This document shows, in pieces, positions 1-38,896 of a stretch of DNA of 38,896 nucleotides. The stretch lies in the IMG/VR virus record IMGVR_UViG_3300037480_000054, positions 1 through 38,896 of that record; one strand, written 5' to 3'. Within the stretch, counting starts at the first letter, position 1. Each line of letters starts with the position of its first letter. Under the pieces are notes generated by a model. It saw only the letters and a list, made by a program, of their open reading frames with translations, ran no database searches and was not told the origin of the DNA. Origin of the DNA: a virus. The position numbers were made by a program, and so were the translations under genes.

Positions 1-127
1 ACCTCGCTAGAACTTTAGGAGGTCGTGATTTTAGGGGTCCTATTTATAATATTTTAGGTATGGGATTTACAGATGGACGAGCGACAGCAAATGATGTGAT
101 TATGGATGTCACTAATGATTTTACCAA
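1..127. repeat. Terminal overlap, left copy
   Basis: Bases 1-127 are identical to bases 38770-38896. A perfect 127-base end overlap is what an assembler using k=127 leaves on a circular or circularly permuted molecule. The reading frame of the giant virion gene continues through the join without a break, so the overlap should be collapsed. It is not evidence of a biological direct terminal repeat. Confidence 0.95.
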
Positions 128-2516
128 ACAGATGAAAAAATATAACATATCTGAAAGAGATATCAAAAATATATCCGATGCTATTGGTCACGACTTGTCT
201 GTCACTGATGTTGGGACCGCGGCAATTAACAAGTTTGTCAAACTTCAACTCATGAGAGGAGAGAAAATAACCTTTGAGAGCGGAAGGTCTGTAAGGTTAT
301 CATTGGCAGAGATACTAGATTTACATATGGCCTCATTACAAGAAGAAGGTGAGGCACATCTTAAGAACTTTGGTTTTAAAAAATACCCTACATCAAGTAT
401 TGGTTTTGTAGCAGGTCTTAAGAGAACTGCTGGATTAAAACCAGTTACGATTCCCCCATTAAGCGTCGCTGATATACAAATGTTAGAGGATATGGTAGAG
501 GGGAATAAAACAACTAAATCTTTAAAAAAGATATTTAGGAGCATAAGTGACAGCACATTAAAACCAAGAATAAACAAAGTGTCTATGGGTATCGATGGTT
601 TCGAGGTCGCTAAGGAACCTAACTATTGGCATCTAGAGGTATTTACCAATGATAAAATAGCAACACAGCCTGTTAATATCAATATATTTGAAAGACAAGG
701 TAGACTTATCCCTAGAACAGGTGGTGACGGTGCATTAATAGTTAGAGATAGCGTCGTTCGTTTCTTTGCAGAGTCGAACGCAATAGCAGATTATATTGGA
801 CTCGCTATTCCCATACGTCAAGCATCCGCTATCACTTCATTACAATCGTTTCAAGATTTAATCGATAAGAATAAATACGATAAAGAGTTAAAAGCATTTG
901 TCACTATTATGAATGATGCCGCAAGAAGCGGTTCATATTCCACTTCGGAACATATACTAAAGTATATAAGAAACGTCGGAGTCTCGGCGATATTAGTTGG
1001 TAATCCTGGGGTTATCCTAATGCAATCAGCATCTACTATGAACTACGGGACAGTGTACGATAGAGAAGCATTCTCATACCAAAGCAAATATAACCCTTTA
1101 AGATGGATTCAAAAGATACCTGTGGCTAGGTCGGTCCTAGGAGGGGTGCAAACAGCCGGTAGAGTTACTAAAAATATGGCTATTGTCCCTCTTAGAATAG
1201 GTGGTAAGGTAACGAGTAGTGTCGCTGATACTATAGGATTAAAAAGCATTCCATATACAGGAGCGATAAAAACATTCTTTAGTAATATCGTTGATAAGAC
1301 AGTTAATAAAACTATCAATAAAAATCTTACAGAAATGACTAAGTATTCTTCGACATTCTTCGTTAGAGATAGAGTCGGGAACATTAATATGGAACTTGCA
1401 GAGCAGTCTGCTAAATCGTTAAAGGGTCAACTGACAGGTAAGAGAAAGGGCTTCGATAAGGCTAGTGGAGGATTAAGAACTGCTGATGGGCAAGCGTTGT
1501 CCAATGGTTGGGGAATGGCAAAAAATGAGGTTAAGCACGTTATGAATAATGGCATACTTAAACTTTCCAATCCTGCCGCTATTGATTTCTGGGAGTCGAT
1601 GGATGAATATGGTTATATCAAAGATAAAGATGGCAATCAAATAAAAATCGAGGATGTTAAAATAGGTTCTGACGCATACTGGGACTTCGTAGATTTAAGA
1701 AGTCATTATGCATGGAACTCTACGCAGCCGAACTACGACAATACTAATAAGACACAGAACACTTCAGGAAATACTGCTGCCGTTTCTATAATGTATCCAT
1801 TTAGAAGTTATTGGAATACCGTTGTATCTATGGTTCAAGACACATTCGGGAGGGCGAGGTACGATGCTAGAAAAACTACTAAATATAAAAACGTTCAACC
1901 TCTTGTGAATAAAATAAAAAACTTTATTCTTATAGCATCATCAATAATGATAACATCTGCATTTAAAGACATGTTTAACCAAGTATTAAGAGAGTTGAAA
2001 GACCCAGATGATATTGAGGAAATGAAAACTATAGTTAATTCATTAACTAGCATATTTGCTCTCGTACCTATTATCGGAAATATCTTACAACCATTAGCAA
2101 ATAAAGGGATAGATACATTCTTGCTTCCAGAAGATAAAAAGATAGATGCTAAATTAAGAAGAGAGATTGCCGGTGTACCTGCATTCGGGGTAGTTAATAA
2201 GGCTTGGAATAAATCCGTTAAGTTGGGGACAGAGACGCCAGAAAAGACATTCGAATATCTTTATGATTGGATAGATATCTTCTTCTTATTTAATGGGGTA
2301 GACCTGAAAGATGCTGAAAAGATATTAAAGCGTCAGGGGTTTTTAGATGGGGATAAAACCCCGAGTAAGAGCAAAGGCGGAAGAAGTAGTAGAGGCAGTG
2401 GAAGTGGCAGGTCATCTAGAAGAACTAGTGGAGGAGGAAGAAGTAGCAGGAGTAGTAAAGGTGGAAGAAGTAGCAGGAGCAGTAAGAGTCAAGGAAGAAC
2501 CTCAAGACGTAAGTAA
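1..2516 (+). CDS. Giant internal virion/ejection protein, C-terminal part
   Basis: This is the 3' part of a 2136-residue gene that starts at 34875 and crosses the contig junction. The ATG at 60 is internal, because the frame is open upstream and matches the end of the window. The part seen here has hydrophobic helices around nt 975-1030, 1912-1962 and 2047-2100, and a Tyr/Trp/Phe-rich stretch (YPFRSYWNTVVSM, nt 1795-1833) resembling C-terminal regions of large phage polyvalent or internal virion proteins. The last 53 residues (nt 2355-2513) are about 90% Ser, Arg, Gly and Lys. Position after two ejection-type genes at the end of the late operon suggests a protein carried in the capsid and delivered with DNA. 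The family assignment is inference. Confidence 0.85.
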   Translation, partial: LARTLGGRDFRGPIYNILGMGFTDGRATANDVIMDVTNDFTKQMKKYNISERDIKNISDAIGHDLSVTDVGTAAINKFVKLQLMRGEKITFESGRSVRLSLAEILDLHMASLQEEGEAHLKNFGFKKYPTSSIGFVAGLKRTAGLKPVTIPPLSVADIQMLEDMVEGNKTTKSLKKIFRSISDSTLKPRINKVSMGIDGFEVAKEPNYWHLEVFTNDKIATQPVNINIFERQGRLIPRTGGDGALIVRDSVVRFFAESNAIADYIGLAIPIRQASAITSLQSFQDLIDKNKYDKELKAFVTIMNDAARSGSYSTSEHILKYIRNVGVSAILVGNPGVILMQSASTMNYGTVYDREAFSYQSKYNPLRWIQKIPVARSVLGGVQTAGRVTKNMAIVPLRIGGKVTSSVADTIGLKSIPYTGAIKTFFSNIVDKTVNKTINKNLTEMTKYSSTFFVRDRVGNINMELAEQSAKSLKGQLTGKRKGFDKASGGLRTADGQALSNGWGMAKNEVKHVMNNGILKLSNPAAIDFWESMDEYGYIKDKDGNQIKIEDVKIGSDAYWDFVDLRSHYAWNSTQPNYDNTNKTQNTSGNTAAVSIMYPFRSYWNTVVSMVQDTFGRARYDARKTTKYKNVQPLVNKIKNFILIASSIMITSAFKDMFNQVLRELKDPDDIEEMKTIVNSLTSIFALVPIIGNILQPLANKGIDTFLLPEDKKIDAKLRREIAGVPAFGVVNKAWNKSVKLGTETPEKTFEYLYDWIDIFFLFNGVDLKDAEKILKRQGFLDGDKTPSKSKGGRSSRGSGSGRSSRRTSGGGRSSRSSKGGRSSRSSKSQGRTSRRK

Positions 2517-2552
2517 TACAACAAGACAACATGCAAATCAAAGGAGATTATC

Positions 2553-2951
2553 GTGAGCGTTTTTTCAACAATAAAAAAAGCAATATGGGTTTCTGTAGGA
2601 ACAGCACTAATAGGTAGTATATTCTGGGCTGGTGTTCTATGGAATAGAGAATCAAACAATAAAGAAAGAATTGACTATATCGAGAAGAATATGGTCACTA
2701 CTAAACTCTATGAACAGAGAGATAAAAAAATGGAAGAGCATACAGTCGTTCTTTCTAGTATTCAAGAATCAATACAAGAACTAAAAAGAGAAGTAATCAA
2801 ATCAACAAAAGATTGCCAAAAAGATATAGGTATTATCTCTACGAGAGTAGCGGTATTATCTAATAGGCAAGATACAGATGAATTAAATATCAACAAATTA
2901 TATTACGAACTAGGTAAGATAGAAATTAATAAAATGGAGAGAGGTAAATAA
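2553..2951 (+). CDS. Membrane-anchored coiled-coil protein, lysis candidate
   Basis: The protein has 132 residues and starts at GTG 2553 behind AAAGGAG. It has one N-terminal membrane segment (about residues 9-29, IWVSVGTALIGSIFWAGVLW) followed by a charged helical region likely to form a coiled coil. That N-in anchor plus helix plan is shared by inner-membrane spanins and some holin-like proteins. It sits last but one in the late operon, directly after the giant virion gene, where lysis genes often lie. Its stop overlaps the next start (TAATG). No endolysin is adjacent, so the lysis role is only a positional inference. Confidence 0.75.
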   Translation: MSVFSTIKKAIWVSVGTALIGSIFWAGVLWNRESNNKERIDYIEKNMVTTKLYEQRDKKMEEHTVVLSSIQESIQELKREVIKSTKDCQKDIGIISTRVAVLSNRQDTDELNINKLYYELGKIEINKMERGK

Positions 2952-3085
2952 TGTTAGAAGTAATTTTTGCATTTATATTTGGGGTAATTGCGACAGTATC
3001 TGCCCCTTTGTGTAAGAAGTTAATAACGCAGATAATAACTAAGGGTTTCGATAAAGCATCTAAAGAAGTGAAGCGTTGGCACTGA
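2951..3085 (+). CDS. Small membrane protein (44 aa), possible holin
   Basis: The protein has 44 residues and its ATG overlaps the preceding stop (TAATG). It begins MLEVIFAFIFGVIATVSAPL, a single membrane helix, followed by a basic amphipathic tail (KKLITQIITKGFDKASKEVKRWH). It is the final gene of the late operon, upstream of the terminator at 3122. The size and topology would suit a small holin or holin regulator, but no family is recognised. Confidence 0.65.
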   Translation: MLEVIFAFIFGVIATVSAPLCKKLITQIITKGFDKASKEVKRWH

Positions 3086-3121
3086 AACCACTTTGCTTAA
3101 TTGCAAAGATTATCTCCTTGA

Positions 3122-3166
3122 GTGGCATCAGCAAAATCCTGTAGAGGACTGATGTCACCTTTTTTA
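3122..3166 (+). terminator. Rho-independent terminator of the late operon
   Basis: A ten-pair stem GTGGCATCAG/CTGATGTCAC (3122-3131 with 3149-3158, one G-T pair) has a 17-base loop and is followed by CTTTTTT. It closes the rightward late transcript before the convergent early operon. The rest of the 3086-3279 gap holds only AT-rich imperfect hairpins (for example CACTT/AAGTG around 3198-3223) that may stop the leftward transcript. No gene is seen in it. Confidence 0.85.
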
Positions 3167-3279
3167 CGCGAAAAAAGAAGCAATCTATTTCTAGACCACT
3201 TCTTTTCCAATAAAAAAGTGAAGCATTAATGAATATGTAAAGTTATTATACTCTATTTAGAACCACTTTTCAAGTTACT

Positions 3280-3546
3280 TTACAAACTATTTAATTCGTT
3301 ATCTATCTTTGCTATCTGATTTCTTACTTCTGCCATATCATCTGCAAGTTGTCGTGCTTTTACTTGCATAGTTTCCATCGCTAGTTGAGACCTACCGTAG
3401 ATATGTTCTAGTCTTATCTTTTCTCTCGTCAGCAACTGAGGTCTTGTAACCTGAACATCCTTCTGTGCTACTGGAATATCCTTAACCTCTTTCTTAATCT
3501 CTTTGATTTGTTCTTTTGCCTTCTTAACTGTTTTCTTTTTTGACAT
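3280..3546 (-). CDS. Lys-rich coiled-coil protein of unknown function
   Basis: The protein has 88 residues and starts at 3546 behind AAGGAGACATAAGA. The first 25 residues are strongly basic (KKKTVKKAKEQIKEIKKEVK). The second half (about 45-88) is a heptad-like helix with many Ala, Gln and Glu residues. It is the last gene of the leftward early block. No family is recognised; a small nucleic-acid- or partner-binding coiled coil is possible. Confidence 0.7.
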   Translation of the reverse strand: MSKKKTVKKAKEQIKEIKKEVKDIPVAQKDVQVTRPQLLTREKIRLEHIYGRSQLAMETMQVKARQLADDMAEVRNQIAKIDNELNSL

Positions 3547-3567
3547 TCTTATGTCTCCTTAAAATTA

Positions 3568-3927
3568 TTATTCTTGATTCTCTATGTAATCTCCGGTATA
3601 AAAATCTTCCGGATTCTTATTTTCCAATTCATTTACATCATGGACTGTTAGATAGTGTTCGCAGATATATTTCTGCCTAGCATTATTAGCATTATTCAAT
3701 TTACTTAATATCTTAAATAACTGTTGATTAGTTTTTAATCTAATAAACGTTCCAACACCACCTCTTTCAGGGTCGTATCTATCTCTATGGTTATAGCAAT
3801 GTATTACGCATTCCATAACTACGTCATCTACATCTACGGCAGAGTCCTGTTTCTTTATCTCCTTAATCCTCGCTATCGCTTTCTTACGGATTAATGGCAT
3901 ATAAGCAATGATGTCATCCCAGTCCAT
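3568..3927 (-). CDS. Sigma-70 region 2-like protein (lacks region 4)
   Basis: The protein has 119 residues. The segment VDDVVMECVIHCYNHRDRYDPERGGVGTFIRLKTNQQLFKIL (about 32-75) has the layout of sigma70 region 2: an acidic DDxVxE helix, an RYDPERG turn like the RFDPxRG of bacterial sigma factors, then the helix that contacts the -10 element. There is no recognisable region 4, so it resembles reduced phage sigma factors such as T4 gp55, which read a -10-type element without a -35. Its ATG overlaps the stop of the gene before it (TAATG). It is one of three sigma-like genes here and is a candidate reader of the late promoter motif, which is inference. Confidence 0.75.
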   Translation of the reverse strand: MDWDDIIAYMPLIRKKAIARIKEIKKQDSAVDVDDVVMECVIHCYNHRDRYDPERGGVGTFIRLKTNQQLFKILSKLNNANNARQKYICEHYLTVHDVNELENKNPEDFYTGDYIENQE

Positions 3928-4349
3928 TAGTTCACCTCTTCGACTTCCTCTTCGAGTTTAAAACTTCCATAGTCCATTACGACTCTTTGCCCCTTGTAGT
4001 ATAACTTGCCTTCTCTCTCTTCTCTTTGTTCTTCCGTCTCCCAATTTATTTCATCATGAGTTGTCTCGAAAGTTATCAACGACTCCTTTAGTGCTCTCGA
4101 CCATAGACAATTGATGATATCTTTCTTACCCTCAAGTTTTTTGACCTGTTCTACCAAATCTTTATACTCTTTAAGATTAGATAATGTCGGCGGAAAAATC
4201 TGATGCTTTATCTTTATAGCGTCCAACTCAAATTGTGTCCATCTATTTTGATTCTCTATAATATAATCTACATCTACATCCTCCAGTTTCATCTCATCTT
4301 CTATGATAAAGTCTGCGTCTATACCATCTAATTTATTTTCATCTTTCAT
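3927..4349 (-). CDS. Acidic protein with internal N-terminal repeat
   Basis: The protein has 140 residues. The N-terminus carries a tandem repeat, DGIDADFIIEDEMKLE then EDVDVDYIIENQNRWT (about residues 8-40), followed by a helical region and an acidic end (EEEVEEVN). It is joined by TAATG overlap to the sigma-like gene downstream and by a one-base overlap at 4349 to the gene before it. Such coupling suggests shared regulation with the sigma-like protein; an anti-sigma or co-factor role is conceivable but not shown. No family is recognised. Confidence 0.7.
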   Translation of the reverse strand: MKDENKLDGIDADFIIEDEMKLEDVDVDYIIENQNRWTQFELDAIKIKHQIFPPTLSNLKEYKDLVEQVKKLEGKKDIINCLWSRALKESLITFETTHDEINWETEEQREEREGKLYYKGQRVVMDYGSFKLEEEVEEVN

Positions 4350-4636
4350 TATTCAGTCTCCTCTAGTTTATAAACGAAGTTGGTTATCTTTTCCCATCCT
4401 GCTTTTTCTGCTACCAATTCCTGTGCTACCTCATAGATAAAACAAAATCTCATGTTGGGAACGTAGTCTCTATTAGGTGTTTCCTTTAGGATTGTTTCAG
4501 TAGAAATTGTATCCAGAACCTCCTTAAACTCGTCTACTTCTACTTTGACTTGGTCTGCTTCCTCACCTGTAAATCTAGGTGGTGAATAAATAAAATCATC
4601 TCTGTATTCTTGTATAATTAATTCTTTAATTGTCAT
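4349..4636 (-). CDS. Hypothetical early protein (95 aa)
   Basis: The start is set at 4636 (MTIKELIIQEY) because GGGAGG stands eight bases upstream, inside the end of the preceding gene; an upstream in-frame ATG at 4672 has no comparable site. It is a soluble, mixed-charge protein with no recognised domain. Its stop overlaps the next start at 4349. Confidence 0.65.
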   Translation of the reverse strand: MTIKELIIQEYRDDFIYSPPRFTGEEADQVKVEVDEFKEVLDTISTETILKETPNRDYVPNMRFCFIYEVAQELVAEKAGWEKITNFVYKLEETE

Positions 4637-4640
4637 TATA

Positions 4641-4898
4641 TTAATCCTCCCAAGTAAGAGATATGTCTTCAAACGTTGCCGTAGAAATGTCTTTTAAAAA
4701 CTCTAAATCATTTTTCAACTCACTCTCTTTTATATCGCGGGTCCGTTGAAGCCCCTTTATCTGAGTAGATAATTCGTCCAATTCATTATTAAGTTTTTCA
4801 ACGTTAGCGATTGCTTCTGTTTTCTGCCCCTCCATAGTTACCAAATATTTATACATCTTACGATACGTTTCGTTCATGTTTATTATATGTTTTTCCAT
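4641..4898 (-). CDS. Small coiled-coil protein (85 aa)
   Basis: The start is set at 4898 (MEKHIINMNETY) with AGGAG nearby and a TAATG overlap with the preceding stop; a longer frame to 4934 lies inside that gene. Residues 20-70 are a Glu/Lys/Leu/Asn-rich helix typical of a coiled coil. Function unknown. Confidence 0.65.
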   Translation of the reverse strand: MEKHIINMNETYRKMYKYLVTMEGQKTEAIANVEKLNNELDELSTQIKGLQRTRDIKESELKNDLEFLKDISTATFEDISLTWED

Positions 4899-5350
4899 TA
4901 TTTTTCTCCTGATACTAAAACTATTTTTTGCCATTTATTCTTGAGAGTGCCTAACATAAGCACATCTCCACATTCTTCACAATGACCAAATGCCATTTGT
5001 AGAGAATTTAATTCAAGGACTCTGCCAACATCTGCTGAATGCAATTGGTATATACCTCCCAAATCTACTCTAACTCTTTTATGCTCGCATTTCTTTTCTC
5101 CACCTACAATACAGCCAGTATATTCTCCTAGATTACCAATAGATGCTTCCAGTATAAGTCTTTGGTTACTCTCCTTTTTAAGTCTGTCATTTTCCTTTAT
5201 TAACAATACGTTTAACTGTTTATTGTATTCACTCTGTTTTTTATCCGACAACATCTTCTCTGCTATCTTCAAATCTTCTTTCGCTTTATCTACAGCGTAT
5301 TCATGAAATGTTACTAGACCTTCTAATGTTTTTATACTTGTTTTTTCCAT
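4898..5350 (-). CDS. Coiled-coil plus zinc-ribbon-like protein
   Basis: The protein has 150 residues. The first 70 form a charged helix. The second half contains CIVGGEKKCEH (about 80-90) and GHCEECGD (about 122-129), spaced as two halves of a metal-binding site. The function is unknown; zinc binding is inferred from the Cys/His pattern. AAAGGAG precedes the ATG, which overlaps the previous stop (TAATG). Confidence 0.65.
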   Translation of the reverse strand: MEKTSIKTLEGLVTFHEYAVDKAKEDLKIAEKMLSDKKQSEYNKQLNVLLIKENDRLKKESNQRLILEASIGNLGEYTGCIVGGEKKCEHKRVRVDLGGIYQLHSADVGRVLELNSLQMAFGHCEECGDVLMLGTLKNKWQKIVLVSGEK

Positions 5351-5652
5351 TATTTAATCTCCTTTACTAACTTTTTGTAAATTTCATATGCTGCTATAGA
5401 TGCCCACATATCCCCTTCTCTTCCTGCTGGAGTAAGACGAGCGTTATCTACTTCTTCCTTAATCCTACTCGATACTTCTGCGATAAAGCCATTCAATTTC
5501 TTAATCTCTTTTTCTACGGCAGAGGCAATCTCTTTCTCTACGTATTCCTTTGCCCTTTCGTGTGCCTCTCCCCACATGGTGTCCATTGAACAATTCGCCG
5601 AAACTAAATCTCCTATTACTAAATCCGTCATTGTTTTTTCTGTTTTTTCCAT
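5350..5652 (-). CDS. Hypothetical early protein (100 aa)
   Basis: The protein has 100 residues with AAGGAG eight bases before the ATG. It is largely helical (AKEYVEKEIASAVEKEIKKLNGFIAEVSSRIKEEV) and ends AAYEIYKKLVKEIK. It starts MEK-, like the products starting at 4898, 5350 and 8332, which reflects a common translation-start context (GGAG..TAATGGAAAA). No domain is recognised. Confidence 0.65.
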   Translation of the reverse strand: MEKTEKTMTDLVIGDLVSANCSMDTMWGEAHERAKEYVEKEIASAVEKEIKKLNGFIAEVSSRIKEEVDNARLTPAGREGDMWASIAAYEIYKKLVKEIK

Positions 5653-5653
5653 T

Positions 5654-5830
5654 CTATTTACTCTCCTTGTTTAGTTTATTTTTACGTCTCTGGTCTATAC
5701 CTTCTTGTGACATATCTAACACCTCTGTTGCCCCCTCATCGTTCGTATCGTTTTTAAGTTCTTCGATAATTTCGATTCCTTTTGCAATAAACTCATGCAA
5801 TAGTTTGCTCATCTTGTCTTTGTTTTTCAT
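5654..5830 (-). CDS. Small helical protein (58 aa)
   Basis: The frame 5830 to 5654 encodes 58 residues beginning MKNKDKMSKLLHEF and ending NKLNKESK, behind AAGGAG. It is charged and helical, with an acidic centre and a basic end. It sits in the operon with 14 to 20-base spacings to its neighbours, so it is a likely gene. Function unknown. Confidence 0.6.
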   Translation of the reverse strand: MKNKDKMSKLLHEFIAKGIEIIEELKNDTNDEGATEVLDMSQEGIDQRRKNKLNKESK

Positions 5831-5849
5831 TTTACTATTCTCCTTTAAA

Positions 5850-6479
5850 TTAATTTGTTTTATATTTTTCTAAATGTTTAAATTGTTTCTGAATCGATTT
5901 CTCGATTATGTAACCTTCTTTGTTATTTTTATAATTTTCCTTTGTAATCGCTTCGACTGATGATATGAGTCCAGTGAACTCGAAGACTAAATTGATACCT
6001 AATTTACCTATCAATTTACAAAATACATAGACATCACAATCTCCAGGTTTCTTTGAAGCACAGATATTATTATAATCGTGATAGTAACCAATCTTATTTT
6101 TACAATCCACTCTTAGTCCATTATATATGTAATCGAAACCTTTGTTAGTTTTATTTAAGAATGTTTCTATATCATAAGGAACTTTTAAAAAGTTAGCAGT
6201 TGCGACCTCGGCGGCATAACCTTTAATATTCGCAGGTATTGCCAAATGCCCTCTACCTTGTTCCTCCATGATATCTGGTCTTTCTTCCTCTAAATTATTA
6301 ATCTTTCTTTGTATCTCTGTAGGAATAACTATATCGTTATAATATTCTGCTGACAATAGACATAGAAATCTACCGTCTAGTCTTGCTACAGATAAATCAG
6401 TCGCTTCATCCCAAATCCTTTTACCCGTCTCTACATATTCTTTTGCTATCTGTTCTTTTTCTAATTCATTTAACTTCAT
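5850..6479 (-). CDS. PD-(D/E)XK-like nuclease candidate
   Basis: The protein has 209 residues. Around residues 88-127 it has GYAAEVATANFLK with E91, then GFDYIYNGLRVDCKNK with D116 and D125-C-K127, then DVYVFCKL. This matches the E...D...(D/E)xK order of restriction-endonuclease-fold enzymes. Phages use such nucleases for recombination, host DNA breakdown or repair. The assignment rests on motif order only, and the substrate is not predictable. It starts at 6479 behind AAAGGAGAAAA. Confidence 0.6.
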   Translation of the reverse strand: MKLNELEKEQIAKEYVETGKRIWDEATDLSVARLDGRFLCLLSAEYYNDIVIPTEIQRKINNLEEERPDIMEEQGRGHLAIPANIKGYAAEVATANFLKVPYDIETFLNKTNKGFDYIYNGLRVDCKNKIGYYHDYNNICASKKPGDCDVYVFCKLIGKLGINLVFEFTGLISSVEAITKENYKNNKEGYIIEKSIQKQFKHLEKYKTN

Positions 6480-6495
6480 TCCGTTTTCTCCTTTT

Positions 6496-6549
6496 CTAAA
6501 TTGTTAAAAATAATATAACTACGCAACCCAATAAAAATGCCTCAAACAT
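6496..6549 (-). CDS. Micro-protein with one membrane segment (17 aa)
   Basis: A frame of MFEAFLLGCVVILFLTI starts eight bases after GGAGG, which lies at the 3' end of the SEC-C gene, and fills the gap before the nuclease gene. The good ribosome site and the hydrophobic sequence suggest it may be translated. Its tiny size keeps confidence low. Confidence 0.4.
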   Translation of the reverse strand: MFEAFLLGCVVILFLTI

Positions 6550-6553
6550 TTCT

Positions 6554-6763
6554 CTATCCTCCACAACAATTTTTATATTTTAGTCTTTCAGTCGGTTTAT
6601 CTTCTTTCATTTTGCCACATGGACATGGTAGATTCCTACCAATCTTATTTCTAGTCCTCAGTGTCTTCGACGCTCGCTCTGTTTTTTCTTTAGCGACTAT
6701 CTCGTATTTTGCCATATGCCTTGCTCGTCTATTCTTGTCTGCATGTATCTGTTTTATGTTCAT
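6554..6763 (-). CDS. SEC-C motif zinc-binding protein
   Basis: The protein has 69 residues with AGGAG before the ATG. The basic N-terminal two thirds are followed by a C-terminal SEC-C motif: RNLPCPCG...YKNCCGG with C47, C49, C66 and C67. In SecA and many other proteins this motif binds one zinc ion and mediates protein or nucleic-acid contacts. Here it is almost the whole structured part. Role in the phage unknown. Confidence 0.75.
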   Translation of the reverse strand: MNIKQIHADKNRRARHMAKYEIVAKEKTERASKTLRTRNKIGRNLPCPCGKMKEDKPTERLKYKNCCGG

Positions 6764-6813
6764 TTGATTCTCCTATTTATAGTATTCGGTAATTTCCGAA
6801 ATTATCCTTCTTT
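6764..6813 (-). promoter_or_regulatory. Short intergenic palindrome before SEC-C gene
   Basis: On the minus strand the gap contains TTCGG-AAATTA-CCGAA followed by ACTATAAATAGGAG. The palindrome resembles, in sequence and placement, the GTCGAATA-containing promoter boxes near 8470 and 8935, though its -10-like TATAAA is not correctly spaced from a -35. It may be an operator or a small hairpin between the sigma gene's upstream unit and this gene. Confidence 0.35.
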
Positions 6814-7398
6814 TTATTTTATTAATTTTTCATATCTTTTTTTTATCGTTGGAATTATAACCTGATACAAAGCAGACTCAACTCCTTTTATATTTATTCC
6901 CATATTCTCTGCTATCTGTTCTGCTGTCATACGCTTTAAGAACTTATTGATTGCTATCTTCTGGTGTTTAATCGACATATCTTTAATACAACTTGAAAAG
7001 AAATCTGCAAAATCTACCATATCTTCATTATTTTCGCGGGAAGGAATTAAATCTCCTACTGTCATATCATCTTCAATACTTAAATCTAAAGGAATAAAGA
7101 CAATTTTATCAGCATAATACATCTTCAACTCCTTCTTTATGGCGTTAGTAATGTCCCACATGATACATTTACCTGCGAATGTTTTAAAAGGAACCCCATA
7201 CGACTCATCAAACCGGTCTATAGCGTCTTCGAGACCTTCCCACCCAAAAGAAACGTAGTCTTCTGCTACTGCATTAGAGTATTTTTGACACACACTGTTC
7301 GATACTCTCTCGATAAGGTTAAAGTAAAACTCTACCAACTCTGTCTTATCAAGAGACTTTTTATATCTATCCCATAGTTTCTTCTCTTTTGCATCCAT
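6814..7398 (-). CDS. Sigma factor with regions 2 and 4
   Basis: The protein has 194 residues and belongs to the sigma70 superfamily. Residues about 45-85 (VAEDYVSFGWEGLEDAIDRFDESYGVPFKTFAGKCIMWDI) match region 2, with the RFD...FxTFA...I pattern. Residues about 145-190 (SIKHQKIAINKFLKRMTAEQIAENMGINIKGVESALYQ) form the helix-turn-helix of region 4. The overall plan is close to FliA/SigB-type alternative sigma factors. It should bind host core polymerase and redirect it to phage promoters. It lies in the leftward early block, so it would be made before the late genes. Confidence 0.88.
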   Translation of the reverse strand: MDAKEKKLWDRYKKSLDKTELVEFYFNLIERVSNSVCQKYSNAVAEDYVSFGWEGLEDAIDRFDESYGVPFKTFAGKCIMWDITNAIKKELKMYYADKIVFIPLDLSIEDDMTVGDLIPSRENNEDMVDFADFFSSCIKDMSIKHQKIAINKFLKRMTAEQIAENMGINIKGVESALYQVIIPTIKKRYEKLIK

Positions 7399-7414
7399 GA
7401 TTCCCCAATCCAGA

Positions 7415-7666
7415 TTATTCTTTTATTAGTCCCTTATCTTTTAATGCTCCCTCTAATTCCTTTAAAGCATCTTTAATATCGTCTTGCCCTATCATTAACC
7501 TTCCATTACTATTCATAATTTCAAACTGCATATCCTGCATATCTTCCTGACTTTGGTCTAGTTCCTTCAAAGATTTTTTCATCTTATCGTTACCTTTTTC
7601 TAAAGTTTTCATGCCTTTTGATATTCTATCTAAACTCTTTTTCATTTTCTCTAATTTTTCTTTCAT
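7415..7666 (-). CDS. Coiled-coil protein (83 aa)
   Basis: The protein is almost entirely Lys/Glu/Met/Leu/Asp heptads (MKKSLDRISKGMKTLEKGNDKMKKSLKELDQ), so it is predicted to be one long coiled coil. AAGGGATAG precedes the ATG. It lies between the resolvase and the sigma factor and could be a partner of either. No family is recognised. Confidence 0.65.
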   Translation of the reverse strand: MKEKLEKMKKSLDRISKGMKTLEKGNDKMKKSLKELDQSQEDMQDMQFEIMNSNGRLMIGQDDIKDALKELEGALKDKGLIKE

Positions 7667-7672
7667 ATTATT

Positions 7673-8332
7673 CTATCCCTTATAAATTAAGTTTTTATAT
7701 CCATAAAAAGCGATAAGAAAAGATTCTGCAAGTCCATCTTCCTTATTCGTAAAAAAGTTAGGTTCAAGAATAGAGTCTACCCCTCCACAACTAATCTCAT
7801 GTCTATAGTTATTATTTAATATTTCATTCGCCAAATCTATACTCGCTTGTTTCATATGTTTCTTTATCTGATAATCCAATTTAGATTTCTCTTTTTTATC
7901 TTTGGATTCCTTCTTTTCTTTTTTTAATTCTTTTATATTATCTGTTAATAACTCTGGATAAAACTTCTTCCATTTCACTGGGGACACAATGTGAGGAGGC
8001 GTTCCGCAGAGATGCGTCATAAGCATCTCCAGTTGTCCATATTGCCTTCCTAGAGAGAATACAGATGAAACCCCCTGTTTAGGACGAGATTGCTGTTGTT
8101 CGAGCACACAGACACTATTGCATGGTATGATATTCTCAAATTGAAATATCAGTTGATTAACATTTAATCGTTTTCTGTTCTTACCTTTACTATCTTTCTC
8201 GACTATAATAGGAAAAGGAAAAGTCTCGCTGAAATATTCATTAAGTATAGTTAGTCCACCTGTAAAACCAACATCTATTCCGATGAAGCAAGTTTTACTA
8301 CCTGGTAATGGTTCGTTTTTAATCTTTTCCAT
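7673..8332 (-). CDS. RuvC-like Holliday junction resolvase
   Basis: The protein has 219 residues with an RNase H-like RuvC fold. Visible motifs are FIGIDVGFTGGL (D20), VCVLEQQQSRPKQGVSS (E78), SLGRQYGQLE, PVKWKKFYPE and EDGLAESFLIAFYG (D199, E203). The acidic set D20/E78/D199/E203 fits the two-metal catalytic site of RuvC enzymes. A Lys/Glu-rich insertion at about 133-155 is unusual. It probably cuts branched DNA before packaging. AGGAG lies in the tail of the upstream gene fragment, and the start overlaps that fragment's stop. Confidence 0.88.
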   Translation of the reverse strand: MEKIKNEPLPGSKTCFIGIDVGFTGGLTILNEYFSETFPFPIIVEKDSKGKNRKRLNVNQLIFQFENIIPCNSVCVLEQQQSRPKQGVSSVFSLGRQYGQLEMLMTHLCGTPPHIVSPVKWKKFYPELLTDNIKELKKEKKESKDKKEKSKLDYQIKKHMKQASIDLANEILNNNYRHEISCGGVDSILEPNFFTNKEDGLAESFLIAFYGYKNLIYKG

Positions 8333-8439
8333 TATTCTCCTAATTTTTTTATAATTATATCTAACTTGTTACCTATATCTTCGAGAGTCATTGATTCTCT
8401 ATAACTTACAATATTTCCCGGTACTGCTCCAAAATTAAA
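8332..8439 (-). pseudogene. Orphan 3' fragment duplicated from the 8965-9300 gene
   Basis: This open stretch encodes about 35 residues ending YRESMTLEDIGNKLDIII-KKLGE, nearly identical to the C-terminus of the 8965-9300 product. At DNA level 8338-8402 repeats 8976-9042. An in-frame stop lies just upstream and no ATG precedes the conserved part, although an internal ATG would give 19 residues. It looks like a remnant of a partial tandem duplication that now supplies the ribosome site for the resolvase gene. Confidence 0.75.
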
Positions 8440-8454
8440 TACTATTCTTTATCC

Positions 8455-8483
8455 ATTATATATATTTATTCGACACTTGTCAA
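8455..8483 (-). promoter_or_regulatory. Consensus sigma70 promoter with palindrome
   Basis: On the minus strand TTGACA (8478-8483), a 17-base spacer and TATAAT (8455-8460) form a perfect consensus promoter. The palindrome TTTGAC-AAGT-GTCGAA overlaps the -35 and spacer, so a repressor could act here. The predicted start near 8447 would transcribe the fragment, the resolvase, the coiled-coil gene and the second sigma gene. It is a sequence relative of the box at 8917-8945. Confidence 0.85.
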
Positions 8484-8498
8484 ATAAAACCTTTGTTA

Positions 8499-8729
8499 TT
8501 ATTTATTTTCTTTCTCGATTTCTTTTATTTTTAAGTCCCAATCCTCTCTTGACCACATATTCTCCAATCTCCACAAATAAAACTCTGCCGAACTGCACTT
8601 ATAACACATCGGTAAGTCTTTATCATTATATATTACATATTTAGTTTCTGGGGTAGTCTCTTCCCCACATTCACCACATGTATATATCTCGTCTTTCTTA
8701 AGTATTTTTCTGCAATCTCCTAAACTCAT
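8499..8729 (-). CDS. Zinc-ribbon protein (76 aa)
   Basis: The protein has 76 residues with AAGGAG before the ATG. YTCGECGEETTPETKYVIYNDKDLPMCYKCSS contains CxxC at 18/21 and CxxC at 42/45, a classic four-cysteine zinc ribbon, followed by EFYLWRLENMWSREDWDLK. It may bind nucleic acid or a protein partner. It follows the tRNA-like RNA in the same probable transcript. Confidence 0.72.
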   Translation of the reverse strand: MSLGDCRKILKKDEIYTCGECGEETTPETKYVIYNDKDLPMCYKCSSAEFYLWRLENMWSREDWDLKIKEIEKENK

Positions 8730-8759
8730 TTTATATCTCCTTAATTAATTATTATTAAA

Positions 8760-8886
8760 ATGATAGGGAGGATTCGAACCTTCCAAGGTTATCAATATAG
8801 TCATATGCCTAATATCTCAATTACCTACAGTTCCACCGATATAAATATCCAGAACCGCTTAACGTGTACCTGTCACGTACTATCAT
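8760..8886 (-). ncRNA. tRNA-like RNA with D and T arms but abnormal middle
   Basis: Reading the minus strand from 8886, the RNA shows a seven-pair acceptor (ATGATAG with CTATCAT), TA, a perfect D arm (CGTG-ACAGGTA-CACG with the GG pair) and, at the 3' end, a T arm with loop TTCGAAT and stem GGAAGG/CCTCC (one bulged A). About 80 nt lie between the D and T arms, instead of the normal 25-45. They can form CGGTTC...GAACTG, enclosing GATA-TTTA-TATC, and then a 14-position stem AGGTAATTGAGATA/TATATTGATAACCT with two mismatches and a 13-base loop. No regular seven-base anticodon loop on a five-pair stem is found. No CCA is encoded. It starts about 23 nt after a promoter. It could be a decoy, an intron-bearing tRNA or a degenerate tRNA. 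Confidence 0.7.
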
Positions 8887-8916
8887 TACTTCTTTTATTC
8901 TTATTCCTTATCTATC

Positions 8917-8945
8917 GTTATACATACTATTCGACAACTTCCGAA
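8917..8945 (-). promoter_or_regulatory. Promoter before the tRNA-like RNA
   Basis: On the minus strand TTCGGA (8940-8945), a 17-base spacer and TATAAC (8917-8922) place a start near 8909, just upstream of the tRNA-like RNA. The spacer contains GTCGAATA, shared with the 8455-8483 promoter, and the flanks 8928-8976 repeat 8467-8516. It is a weaker -35 than its relative. Confidence 0.6.
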
Positions 8946-8964
8946 TAAAAACCTTTGTTATTAT

Positions 8965-9300
8965 TTATTCTCTTTCTCCTAATTTATTTATAATTATATC
9001 TAACTTGTTACCTATATCTTCGAGAGTCATTGATTCTCTATAAGATGTTATTTGCCCTACTCCCGATACCTCAATCGCACTTTCCCTAAGTCTCTTAAAT
9101 ACTTCTTCTATTTCTTTCGGAAGAGGTGCTTGAGGGAGATTAGGTTTAAAAGATGTCTTGAGATATTTATTTTCAAGTTCTAAGTTTTCCATAGTTAAAT
9201 CTCGCACCCTCTTCTCTCTCTTTTCCTCTTCCCTTCTTTTCATATATCTTTTGTGCATATCATTTAAACTTTCTGGTTTAGGCATTCCAAATCCAAACAT
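8965..9300 (-). CDS. Helical early protein with duplicated C-terminus
   Basis: The protein has 111 residues, behind CAGGAG. The N-terminal half is very charged (MHKRYMKRREEEKREKRVRDL), followed by a Pro-rich link (PNLPQAPLPKEIEEV) and the C-terminal box SYRESMTLEDIGNKLDIII. That box also occurs in the fragment at 8332-8439, so it was duplicated locally. No known family is recognised. Confidence 0.65.
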   Translation of the reverse strand: MFGFGMPKPESLNDMHKRYMKRREEEKREKRVRDLTMENLELENKYLKTSFKPNLPQAPLPKEIEEVFKRLRESAIEVSGVGQITSYRESMTLEDIGNKLDIIINKLGERE

Positions 9301-9324
9301 TTTAAATCTCCTGTTTTAATTATC

Positions 9325-9353
9325 ATTATATATTACTATTCGACTATTATTTG
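9325..9353 (-). promoter_or_regulatory. Possible weak promoter, third GTCGAATA box
   Basis: On the minus strand GTCGAATAGTAATA leads into TATAATG (the -10 at 9325-9330), as in the two promoters downstream, but the -35 position (CAAATA) is poor. It would serve the gene at 8965-9300. It is listed because the GTCGAATA-to-TATAAT spacing is the same as in the 8455-8483 promoter. Confidence 0.4.
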
Positions 9354-9384
9354 CCGATACCTTTATTTTTTCGCGGAAATAATA

Positions 9385-9948
9385 TTATTTTTTCCTACCT
9401 ATGACTGACACCCAATTAGAATCAGCATTATGAACCTCAACATCCATACCGGCACCTAACAAGAAATCTCTAATATTTTTCCATTTACCCAAATCATAAG
9501 GATTATTTGACTTCTTCTTTTTGTCTTCTCTAGATATGAATAACACTATCTCACATTTAGGTAGCATCTCGTCCCTAATTAAATCTATTTCATCAGTTTT
9601 TAAATGATATAAGATACAAGATGCAAATATCGCATCGTAATCAAAATCCGTAGTCTTAATAAAATCTCCAACACTTTGATTAACAAATTTGCCTGTAGTC
9701 TTTATATGTTTCAATGTGTCCAATGACTGCTTGTAAAAATGAGGGTCATACTCGACCCCGACAAACTCCTTAGCATATTTAGCGATATCATAGGTAATAA
9801 TACCAGCATTTGAACCGAAATCAACCACTTTCCTATCTTGTAGAAGATGGATATATTCTAGTGTGTCATCCATTTTCTTTTTATCTATATTCTGGTATAC
9901 GGGTTTTTCCCAGTTTACCAATAAAGATTTATAAGTTTGTTTGTCCAT
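9385..9948 (-). CDS. Class I SAM-dependent methyltransferase
   Basis: The protein has 187 residues with a Rossmann-fold methyltransferase core. Motif I is VVDFGSNAGI (41-50), the acidic residue ending beta-2 is in FVGVEYDPHF (E66), and motif IV-like FDYDAIFASCILYHL follows. No DPPY/NPPY signature of N6-adenine DNA methylases is present, so a small-molecule, RNA or protein substrate is equally possible. It overlaps the upstream small gene by 20 bases. Confidence 0.75.
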   Translation of the reverse strand: MDKQTYKSLLVNWEKPVYQNIDKKKMDDTLEYIHLLQDRKVVDFGSNAGIITYDIAKYAKEFVGVEYDPHFYKQSLDTLKHIKTTGKFVNQSVGDFIKTTDFDYDAIFASCILYHLKTDEIDLIRDEMLPKCEIVLFISREDKKKKSNNPYDLGKWKNIRDFLLGAGMDVEVHNADSNWVSVIGRKK

Positions 9949-10099
9949 GTCTCAATGTCCTCAAATATTTTTTATCTACTCGGAAAAAATCTTCTCTTTC
10001 TGCATTTGTCAATGATGACAACCTGCTCTCCATAGATTTTCTTTTTCTGTTAGATTCTTCTAATTCTTTTTTTCTATTAGCAGTCATTTCTTCTTTCAT
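9929..10099 (-). CDS. Small basic helical protein (56 aa)
   Basis: The frame from ATG 10099 (TAATG overlap with the HNH gene's stop, GGAG just upstream) encodes MKEEMTANRKKELEESNRKR... ending LRHGQTNL. It is rich in Arg, Lys, Glu and Ser. It overlaps the methyltransferase start in another frame. The coupling and ribosome site make it a probable gene. Function unknown. Confidence 0.6.
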   Translation of the reverse strand: MKEEMTANRKKELEESNRKRKSMESRLSSLTNAEREDFFRVDKKYLRTLRHGQTNL

Positions 10100-10431
10100 T
10101 ATCCATTCTCCTTATATTTATTATGTTTTTTTGAATGACATTTCCAACAACACAACATTACATCCTTCCTTAACTCCATACACAAGTTATCATAATTGAC
10201 ATGATGAACTTGATATACTTCCCTGCGTCTGCTAGTCCTATTACATATTTCACAAGTCTTATCGCTGTCTTGGATTATAGTTCTTCTCAATGTTAACCAA
10301 TGCACAGAATGTAAATAGGTTCCATTATACCACTGCTTTCTTTCTTTAAGAGTTCTTTTTATCTTCGTCTCTTCTAACAGTTTAAAATCAACATCTAAAA
10401 CAACTCTTTGTTCTGGTAATAATTTATCCAT
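10099..10431 (-). CDS. HNH endonuclease
   Basis: The start is placed at 10431 (MDKLLPEQ), six bases after AAGGAG; the ATG at 10437 is too close to it. CEICNRTSRRREVYQVHHVNYDNLCMELRKDVMLCCWKCHSKKHNK shows the HNH layout: CxxC, VHHVNYDN, then CxxCH. Phage HNH proteins of this size act as homing nucleases or in packaging. Distance from the terminase genes and a place next to the replication gene favour a recombination or homing role. Confidence 0.82.
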   Translation of the reverse strand: MDKLLPEQRVVLDVDFKLLEETKIKRTLKERKQWYNGTYLHSVHWLTLRRTIIQDSDKTCEICNRTSRRREVYQVHHVNYDNLCMELRKDVMLCCWKCHSKKHNKYKENG

Positions 10432-10441
10432 AATCATCTCC

Positions 10442-11164
10442 TTAATTTAAACAAGGTTCAAGATTACTTTTAAACATCTCTACCATTTTTTCTAATTGTT
10501 TAATTTTTCGCGGAACAGAAAGTTCTTGTACATCATTCTCAACAATATCTGGGAACATCTCTAACAAATATAAAGGGTTTTTCTTTCCAATGAAAAATCT
10601 AGTTGCTTTTCTATTTAATTTTCTGCGGTGGATAAAACCATAATTTTCAAGAACTTTAAAGACATGCCCAATACTATTACGGTTAGGCATCTTGCCAGTG
10701 TACTTAAAATAATCATCTTTAGTAGCATCGCAAGTGAAATACTTATAAGCAAGGAACGTTTCTTTATCTTTCTTACTGTCAGATAGTATTCTGGAGCAGA
10801 TTGCTTTTAATACAAATACCAACTCCCTATCAGAAACTCTCCTGGCCTTCCCAGAGGCATAATGCTTATCTTCATCAACAATCATGCTAATACATTGATA
10901 AAACGTCTCACGTGGGAAACCAGATGCCTTACCGGAGTCGTGTGATGCTTTAACACTTCTCAATTCATCATCATACCTATTAACGTAGTATTTAGATAAC
11001 ATCTTTGCTGTATTCTTCTCCCAAACTGGGTAACAGATATTATACTGATGATACATAAACTCTCTATCACTTTTAAAGTTCTCTTGCTCTTCCACTTTTC
11101 CACAACGTCCTAAAAACTCTGACAAACTTTCCAACTCATTCTTTACTCTCTTTTTAAAATCCAT
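10442..11164 (-). CDS. Winged-helix protein, candidate iteron replication initiator
   Basis: The start is placed at 11164 (MDFKKRV), nine bases after AAAAGGA; an upstream TTG at 11182 gives only six more residues. It is a basic 240-residue protein. The C-terminal half has a winged-helix look: DDYFKYTGKMPNRNSIGHVFKVLENYGFIHRRKLNRKATRFFIGKKNPLY, that is helix, turn, recognition helix, then a two-strand wing. It lies beside a non-coding segment with three iterons and an AT-rich block. Plasmid Rep proteins have the same fold and context. No sequence family is recognised by eye, so the Rep role is inference from position and fold. Confidence 0.6.
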   Translation of the reverse strand: MDFKKRVKNELESLSEFLGRCGKVEEQENFKSDREFMYHQYNICYPVWEKNTAKMLSKYYVNRYDDELRSVKASHDSGKASGFPRETFYQCISMIVDEDKHYASGKARRVSDRELVFVLKAICSRILSDSKKDKETFLAYKYFTCDATKDDYFKYTGKMPNRNSIGHVFKVLENYGFIHRRKLNRKATRFFIGKKNPLYLLEMFPDIVENDVQELSVPRKIKQLEKMVEMFKSNLEPCLN

Positions 11165-11187
11165 AATTCTAATCCTTTTCAATATCC

Positions 11188-11231
11188 TCTAATCCAATAA
11201 GTTAATAAGTGGTAAAGTCGGCCGGATTAGA
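11188..11231. repeat. Inverted repeat upstream of the winged-helix gene
   Basis: TCTAATCC at 11188-11195 and its complement GGATTAGA at 11224-11231 are separated by 28 bases, and a further TCTAATCC lies at 11167-11174. Placed within 70 bases of the winged-helix gene's start, these could be autoregulatory binding sites. Confidence 0.5.
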
Positions 11232-11598
11232 AGTTAACCAACTCTACCAATGACAAAGGTAATTAATCTTTGCTTTATACGTTTATAGAAAAAGACATAA
11301 TAATCCTCTTTCTATTTTCCAACAATAATAAAATACATTATTATCATTCACTAATCAATTCTATTATTACATCGACCAATCCTCTAAAAAACTTTAATAA
11401 ATCTTTCTGGGTTCATAAGTTATAATGTACCTGTTTTTGAAAGAAAGGAAATATACAATTCATTCTGTAGTCCATTGTCCACCTGTATTTGTTAAATCTA
11501 ACAAAGTGATTTCTGATTTTCCTATTGTATTCTTATATATTATATTACTTTATTCTTTTATATTAGTGAATTGTATATTACTCTTTTATATTACAGTA

Positions 11599-11696
11599 CA
11601 CCCTTGAGTACACACTATTGGATTTCGTGTCACCCTTGAGTACACACTATTGCGTTTTTGATAGTAAAAATGAGTACACCCTTGAGTACACACTAG
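11599..11696 (+). repeat. Three iterons
   Basis: The 19-base unit CACCCTTGAGTACACACTA occurs exactly at 11599-11617, 11631-11649 and 11677-11695. Units 1 and 2 agree for 22 bases (followed by TTG), and units 1 and 3 are preceded by GTA. The start-to-start distances are 32 and 46 bases. All are in the same orientation. Perfect spaced direct repeats beside an AT-rich stretch are typical initiator binding sites. Confidence 0.85.
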
Positions 11697-11756
11697 TTTT
11701 TAACGATGTCCAGCAGTTAAAGGATAATTCCGCTGAAAAAGCATTATAATTATTTA

Positions 11757-11774
11757 TTTTTCGCGGAAGAAAAT
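11757..11774 (+). repeat. CGCG repeat motif, copy beside the origin
   Basis: TTTTTCGCGGAAGAAAAT is repeated exactly at 12619-12636, so the two copies bracket the sigma gene. The inner 12-mer TTTTTCGCGGAA is also present at 9367-9378 and 10504-10515, always in the same orientation. It directly abuts the sigma gene's stop codon. Confidence 0.7.
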
Positions 11775-12527
11775 CTACTTCATTGGTATTTTACCCAGAA
11801 CTTCACCAGTGAATTTCTCTGACAGATGCCTCAAGAAAGGTTGGACAGTCTGTAACATAATCTGATGAATCACTTTCTCATCTATTACTGATGTTTCCGC
11901 TATCTCTCTTACGGAATAACCCTCATACCTCAACATTAGCATGGCGAAGATGTCATCTCCAGATATACCCCAACTCTCTATAGGTATACGACTAAAGAAC
12001 TTTTCAATGTATTCGAATGTATCTTCATTTTCAAGTAATTCTTCACATGAAGGGTTATTAGATATAAGTATTTCTAACATCGATACAGTGCCATCGTCTT
12101 TGCAGTTTATTTCCCTATCAAGACTATCCGTATTAAACTCTGACAACTTCTGTCCATTTCTTCCATACCGAGAACGATAACAGTCTAGTAGATGATATCT
12201 GATTTTAGTTATTAGATACGCTTTTTTGTTCTTACAGTACTCTGGTTTGAATGTATAAAGTGTTTTAATCATTCCCTCATAACCGTCTCCTAGAGTGTCA
12301 CCAAAGGTTATAGGGTATCCAGTCCTACCTTTATTCGCTGATTTTACATAGATACCTACTGCTTGATAGAGAATCTCTAGTTCTTCCTCTGTTGGGACAA
12401 TATCTTTATATGGCAACTCTTTTTTAGGTTCTAACGCTTTTTTCGATGCTCTCTCATAGATTCTTTTATTATTTTGTATCCTAGCATATTCTACTTTGTC
12501 CCATTCTATTTGTCTTTTTGTTTTCAT
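11775..12527 (-). CDS. Sigma-70-like factor, largest of three
   Basis: The protein has 250 residues. The region around 70-125 (YPITFGDTLGDGYEGMIKTLYTFKPEYCKNKKAYLITKIRYHLLDCYRSRYGRNG) matches sigma70 region 2 (helix, F-x-P turn, then the -10-reading helix and a basic linker). The region around 190-235 (DIFAMLMLRYEGYSVREIAETSVIDEKVIHQIMLQTVQPFL) matches region 4 with its helix-turn-helix. An acidic linker lies between. A promoter (12568-12596) and a good ribosome site (AGAGGAT) precede it. It is placed between origin and early block and could act on middle or late promoters. Confidence 0.8.
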   Translation of the reverse strand: MKTKRQIEWDKVEYARIQNNKRIYERASKKALEPKKELPYKDIVPTEEELEILYQAVGIYVKSANKGRTGYPITFGDTLGDGYEGMIKTLYTFKPEYCKNKKAYLITKIRYHLLDCYRSRYGRNGQKLSEFNTDSLDREINCKDDGTVSMLEILISNNPSCEELLENEDTFEYIEKFFSRIPIESWGISGDDIFAMLMLRYEGYSVREIAETSVIDEKVIHQIMLQTVQPFLRHLSEKFTGEVLGKIPMK

Positions 12528-12567
12528 ACCATCCTCTTATTACATCATGTTATGCATTATAATCGTC

Positions 12568-12596
12568 ATTATATGTTAAAAAGTCCCACTAATCAA
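12568..12596 (-). promoter_or_regulatory. Sigma70 promoter of the 12527 sigma gene
   Basis: On the minus strand TTGATT (12591-12596), a 17-base spacer and TATAAT (12568-12573) predict a start near 12560, about 30 nt before the gene. A small palindrome AACGCT-AA-AGCGTG (12595-12608) abuts the -35 and may be an operator. Confidence 0.75.
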
Positions 12597-12618
12597 CGCT
12601 AAAGCGTGCTAATCAATA

Positions 12619-12636
12619 TTTTTCGCGGAAGAAAAT
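12619..12636 (+). repeat. CGCG repeat motif, second exact copy
   Basis: This is an exact 18-base copy of 11757-11774. Here it lies inside a longer inverted repeat, AATATTTT...AAAATATT, so it could form a hairpin upstream of the sigma gene's promoter. Confidence 0.7.
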
Positions 12637-12650
12637 ATTCAATAAACACT

Positions 12651-12683
12651 AAAAAAGGGGTAACCTAATTAAAGATTACCCCT
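12651..12683 (-). terminator. Rho-independent terminator of the first early unit
   Basis: On the minus strand AGGGGTAA pairs with TTACCCCT (12676-12683 with 12656-12663) around a 12-base loop and is followed by TTTTTT. It ends the transcript carrying the six small genes 12689-13991, separating it from the sigma gene unit, which has its own promoter. Confidence 0.85.
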
Positions 12684-12688
12684 AAAGA

Positions 12689-12847
12689 CTATTCTAAAAG
12701 GTTAAAGACGAAGTATAATATCTGCCTCTCTTCTAATAATAAGTCTTTCACTCTCTTATTTCCTATAATGTCCAACCGTTTACGATACTCTTCTTCGTTC
12801 TCCACTAGACGTTCAATCTTTCGATAGTTTCCATTACTTATCTTCAT
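12689..12847 (-). CDS. Small early protein (52 aa)
   Basis: The frame from 12847, behind AAAGGAGA, encodes MKISNGNYRKIERLVENEEE... ending ILYFVFNLLE. It has a charged helical body and a hydrophobic end. It is the last gene before the terminator of the first early transcript. No family is recognised; small phage proteins made this early often target host functions. Confidence 0.6.
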   Translation of the reverse strand: MKISNGNYRKIERLVENEEEYRKRLDIIGNKRVKDLLLEERQILYFVFNLLE

Positions 12848-12863
12848 AAGTTGTCTCCTTTCT

Positions 12864-13019
12864 TTAAAACCATAAGTATTCTATTTTTTGTTCCTGCTCT
12901 GTATCTTTATTTAAAGTCTGCCTTGCCCAGATAATACTATCAGGGATATTTTGCCTATTCCCAGACTTATAGCACTTCTCAATTATTTCCTGCTCTAATT
13001 TTTGTTCCACTGTATCCAT
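12864..13019 (-). CDS. Small early protein (51 aa)
   Basis: The frame from 13019 overlaps the preceding stop (TAATG) and is preceded by GGAG. It encodes MDTVEQKLEQEIIEKCYKSG... ending KIEYLWF. The sequence NIPDSIIWARQTL is notable but matches no family known to me. It belongs to the first early transcript. Confidence 0.6.
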   Translation of the reverse strand: MDTVEQKLEQEIIEKCYKSGNRQNIPDSIIWARQTLNKDTEQEQKIEYLWF

Positions 13020-13249
13020 TATTCATTCTCCTCATATAGATGTAATTTGCCACTTTCATTTGCTTCTGACAGTTCCTCTGCTATAAAAACCCAGTCATCT
13101 GTTGTCTTTCTCTTCTTGGCATTCAACTCTTTAAATCTCTCTGTTGGTAATGTATCGTCATCTTTTAGTTCCATTAACTCCTCAACTATCCTCTCTGTAT
13201 TTTCTTGACCTAAATCAAAACCAAACCCGAACTTTCCTTTCATATTCAT
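13019..13249 (-). CDS. Acidic early protein (76 aa)
   Basis: The protein has 76 residues, and its ribosome site AAGGAG lies at the end of the RHH gene. It starts with a Gly/Phe-rich segment (KGKFGFGFDLG) and continues with an acidic helical body (ENTERIVEELMELKDDDTLP). No domain is recognised. Being acidic, early and small, it could be a host-takeover or anti-defence protein, which is speculation. Confidence 0.65.
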   Translation of the reverse strand: MNMKGKFGFGFDLGQENTERIVEELMELKDDDTLPTERFKELNAKKRKTTDDWVFIAEELSEANESGKLHLYEENE

Positions 13250-13251
13250 TT

Positions 13252-13404
13252 CTAATTCTCCTTATCTTGACCACTCTCTTTTTGAAAGTGATTCTTTAAA
13301 ATATTATTCACTATTGCCGATTTCCCTGCTAGGGTCTTTTCTTTTACATCGTCAAGTTGTTTATTTATCTCTTCGTCAATCGTTATTGCTATACTCGTTT
13401 TCAT
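13252..13404 (-). CDS. Ribbon-helix-helix DNA-binding protein
   Basis: The 50-residue frame MKTSIAITIDEEINKQLDDVKEKTLAGKSAIVNNILKNHF... has the CopG/Arc plan: a beta strand with alternating residues (TSIAITID), a helix starting EEINKQLDDV, and the GKSAIVNNIL turn and second helix. Such dimers insert the strand into the DNA major groove and usually repress promoters. Placed in the first early transcript, it is the best candidate to bind the palindromic early operators. Confidence 0.75.
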   Translation of the reverse strand: MKTSIAITIDEEINKQLDDVKEKTLAGKSAIVNNILKNHFQKESGQDKEN

Positions 13405-13419
13405 TGTACTACTCCTTTA

Positions 13420-13641
13420 TTAAAACTTATTTACCTTATAACTTTGTATAATCCAATCTCCGATTACTTCTTCGCTGTCGTAGTCAAAATATTCTATATA
13501 ATTATTGCTGATAATTTCCTTCCTAAACTCTTCGACTTTGCCTTCGCATTTTACTTGCTCCACATATTTTATAGCACCTGCTTTGCTACTGAATACGTAT
13601 CTATAATTCATGTCTCTATCTTCTACAATCCATATTTTCAT
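13420..13641 (-). CDS. Small early protein (73 aa)
   Basis: The start is set at 13641 (MKIWIVEDRDMNYRYVF), eight bases after AAGGAG; the longer frame to 13695 would run through a strong hairpin. It looks like a compact alpha/beta protein with an aromatic C-terminus (YIEYFDYDSEEVIGDWIIQSYKV). Function unknown. Confidence 0.65.
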   Translation of the reverse strand: MKIWIVEDRDMNYRYVFSSKAGAIKYVEQVKCEGKVEEFRKEIISNNYIEYFDYDSEEVIGDWIIQSYKVNKF

Positions 13642-13668
13642 TTTCTTACTCCTTTGTTGTAGAGAACG

Positions 13669-13698
13669 AAAATGGGGCGAAGCTTTCGCCACCATTTT
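13669..13698 (-). ncRNA. Strong intergenic stem-loop between early genes
   Basis: AAAATGG-GGCGAA, a three-base loop, then TTCGCC-(A)-CCATTTT give a 13-pair stem with one bulge; AGAG/CTCT outside it may extend it. It lies between the first and second early genes. The T run is inside the stem, so it is more like an RNA processing or stability element, or an attenuator, than a classical terminator. Confidence 0.6.
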
Positions 13699-13715
13699 AC
13701 GGCTCTCGGTTCTAA

Positions 13716-13991
13716 TTAGTTATTATCTTGGTATCCTTCTGAATAGTGTTCATTCATCATCATGATTCTTGTCTCTTCGCTTAGGATATACTTGTCATCA
13801 TTATCACCCTCTGCTTCTTGACCACCTATAGATGTAATCCACATAGACATTCCGTCACGGTCGTCTGTGTGGACTTCGACATCAAATGTGCCATAACTGC
13901 ATACTGCTGTCTCTTTGTCCTTAAAATCAACTGCTACTGCGTCTGTGCTCTCAATTACATCTACCATGTCTGTCATACTCATTTTACTCAT
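13716..13991 (-). CDS. First early protein, acidic (91 aa)
   Basis: The protein has 91 residues behind AAGGAGTAAGAAA, the same leader end as the next gene. It is rich in Asp, Glu and Met (DRDGMSMWITSIGGQEAEGDNDDKY, RIMMMNEHYSEGYQDNN). It is the first gene of the strongest early promoter. Acidic, first-made small phage proteins include DNA mimics and anti-defence proteins, and this is a fair candidate, but no family is recognised. Confidence 0.7.
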   Translation of the reverse strand: MSKMSMTDMVDVIESTDAVAVDFKDKETAVCSYGTFDVEVHTDDRDGMSMWITSIGGQEAEGDNDDKYILSEETRIMMMNEHYSEGYQDNN

Positions 13992-14079
13992 TTTCTTACT
14001 CCTTGCCGTTAGGCATTTAACTGCGAGAACCTTTTTGCCCTCGCTATAAGGTGAGGAAGCGTCTAACGCCCCTCGCTAT
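13992..14079 (-). promoter_or_regulatory. Structured 5' leader of the early transcript
   Basis: The roughly 88-nt leader contains three hairpins: 14053-14074 (GAGGGGCGT/ACGCTTCCTC), 14023-14044 (GCGAG/CTCGC) and 14004-14015 (TGCC-GTTA-GGCA), followed by the ribosome site. Hairpins at an mRNA 5' end often protect phage early messages from decay. Confidence 0.6.
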
Positions 14080-14087
14080 CTTGCTAT
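14076..14087. promoter_or_regulatory. Operator half-pair overlapping the early promoter
   Basis: CTATCTTGCTAT here is the exact inverted copy of ATAGCAAGATAG at 14228-14239. This copy overlaps the edge of the -10 box and the start site of the main early promoter, the classic place for a repressor site. Confidence 0.55.
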
Positions 14088-14114
14088 TATACCATATTAT
14101 AAAACACTTTACAA
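14086..14114 (-). promoter_or_regulatory. Main early promoter (sigma70)
   Basis: On the minus strand TTGTAA (14109-14114), a 17-base spacer and TATAAT (14086-14091) predict a start near 14079. It drives the first early transcript through 13991-12689 to the terminator at 12651. Confidence 0.85.
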
Positions 14115-14227
14115 TACAAATATAATTTATACTACTACTTATAGTATTCTACATCTATCGACCAAATCCTTTTTTTCCTTTAATAAAAATGTGAAGATTT
14201 CTCATATCGGCGATTTTGTGATACGAA

Positions 14228-14239
14228 ATAGCAAGATAG
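14228..14239. promoter_or_regulatory. Distal copy of the 12-bp operator
   Basis: ATAGCAAGATAG is the exact inverted partner of 14076-14087, about 150 bp away. The two sites could be bridged by one dimeric or tetrameric regulator to loop the divergent control region. The rest of the 13992-14389 gap has an imperfect TTGTTA/TAACAA repeat near 14288-14308 and the late promoter. Confidence 0.55.
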
Positions 14240-14341
14240 TGTTAAATGAGAATTGACCGTAAAAATAATTTTACCTAACTTCTCTCTTTGTTAAGTAAAA
14301 ATCTAACAAGAGTAAAAAAGTGATAAAATCCTACCACGAGG

Positions 14342-14360
14342 ATTGTATCTACACTACGTA
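14342..14360 (+). promoter_or_regulatory. Late promoter element 1
   Basis: ATTGTATCTACACTACGTA is one of four copies of a shared late element. It differs from the other three at two T-to-C positions. It ends 30 bases before the terminase operon start. No conserved -35 lies upstream, which suggests a continuous recognition block. Confidence 0.8.
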
Positions 14361-14389
14361 AGGAGTTAAAGCGTAATTTTGGAGATAAA

Positions 14390-14986
14390 ATGAGCAAAGA
14401 GACAGAAATAGCAAAAAGACATAAATGGATTTGGCGAGCACCCGAAGTTAAGAAAGTGATAAAAAAATACTCTCTTCAAGTTTGGATTAACCGCTCTCTT
14501 AAATATTTAGAGAATAAGGGGAAGATTGGAAGAATGCCTCGCTTGGCAGAGTTCTATAAAAATCACGGACTTTGGATATATTGGTTAGAGCCAGATATCA
14601 ACAAAGGTCTTTATAAAAAAGATATAGAATTGCTTGATAGATGGTTTGTAGTAAAAAATATCATTATGACCGAAGCAAAGTATTTTATCATTGAAAAGAA
14701 TATCGATAAGTCTGGTTTTGCCTCAAGACTGCTTGAAGAAGAGCACGATTGGGACAAGGCGGGCAACTTAATGGCAGGGGGGCTTACCCTTCAAATAGTT
14801 GACTGGAAGACATTACTGCTTGAGGATGAAGAAGAGGAGCAATTAGTACTAGATGACCCTAATATCATTGATGTAGTCCCAATAGAAGCCAGTGACGTTA
14901 TAATAGATGTTGAGCCAGAGGAAGAAGAAGAGCAAACGCTTGAAGAGATTACCTCTAGTTTAACTAATTTCTTGGAGGATGAGTAA
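14390..14986 (+). CDS. Putative small terminase subunit
   Basis: The protein has 198 residues behind TTTGGAGATAAA. It has a basic N-terminal helical region (KRHKWIWRAPEVKKVIKKYSLQVWINRSLKYLENKG) and a long, very acidic C-terminus (about 145-198, with EEEEE runs). Its stop overlaps the large terminase start (TAATG). Position and the DNA-binding-plus-acidic-tail plan fit TerS, but sequence similarity to known TerS proteins is not obvious. Confidence 0.65.
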   Translation: MSKETEIAKRHKWIWRAPEVKKVIKKYSLQVWINRSLKYLENKGKIGRMPRLAEFYKNHGLWIYWLEPDINKGLYKKDIELLDRWFVVKNIIMTEAKYFIIEKNIDKSGFASRLLEEEHDWDKAGNLMAGGLTLQIVDWKTLLLEDEEEEQLVLDDPNIIDVVPIEASDVIIDVEPEEEEEQTLEEITSSLTNFLEDE

Positions 14987-16386
14987 TGTTCCCTTGTAAA
15001 TTATTTTTAGAAGGCATAAGAGGCAGATATAAGCATCAAAAAAAGTTCATGAAGTTATTTTTCGCGAAAAAGAAAAGGTTTTTCTATCTTAAATGGGCGA
15101 GAAGGCATGGTAAAACGAGCATGTGCCTTAACTTATTGATTGATTCTTGCCTTAATAACCCAGGAAAACGTTACGCTTTCATCTTTACTACGTACAAATC
15201 AGCCAAAGATATTGTATTACATGACCCTACAATGATGAGTATGTTACCTTCACAGAAGAAACATGGGGATATATGGACATTAAATAAGTCTGACCTTACA
15301 GTCACTTTCAGGAATGAAAGTGTGCTGACTTTCTATGGAGCAGACCAGCCAGAAAGTCATAGAGGTATTAACTGCGAAGGATGTGTCATTGATGAATGGA
15401 GTCAACATGCTACAGATGACATATGGACAAATGTAATATACCCAATTTTGGACCATAATGAGGGATACGCGGTCTTCATTTATACACCCAAGGGCGTTGG
15501 TTTCGCCTCAGAGACATATCAAAGGATACTAGATGACGATATGGTATATGAAGACGATGACGGAAATGTTATAAAAGATGATAGATGGTATTGCGATACT
15601 CTATCTGCTGATGAGTCGGGCCTTTTAAGTAAGAGGCAATTGCTTTTGGCGGAGAAAACAATAGGCAGACTTCTTTATAGACAAGAGTATCTTTGTGAAG
15701 ACTTAGCAGATGATGATTTAGTAGTTATCAAACAATCATCTATAAAGAGATTAGATAAGGTCAATAGGGCACAGAAGTATATGAAGAGAGTTGTCTCCGT
15801 TGACCCTGCACTTGAGGGAGGTGATGAGTGTATCCTTTACATGATGGTCAATTCAGAAATTATTGATGAAGTGTCGATAAGTGTACCAGATAGCACTTAT
15901 ATTACAGGAAATGTCTTACAGTTCGCTGCTAAGCATAAGTGCGACAACGTAGTTGTCGACAATATAGGTTTGGGGGATGGTGTCTTCGGAGGGTTAAGAC
16001 GAGCAGGTCTGAATGTTATTAAGTTTGATTCAAGAGTTAAAGCGACAGACAGTGCTAGATTTAGAGACCTTAAAGCAGAAGCATGGTTCTATACAAGAGA
16101 GCAGATATCACTTGGTAGGATACCTCCTATAGGAATTAAACACGAGTTCTTAAAGAAGCAATTATCGGCAGTTAAATACGAGTATAGCAGTTCCAAGAGT
16201 AGGATTAAGATAGAAGACAAGGCAAAGACCAAGAAGAGACTTAAATGCTCACCAGACAGAGCAGATGCTTTTGTTATGGGATGTTGGGCATACCAGCAAT
16301 TACCAGATGACAATAGGATTAAGCAGAGAGCAGCGTTAGAAAGAAGAAATAGAATAGGTGGTACATATGACAAGATGGCATATTAG
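14986..16386 (+). CDS. terL: Terminase large subunit
   Basis: The protein has 466 residues. ATPase: Walker A-like ARRHGKTS (38-45), Walker B CVIDEW (133-138, D136 E137) and the coupling-motif-like YTPKG (166-170). Nuclease, RNase H-like: SVDPALEGGD (D273), VVVDNIGLGDG (D325) and SPDRADAFVMG (D424, D427). It threads DNA into the procapsid through the portal using ATP and cuts the concatemer. The start overlaps the small subunit stop. An in-frame open stretch continues for 30 codons past its TAG stop. Confidence 0.95.
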   Translation: MFPCKLFLEGIRGRYKHQKKFMKLFFAKKKRFFYLKWARRHGKTSMCLNLLIDSCLNNPGKRYAFIFTTYKSAKDIVLHDPTMMSMLPSQKKHGDIWTLNKSDLTVTFRNESVLTFYGADQPESHRGINCEGCVIDEWSQHATDDIWTNVIYPILDHNEGYAVFIYTPKGVGFASETYQRILDDDMVYEDDDGNVIKDDRWYCDTLSADESGLLSKRQLLLAEKTIGRLLYRQEYLCEDLADDDLVVIKQSSIKRLDKVNRAQKYMKRVVSVDPALEGGDECILYMMVNSEIIDEVSISVPDSTYITGNVLQFAAKHKCDNVVVDNIGLGDGVFGGLRRAGLNVIKFDSRVKATDSARFRDLKAEAWFYTREQISLGRIPPIGIKHEFLKKQLSAVKYEYSSSKSRIKIEDKAKTKKRLKCSPDRADAFVMGCWAYQQLPDDNRIKQRAALERRNRIGGTYDKMAY

Positions 16387-16479
16387 AGGTTAAATGCTTT
16401 CGGAGAGACAAGAGAGGAAGCATTAGAAGGTTTGTCAGTACATATAGAGATTGTTAGGACGGTATGTCATTGTGATTAA
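16387..16479 (+). pseudogene. HicB-like C-terminal remnant in frame after terL
   Basis: Directly after the terL TAG the same frame stays open for 30 codons and reads ...LNAFGETREEALEGLSVHI-EIV..., which resembles the G-x-T-x-x-E-A-L helix of HicB-like proteins and the end of the next gene (GGNTEAALWELAGNIECQIEV). It has no start codon of its own in that frame. It is a decayed copy or, less likely, a readthrough extension of TerL. Confidence 0.55.
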
Positions 16480-16491
16480 AGGAGATAGATA

Positions 16492-16752
16492 ATGATTGGT
16501 TGGATAAAAAGATTATTTAAAAAACGTTATATCTATAAGGGAACTGCCCCACAAGAGAGAAAAGAACCGATGGGAGATATAACTATACGATTTGAGTTAG
16601 ACGAAGATGGAGAAGACACAGTAGCATACTGCGATGAACTAGGGATTATAGGTGTTGGGGGGAATACAGAGGCAGCGTTGTGGGAATTAGCAGGTAATAT
16701 AGAATGTCAGATAGAAGTATGCGAAGAGTATGATTCGCAGTTATGGAGATAA
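16492..16752 (+). CDS. HicB-like protein (86 aa)
   Basis: The protein has 86 residues behind AAAGGAGATAGATA. Residues 28-80 (DITIRFELDEDGEDTVAYCDELGIIGVGGNTEAALWELAGNIE) follow the HicB fold: strands, a YCxELGIIGxGxTxxxAL turn and a helix. HicB proteins neutralise HicA toxins, and no hicA partner is seen. The N-terminus (MIGWIKRLFKKRYIYKG) is a basic amphipathic extension. Its role in a late operon is unclear. Confidence 0.65.
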   Translation: MIGWIKRLFKKRYIYKGTAPQERKEPMGDITIRFELDEDGEDTVAYCDELGIIGVGGNTEAALWELAGNIECQIEVCEEYDSQLWR

Positions 16753-16755
16753 ATA

Positions 16756-17274
16756 ATGAATAAATTACTATTACTAGGCGTATTACTTCTAGCATTTATC
16801 TGTGGATGTGCTAATACAGAGCAAAAGATGGAGAAGAAAATAGGGGACGCATACACTAAACAGGTGGAGAAAGGAGACTTATCTTTGGCCGAATACGAGA
16901 TAAGTAAGAAATTAGTTGTATTGATAACACCTACCGTAATCGGTATTGGAGTGGGAATAGTTTTAATTTTTTGCGGGTTAAGAATAATTGGTTTGGGTGT
17001 ACTAACTGCCTCTATGACCTGTATGATACTCATTATAACTCTCGCTATGTATATGACATTGATAGCGATTATAGGAGTTATTGTTCTATTAATAGCGATT
17101 TTCTTCTTATTCAAAGCGATAAGGGATAAAGATATTGCTACTAAAGACCTTGTCAATAGCGTTACTATGGTTAAGACATTTGTTCCAGAAGATAAGAAGG
17201 GTATTCTTAAAGAAACACTTAATGACCTTCAATCTAAAGTAACTAAAAAGAAAGTGATAAAGATAAGAGAATAG
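16756..17274 (+). CDS. Putative lipoprotein with membrane segments
   Basis: The protein has 172 residues. MNKLLLLGVLLLAFICGCANTEQ looks like a lipoprotein signal with Cys18 as the likely lipidated residue. A charged stretch follows, then two or three membrane segments (about 55-80 and 82-118) and a charged C-terminal tail. Late timing and membrane nature suggest a lysis, superinfection-exclusion or holin-like role. No family is recognised. Confidence 0.65.
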   Translation: MNKLLLLGVLLLAFICGCANTEQKMEKKIGDAYTKQVEKGDLSLAEYEISKKLVVLITPTVIGIGVGIVLIFCGLRIIGLGVLTASMTCMILIITLAMYMTLIAIIGVIVLLIAIFFLFKAIRDKDIATKDLVNSVTMVKTFVPEDKKGILKETLNDLQSKVTKKKVIKIRE

Positions 17275-17284
17275 GAGACATATA

Positions 17285-17332
17285 ATGCTAAAAGTATTTA
17301 TATTTATATTTTGTATTGTTTTGAGTTTATAA
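17285..17332 (+). CDS. Micro-ORF, hydrophobic (15 aa)
   Basis: MLKVFIFIFCIVLSL follows GGAG at a good distance and ends just before late promoter 2. It could be a signal-peptide remnant or a true micro-protein. The support is only the ribosome site. Confidence 0.3.
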   Translation: MLKVFIFIFCIVLSL

Positions 17333-17346
17333 ATAGTTAATCGAGA

Positions 17347-17365
17347 ATTGTATCTATACTATGTA
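17347..17365 (+). promoter_or_regulatory. Late promoter element 2
   Basis: ATTGTATCTATACTATGTA is identical to elements 3 and 4 over 19 bases, and GAGA precedes it here and at element 3. It ends 13 bases before the tRNA-Gly-like gene, so that RNA would be near the 5' end of its transcript. Confidence 0.85.
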
Positions 17366-17377
17366 AAGCAGTATAGA

Positions 17378-17450
17378 GCGAATGTAACTCAACTAGTAGA
17401 GTATCAGTTTTCCAAACTGAAGGTTGCGTGGGCAGGACGCGTCATTCGCA
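17378..17450 (+). tRNA. tRNA-Gly(TCC)-like gene with abnormal elbow
   Basis: A cloverleaf folds with acceptor GCGAATG/CATTCGC (7 pairs), D stem ACTC/GAGT, anticodon stem TCAGT/ACTGA with loop TTTCCAA (anticodon TCC, glycine GGA), variable GGTT and T stem GCGTG/CGCGT (5 pairs, two G-T). The layout and length match bacterial tRNA-Gly. The D loop AACTAGTA lacks the GG pair and the T loop is GGCAGGA in place of TTCRANY; only the G19-C56 contact seems kept. No CCA is encoded. GGA is common in the late genes, so decoding support is possible, but the elbow argues for a specialised or decaying tRNA. Confidence 0.72.
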
Positions 17451-17483
17451 TTTAAAATTAATTTTAACGTAGGAGACATTAAT

Positions 17484-17960
17484 ATGTCATATCAAACAGG
17501 AAAAACATACGCAGTAGGGGACTTCTTCATCCGTAACGACGAGATTTGGGAATGCCTAGTAGCAGGAGTTCAAACAGGAACATTCGAAGATAACAGCGAT
17601 AAATGGAAGATGCTCACATCTGAGAATACAGACCAGATGGTAAATGCTGGAACTGGAACAATAGAAGATGTAGAAGAGGAAACGGTCTACGTTAGTCCAG
17701 AGCAGCATGGTAGTCTTTGGGGAACAGTCTATAGACAGTATTTTCCAGCACAAGAGAACTCAGATACCATCACTATTACAGGTGTTGGAGAAGTTCTTGA
17801 TTACATGGTGGTTGGAAACCATACAGTTTATCGTGGTTATTCAGCAGACGGAACAAATGAAATGAGTATAGCAGTTTCAACAGATACACTTACATTTACA
17901 ATTACTAATTGGGAGTGTGAAGGTGGTTATGTTGACTATATCCTTTCAGATATATCTTAG
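17484..17960 (+). CDS. Small beta protein with carbohydrate-binding-like N-terminus
   Basis: The start is set at 17484 (MSYQTGKTYAVGDFF) behind TAGGAGACATTA; the frame extends upstream to a GTG inside the tRNA. The protein has 158 residues. The N-terminus (TGKTYAVGDFFIRNDEIWECLVAG...DNSDKWKML, 4-44) has the Y-x-x-GD...W-x-C...W-x-L pattern of small chitin/carbohydrate-binding modules. The C-terminal 80 residues are beta-rich (DTITITGVGEVLDYMVVGNHTVYRGY...). It may be a head decoration or fibre-associated protein, since it precedes the portal. Confidence 0.65.
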   Translation: MSYQTGKTYAVGDFFIRNDEIWECLVAGVQTGTFEDNSDKWKMLTSENTDQMVNAGTGTIEDVEEETVYVSPEQHGSLWGTVYRQYFPAQENSDTITITGVGEVLDYMVVGNHTVYRGYSADGTNEMSIAVSTDTLTFTITNWECEGGYVDYILSDIS

Positions 17961-17974
17961 TAACATATAAATAA

Positions 17975-18010
17975 AATACCCTGAGAGATTTAATTATCTT
18001 TCGGGGTATT
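17975..18010. terminator. Long stem-loop after the beta-protein gene
   Basis: AATACC-CTGAGAGAT pairs with ATCTTTCGG-GGTATT (15 pairs, two G-T) across a six-base loop. No T run follows on the plus strand. It could be a weak terminator or a protective 3' hairpin separating tRNA/beta-protein RNA from the portal unit. Confidence 0.6.
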
Positions 18011-18046
18011 AACAATTACATACACATCTATTTTGGAGATAAAACA

Positions 18047-18622
18047 ATGGATAAGAAAATCGATAAACGCACAAAAGAATACAAAGAACTACAGAAGCAA
18101 CAAGAGATAGTTACTGACCAACCGGAACAGGAGATGATTCAGTTTTCTAACGCTGGTCTCGACGATAATAAACACACATCATATCTAACTGTAACACCAG
18201 CACCAAACCCAGAAGTTGAGGCACTTAAAGCAGAGATGGCAGAGATGAGAAAACAGTCTCTATCTGATATGGTCGAAATGAAGAAGATGCTAAAGATAAT
18301 TGGAGAGAGTTCAGTTAAGAACTCTAAGAAGATTGAGGCATCTGATAACTTGAAGAAGAATAGGAAATTAAACAGATATACTACTCATCACCCACAAGAT
18401 GAGGAGTTGAAAGCACTTAAGTTGTTCTTTGATGAATCTGCGATTCTTATCTCTCATTTACCAGAACTTAAAGGGAAGATTCTTCTTGACTTTTTAAGAA
18501 AGAATGTGGCCGGATTACTGTTTAACATTAATAAAGAGCCAAACCTCCACAAGAGAGCACTCAAAGTAGGTATATGCACAGATGACTTTTCAAAAGTTAT
18601 AACTCCGTACATTGCCAATTAA
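18047..18622 (+). CDS. Late protein of unknown function before portal
   Basis: The protein has 191 residues behind TTTTGGAGATAAAACA, the same leader end as the terminase operon. The first 55 residues are polar; residues 65-110 are a Glu/Met/Lys coiled coil (EVEALKAEMAEMRKQSLSDMVEMKKMLKIIGESSVK); the C-terminal 80 are helical (DEELKALKLFFDESAILISHLPELKGKILLDFLRKNV). No family is recognised. Confidence 0.7.
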   Translation: MDKKIDKRTKEYKELQKQQEIVTDQPEQEMIQFSNAGLDDNKHTSYLTVTPAPNPEVEALKAEMAEMRKQSLSDMVEMKKMLKIIGESSVKNSKKIEASDNLKKNRKLNRYTTHHPQDEELKALKLFFDESAILISHLPELKGKILLDFLRKNVAGLLFNINKEPNLHKRALKVGICTDDFSKVITPYIAN

Positions 18623-18635
18623 ATAAGGATTACAA

Positions 18636-20777
18636 ATGGACATACGAGACATACATAGTGTTGATATTATGACCACTAGCGATGACGAACTCGCCGCATT
18701 GGTTCAAAAGTTTGAAACTGATGGGTGGAGTTCTGATATATTTTTCAGAAATAGAGCGATACAGGCAGACAATTTTTACAATGGTGACCAGTGGGAAAGT
18801 GGAACTCTCCAGACAAGGACAGATAAGAAACTACCTACCTTTACTTTCAACATAATTAAGAATACAGTTGAGTTTTTGGTCGGAACCCAGGAACGTAATC
18901 GTAAAGATATTTCTGTTGTCCCTGTTAAGAACGCAACAAACTCTATAGCGTCAATCCAAACAAAGTTAGTTAAAGATACAATCGCTAAGAATAATGGGGA
19001 ACATTTATTCTCAGAGTGGTTTAGACAAGGTTGCGTCAAGGGAAGGGCATTCGTTCATCTTTATGTAGATTACGAGAAAGACCCTCTTACAGGTGATTTG
19101 TTTATAGAGAATGTAGATGCTTTAGATTGCATTATTGACCCTCTTACTAAAAGATATGACCTATCTGACAGTAAATACCTAATCATTCATAAATATATGA
19201 ATAGAGATGAAGTATTAGCATTGTATCCGGAGAGACATAATGAGTTGATAAATATTGCTATGACAGACAATACGTTAGATAAGGACGGAACACCAGACTT
19301 AGTGGGAACTAGCACAGGTGGTAAAGCCTTAACATCTGAGGAATCGAGGTATGTAAACATAACTCAATACAGATACAAGGTTCAATGGACGTATATCAAG
19401 CAATACGAGAAAAGAACCCATTTAATAAATACAGATGAGATGACAGATAGAATTATCAACGTTTCAAATCCTAGAGAAAAGATGAAGGATTTACTTACTC
19501 AGCATCCAGAAACTTACAGTGTTGTTGATAGAGTCGATAGCGTTTTATATCTTGTTAAATCTATTAATGGTCTGATAATAGAGAGAATAAAAGAACCATT
19601 TAAAAAAGATGATGGAAATGATATCCATTATTTAAACCCTATGAATATGATACCTGTATCTCCTTTCGGAGCACACTTCGACAATGGCAGATGGGAAGGT
19701 ATAGTCGATGACCTTATTGACCCTCAACAAGAGAAGAATAAGTTAAGAAGCAATATAGTTCAGATTATGGGTGCTACAGCGAATGGAGGATATGCAGTTA
19801 AAGTAAACTCATTATCCCCAGACGAAGAGAATAAACTTCGAATATCTGGTGGAGAACCTGGACAGATAATCCATTATACTGATGAAGCACCTACAAAGTT
19901 TGGTGCCAACCCAGTTCCATTGGACATATTGGCACTTTCAAATCAATCAGATACTGATATTAATGCTATATCTGGCGTTAACGTATCTAACTTAGGTGGA
20001 ACTATCGCCAATGAAAGCGGAACGCTTAACGCTCAGAGACAAATACAGGGTATAACTACTAACACAGGTGTGTTTGATAACTTTGATTACTCAATGAAAA
20101 TACTTGGTAATATTATAACTGGTATCATCAGAAGCACAGAACTTTATACATTGTCAGAAGTAGAAGAGATTGTAGAAGATTACGACATGTTCGACAATCA
20201 TACTATGGCAAAAGCAGAAAAAGAATCATCAGAGGCAATAGCGAGAAAAATGAATCTAGAAGTATTCCCATCTTTGAGAGACTTTATTAAATCCGCAGAA
20301 GCAACTGACTCCTCTCAGTCTCAAGAAGAGATAGAGCAGGATTATCAAGTATTACTACAACAAAAACAACAATATACTCTATTCTTAGCAAAACAAATAG
20401 TTATGAATGAATTAGGTAATTTATACAAAGGTCGCTATGGAATAACTATAGCACTTAGTAATTACAGTCCAACAGTTAAGGACAGTAATCTTCAAACAAT
20501 GCTCGAAATTTCTAGGATTGCTCCTGGTTATATTGGACCAGAAGAACTAATACAAGAATCTAACTTACACAATAAGGACCAGATTATCAGAAAGGCACAG
20601 CAGAGACAGCAAGCCGCTCAAGAAGCACAGTCAAATGCTATAAAAGCAGAGTTACAAGGCAAGATGATGCTTCAGAAGATGAAGAATGAGGGCGAGATTG
20701 AGCAGGAAAGAGTAAAAGGTAGGAATAAATTAGTTACAGACACTGCTAATAACGCTACCAACACTACCAATAATTAA
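18636..20777 (+). CDS. Portal protein, P22-like
   Basis: The protein has 713 residues, the usual size for P22-type portals. The N-terminus (QADNFYNGDQWESGTLQTRTDKKLPTFTFNIIKNTVEFLVGTQERNRKDISVVPV) is characteristic of the family, as are VKGRAFVHLYVDYEKDPLTGDLFIENVDALDCIIDPLT and PLDILALSNQSDTDINAISGVN. The Gln/Glu/Lys-rich C-terminus (about 640-713) corresponds to the helical barrel. Twelve copies form the DNA gate of the capsid. Confidence 0.92.
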   Translation: MDIRDIHSVDIMTTSDDELAALVQKFETDGWSSDIFFRNRAIQADNFYNGDQWESGTLQTRTDKKLPTFTFNIIKNTVEFLVGTQERNRKDISVVPVKNATNSIASIQTKLVKDTIAKNNGEHLFSEWFRQGCVKGRAFVHLYVDYEKDPLTGDLFIENVDALDCIIDPLTKRYDLSDSKYLIIHKYMNRDEVLALYPERHNELINIAMTDNTLDKDGTPDLVGTSTGGKALTSEESRYVNITQYRYKVQWTYIKQYEKRTHLINTDEMTDRIINVSNPREKMKDLLTQHPETYSVVDRVDSVLYLVKSINGLIIERIKEPFKKDDGNDIHYLNPMNMIPVSPFGAHFDNGRWEGIVDDLIDPQQEKNKLRSNIVQIMGATANGGYAVKVNSLSPDEENKLRISGGEPGQIIHYTDEAPTKFGANPVPLDILALSNQSDTDINAISGVNVSNLGGTIANESGTLNAQRQIQGITTNTGVFDNFDYSMKILGNIITGIIRSTELYTLSEVEEIVEDYDMFDNHTMAKAEKESSEAIARKMNLEVFPSLRDFIKSAEATDSSQSQEEIEQDYQVLLQQKQQYTLFLAKQIVMNELGNLYKGRYGITIALSNYSPTVKDSNLQTMLEISRIAPGYIGPEELIQESNLHNKDQIIRKAQQRQQAAQEAQSNAIKAELQGKMMLQKMKNEGEIEQERVKGRNKLVTDTANNATNTTNN

Positions 20778-20793
20778 AATATTTGCAATGAGA

Positions 20794-20812
20794 ATTGTAT
20801 CTATACTATGTA
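20794..20812 (+). promoter_or_regulatory. Late promoter element 3
   Basis: ATTGTATCTATACTATGTA, preceded by GAGA as at element 2. It lies 205 bases before the scaffold gene. The long leader (20813-21017) is AT-rich with no gene seen; GGC..GCC (20813-20832) may form a small hairpin. Confidence 0.85.
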
Positions 20813-21017
20813 AGGCAGAGTTCATCGCCTTATTCATTTGAAGGACGGTTTATTTTCCGCAAAAAATAGAGTTTTTTCTGATTTTCTCCAAAAAATTAAG
20901 TTTCGTAGGTTATCTAAAGTTTTCTTATTTTATAGATAATGGACGTATCATTCACCAAAATAAAGCATATTTTATATTTTCTTAATTATATTAAGGCAAA
21001 CAGAAGGAGATAGTATC

Positions 21018-22010
21018 ATGGGTAAAGAAGAGAGTCACATTGACGATTTGATAGCAGACACGTATGGAGAAGTAGAGGCACTAGAGTTAGACAGTATCGG
21101 CGATTTGGACAATGTCCTATACGGCGATAAAGCAGTACCTCAAGCAACTCAAGAAGTTCAACCGGTAGTTCAAGAGCAGGTCCAACAGCCAGTTCAAGTT
21201 CCAATCCAAGAGCCTCAACCAGTTCAGTCAACTCCAGAAGAAGATGCAGACCTTAGAGAGTTAGAAGACTTTCTCGGTATTGAAGAAGAGCAAGAAGTAA
21301 CTGCCGAACAACTCGAACAGGAAACTGACGAAGTTGATAAAGGTAATCTTGGAGTTCCTCTTTATCACGAGAGACAGAAAACTAGAGATTTAAAACTGCA
21401 AAACGAATTGCTGTCGAAACAGATAGAGTTTATGACTCAACAGAATGAGTTTGCGAGAACTCAGGGGCAGATAACACCACCTACTCAACAGATTCAAGAA
21501 GTCGAACAGACTCTTGAAGACTTTTTACCTGAAATAGGTGATGGGGAATCTATTACTAAAGGCGAGATGTTGCAATATTTCAATCAGATGAATGCTGCAA
21601 AGCAACAAACTGAATTGAAACAGCAACAAGAGAATGAAGCATTGGCGGTTACACAAGCCAGAGAAACATTCAGTAAGTCTCATGGAAAAGAATTAGGTAT
21701 CCTAAGTTATGAAAATGTATCTAAACTTGTTCAAAATCAGAAAATACCACTGACAGAAGGACAATGGTTAGATGTTAACAACGCTGTAAAATTAGGTAAA
21801 AACCCTGCTGAAATTATGTATGAAGCAGCAATTCTAAACAGACCAGCACTGTCCCGAAAGAGAGCAGAACAGAATAGTTTAAAATCATTAATAACAACAA
21901 CCCCTCAAAAACCTGTTATTAAGCAGGTTAACCCTATAGAGGAACTTAGTTTCGTAAATAGAGTTGAGGAACAGGGAGACTGGAATAGTCACCTTGATAG
22001 TCTATGCTAA
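21018..22010 (+). CDS. Putative scaffold protein
   Basis: The protein has 330 residues and lies directly before the capsid gene behind AAGGAGATAGTATC. It is acidic and very Gln/Glu/Pro-rich (VQPVVQEQVQQPVQVPIQEPQPV at about 37-60), with helical segments (LQNELLSKQIEFMTQQNEFARTQG, FNQMNAAKQQTELKQQQENEA). The C-terminus ends ELSFVNRVEEQGDWNSHLDSLC. Location, charge and low complexity fit a procapsid scaffold. Confidence 0.8.
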   Translation: MGKEESHIDDLIADTYGEVEALELDSIGDLDNVLYGDKAVPQATQEVQPVVQEQVQQPVQVPIQEPQPVQSTPEEDADLRELEDFLGIEEEQEVTAEQLEQETDEVDKGNLGVPLYHERQKTRDLKLQNELLSKQIEFMTQQNEFARTQGQITPPTQQIQEVEQTLEDFLPEIGDGESITKGEMLQYFNQMNAAKQQTELKQQQENEALAVTQARETFSKSHGKELGILSYENVSKLVQNQKIPLTEGQWLDVNNAVKLGKNPAEIMYEAAILNRPALSRKRAEQNSLKSLITTTPQKPVIKQVNPIEELSFVNRVEEQGDWNSHLDSLC

Positions 22011-22050
22011 TAGACAACTAAAATATAATTAAAAATAAGGAAATATAATC

Positions 22051-23370
22051 ATGGCAGCAACACCAGTAACAGGTTCAACCGGTCAAAATATTAACGACCC
22101 GTTGACAGAACAAGTATGGTCAAAGACATTTTTCAAGTTCGCTTTGTCGAACATGACGTTGACTAACCTAATGAACAAGAAACAAGGTTCACCAATTCTC
22201 AAAGTAGAAGACCTTACGACAAGTAAGGGTGGAAGTATTACAATGAGACTAGACGCTCCACTTACAACTAATGGAGTTACAGATAACGATAGATTCGTCT
22301 TCGTTGATGGAAGTAACACTTTTAATACTGAGGCAATGAAGAACTACAACTACACAGTTACTGTTCACGAAAGAGGAAACTCTGTCGCACAAGCAGGACG
22401 TGGAACTAACCAACTTTCAGCAATGGACGTTAAACAATCAGGTCTTGAAAGACTTGGTGTATGGATGGGTGAAGCCATAGAGGACGACCTCATATCCGCC
22501 GGTTCGTCTGTAGGTAACACAGAGCAAACAGGAGCCGCTAGAGTAGGTAATTCAGGAACTCCTATCCTTACAGTTAAGGACGCTGTTCCAACTCAGAATC
22601 GTTATTACGCGATTGGAGAGAACACTACTACTGGTATAATCCAGTATTGTAAAATTGACGGAACTGCAACATCGCTTATTACAGGCGTTGCGAATCTTCC
22701 AGCAAATAGTTTTTCGGCAGATGCTCAAGGTGCAGAGACTCGTTTCAGCACTAAAGTTATTGAGTTTTTACACCGTAAAGCAAGGGAAGTAATTGAAGAG
22801 TCTTATGGAGGAACAACTCTTAAGGTATCTAAGGTTGCCCCAGTTAAAGTAAACGGAAAGAGCAAATACGTTTGTATTATCTCTCGTTTGCAAGAAAAGT
22901 CGTTGCTTGAAGATGACAGATGGGTTCAAGCACAGAGACTTGCAGGACCAAGAACTGATAAGAACAACTTGTTCACCGGAGAAATCGGGGAATGGAACGG
23001 TGTTGTTATCCAGGTTTCAGAAAGAATCCATTACAGAGTAGGAGCGGGTGGAGTTACTACTAGCGAATACTTTAATGAGTTCGATTCAGGAGCAGGACCA
23101 GACGCAGTAGCATCTGGAGTTCAGATGGATAGAGGTATGTTTATGGGTGTAAGTGGTATTATGATTGCATTCGCACAGATGCCTACTAAGACCTATGACA
23201 AAGAAGACGTTAATACTATCGATACAGTCGCAGTATGGGCAATGTATGGAGTAGGAAAACCTCAATTTAGTTATTGGAATACGACTAACTGGCAGACAGG
23301 TGCAGGTTCAAACGACTTGACTGAAGACTATGGATGCATCAACTTTGATACAGTAGTTGACCCAGACTAG
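22051..23370 (+). CDS. Major capsid protein, N4-gp56-like
   Basis: The protein has 439 residues, behind AAGGAAATATAATC. The N-terminus (NDPLTEQVWSKTFFKFALSNMTLTNLM), GGSITMRLDAPLTTNGVTDNDRF and YNYTVTVHERGNSVAQAGRG...LSAMDVKQSGLERLGVWMGEAIEDDL fit the N4-gp56 branch of HK97-fold capsids. Two terminators follow it, and late element 3 precedes the scaffold-capsid pair, which should give high output. Confidence 0.88.
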   Translation: MAATPVTGSTGQNINDPLTEQVWSKTFFKFALSNMTLTNLMNKKQGSPILKVEDLTTSKGGSITMRLDAPLTTNGVTDNDRFVFVDGSNTFNTEAMKNYNYTVTVHERGNSVAQAGRGTNQLSAMDVKQSGLERLGVWMGEAIEDDLISAGSSVGNTEQTGAARVGNSGTPILTVKDAVPTQNRYYAIGENTTTGIIQYCKIDGTATSLITGVANLPANSFSADAQGAETRFSTKVIEFLHRKAREVIEESYGGTTLKVSKVAPVKVNGKSKYVCIISRLQEKSLLEDDRWVQAQRLAGPRTDKNNLFTGEIGEWNGVVIQVSERIHYRVGAGGVTTSEYFNEFDSGAGPDAVASGVQMDRGMFMGVSGIMIAFAQMPTKTYDKEDVNTIDTVAVWAMYGVGKPQFSYWNTTNWQTGAGSNDLTEDYGCINFDTVVDPD

Positions 23371-23430
23371 TAACATGGCAGTACACAGTAAAGGTTAGGG
23401 TTCACCCTTAAAAACCCGACTTTTAATTTA

Positions 23431-23451
23431 AAATGAATAGTTTATTCATTT
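23431..23451 (+). terminator. AT-rich stem-loop after capsid gene
   Basis: AAATGAATA-GTT-TATTCATTT (nine pairs) is followed by TTTAATTCT. Its AT-only stem makes it a weak terminator, but it stands in tandem with a second one 20 bases on. Confidence 0.6.
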
Positions 23452-23471
23452 TTTAATTCTCCAAAATAGGT

Positions 23472-23503
23472 GGGTGAGTAATTTTACTCGCTCATCTTTT
23501 TTT
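23472..23503 (+). terminator. Rho-independent terminator after capsid gene
   Basis: GGGTGAGTAA pairs with TTACTCGCTC (ten possible pairs, two G-T; inner pairs open to give a loop), followed by ATCTTTTTTT. It should limit readthrough from scaffold/capsid into the tail genes, lowering their dose relative to capsid. Confidence 0.8.
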
Positions 23504-23521
23504 ATGCAAGGAAATATAAAC

Positions 23522-24118
23522 ATGGCAATTTTGAAAGCACAACTATTAACCTCTGTAAAGGATGCTTTGGAAAGACAAGATGAGGGGAACATAGACTCTC
23601 AGATAAGAAGAGTTCTACAGAAAGTTTCTGCAAGAGGAGATTTTTTGGCAGATATAAAAGATACAGACCTAATCGACCCTGATATTATATCTATAGATGT
23701 TCCAGACTATTTTAAGAAGATAAAAAATATAACGTTAGAGAACACGGTTACCGGATACATGTCACCAGCATTAGTCCAAATACCTTTTCAGGATTACGTT
23801 AACGCTGCTGTGAGGACAGGATTATCATTGCCAACTATGTTCGCTATAGATAATAGGGTAATTTATTTTCTCCCTCAAGCATCCACAGAATACAAGGTAA
23901 TAATTAATTATTTTAAATATCATCCAAATGATGTTGACGATATAGAGTTCGATGATAGATTTTTAAACGTATTGGAATCAGGTAGTGTATTTGAGGTAGC
24001 GAGAAAGTATGGACTTACAGAACAAATCAACCTATGGAAACAAAGTTATGATGAGGACTTAAGAACTGCTATGAGTTATTCTATGTCCCCTACTTACTTT
24101 GTCCCATTTAGAAGATAA
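23522..24118 (+). CDS. Head-completion/tail-connector protein
   Basis: The start is set at 23522 (MAILKAQLLTSVKDAL) behind AAGGAAATATAAAC; a GTG at 23474 would lie inside the terminator. The protein has 198 residues, helical at the N-terminus with a middle SIDVPDYFKKIKNITLENT...VIYFLPQASTEYKVIINYFKYHP and C-terminal helices. Size and position after the capsid match P22 gp4-like or other adaptor proteins binding under the portal. Confidence 0.72.
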   Translation: MAILKAQLLTSVKDALERQDEGNIDSQIRRVLQKVSARGDFLADIKDTDLIDPDIISIDVPDYFKKIKNITLENTVTGYMSPALVQIPFQDYVNAAVRTGLSLPTMFAIDNRVIYFLPQASTEYKVIINYFKYHPNDVDDIEFDDRFLNVLESGSVFEVARKYGLTEQINLWKQSYDEDLRTAMSYSMSPTYFVPFRR

Positions 24119-24129
24119 GGAATAATATT

Positions 24130-24348
24130 ATGATAGAAGTAATAGGAATTGGAAACAATAATAAATTGATTTTAGAGATAGACCAGTCTGACCTTAAAGC
24201 AATTACTGATACTACAGAAGATTTTAATGTAGGGCAGGTAGTCGAGATTAGTTCAGATTTAAATACTCTCAAACAATTAAAAAAGAAAAAAGATAAGTTT
24301 GCAAGCGGATTAACTAATCTCGCTGCTATAATTAATACATTGAATTAA
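24130..24348 (+). CDS. Small late protein (72 aa)
   Basis: The protein has 72 residues, with AAGGAATAATATT before the ATG. A beta N-terminus (MIEVIGIGNNNKLILEIDQ) is followed by a Lys-rich helix (LNTLKQLKKKKDKF). It is tightly packed between connector and fibre genes, so probably virion-related. No family is recognised. Confidence 0.65.
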   Translation: MIEVIGIGNNNKLILEIDQSDLKAITDTTEDFNVGQVVEISSDLNTLKQLKKKKDKFASGLTNLAAIINTLN

Positions 24349-24358
24349 GGAGCATAAC

Positions 24359-25225
24359 ATGGGTACATTTGCTAATCCTATAGACACATCAGAACCTGAT
24401 GGGAACGAATCAGTTGCACAGGGTGATGACAGAATGCGAGAAACAAAACTTGGTATGCAGGAACTTTGGGACGTTGACCACGAAGCATCTTTAACTGGAA
24501 CAGAGATTAATTCTTCTGATTCTGGTACTCACAATAAATGCACATTTTTAGAACAGATTTCAGACCCTTCCGCTCCTACTGGAGTAACAGAAGATTTTGG
24601 ACTCCTATACACTAAGTTGGATTCAGATACATCTCAAGCAGAATTATTTTACAAAGACGAGAATGATAACGTCCATCAGTTAACGAGAAATGGTGCTTTA
24701 TATAATCCGTATAACCCAACAGGTAGTGTAACATCTTATGCAGGTTCTTCTGCTCCAGATGGTTTTTTACTATGTCAAGGTCAAGCGGTTTCGAGAACTA
24801 CATATTCTGATTTGTTTGATATCATAGGAACAACTTATGGTGTCGGAGATGGTTCAACCACATTCAATATCCCAGACTTAAAGGGTAGAGTAATTGTAGG
24901 AGTAGGAACAGGGACCGATGATAATGCAGTCAGCGATACATTCACTCTTGGTGGAGAAGAAGGAGAATACAAACATCCTACTGCTTTTGCAGAGATGCCT
25001 GGACATGGTCACCAATGGTATGAATCGAGTGGTGGTTCAGTTGCACTAGATGGAACTGCTACATCCGCCGCTAGGACATTCGATTCAAATGGTGACTTAA
25101 TTAATATAACTGACCCTTGGGACACTGACTCTTATACAGCCAATGGAAACGACTTAAGTATTGACGGAACGGCACATAACAATATCCAACCTGTAATCGG
25201 ATTAAATTATATAATCAAAACGTAA
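24359..25225 (+). CDS. Tail-collar-domain fibre protein
   Basis: The protein has 288 residues. GSVTSYAGSSAPDGFLLCQGQAVSRTTYSDLFDIIGTTYGVGDGSTTFNIPDLKGRVIVGVG (about 121-183) is a textbook phage tail collar domain, with DGFLLCQGQ, the SDLF...IGTTYG box and the FNIPDLKGRV box. The C-terminus has PGHGHQW...NNIQPVIGLNYIIKT, also typical. It probably forms short fibres or a collar around the tail. Confidence 0.9.
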   Translation: MGTFANPIDTSEPDGNESVAQGDDRMRETKLGMQELWDVDHEASLTGTEINSSDSGTHNKCTFLEQISDPSAPTGVTEDFGLLYTKLDSDTSQAELFYKDENDNVHQLTRNGALYNPYNPTGSVTSYAGSSAPDGFLLCQGQAVSRTTYSDLFDIIGTTYGVGDGSTTFNIPDLKGRVIVGVGTGTDDNAVSDTFTLGGEEGEYKHPTAFAEMPGHGHQWYESSGGSVALDGTATSAARTFDSNGDLINITDPWDTDSYTANGNDLSIDGTAHNNIQPVIGLNYIIKT

Positions 25226-25237
25226 AGGGAGATTAAT

Positions 25238-27064
25238 ATGGGTCATCAATATCACATATTCGATGCCGCTCTTGCCGGTGCAGTTACCTCTGAGCCAGAT
25301 ATTAAATTATCTGAGGCTGCGATGGTAGACAATTCTAATATTATTATCGAAGATGGAGAAGTTCAAACATCCCCTTTAAGATTATTAGAAGGTTTGGACA
25401 ACAATGACAATCAAATAAAAATACCAGAGTTATCATACGATATCGTTTCAGTTACAGAAGCATCAGATACTATCGTATTCTCTGGCACAGGCTCCGGTAT
25501 AGTCTCTACAGATACAATTTATCTGATGGGTAATAATACTGGAGGAAACTATAACGATGGTTACTATACCGTCGACACAGTCAACGAAGGTGGTGGAAAC
25601 ACTACAATCGTTACAAACGAAAACATTTCTTATGACGCAACTTCAGGTTGGTTATTCTTTGGGACTACAGAAGCATTGAAGATTAAATCTTTATTTCTGG
25701 TAGATGGTTCAGAAGAATTATTTATTTTCACTAAAAATAATATATATCAATGGAAACTTGCGTCTTTATCACTCAATAAACTTACATTACCTTATACTTT
25801 ATCTGGAGATGTCGAGCACTGGTCAGTTGACCAAGGGCAAGTTAATTTCGGAACCACTGGTTCTCCGGACCAACAACAAGGGTTAATCGCTTGTAATGGA
25901 ATAGGAAGACCGATGAAGGTTGAAGACACTGGAGATGTAACTATCCTTTTAGCAGTTGTAGATGGAGGTGGAAACTATATAGATATAGCAGACCACTGTA
26001 TATTCTATGAGAACTATTTGCTACTTGGTAATGTAGTACTGTCAACAGCAGTGGAGATGCCTTCAACTTTTTATAATTCTGATTTGCTAGATACTGCTAA
26101 CTTTGTGACTAATGATTCCGCTTTTTTCCAAACAGAAGGACCAGATAGAATCACAGCATTTGGTAGAGAGAAAGATAATCTTATCATATTTAAATCTGAT
26201 AGTATATTGCAGACGTATTTCACCACAACAGATGACCTATTCACGATTAATAGGATATCAACTCCTATAGGATGTATTGCACCAGACTCTATCATCAACG
26301 ATAAAAATAACAATTTATATTTTTTCGGGACGGATAAGAGATTTAAAGTTGTAAGAACTAATGAGGATATAGCGAATGTCATAGAGAGAGATATCAGGGA
26401 AATCAAAGATGAACTTATCCCTAGAATTGCTGGCGTATATATTAAAGAAGACAATAGATTAGCATGGGCAATCCCTCAAGGTTCTAGTGCTACTATGAAC
26501 AATAAAGTTATTATCGTAAAAGAAGGGGTATGGTCTTTCTTAGATATAGAAGTAAGTGCTTTTTCTACTTTCCGCAAAACTTTTACGGACACCTGGGATA
26601 CTATTGACCCCACTATTACTTGGAATAATGCAGTTGGTTCTTGGAATGACGTTCAAGGGCAAGAAGGTTTCGCTAAAATACTAACATCAGATTACAGCGG
26701 TAATCTATCTACACTCTTTAATTCTTATGATGACTTAGGGAATACGTATGAGAGTTATGTAACTATAAGCACGGACTTAAATACAAAGAAAGCGTTAAAT
26801 ACTTTTAAACGAATTACAAAGATAAGATTCTATTTCAAACCAATTACTTCAGGAGATACTATTGATTTGGATATTAGTAAAGATAACAATAATACATACG
26901 ATAGTATAACTTCTTTTAGTGCTTACGACGCTGATAAGGATATTAATATAATTACAAAGGCAATGTCGTTAAGAGCAAAATCGTTTAGGTTTAAAATAAA
27001 GAGCGACGACCGTTTCAATCTAATTGGTATGGTCATTTACTTTGAAAGGATGTCGGACCGCTAA
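25238..27064 (+). CDS. Tail nozzle-like protein
   Basis: The protein has 608 residues behind AAAGGGAGATTAAT. It is beta-rich, with propeller-type strands (DGEVQTSPLRLLEGL, AVVDGGGNYIDIADHCIFYENYLLLGN, DRITAFGREKDNLIIFKSDSILQTYFTT, TPIGCIAPDSIINDKNNNLYFFGTDKRFKVV). This order of blocks resembles the gp10/gp12-like nozzle proteins of podoviruses that plug the tail tube. It lies between collar fibre and long fibre genes. The assignment is by pattern and position. Confidence 0.7.
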   Translation: MGHQYHIFDAALAGAVTSEPDIKLSEAAMVDNSNIIIEDGEVQTSPLRLLEGLDNNDNQIKIPELSYDIVSVTEASDTIVFSGTGSGIVSTDTIYLMGNNTGGNYNDGYYTVDTVNEGGGNTTIVTNENISYDATSGWLFFGTTEALKIKSLFLVDGSEELFIFTKNNIYQWKLASLSLNKLTLPYTLSGDVEHWSVDQGQVNFGTTGSPDQQQGLIACNGIGRPMKVEDTGDVTILLAVVDGGGNYIDIADHCIFYENYLLLGNVVLSTAVEMPSTFYNSDLLDTANFVTNDSAFFQTEGPDRITAFGREKDNLIIFKSDSILQTYFTTTDDLFTINRISTPIGCIAPDSIINDKNNNLYFFGTDKRFKVVRTNEDIANVIERDIREIKDELIPRIAGVYIKEDNRLAWAIPQGSSATMNNKVIIVKEGVWSFLDIEVSAFSTFRKTFTDTWDTIDPTITWNNAVGSWNDVQGQEGFAKILTSDYSGNLSTLFNSYDDLGNTYESYVTISTDLNTKKALNTFKRITKIRFYFKPITSGDTIDLDISKDNNNTYDSITSFSAYDADKDINIITKAMSLRAKSFRFKIKSDDRFNLIGMVIYFERMSDR

Positions 27065-30000
27065 TGGCAAAGAAAAAACTCAATAACGTAACTAGAACTA
27101 CTTTTCAGGTACCAGTTCCTAAGGTTAAAGACCAGTCACAAGACCGTTGGAATAAACAGATAACTTCTTGGTTAAAACAATTCATAGAAGAAAGAACGCA
27201 AGAAGTTCCATATATATCTGTTCAAGATGACGGGTCTTTCTCCGTCCCACTTACATACGCTCTGCAATTCGAGAATGCCGGATTAACACATAACCCAGAA
27301 GGAACTGTTATAGTCGACCTCACCGCTGGACCTGCTGGAGCAAATAATAAAGTAGCAGTAGACGGCACAGCAACTTCTGGTTTCCTTGGTGCTAATTCTA
27401 ATGACGGAGTACTAAGAGTTTCTTCTCCATTTACATATACAGATGGAGGAGACTGGATTAATTTAAGTATGACCCAAGCAACTGATTCTACTGATGGTTA
27501 TTTAGATTTTTTAGATTGGAATACATTTAACGATAAAGCGGATTACCTTTTTGGTGCTAATGACTTTTCTGGTACTGGTAATTTTACCACATCAGGTGGA
27601 GTTACAGCAAATACTCTTACTGGAACCGTACTGACTGCCAGTCAACCTAATATAGACCATGATTCTCTAACTAACTTCGTAGCAGATGAGCACGTTGCCC
27701 ACACAGGGGTCACACTTACCGCTGGAACAGGTTTAGATGGAGGTGGAGACATTTCCTCCAATAGAACCTTTGACGTCAATATAGGCGAAATAGAAGCACT
27801 GATAGACCATAATGCTCTACTCAATCTCGCTGTAGGAGATGTCCATGCTCAATATCTATTATCAGCGGGTAGAGGAGGTCAAACAATTACAGATGACATT
27901 ACCATTACTGGTGATTTGACTGTAGATACAGATACATTATTTGTAGATAGTGCTAATGACTATGTCGGAATAGGAACGATTACCCCATCAGCGAAACTTG
28001 ATGTAGGTGGTCTAACATCTTGGGTCCACTCTGGAGACCCTATAGCATCATTCACTAAGAGCGACACTGGAGTTACTGGGATAAGTATGAGAAATACTTC
28101 CGCTACTGGTACTAATCAAGATTTTAAGTTTGTTATTAGTGACACTACCGGACATTACATAGCACTCTCAGTACCTGGTGTAAGTAATAATGGGACACGA
28201 TTCGGAACTGCAAATGAAGATTCAGATTTCATATTTAATACAGGTGGAACAAAGCGTCATTTAACAATCGGGACATTATCGGCAAAGAATCTACAATTCG
28301 GAACGAACAATACAGAGCGTATGAGAATTGACTCTGCTGGTTTTATTAATATGTATGATGGACTTGATGTAGCGACAGACCTCACAGTTGGAGCAAGTGT
28401 AACTATTTCCCCATTCACTACAGCGGGTTATGTCAAGAATGACACCGATGGTTTACTATCTGGTGGAAACTTAATTTACCATAATGATTTAGAAGGATTG
28501 AATGTAGGGGATTATCAGCATTTAACTGCCGCGGAAAAAACAGATTTTGACACTTTAACAGATGGTTCAAATGCCGACCCCTTACATAAACATAGTCATA
28601 CAAACCTAGAAGACCTTGACCAAGTAGATGACCATCTATTATATCTCGACCTCGCTGGGACTAGACCGATGACTGGTAATCTAAATATGGATGATTTTAA
28701 TGTCAATAACGTCGGACATATTCAATTCGATTTAAACCACGTGGCAGAAGACCCTTCGTCAGGAGAAGAGGAAGGAACTCTTGCTTGGAATACAAATGAG
28801 TTAGCATTAGAGATATCAAGTGGGCGAGGACCAGTCGCTCAAGTACCTTATGAAATGTGGTTGCCAAGAAGATTATCATGGAACAATACTGGTTCGGATA
28901 TCCCAGATGGAACAGTTGTCTATCTTTGTAAAAGTGGAGGGGTAGTGTGTATCGCTCCAGTTAATTCAAGAGACCCACAAATAGTAGAAAAAACGGTAGG
29001 AATAACAACTCAACTCATACCAGATGGAGAAGTAGGATTTGTTACAACTTATGGTGAGGTAAGGGGATTAGATACCTCTTCTTGGAGTGTAGGTGAAACT
29101 CTATATGTTAGTCCAACTGTAGACGGAGGATTAACCTCTACCAGACCGATTCAAGGAGATTGGCCAATTCCTCTCTGCGAAGTAGTTGTATCCGACCCAG
29201 ATGATGGAGTATTATTCGTAAAATATTTACAAATCTTTGACCCAGATGATATTAAAAATGCTACTGGTTTTCCAGAACAAAATGCGGCAGTTAAACAATC
29301 GGATATCTCTTTTACAGACATAGACAGAACACTAACTATCGCTCCTAATACTGGAGGAGGTTATGATACCTTTTATATTTGGCAGTTAGGAATTAAATAC
29401 ATATTCGACTCTGCACAAAATATAGAAATCCTAGATGAAGAAGGTACATATTATATCTACTTTGACGAGGGAGTTCTTACTTATGTCAAGAACCCTGATA
29501 CTGGAACGATTATAACGCTTATTAGAACAAAGGTATTGGTCTCTATTATCTATTGGCGAGAGTCGGAAGACCCAAGTGTAGGTGATGGAGGAGCAGTTAT
29601 TATAGGAGATGAGCGTCACGGATACGACATGAGCGGTTCGACGCATGCATATCTTCATAGGGAGAATGGAATGGTCTGGGATAGCGGGTTGGCGTTAGGA
29701 GATATGAACGTTGATGGTAGCGGAGACGATGACTCTGCGGCACAATTCTCGACAACAGGAGGCATAACAGTTGATGAAGATTTAATTAATATTTCTTTTG
29801 GGACAACCTCAACAACTGGACTGCCTATTTTTTATCTCGATGGTGCTAACGCTAATTTAAGAAGATTGACAGAAACCGCTTTTTCAGTTACGAGTTTAGA
29901 TGGGACAACAAATACCCGTCTAGCATTTAATGAGTTTACTGGTGGAGCGTGGCAGATATCAGAAGTATCAAATAATGATTTTGCTCTTTGTCACATTTTT

Positions 30001-31695
30001 GGAACCAATTCTCCTCAAGACCCGGTCATAGCATTTATGGGACAAGCGTCCTATGGGACAATTGGACAAGCGAGAACCGGTGCGAATACAGAGATATCAA
30101 CTATCGTTACTAACTACCCTGGACCAGAATTAGTCGAAATCGCTACAATTATTTATCAAACATCTAATTTATATGATAATGGAGTTTCGGCAAGAGTTCG
30201 TTCTACTGATGAAGGTGAAGATTATATCGATTGGAGGGGTAGTAAATCTCCTACAGCAGGTGCCGCTCCTACTGACCACGGAAACTTATCAGGATTAGCA
30301 GATGATGACCATATTCAATACCTATTATTAGCAGGTAGAGGTGGACAGACTATAACAGATGATATAGATATAACAGGAACCCTAGCAGTAGATGATACTA
30401 TAATTACAGAAAAACTCTTTGCTGTAGAAGGTGCTGCTCTTGCTACTATAACAGATACAGGTATAATTTGTGGAGAGATAGGTGCTAATGGAAGTATGAC
30501 TTCTGCTAAAGCAGGTGGTCTCGTCCTAGGTTTTTCTGCCGCTTTTAGTACAATCGAAACAGATGGGATAGGTGCCATTTCTAACGGTTCTGCTACTGTT
30601 GGGTCTACCATCCGGGCTTCCGCTGAGGGGGCTCATGCTCAGGGCAAGGCATCGTCAAGCGGACACGGCATTTTCGCCGACGGCGTGGGCTCATATGCGT
30701 CAGGTGAAGTTGATGGGGATTATGATATTTTAGCATCCGGGAAAGGTTCGATGGCAATTGGATATGCTGATACTGGAGAAATCAGAGCGTCTGGTAACAA
30801 TAGTTTTCAATTCGGTCCTGGACTCAATGACACAGCGAATTCGCTACAGATAGGGATTATTGAAAACAACGGAGTGTGGTTAGGAGCAAATGGAGATATA
30901 ATCGCAACAGGAGATGTTGATGTAGATAGAGACTTAACTGTTTTGGGAGATACAGAAATTGGTGGAGATACAGAAGTTGATGGTGAACTGACTGCATTGA
31001 GATTGCTTTCTAGTATCGGAGGTGCAACAAACATCGCTGTTGGTGGAGATACTCTAATGGACATTACAACTGGAACTGTGAATGTAGCAATAGGGCAAGA
31101 TGCTTTAGAGTCTAATACTTCAGGTAATTCTAATATGGCAATAGGAGGTTCTTCTTTACAATCTAATCTAGATGGAACTCAGAATACTGCTATTGGAGTT
31201 AATTCACTTAACTTAAATACTGATAAAACTGGTAGCACGGCGGTAGGGTTTGAGGCACTTAAAAGTTCTAACTCTAATTTCTGCACTGCTATAGGACATA
31301 GAGCATTATATTCTTTGACAACCAACAGTGATACTTCTGTTGCCATCGGAGGTGAAGCATTGTACTATTGCCAAACGAATAGTTCTAATAATGTTGCAGT
31401 TGGATGGCAAGCAGGAAAAGGTACAACAGGACATAGTAAAGTAGGTTGTGTCTTTATCGGCAGGAAGGCAGGAAGAGATGAGAATTCGTCTAATAAATTA
31501 TATATTGCTAATTCAGAAACAGCAACTCCTCTAGTCTACGGAGATTTCTCAACACCACAAGTGACTGTCAATGGAGCGTTAACTACAACAGGGACATTAA
31601 CGGTAGGAGCATATACTTTACCTGCTACTGATGGAACAAATGGACAAGTGTTACAAACTAACGGTAGTGGCATATTAACTTGGGTCACACCATAA
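27064..31695 (+). CDS. Long tail fibre (1543 aa), modular
   Basis: The start overlaps the preceding stop (TAATG). The N-terminus (about 1-45) is an anchor-like helical region. A module of the type D-x-H-x-x-YL-x-x-AGRGGQTITDD-ITGxLxVD appears near residues 255-290 and again near 1080-1110, with a third variant (HSHTNLEDLDQVDDHLLYLDLAGTRPMTGNLNMD) near 505-545. Residues about 1180-1250 are YadA-like AxGxxAxAxG repeats. The C-terminus (about 1325-1490) has many N-x-AIG-x-x-AL repeats predicted to form a trimeric stack. It is the likely receptor-binding fibre. A GC-rich segment at about 30600-30705 marks a mosaic join. No intramolecular chaperone domain is seen. Confidence 0.9.
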   Translation: MAKKKLNNVTRTTFQVPVPKVKDQSQDRWNKQITSWLKQFIEERTQEVPYISVQDDGSFSVPLTYALQFENAGLTHNPEGTVIVDLTAGPAGANNKVAVDGTATSGFLGANSNDGVLRVSSPFTYTDGGDWINLSMTQATDSTDGYLDFLDWNTFNDKADYLFGANDFSGTGNFTTSGGVTANTLTGTVLTASQPNIDHDSLTNFVADEHVAHTGVTLTAGTGLDGGGDISSNRTFDVNIGEIEALIDHNALLNLAVGDVHAQYLLSAGRGGQTITDDITITGDLTVDTDTLFVDSANDYVGIGTITPSAKLDVGGLTSWVHSGDPIASFTKSDTGVTGISMRNTSATGTNQDFKFVISDTTGHYIALSVPGVSNNGTRFGTANEDSDFIFNTGGTKRHLTIGTLSAKNLQFGTNNTERMRIDSAGFINMYDGLDVATDLTVGASVTISPFTTAGYVKNDTDGLLSGGNLIYHNDLEGLNVGDYQHLTAAEKTDFDTLTDGSNADPLHKHSHTNLEDLDQVDDHLLYLDLAGTRPMTGNLNMDDFNVNNVGHIQFDLNHVAEDPSSGEEEGTLAWNTNELALEISSGRGPVAQVPYEMWLPRRLSWNNTGSDIPDGTVVYLCKSGGVVCIAPVNSRDPQIVEKTVGITTQLIPDGEVGFVTTYGEVRGLDTSSWSVGETLYVSPTVDGGLTSTRPIQGDWPIPLCEVVVSDPDDGVLFVKYLQIFDPDDIKNATGFPEQNAAVKQSDISFTDIDRTLTIAPNTGGGYDTFYIWQLGIKYIFDSAQNIEILDEEGTYYIYFDEGVLTYVKNPDTGTIITLIRTKVLVSIIYWRESEDPSVGDGGAVIIGDERHGYDMSGSTHAYLHRENGMVWDSGLALGDMNVDGSGDDDSAAQFSTTGGITVDEDLINISFGTTSTTGLPIFYLDGANANLRRLTETAFSVTSLDGTTNTRLAFNEFTGGAWQISEVSNNDFALCHIFGTNSPQDPVIAFMGQASYGTIGQARTGANTEISTIVTNYPGPELVEIATIIYQTSNLYDNGVSARVRSTDEGEDYIDWRGSKSPTAGAAPTDHGNLSGLADDDHIQYLLLAGRGGQTITDDIDITGTLAVDDTIITEKLFAVEGAALATITDTGIICGEIGANGSMTSAKAGGLVLGFSAAFSTIETDGIGAISNGSATVGSTIRASAEGAHAQGKASSSGHGIFADGVGSYASGEVDGDYDILASGKGSMAIGYADTGEIRASGNNSFQFGPGLNDTANSLQIGIIENNGVWLGANGDIIATGDVDVDRDLTVLGDTEIGGDTEVDGELTALRLLSSIGGATNIAVGGDTLMDITTGTVNVAIGQDALESNTSGNSNMAIGGSSLQSNLDGTQNTAIGVNSLNLNTDKTGSTAVGFEALKSSNSNFCTAIGHRALYSLTTNSDTSVAIGGEALYYCQTNSSNNVAVGWQAGKGTTGHSKVGCVFIGRKAGRDENSSNKLYIANSETATPLVYGDFSTPQVTVNGALTTTGTLTVGAYTLPATDGTNGQVLQTNGSGILTWVTP

Positions 31696-31716
31696 CAACT
31701 TAACAAGGATAAAACA

Positions 31717-32040
31717 ATGGGAATATTAGACCAACAAGAAATATCGCAAGCAGAAAAAGTTTTCGCGGTAAGAGAAGATATCACAGCGAAAATAAACAAA
31801 TTATACCGCAAAAATAATAAAGAGCACAAAAAGATGTTCAAGAGTATTTGGTGCAACGGTGTAACGTCCCAGGACTTATTTACTGATTATGGGACAGGAG
31901 CAGAGGATTTATTTATAGTTTCTGAGAAATTACAAGATTTATTACTGTTCATTAACCCTGATTACGAGGTACTTGTACCTCCATGCGAGTATATTATCAA
32001 CCCAGACGGCACTGTCACGGTAGGTGACCTCATAGAATGA
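31717..32040 (+). CDS. Small late protein, 3' end replaced by an insertion
   Basis: The protein has 107 residues behind AAGGATAAAACA. It has a helical first half (QAEKVFAVREDITAKINKLYRKNNKEHKKM) and a compact end (NPDYEVLVPPCEYIINPDGTVTVGDLIE). Its stop overlaps the next start (ATGA). The closing TVTVGDL- is found again just beyond the next gene at 32572-32613 in the same frame, so this gene was probably split or re-ended by the nuclease gene. Function unknown. Confidence 0.7.
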   Translation: MGILDQQEISQAEKVFAVREDITAKINKLYRKNNKEHKKMFKSIWCNGVTSQDLFTDYGTGAEDLFIVSEKLQDLLLFINPDYEVLVPPCEYIINPDGTVTVGDLIE

Positions 32041-32564
32041 ATATAAAACATAAAAAATGTATAATCTGTAATAAGGACTTTACCGCTAAGGGGAATTCTA
32101 AAACGTGCTCAAAAGAATGTGGGAAGTTGAATATCAAGAAGACTTCCAAAGTATATTGCAGTAGACAAGATGTGGTTGCTAGAAGAAAAGAGCAAGAGTC
32201 TTCTGGAAAGTGGTCATCTACGAGAGAAAAATACCATTCTAACCCAGAAAACAGACAAAAGAAAACGGATAGGTTACATACCATAGATGGGCAAAGAAAG
32301 AATAGAGAATCAAATTGGAAATGGAGAGGAATAAAAGACATGACTGTTGAGAAGTATAATACTATGCTCAGTAGTCAAAACAACTGTTGCTGTATATGCG
32401 GTAGACATATGTCTGAGTTTAAGTATAATTTAGCAGTTGACCATGACCATAGTACAGGCAGAGCAAGAGGACTACTTTGCAATAACTGTAATAATGGACT
32501 AGGTAGATTTCAAGATGATATAGATATATTAGCAAGTGCTATATCGTATTTACAACAGAAATAA
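32037..32564 (+). CDS. Endonuclease VII-like HNH nuclease
   Basis: The protein has 175 residues. An N-terminal CIIC...CSKEC zinc site (8-28) precedes a basic linker with YHSNPENRQKKTDR. The catalytic part is CCCICGRHM...LAVDHDHSTGRARGLLCNNCNNGLGRFQDD (118-161): CxxC, DHDH, N and CxxC, the layout of recombination endonuclease VII and related mobile HNH enzymes. Placed alone within tail genes and breaking the upstream gene's end, it behaves as a homing-type insert. Confidence 0.88.
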   Translation: MNIKHKKCIICNKDFTAKGNSKTCSKECGKLNIKKTSKVYCSRQDVVARRKEQESSGKWSSTREKYHSNPENRQKKTDRLHTIDGQRKNRESNWKWRGIKDMTVEKYNTMLSSQNNCCCICGRHMSEFKYNLAVDHDHSTGRARGLLCNNCNNGLGRFQDDIDILASAISYLQQK

Positions 32565-32571
32565 GAGTAGA

Positions 32572-32613
32572 TGGACGGTCACAGTCGGTGATTTAGTAAA
32601 TCCATCAGAATAA
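32572..32613 (+). pseudogene. Orphaned 3' end of the split late gene
   Basis: TGG ACG GTC ACA GTC GGT GAT ... reads WTVTVGDLVNPSE and stop, matching the TVTVGDL- end of the 31717-32040 product, with mainly synonymous differences. It lacks a start and appears to be the ancestral C-terminus cut off by the nuclease gene insertion. Confidence 0.65.
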
Positions 32614-32622
32614 AATATGAGT

Positions 32623-32641
32623 ATTGTATCTATACTATGTA
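32623..32641 (+). promoter_or_regulatory. Late promoter element 4
   Basis: ATTGTATCTATACTATGTA, identical to elements 2 and 3 in 19 bases, ends 58 bases before the first ejection-type gene. It provides a separate transcript for the ejection module through the window end to the terminator at 3122. Confidence 0.85.
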
Positions 32642-32699
32642 GAGCAATCATTTCTCATATTTACAAATATGCAATTAAATACAAAAAAGGACAGTTATA

Positions 32700-33602
32700 A
32701 TGGGACTTTTTAAGAAAAGCACACCAGATAAGTTTATAGAAACTCCTCTTACGAAGAGTCAGAAAGCAGCAGACGAGTTGCAGCAAAGTCTAGTTGAGAG
32801 AGATATTAACATTCCAACTCAACAAGTTGCTGGTTTATCAGGACTTGAACAACAGGGATTAACACAGGCAGGAGGTCTTGCGAACATAGATAGTGCTGCT
32901 TTGGCACAATCATCTGCCGATGTTTTACAACAAACATTGTCAGGAGGATTTGACCCTAGAACATCGCCGTTCTTCCAGGGCTTACGTGCCGAGTCTGAGA
33001 GACTAAAACAAGAAGGTATCTCCGATACTCTCCGTAGGTCTCAACAATTGACTGGTGCCCCATCCAGCGTCGCTCTAAGGCAAGCGGGAGAAGTAGGTGC
33101 TAGGTTCGATGAGAATACCCTTCAGACATTAGGTGGACTATTCGAGCAAGAGAGAGGCAGACAATTCCAAGCGATAGGTGCTGGGTTTAATGCTCCAGGT
33201 GCTATTGCTCAGACGTTGCTCGGAGCAGGACAGGTTCCTCGCTCTATAGAGCAGCAGATATTGAATGCTCAATTTGCTCAGAGACAAGCACAAGAACTCG
33301 CCCCATTCCAATATCAGAATCCTATAGCATCAGACCTTTTAAGTCAACAAAGAATGAACTTCATCCCAGGACAACAGGGTAGTTCATTATTCCAAGATAT
33401 AGCAGGAGTCGCTGGTATAGCATCAGGACTTGGTGGATTAGGTGCAGCAGGAGCAGGAATGTTAGGAGCAGGAGGAGGACTAGATATGTTTAGTCAAGCA
33501 GGAGGACTCTTTGGAGGTGGAGCACAGACCGCAGGTAAGGGGTTAGCATCAGGAATAGGCAGTTTCTTATTCGGAAAACCAGCAACGACACCAACGCCTT
33601 AA
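32700..33602 (+). CDS. Putative DNA ejection protein, Gly/Ala-rich
   Basis: The protein has 300 residues. It has a basic, soluble N-terminus, a long Gln-rich helical middle (QQVAGLSGLEQQGLTQAGGL, LRRSQQLTGAPSSVALRQAGEVGARF) and a Gly/Ala-rich hydrophobic C-terminus (IAGVAGIASGLGGLGAAGAGMLGAGGG). This plan is typical of small internal proteins ejected with DNA that line or cross the envelope. It heads the module with two more large internal proteins. Confidence 0.72.
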   Translation: MGLFKKSTPDKFIETPLTKSQKAADELQQSLVERDINIPTQQVAGLSGLEQQGLTQAGGLANIDSAALAQSSADVLQQTLSGGFDPRTSPFFQGLRAESERLKQEGISDTLRRSQQLTGAPSSVALRQAGEVGARFDENTLQTLGGLFEQERGRQFQAIGAGFNAPGAIAQTLLGAGQVPRSIEQQILNAQFAQRQAQELAPFQYQNPIASDLLSQQRMNFIPGQQGSSLFQDIAGVAGIASGLGGLGAAGAGMLGAGGGLDMFSQAGGLFGGGAQTAGKGLASGIGSFLFGKPATTPTP

Positions 33603-33640
33603 TACCAAAAATTAACATAACAAAATAAGGAGAGCATAAA

Positions 33641-34864
33641 ATGCCCCCACTTCGAGTATTACCACAAAAAACACCTTTCGACCCTAATCAGATTGCACAG
33701 ATGAACCTATCTATACAGAATCTATTCAATACAGTAGAGAAAGAAAGGACTAAAAATCAAGATAGACATGTCGCTAGAATTATATCAGATATAAAACCAA
33801 GGATGACAGACGGTACTCCTAAAACTAAACTTGAACTCAATCAAGAGATTCAAGACAGAGTAAGAAAGAGCAACCTCGACAGACAACCATCTGGAGTATT
33901 AGGTGCACTGTTCGGAGGGTTAAGCACTACCGCTCCACCTACTGGACTTACACCTCTGGAACAAGGACTTACTAAATCTACGTTCTCTAACCTATTAGGA
34001 GGAGAGCATAAGAAGTTATCCCCTTCTGCACAGGGGGGAGTATTAGATGATTTTGTAGGAGTTACTAATTCTGTCTTAAGTGATATACTAGGAAAACCTG
34101 TTTCAATAACTGATAGAAGTAAAAAGGGAACTGGAATAGAGGCATTGGACGCATTGGATGCGAATGCAGTAGAAGTTTATAATAAAGTATACAAACATGG
34201 CAAAGCACTTGGCATGTCTGGTCCTCAGTTAAATAGACTATTAGGACAATACGCCGCTACACATATGTCTGGTAATCAAAAAGATATTGATACGTTACAC
34301 GAAACACTAGTTGGTGGTCAGGATTTTGACACTTTAAAAGATGATGTTTTCGAGCCATCTAAAACTATAGTAGATGAGTTTGTAAAACAGAGAGAGGCAC
34401 AAAGCGGTTTTACAGATAAGGGGGAATTAGAAAATCTACAAAAAGACAAAGTGGCAATGGACTTAATGAGGTTAATCCTTGTCAAAACTATGAAGGATGC
34501 TAGTTCTAGCAGACTCTTAGCGTTGAAAGAAAACTTAAGAGACAAAGAAGGTGAAGGGGTTCTAACATTTGACGAGTTGGACTTTATGGAAGGGTTAATA
34601 GATGACCCTCAACCACAGTTTGATAAAGACGGACAGTTAAGAGAGAACGTTTTGACCAGCAAGTGGGGAGGTTCTCCAGACGATTTAGATAACATTTTCC
34701 ATAAATTACTCCAAGCAGGAGATACTAGTCTTTATAAATCTAAATATTTAGCAACTCTTAATGCTTTGGAAAAAATAAAAGATAAGGGGCAGTACAGAGA
34801 CGCTCTCAAGTTCCTATCTGAAAGCAAAGACATAGTAACAAGTATAGATAAGTTTATACAGTAA
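33641..34864 (+). CDS. Putative internal virion protein
   Basis: The protein has 407 residues behind AAGGAGAGCATAAA. It is mostly helical and polar, with MNLSIQNLFNTVEKERTKNQDRHVARIISDIKP near the N-terminus and a Gly/Pro/Leu link at about 85-115. No membrane segment is obvious. Position between the small ejection protein and the giant protein suggests part of the same ejected complex. No family is recognised. Confidence 0.68.
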   Translation: MPPLRVLPQKTPFDPNQIAQMNLSIQNLFNTVEKERTKNQDRHVARIISDIKPRMTDGTPKTKLELNQEIQDRVRKSNLDRQPSGVLGALFGGLSTTAPPTGLTPLEQGLTKSTFSNLLGGEHKKLSPSAQGGVLDDFVGVTNSVLSDILGKPVSITDRSKKGTGIEALDALDANAVEVYNKVYKHGKALGMSGPQLNRLLGQYAATHMSGNQKDIDTLHETLVGGQDFDTLKDDVFEPSKTIVDEFVKQREAQSGFTDKGELENLQKDKVAMDLMRLILVKTMKDASSSRLLALKENLRDKEGEGVLTFDELDFMEGLIDDPQPQFDKDGQLRENVLTSKWGGSPDDLDNIFHKLLQAGDTSLYKSKYLATLNALEKIKDKGQYRDALKFLSESKDIVTSIDKFIQ

Positions 34865-34874
34865 GGATTAACCA

Positions 34875-37800
34875 ATGGGAATATTTGACAATATATTCAG
34901 AAAAAGAACTACTGTTAACAGATTACCTGAACCAGAGAAAACTAAGGCGAAAGTTGAAGAGGGAATCTTCGCGGGCGTTAAGGATAAGAAGAAAAAGAAG
35001 ATGGAAGTACAGATAGGATTGTTTGAGAATATACTTGGTGACGCCAATGACTTATACCGTGTGGATAAAAATAATACCGACGAAGGCATGTTTAAAGAGA
35101 CTACTCCTGATAAACAACCATTACCTGGAGATATCGGCAAACTTAAAATTGTAGAGGGGACTTTCGCAGATGTCTTTGCACAGAATGCGAATAGAAAACC
35201 TCAAGGACCACCTAGACCTCCAGAAGAAACTGGTATTTTACCTACATCTGTTTTTCCCACATCGACAGAAGAGTCTCAACAACCTAAAGAGATTTACAAC
35301 CCAGCGAAAATAAAAAAAGAAAGAACTACTACGCCTATGACAGGTTCTGGTTTCTTTATGGGTGGAATCCCCGATATTGGTGGGTTTAAAGCAAAACGAA
35401 GAGCGGCAGGATTCAAACCTGTATCTAACGCTAAGGCAGATGAGATTATATCAGAACAAGATAAACATTACGCCAAGGCAGAGGCGGAGAGAGTAAGAAA
35501 GTCTGGAATACCATTGGATTATAAAGGGGAAACGCTTAGAAAAGAATCTCTTACAGATTGGATGCCATATTTTAGCAGTGCAATCGAGGTGGTAGAAGAC
35601 ACAGATTTTATTAAAGCACAAAACTTTCTAAGTAAATATAAGAAACCAGAAAGAGAAGACTACTCTAATATAAACGACTACCTTAATGCTAGAGATGAGC
35701 ATCTTAAACATGTTAATTACAAAAAAGATTACACTTCTAATGTAGCGAGAGAAGCGAATAGAACCACTGGTGGTAAAGCAATCTTCGCGATAAAAAACGC
35801 AATCCCATATGTTATAGAGTTTGTAGCGACAGGTGGTGGAGCGGCGGTAGGTAAGGGTTTAACAAACAAGTTGATAAGAAAAGGTGGCAAGAAACTACTT
35901 CGTAAAGAGATTCAAGAAGAGATATTTGAGAAGTCTGCTAAAACGGCACTCCTTGAAGGTCTTGAAGCAAAAGGCAAGAGAGCAGGTGTAAAAGCATTCA
36001 CTAAGCAACTTGGTATTCAAGCACCTGGAACTGCTGTTGGAGCATTAACTCAAACAGTATTCAACCCTTTGCGAGTGGCGGTAAATGCTCTAGATGCTGC
36101 GACAACTGTAGACGAAAAAGGAGAAGTAACTATAGGTGACCCTAAAGTAGTAGAAGGTTTCTTCGTTACTGCTATCGATATGTTCAGTGAAAGAACAGGG
36201 CAAGCGGCACTCGCTCTCCCATCCGCCGCTATCAAAGGTGCTCTAGGAAAAACGGTAGCGATAACACCGGGTCTAAGTAAACTAGTTGGGAAAATGGATA
36301 AGTTCTTTTTCAAATGGAAACTAAAAAATCCTAATGGAACAGGAAAGGCATTCGCAAATGCATTACGTAAAGCGGGGATAAATAACATATTCGAAGAGTC
36401 TGTAGAAGAAAGAATCGGTGGTGCTATTACCGCTGCCGCAGGATTCACAGACTCTAATAAGGGATTCATTGGCAGAACATTAGAAGGTTCTATACCTCAT
36501 TCACTTGATGATGTATTAGTAGAATTAGCAGCAGTAAGTGTTCCAGGATTAATCTTCGCGTCAGCAGGAGGAATGGGAGGGATAGTTCCTAAGAAACCCT
36601 CTTACACAACCAGACTTAATGAGGAAACAACTACAGAGGATATTGACAAAGCACAACAATTAATTAAAGAAGGTTGGGAAGAAAGCGGGTTCAAAGTAAA
36701 TAGCAAATATAATAAAGAAGATAATAGTATAAGAACTGTAGTTACTGGTATGACTAATGAAGGCGTTGAGGACTTAGAACAAAAGGCAAAAGATAAAGGC
36801 GTAACTATCCAAGAATACGTTAAAGAAAAACAGGAAGCACCAGCCGCACCAGAGGTCATAGAAGAAGCAGTACTAGAGACCACAGAAGAAGCAGTTACGG
36901 AAGAAGTTGTAGAAGAAGAGGTCTCTCCAGTAGGGACTATAGAACTTGCTAAGAGTAATCTTGATACTGCTCGCGAAAATATAAATGTCGATTTACCAGA
37001 AGGTCCAATTAATAAAGATTTCTTAAACGAAGAAACGATTCCTCAGTTAATAGATAGAACAGATTTAGTTATCGATGATATTAAGAAAGATGATGTTCAA
37101 GGAAATAAAACAGAAGTAATAGATACTTTGACGAGAGATAATCAGGCGTTGTCTAATATCAAACAATTGGTAGACCAAACTCCAGCAATAAACTATACAT
37201 CAACACTAAAAGATTCCATCAGAGTTATGTTGGGAGAAGGTGGGGAACCGGTATCAGACGAGACAGTTAAAGAAGTCTTTCAACAGATTAAAGAAGAGAC
37301 CAGTTCGGAAGGAGACCCGTTTGTAGGATTAGTTCAAAGTATATTAGATAGGTATAACTCTACGTTTACCAACACTGATATGACGGAAGAACAAAAAGAT
37401 GATGCGATTCTAAATGCTAACCTTCAAGACGTTGCTAACTCTGCTCAAGAAAAGGTAAATGAGGGATTACTAGAAAACTCAATGCAAGATATAGTATCTT
37501 CCGTAGAGAACACTAGGGGATTAGTACCTCTATCTGTTCAAAAAGAGATTGACGACTTGACAGAAAATTTAATATCAGGTCCTAAAAATGTAGAGTTCGT
37601 AAGGACATTCATCGATGATTATCAAGCATTATTAGATAAGGCGACTGCTCCAGAACCAACAGTAGATTTCCCACTAACGCTTGATGACGTTATAGAGGAA
37701 CCAGAGGTAGAAGATGTAGTCGAAAAAGAGGAACCAGTAGTTACTGAACCAGAAGAAACTCTGGAGAGCAAGATTAATAAATTGGACAAGAGCCTAGAGA

Positions 37801-38896
37801 AAGGTTCTGAATTGAGTATTAGAAATAATACTGGTGAACAATTGGATACCAATATACAAAGCACAGAAGGAGTATTAAATAGAGAAAGTATTACGCAAGA
37901 GAATATGGAATCTATTAGAGATACTATTGAAGATGCTGATAACCTCCTTAATAATAGACGAAGTGAGCGAACTTCAAGACGTAACGTTGATATCATAGAA
38001 AAGATGAATGACGCCTTACAGTCAGAATCTGTAACAACTGAAACTAAAGTTAAGGACTTGCCTCGTCTTGGATTTAATGATTTATTCAATGCTATAAATA
38101 ATAGAAACCTTGGGCACAAAGACCCTGTTCAAATACGCAACATACCTAATATGACTATGGCAGACGTTGTAGACAGAGTATATACTGCTCAACAGGGGTT
38201 GTTGGCCAATGAAAGATTGATAGAGGTTGGAGAAAAACTAGCAGATGTCACGGACGAGTCCCCAGAAGAATTAGATGAAAGAATAACTAGTGAGATTGGT
38301 CCTAGGAGTGTCAACTTAAACAAGTTCGAGAGACTTGTAGAATACCAAAAAGCACTCGTCAATAAACTTAAGAGGCATTACAGACCAGATGTCATCGATA
38401 ATGTAATCTCTCCTCATCTAGTAGATAGTTTGCAGTCTATTAGTAGTCTAATGAAAAAGACTTTTCCAAAGACTGGCGACAAAACTATATCAACTAATGC
38501 ACAGGTTAAACTAATAATGCAGAATAAAGATGTTCTATTCGATTCTATTTTAAATATCGCCACGTTAAGTGCTAATAGAGTTGCAGGGACGGTGGGGAGC
38601 AAGACTGTTACCGTCGAAGACCTAGAAAATCAAATTAAAGTATTGGACAGAGGACCAGTCAATGAGCAGATGATACCTAAAGATAAATTAGGAATAGCCG
38701 CAAAGCCTTGGAATGCGTTGACTAGATTTTTCGGAGGAGCACTCACAACTCAAAGTGTTAAACCAGAATACCTCGCTAGAACTTTAGGAGGTCGTGATTT
38801 TAGGGGTCCTATTTATAATATTTTAGGTATGGGATTTACAGATGGACGAGCGACAGCAAATGATGTGATTATGGATGTCACTAATGATTTTACCAA
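34875..38896 (+). CDS. Giant internal virion/ejection protein, N-terminal part
   Basis: The gene starts at ATG 34875 behind AAGGATTAACCA and is open to the window end; it continues in frame at base 1 and stops at 2516, giving 2136 residues. This part has a basic N-terminus (FRKRTTVNRLPEPEKTK), Pro-rich spacers, hydrophobic glycine-rich helices near nt 35800-35860 (AIPYVIEFVATGGGAAVGKG) and 36516-36585 (ELAAVSVPGLIFASAGGMGG), two acidic stretches (nt 36834-36925 and 37695-37765) and long helical tracts. The plan of hydrophobic patches in a very long helical chain resembles large podoviral ejection proteins such as T7 gp16, but no lysozyme or transglycosylase motif was seen. Confidence 0.8.
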   Translation, partial: MGIFDNIFRKRTTVNRLPEPEKTKAKVEEGIFAGVKDKKKKKMEVQIGLFENILGDANDLYRVDKNNTDEGMFKETTPDKQPLPGDIGKLKIVEGTFADVFAQNANRKPQGPPRPPEETGILPTSVFPTSTEESQQPKEIYNPAKIKKERTTTPMTGSGFFMGGIPDIGGFKAKRRAAGFKPVSNAKADEIISEQDKHYAKAEAERVRKSGIPLDYKGETLRKESLTDWMPYFSSAIEVVEDTDFIKAQNFLSKYKKPEREDYSNINDYLNARDEHLKHVNYKKDYTSNVAREANRTTGGKAIFAIKNAIPYVIEFVATGGGAAVGKGLTNKLIRKGGKKLLRKEIQEEIFEKSAKTALLEGLEAKGKRAGVKAFTKQLGIQAPGTAVGALTQTVFNPLRVAVNALDAATTVDEKGEVTIGDPKVVEGFFVTAIDMFSERTGQAALALPSAAIKGALGKTVAITPGLSKLVGKMDKFFFKWKLKNPNGTGKAFANALRKAGINNIFEESVEERIGGAITAAAGFTDSNKGFIGRTLEGSIPHSLDDVLVELAAVSVPGLIFASAGGMGGIVPKKPSYTTRLNEETTTEDIDKAQQLIKEGWEESGFKVNSKYNKEDNSIRTVVTGMTNEGVEDLEQKAKDKGVTIQEYVKEKQEAPAAPEVIEEAVLETTEEAVTEEVVEEEVSPVGTIELAKSNLDTARENINVDLPEGPINKDFLNEETIPQLIDRTDLVIDDIKKDDVQGNKTEVIDTLTRDNQALSNIKQLVDQTPAINYTSTLKDSIRVMLGEGGEPVSDETVKEVFQQIKEETSSEGDPFVGLVQSILDRYNSTFTNTDMTEEQKDDAILNANLQDVANSAQEKVNEGLLENSMQDIVSSVENTRGLVPLSVQKEIDDLTENLISGPKNVEFVRTFIDDYQALLDKATAPEPTVDFPLTLDDVIEEPEVEDVVEKEEPVVTEPEETLESKINKLDKSLEKGSELSIRNNTGEQLDTNIQSTEGVLNRESITQENMESIRDTIEDADNLLNNRRSERTSRRNVDIIEKMNDALQSESVTTETKVKDLPRLGFNDLFNAINNRNLGHKDPVQIRNIPNMTMADVVDRVYTAQQGLLANERLIEVGEKLADVTDESPEELDERITSEIGPRSVNLNKFERLVEYQKALVNKLKRHYRPDVIDNVISPHLVDSLQSISSLMKKTFPKTGDKTISTNAQVKLIMQNKDVLFDSILNIATLSANRVAGTVGSKTVTVEDLENQIKVLDRGPVNEQMIPKDKLGIAAKPWNALTRFFGGALTTQSVKPEYLARTLGGRDFRGPIYNILGMGFTDGRATANDVIMDVTNDFT
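38770..38896. repeat. Terminal overlap, right copy
   Basis: Exact copy of bases 1-127. The giant gene's frame runs through it (the ATG at 60 corresponds to 38829, in frame with 34875), which shows that the two ends join to close the genome. Confidence 0.95.

Follow-up and report, generated by a model that had tools for sequence, protein, structure and literature searches.

Bacteriophage T4 encodes two small stable RNAs. T4 rnaC (species 1 RNA) is 139 nt long (AF158101, positions 70908-71046; locus L087:909-1047). Its T arm, CCGGG-TTCGAAT-CCCGG, adjoins the acceptor strand CGTTTCG, and two long hairpins replace the anticodon arm. Comparison of seven T-even phages revealed at least one compensatory change at 21 of the 47 predicted pairs, and rnaC is present in 710 phage records. 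In all seven phages (L087, L168-L173), the loops of hairpins 1 and 2 carry complementary sequences, UUGACG and CGUCAA, respectively, with one compensatory change in Yersinia phage fHe-Yen9-01. It is possible that the two loops form a kissing interaction. rnaC is a late RNA that was checked by northern blot, and its function is unknown (PMC9697503). Although detected in infected cells and conserved, it has been left without a function.

Several other phage or bacterial elements invite comparison. The Bacillus cereus pseudo-tRNA tRNA-Other was suggested to have a non-translational role as part of a larger RNA (PMC3399842). Phage tRNAs that evade tRNA-cutting defences are real tRNAs, and a change of the anticodon abolished rescue (PMC11555353). 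Finally, Lak megaphages are reported to have intron-containing tRNAs (PMC6784885).

A tRNA frame in the leader of an early phage gene

The phage analyzed here is a 38.9-kb IMG/VR virus (IMGVR_UViG_3300037480_000054; its whole stretch of 38,896 nt is referred to as the window) with portal, coat, and terminase genes of podovirus-like families. Since it encodes σ70-like factors, its host is bacterial. Close relatives are absent from viral, phage, and genome collections; the terminases found there are 25-34% identical at best and thus too distant for covariation. The features discussed below are as follows.

8760-8886, minus strand: whole tRNA-like RNA, 127 nt, 5' end at 8886, 3' end at 8760 (sequence, chance tests, own covariance model)
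8880-8886, minus strand: acceptor 5' strand ATGATAG, 7 of 7 pairs with 8766-8760
8863-8877, minus strand: D arm CGTG-ACAGGTA-CACG, loop with GG (sequence, folding)
8827-8858, minus strand: hairpin H1, GCGGTTCT...GGAACTGT (z -2.9; 1.4% of shuffles equally stable)
8786-8826, minus strand: hairpin H2, AGGT...ACCT, weak, at the place of the variable arm (18% of shuffles equally stable, hence unsupported)
8767-8784, minus strand: T arm GGA(A)GG-TTCGAAT-CCTCC, stem with a bulged A (sequence, folding)
8760-8766, minus strand: acceptor 3' strand CTATCAT, followed by T; CCA not encoded
8917-8947, minus strand: putative promoter P1, with the dyad TATTCGGAAGTTGTCGAATA at 8947-8928, a -35-like TTCGGA at 8945-8940, and the -10 element TATAAC at 8922-8917
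8455-8486, minus strand: putative promoter P2, TTGACA-17-TATAAT, 81% identity over 78 nt to P1 and its leader
8499-8729, minus strand: 76-aa CxxC...CxxC (zinc-ribbon-like) gene, Pfam zinc-ribbon matches only below the cut-off

From 5' to 3', the RNA consists of ATGATAG, T8 and A9, the D arm, 78 nt, the T arm, and CTATCAT. All seven acceptor pairs are Watson-Crick, with one further A-T pair possible. The D stem is complete (4 of 4), and G18G19, U8, and A14 are all there; the GG of the D loop and the consensus T loop would allow the elbow contacts G18-55 and G19-56. The T stem is irregular, with either a bulged A or alternatively an A.C mismatch. The acceptor stem, D arm, and consensus-loop T arm that mark members of the tRNA family (RF00005) are thus present. 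When the 127 nt are folded, pairs of the acceptor, D arm, and T arm mostly have probabilities of 0.8-1.0, and in a transcript ending at 8745, before the ribosome site, the mean probability of the three arms is 0.91-0.98. The stability of the whole RNA is not above that of shuffled sequences (z -0.66). Its G+C content is 39%, versus 26% in the upstream and 10% in the downstream flank. The preliminary description had placed the element at the same coordinates, which proved correct, and had named no strand, which is minus. Of the arms described there as well formed, the seven-pair acceptor and the D arm hold, while the T arm falls slightly short.

The predicted start of P1 lies near 8910, and the RNA begins about 24 nt further on. 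The -35 element is weak, and on its sequence P1 is a plausible promoter of the RNA, in agreement with the promoter just upstream that had been proposed before. The dyad TATTCG..CGAATA of P1 is imperfect in neighboring P2, and P0, near 9350-9320, has a GTCGAATA/TATAAT core in common with the P1 promoter set. The zinc-ribbon-like gene is preceded by the ribosome site AAGGAG (8742-8737), and the RNA occupies the leader of this gene, 30 nt before the start codon. The three related promoters belong to a duplicated cassette (9360-8316, minus strand), in which the last 70 nt of a 111-aa gene (9043-8974) are recopied at 8404-8335 with 98.6% identity as a truncated remnant. Judging from the duplicated promoters and gene end, this early cassette has been rearranged, and the RNA lies in one copy's leader.

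Two further observations concern the same genome. The motif TTTTTCGCGGAA (minus strand TTCCGCGAAAAA) repeats at 9363, 10500, 11753, and 12617, upstream of early genes, and is possibly an operator or activator site. A second tRNA-like gene (17378-17450, plus strand) lies just before a gene; it scores 49.8 bits with the Rfam tRNA model and has the anticodon UCC (Gly). Its T loop is GGCAGGA instead of TTCRANY, its D loop lacks GG, and ARAGORN misses it in bacterial mode. We take it to be reminiscent of the non-translational glycine tRNAs of staphylococcal cell-wall synthesis.

Comparison with tRNA models and with chance

In default mode, with or without introns, ARAGORN called no gene at 8760-8886, and RF00005 (tRNA) gave no match to the RNA up to E 10, nor did any other Rfam family. 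A strict frame criterion (Watson-Crick acceptor, GG D arm, G53-C61 T arm), chosen after the element had been seen, was matched in the window by 8760-8886 only and in none of 1,500 Markov-simulated windows of the same size. A looser scan, which allowed G-U pairs and a loose T arm, gave 11 frames per 150 simulated windows. With the T arm fixed and the upstream DNA shuffled, the frame was regained in 0 of 50 trials.

Searched against 672 kb of tRNA-bearing viral contigs, a covariance model built from the window RNA alone gave 61 matches (best E about 4e-4); in 677 kb of other phage DNA it gave none. Its best matches are ordinary tRNAs, aligned via the acceptor, D, and T arms with the middle unaligned. 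This retrieval of tRNAs is the strongest evidence and is independent of the scan criteria. The earlier view of a tRNA-like RNA with true D and T arms and no anticodon arm is borne out.

Homologues of the RNA were found neither by exact T arm plus acceptor nor by D loop plus T arm. Likewise, blastn against phages returned only short chance-like pieces, and the covariance model detected no homologue. Several other identities were considered and rejected. The tmRNA model RF00023 gave just an 11-nt T-loop match (5.8 bits), with no match to a tag reading frame or pseudoknot, and no small ribozyme of Rfam matched at the RNA. The plus-strand reading of 8760-8886 merely gives the tRNA frame reverse-complemented, and its 62-aa ORF opposes the gene block. 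A 21-codon minus-strand ORF from 8886 is attributed to chance, as a ribosome site is missing at normal spacing. As an antisense RNA to the phage genome, the RNA has a longest complement of 11 nt, equal to that of shuffled sequences.

Long tRNA frames in other phages

We scanned IMG/VR for the D-loop sequence AGGTA and the T arm GGTTCGAATCC 72-100 nt apart, followed by an acceptor and D-stem filter. This yielded 17 long frames (103-212 nt) outside ARAGORN genes and with the anticodon arm absent from its normal place; with the upstream DNA shuffled, 0.67 such frames are expected. At least one of the 17 (L259) resembles a chance hit. The first 80 loci of the scan contributed 13 frames plus that of the window, versus 0.18 expected. 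Overall, we collected more than 100 long phage tRNA frames besides the window RNA, most of them without a canonical anticodon arm. Anticodon-less tRNA-like genes are thus common in phages, where most of them lack an annotation. The set is mixed, and several members are tRNAs with an insert plus a real anticodon arm. The loci of three recurrent kinds are as follows.

Insert module: L194, L224, L282, L296, L302, L303, L304 (APT65), L305 (BUCT-ZZ01), L306 (S13)
Leu-like frame: L204, L250, L315, L316, L319, L322, L339, L345-L461
TGCAAAT-loop RNAs: L462, L463, L464, L466

The first kind carries a 40-54 nt insert with a hairpin, NNNNCT-GNNA-AGNNNN, followed by the motif [AG]TTC[AT]GCA. The hairpin covaries (8 double-change cells, matched by 0 of 500 shuffles). 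The module was found in Cronobacter phage S13, where the tRNA is annotated as tRNA-OTHER, in Aeromonas phage APT65, in Synechococcus phage BUCT-ZZ01, and in several IMG/VR contigs. Several different phage tRNAs carry it, either immediately upstream of the anticodon arm or at its beginning. At least three members have a near-canonical anticodon arm after the insert, so we regard this family as tRNAs with an insert, comparable to the intron-bearing tRNAs of Lak megaphages (PMC6784885).

The second kind, AGTCAGG-TGGCGGAATTGGTAGACGC ... ACAGGTTCGAATCCTGT-CCTGACT, comprises 101 distinct copies, 95 of which lack a canonical anticodon arm. Its 3' half is strongly conserved, though exact selection covered the 5' half only. 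The ends are nearly constant and the middles hypervariable (85 clusters, 23-196 nt). Half of 60 examined loci have no ordinary tRNA in the DNA examined, and some contigs carry two copies. The third kind consists of solitary unannotated frames that combine the D arm TGGCGGAATAGGTA with a TGCAAAT T loop. They occur in cultured phages of Weissella (WC29P3), Leuconostoc (Ln-9 and phiLM33_01), and Bacillus (KLEB27-1), and these RNAs have no Rfam match. In phiLM33_01, a TTGACA/TATAAT-like promoter is located directly upstream. We found no description of the Leu-like and TGCAAAT-loop frames in the open-access literature. Separately, locus L191:5995-6146 is a long tRNA frame whose anticodon stem encloses a shortened tRNA-like piece, comparable to the tRNA-in-intron arrangement of Lak phages.

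The region between the D and T arms

An anticodon arm is absent from the 78 nt that separate the D and T arms of the window RNA. The best candidate in this middle region for a 5-pair arm with a 7-nt loop and U33 has 4 of 5 pairs, two of them Watson-Crick, and is matched by 93% of shuffled sequences. The preliminary description had assigned two hairpins to this region. H1 is indeed more stable than expected by chance, and H2 is not.

A functional tRNA gene interrupted within or close to the anticodon arm by an insert of ∼35-55 nt, whose removal would yield a normal tRNA, is a rather unlikely reading, though phages offer precedents for it in the introns of Lak megaphages (PMC6784885) and in the 40-54 nt inserts with a conserved hairpin module of S13, APT65, BUCT-ZZ01, and IMG/VR contigs. 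With lowered thresholds, ARAGORN does report a tRNA-Asn(att) with a 41-nt intron and a score of 99.5 on the window RNA. When all internal excisions were tried, many spliced products were called tRNA by ARAGORN, but the best spliced score was equalled or beaten by 70-84% of shuffled middles (two scans) in a test of low power, on which real insert-bearing phage tRNAs reach just 0.02-0.37. Wholly shuffled RNAs were called tRNA after excision in 0 of 100 cases. Since shuffled middles do as well and whole shuffles never do, the frame alone yields the tRNA score and no splice is privileged. In addition, the insert motif [AG]TTC[AT]GCA is missing from 8760-8886, and the middle has no 5-7-5 arm. The previously suggested unrecognized intron found no support in this comparison, weak as the test is on true insert tRNAs. 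An archaeal-type bulge-helix-bulge intron was set aside because the host is bacterial, as indicated by the σ70-like factors.

Possible nature of the RNA

Our tentative preference, held just short of even confidence, is that the window RNA is a tRNA-derived, non-decoding phage RNA that is freed from the P1 transcript by tRNA-processing enzymes and persists. This reading starts from what is observed, namely a tRNA frame without an anticodon arm, its position behind a promoter-like site, and the many structural analogues in phages. Transcription, processing, stability, and function, which we infer, would proceed as follows. From the early promoter P1, the RNA would be transcribed as the leader of the zinc-ribbon gene. 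Through its acceptor, D arm, T arm, and elbow nucleotides, it would resemble a tRNA to enzymes that read these arms; candidates are RNase P, RNase Z or 3' exonucleases, the CCA-adding enzyme, and T-loop modifying enzymes. Because it would look like a tRNA to processing enzymes, its excision as a stable RNA of about 127 nt is most likely, and the mRNA left behind would have a short leader. With no anticodon arm, the RNA is unable to decode; it would instead engage tRNA-binding factors as a decoy or regulator, and T4 rnaC and the other anticodon-less phage RNAs may do likewise. The decoy role proposed in the preliminary description is thus possible. Against the non-decoding reading stand the failure to find homologues and hence covariation, a fold not above shuffles, the T-stem bulge, the competing folds that appear once the start of the downstream gene is included (no more than with that sequence shuffled), and the mixed nature of the analogues. 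That the window RNA belongs to a widespread, largely unrecognized phage class, in which a tRNA frame has its anticodon domain swapped for free sequence, is possible, if somewhat doubtful. If true, such phage RNAs would serve as natural tRNA scaffolds, either displaying other RNA or occupying host and defence proteins that bind tRNA.

A decaying tRNA pseudogene, with an overwritten middle and no function, has in its favor the T-stem bulge, the non-significant overall fold, the lack of relatives, and the rearrangement of the region by duplication. We nevertheless consider it unlikely. Outer arms that are nearly intact (acceptor 7 of 7, D stem 4 of 4, elbow preserved), with the anticodon arm wholly gone, are a non-random pattern that argues against plain decay, and the element sits directly behind a promoter in a compact genome.

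Very unlikely, in our estimate, is an action in cis only, in which the tRNA shape would be a switch within the zinc-ribbon gene leader or a signal for its processing. The start codon is near, the T-stem strand CCTCC could pair with the ribosome site, and the predicted access to this site is 0.89 in the tRNA fold versus 0.60 (transcript ending at 8730). However, when the start of the downstream gene is included in folding, alternative folds compete by a small margin (0.5-3.6 kcal/mol), one that does not exceed the effect of shuffled downstream sequences, 27% of which compete as strongly. A leader switch was rejected on the same grounds. A chance arrangement of short stems, for which one could cite the post hoc criterion and the loose G-U-containing frames of simulated windows, is extremely improbable given the empty strict scan of simulated DNA and a model that retrieves real tRNAs.

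Relation to known systems

The phage tRNAs that evade tRNA-cutting defences are tRNA-shaped like the window RNA and lie under a strong promoter (PMC11555353), as the window RNA lies behind a putative one, but those tRNAs depend on their anticodon. The Bacillus cereus tRNA-Other is similarly a tRNA-like element suggested to act outside translation; unlike the window RNA, it has a Trp anticodon and sits on a bacterial genomic island. With the insert- or intron-bearing phage tRNAs (Lak, module family) the window RNA shares a long tRNA frame with 40-50 extra nt between the D and T arms. Where these can be read, however, they have a recognizable anticodon arm beside or around the insert, whereas the window RNA has none above chance and lacks the conserved insert module of the module family. 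The Leu-like and TGCAAAT-loop frames resemble it in their intact acceptor, D, and T arms, in the lack of a canonical anticodon arm, and in being often solitary and unannotated, but their frame sequence differs and no middle is held in common. The 101 Leu-like copies, 95 without a canonical anticodon arm, have about 85 unrelated middles and point to a large hidden class that is missed by tRNA finders. Provided that these RNAs are stable, they may act as decoys against the growing number of tRNA-attacking defences (such as PrrC, RloC, retron-Eco7/Septu, PARIS, and Cas12a3) or as scaffolds of small regulatory RNAs, or they may be tRNAs whose introns are of a new type. Among such defences, Cas12a3 has a preference for a CCA tail, and the window RNA would need to acquire one by addition.

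The closest likeness is to T4 rnaC. Both RNAs combine an acceptor stem and a T arm with the loop TTCGAAT around hairpins that stand in place of the anticodon arm, but rnaC lacks a canonical D arm, is late, and lies in or near a tRNA cluster. A model of the seven rnaC RNAs gave no match in the window up to E 10, so the likeness is one of plan and not of family membership. The window RNA comes from a small phage unrelated to T4, keeps its D arm intact, and has a promoter of its own, which suggests that tRNA-like RNAs without an anticodon are not peculiar to T4.
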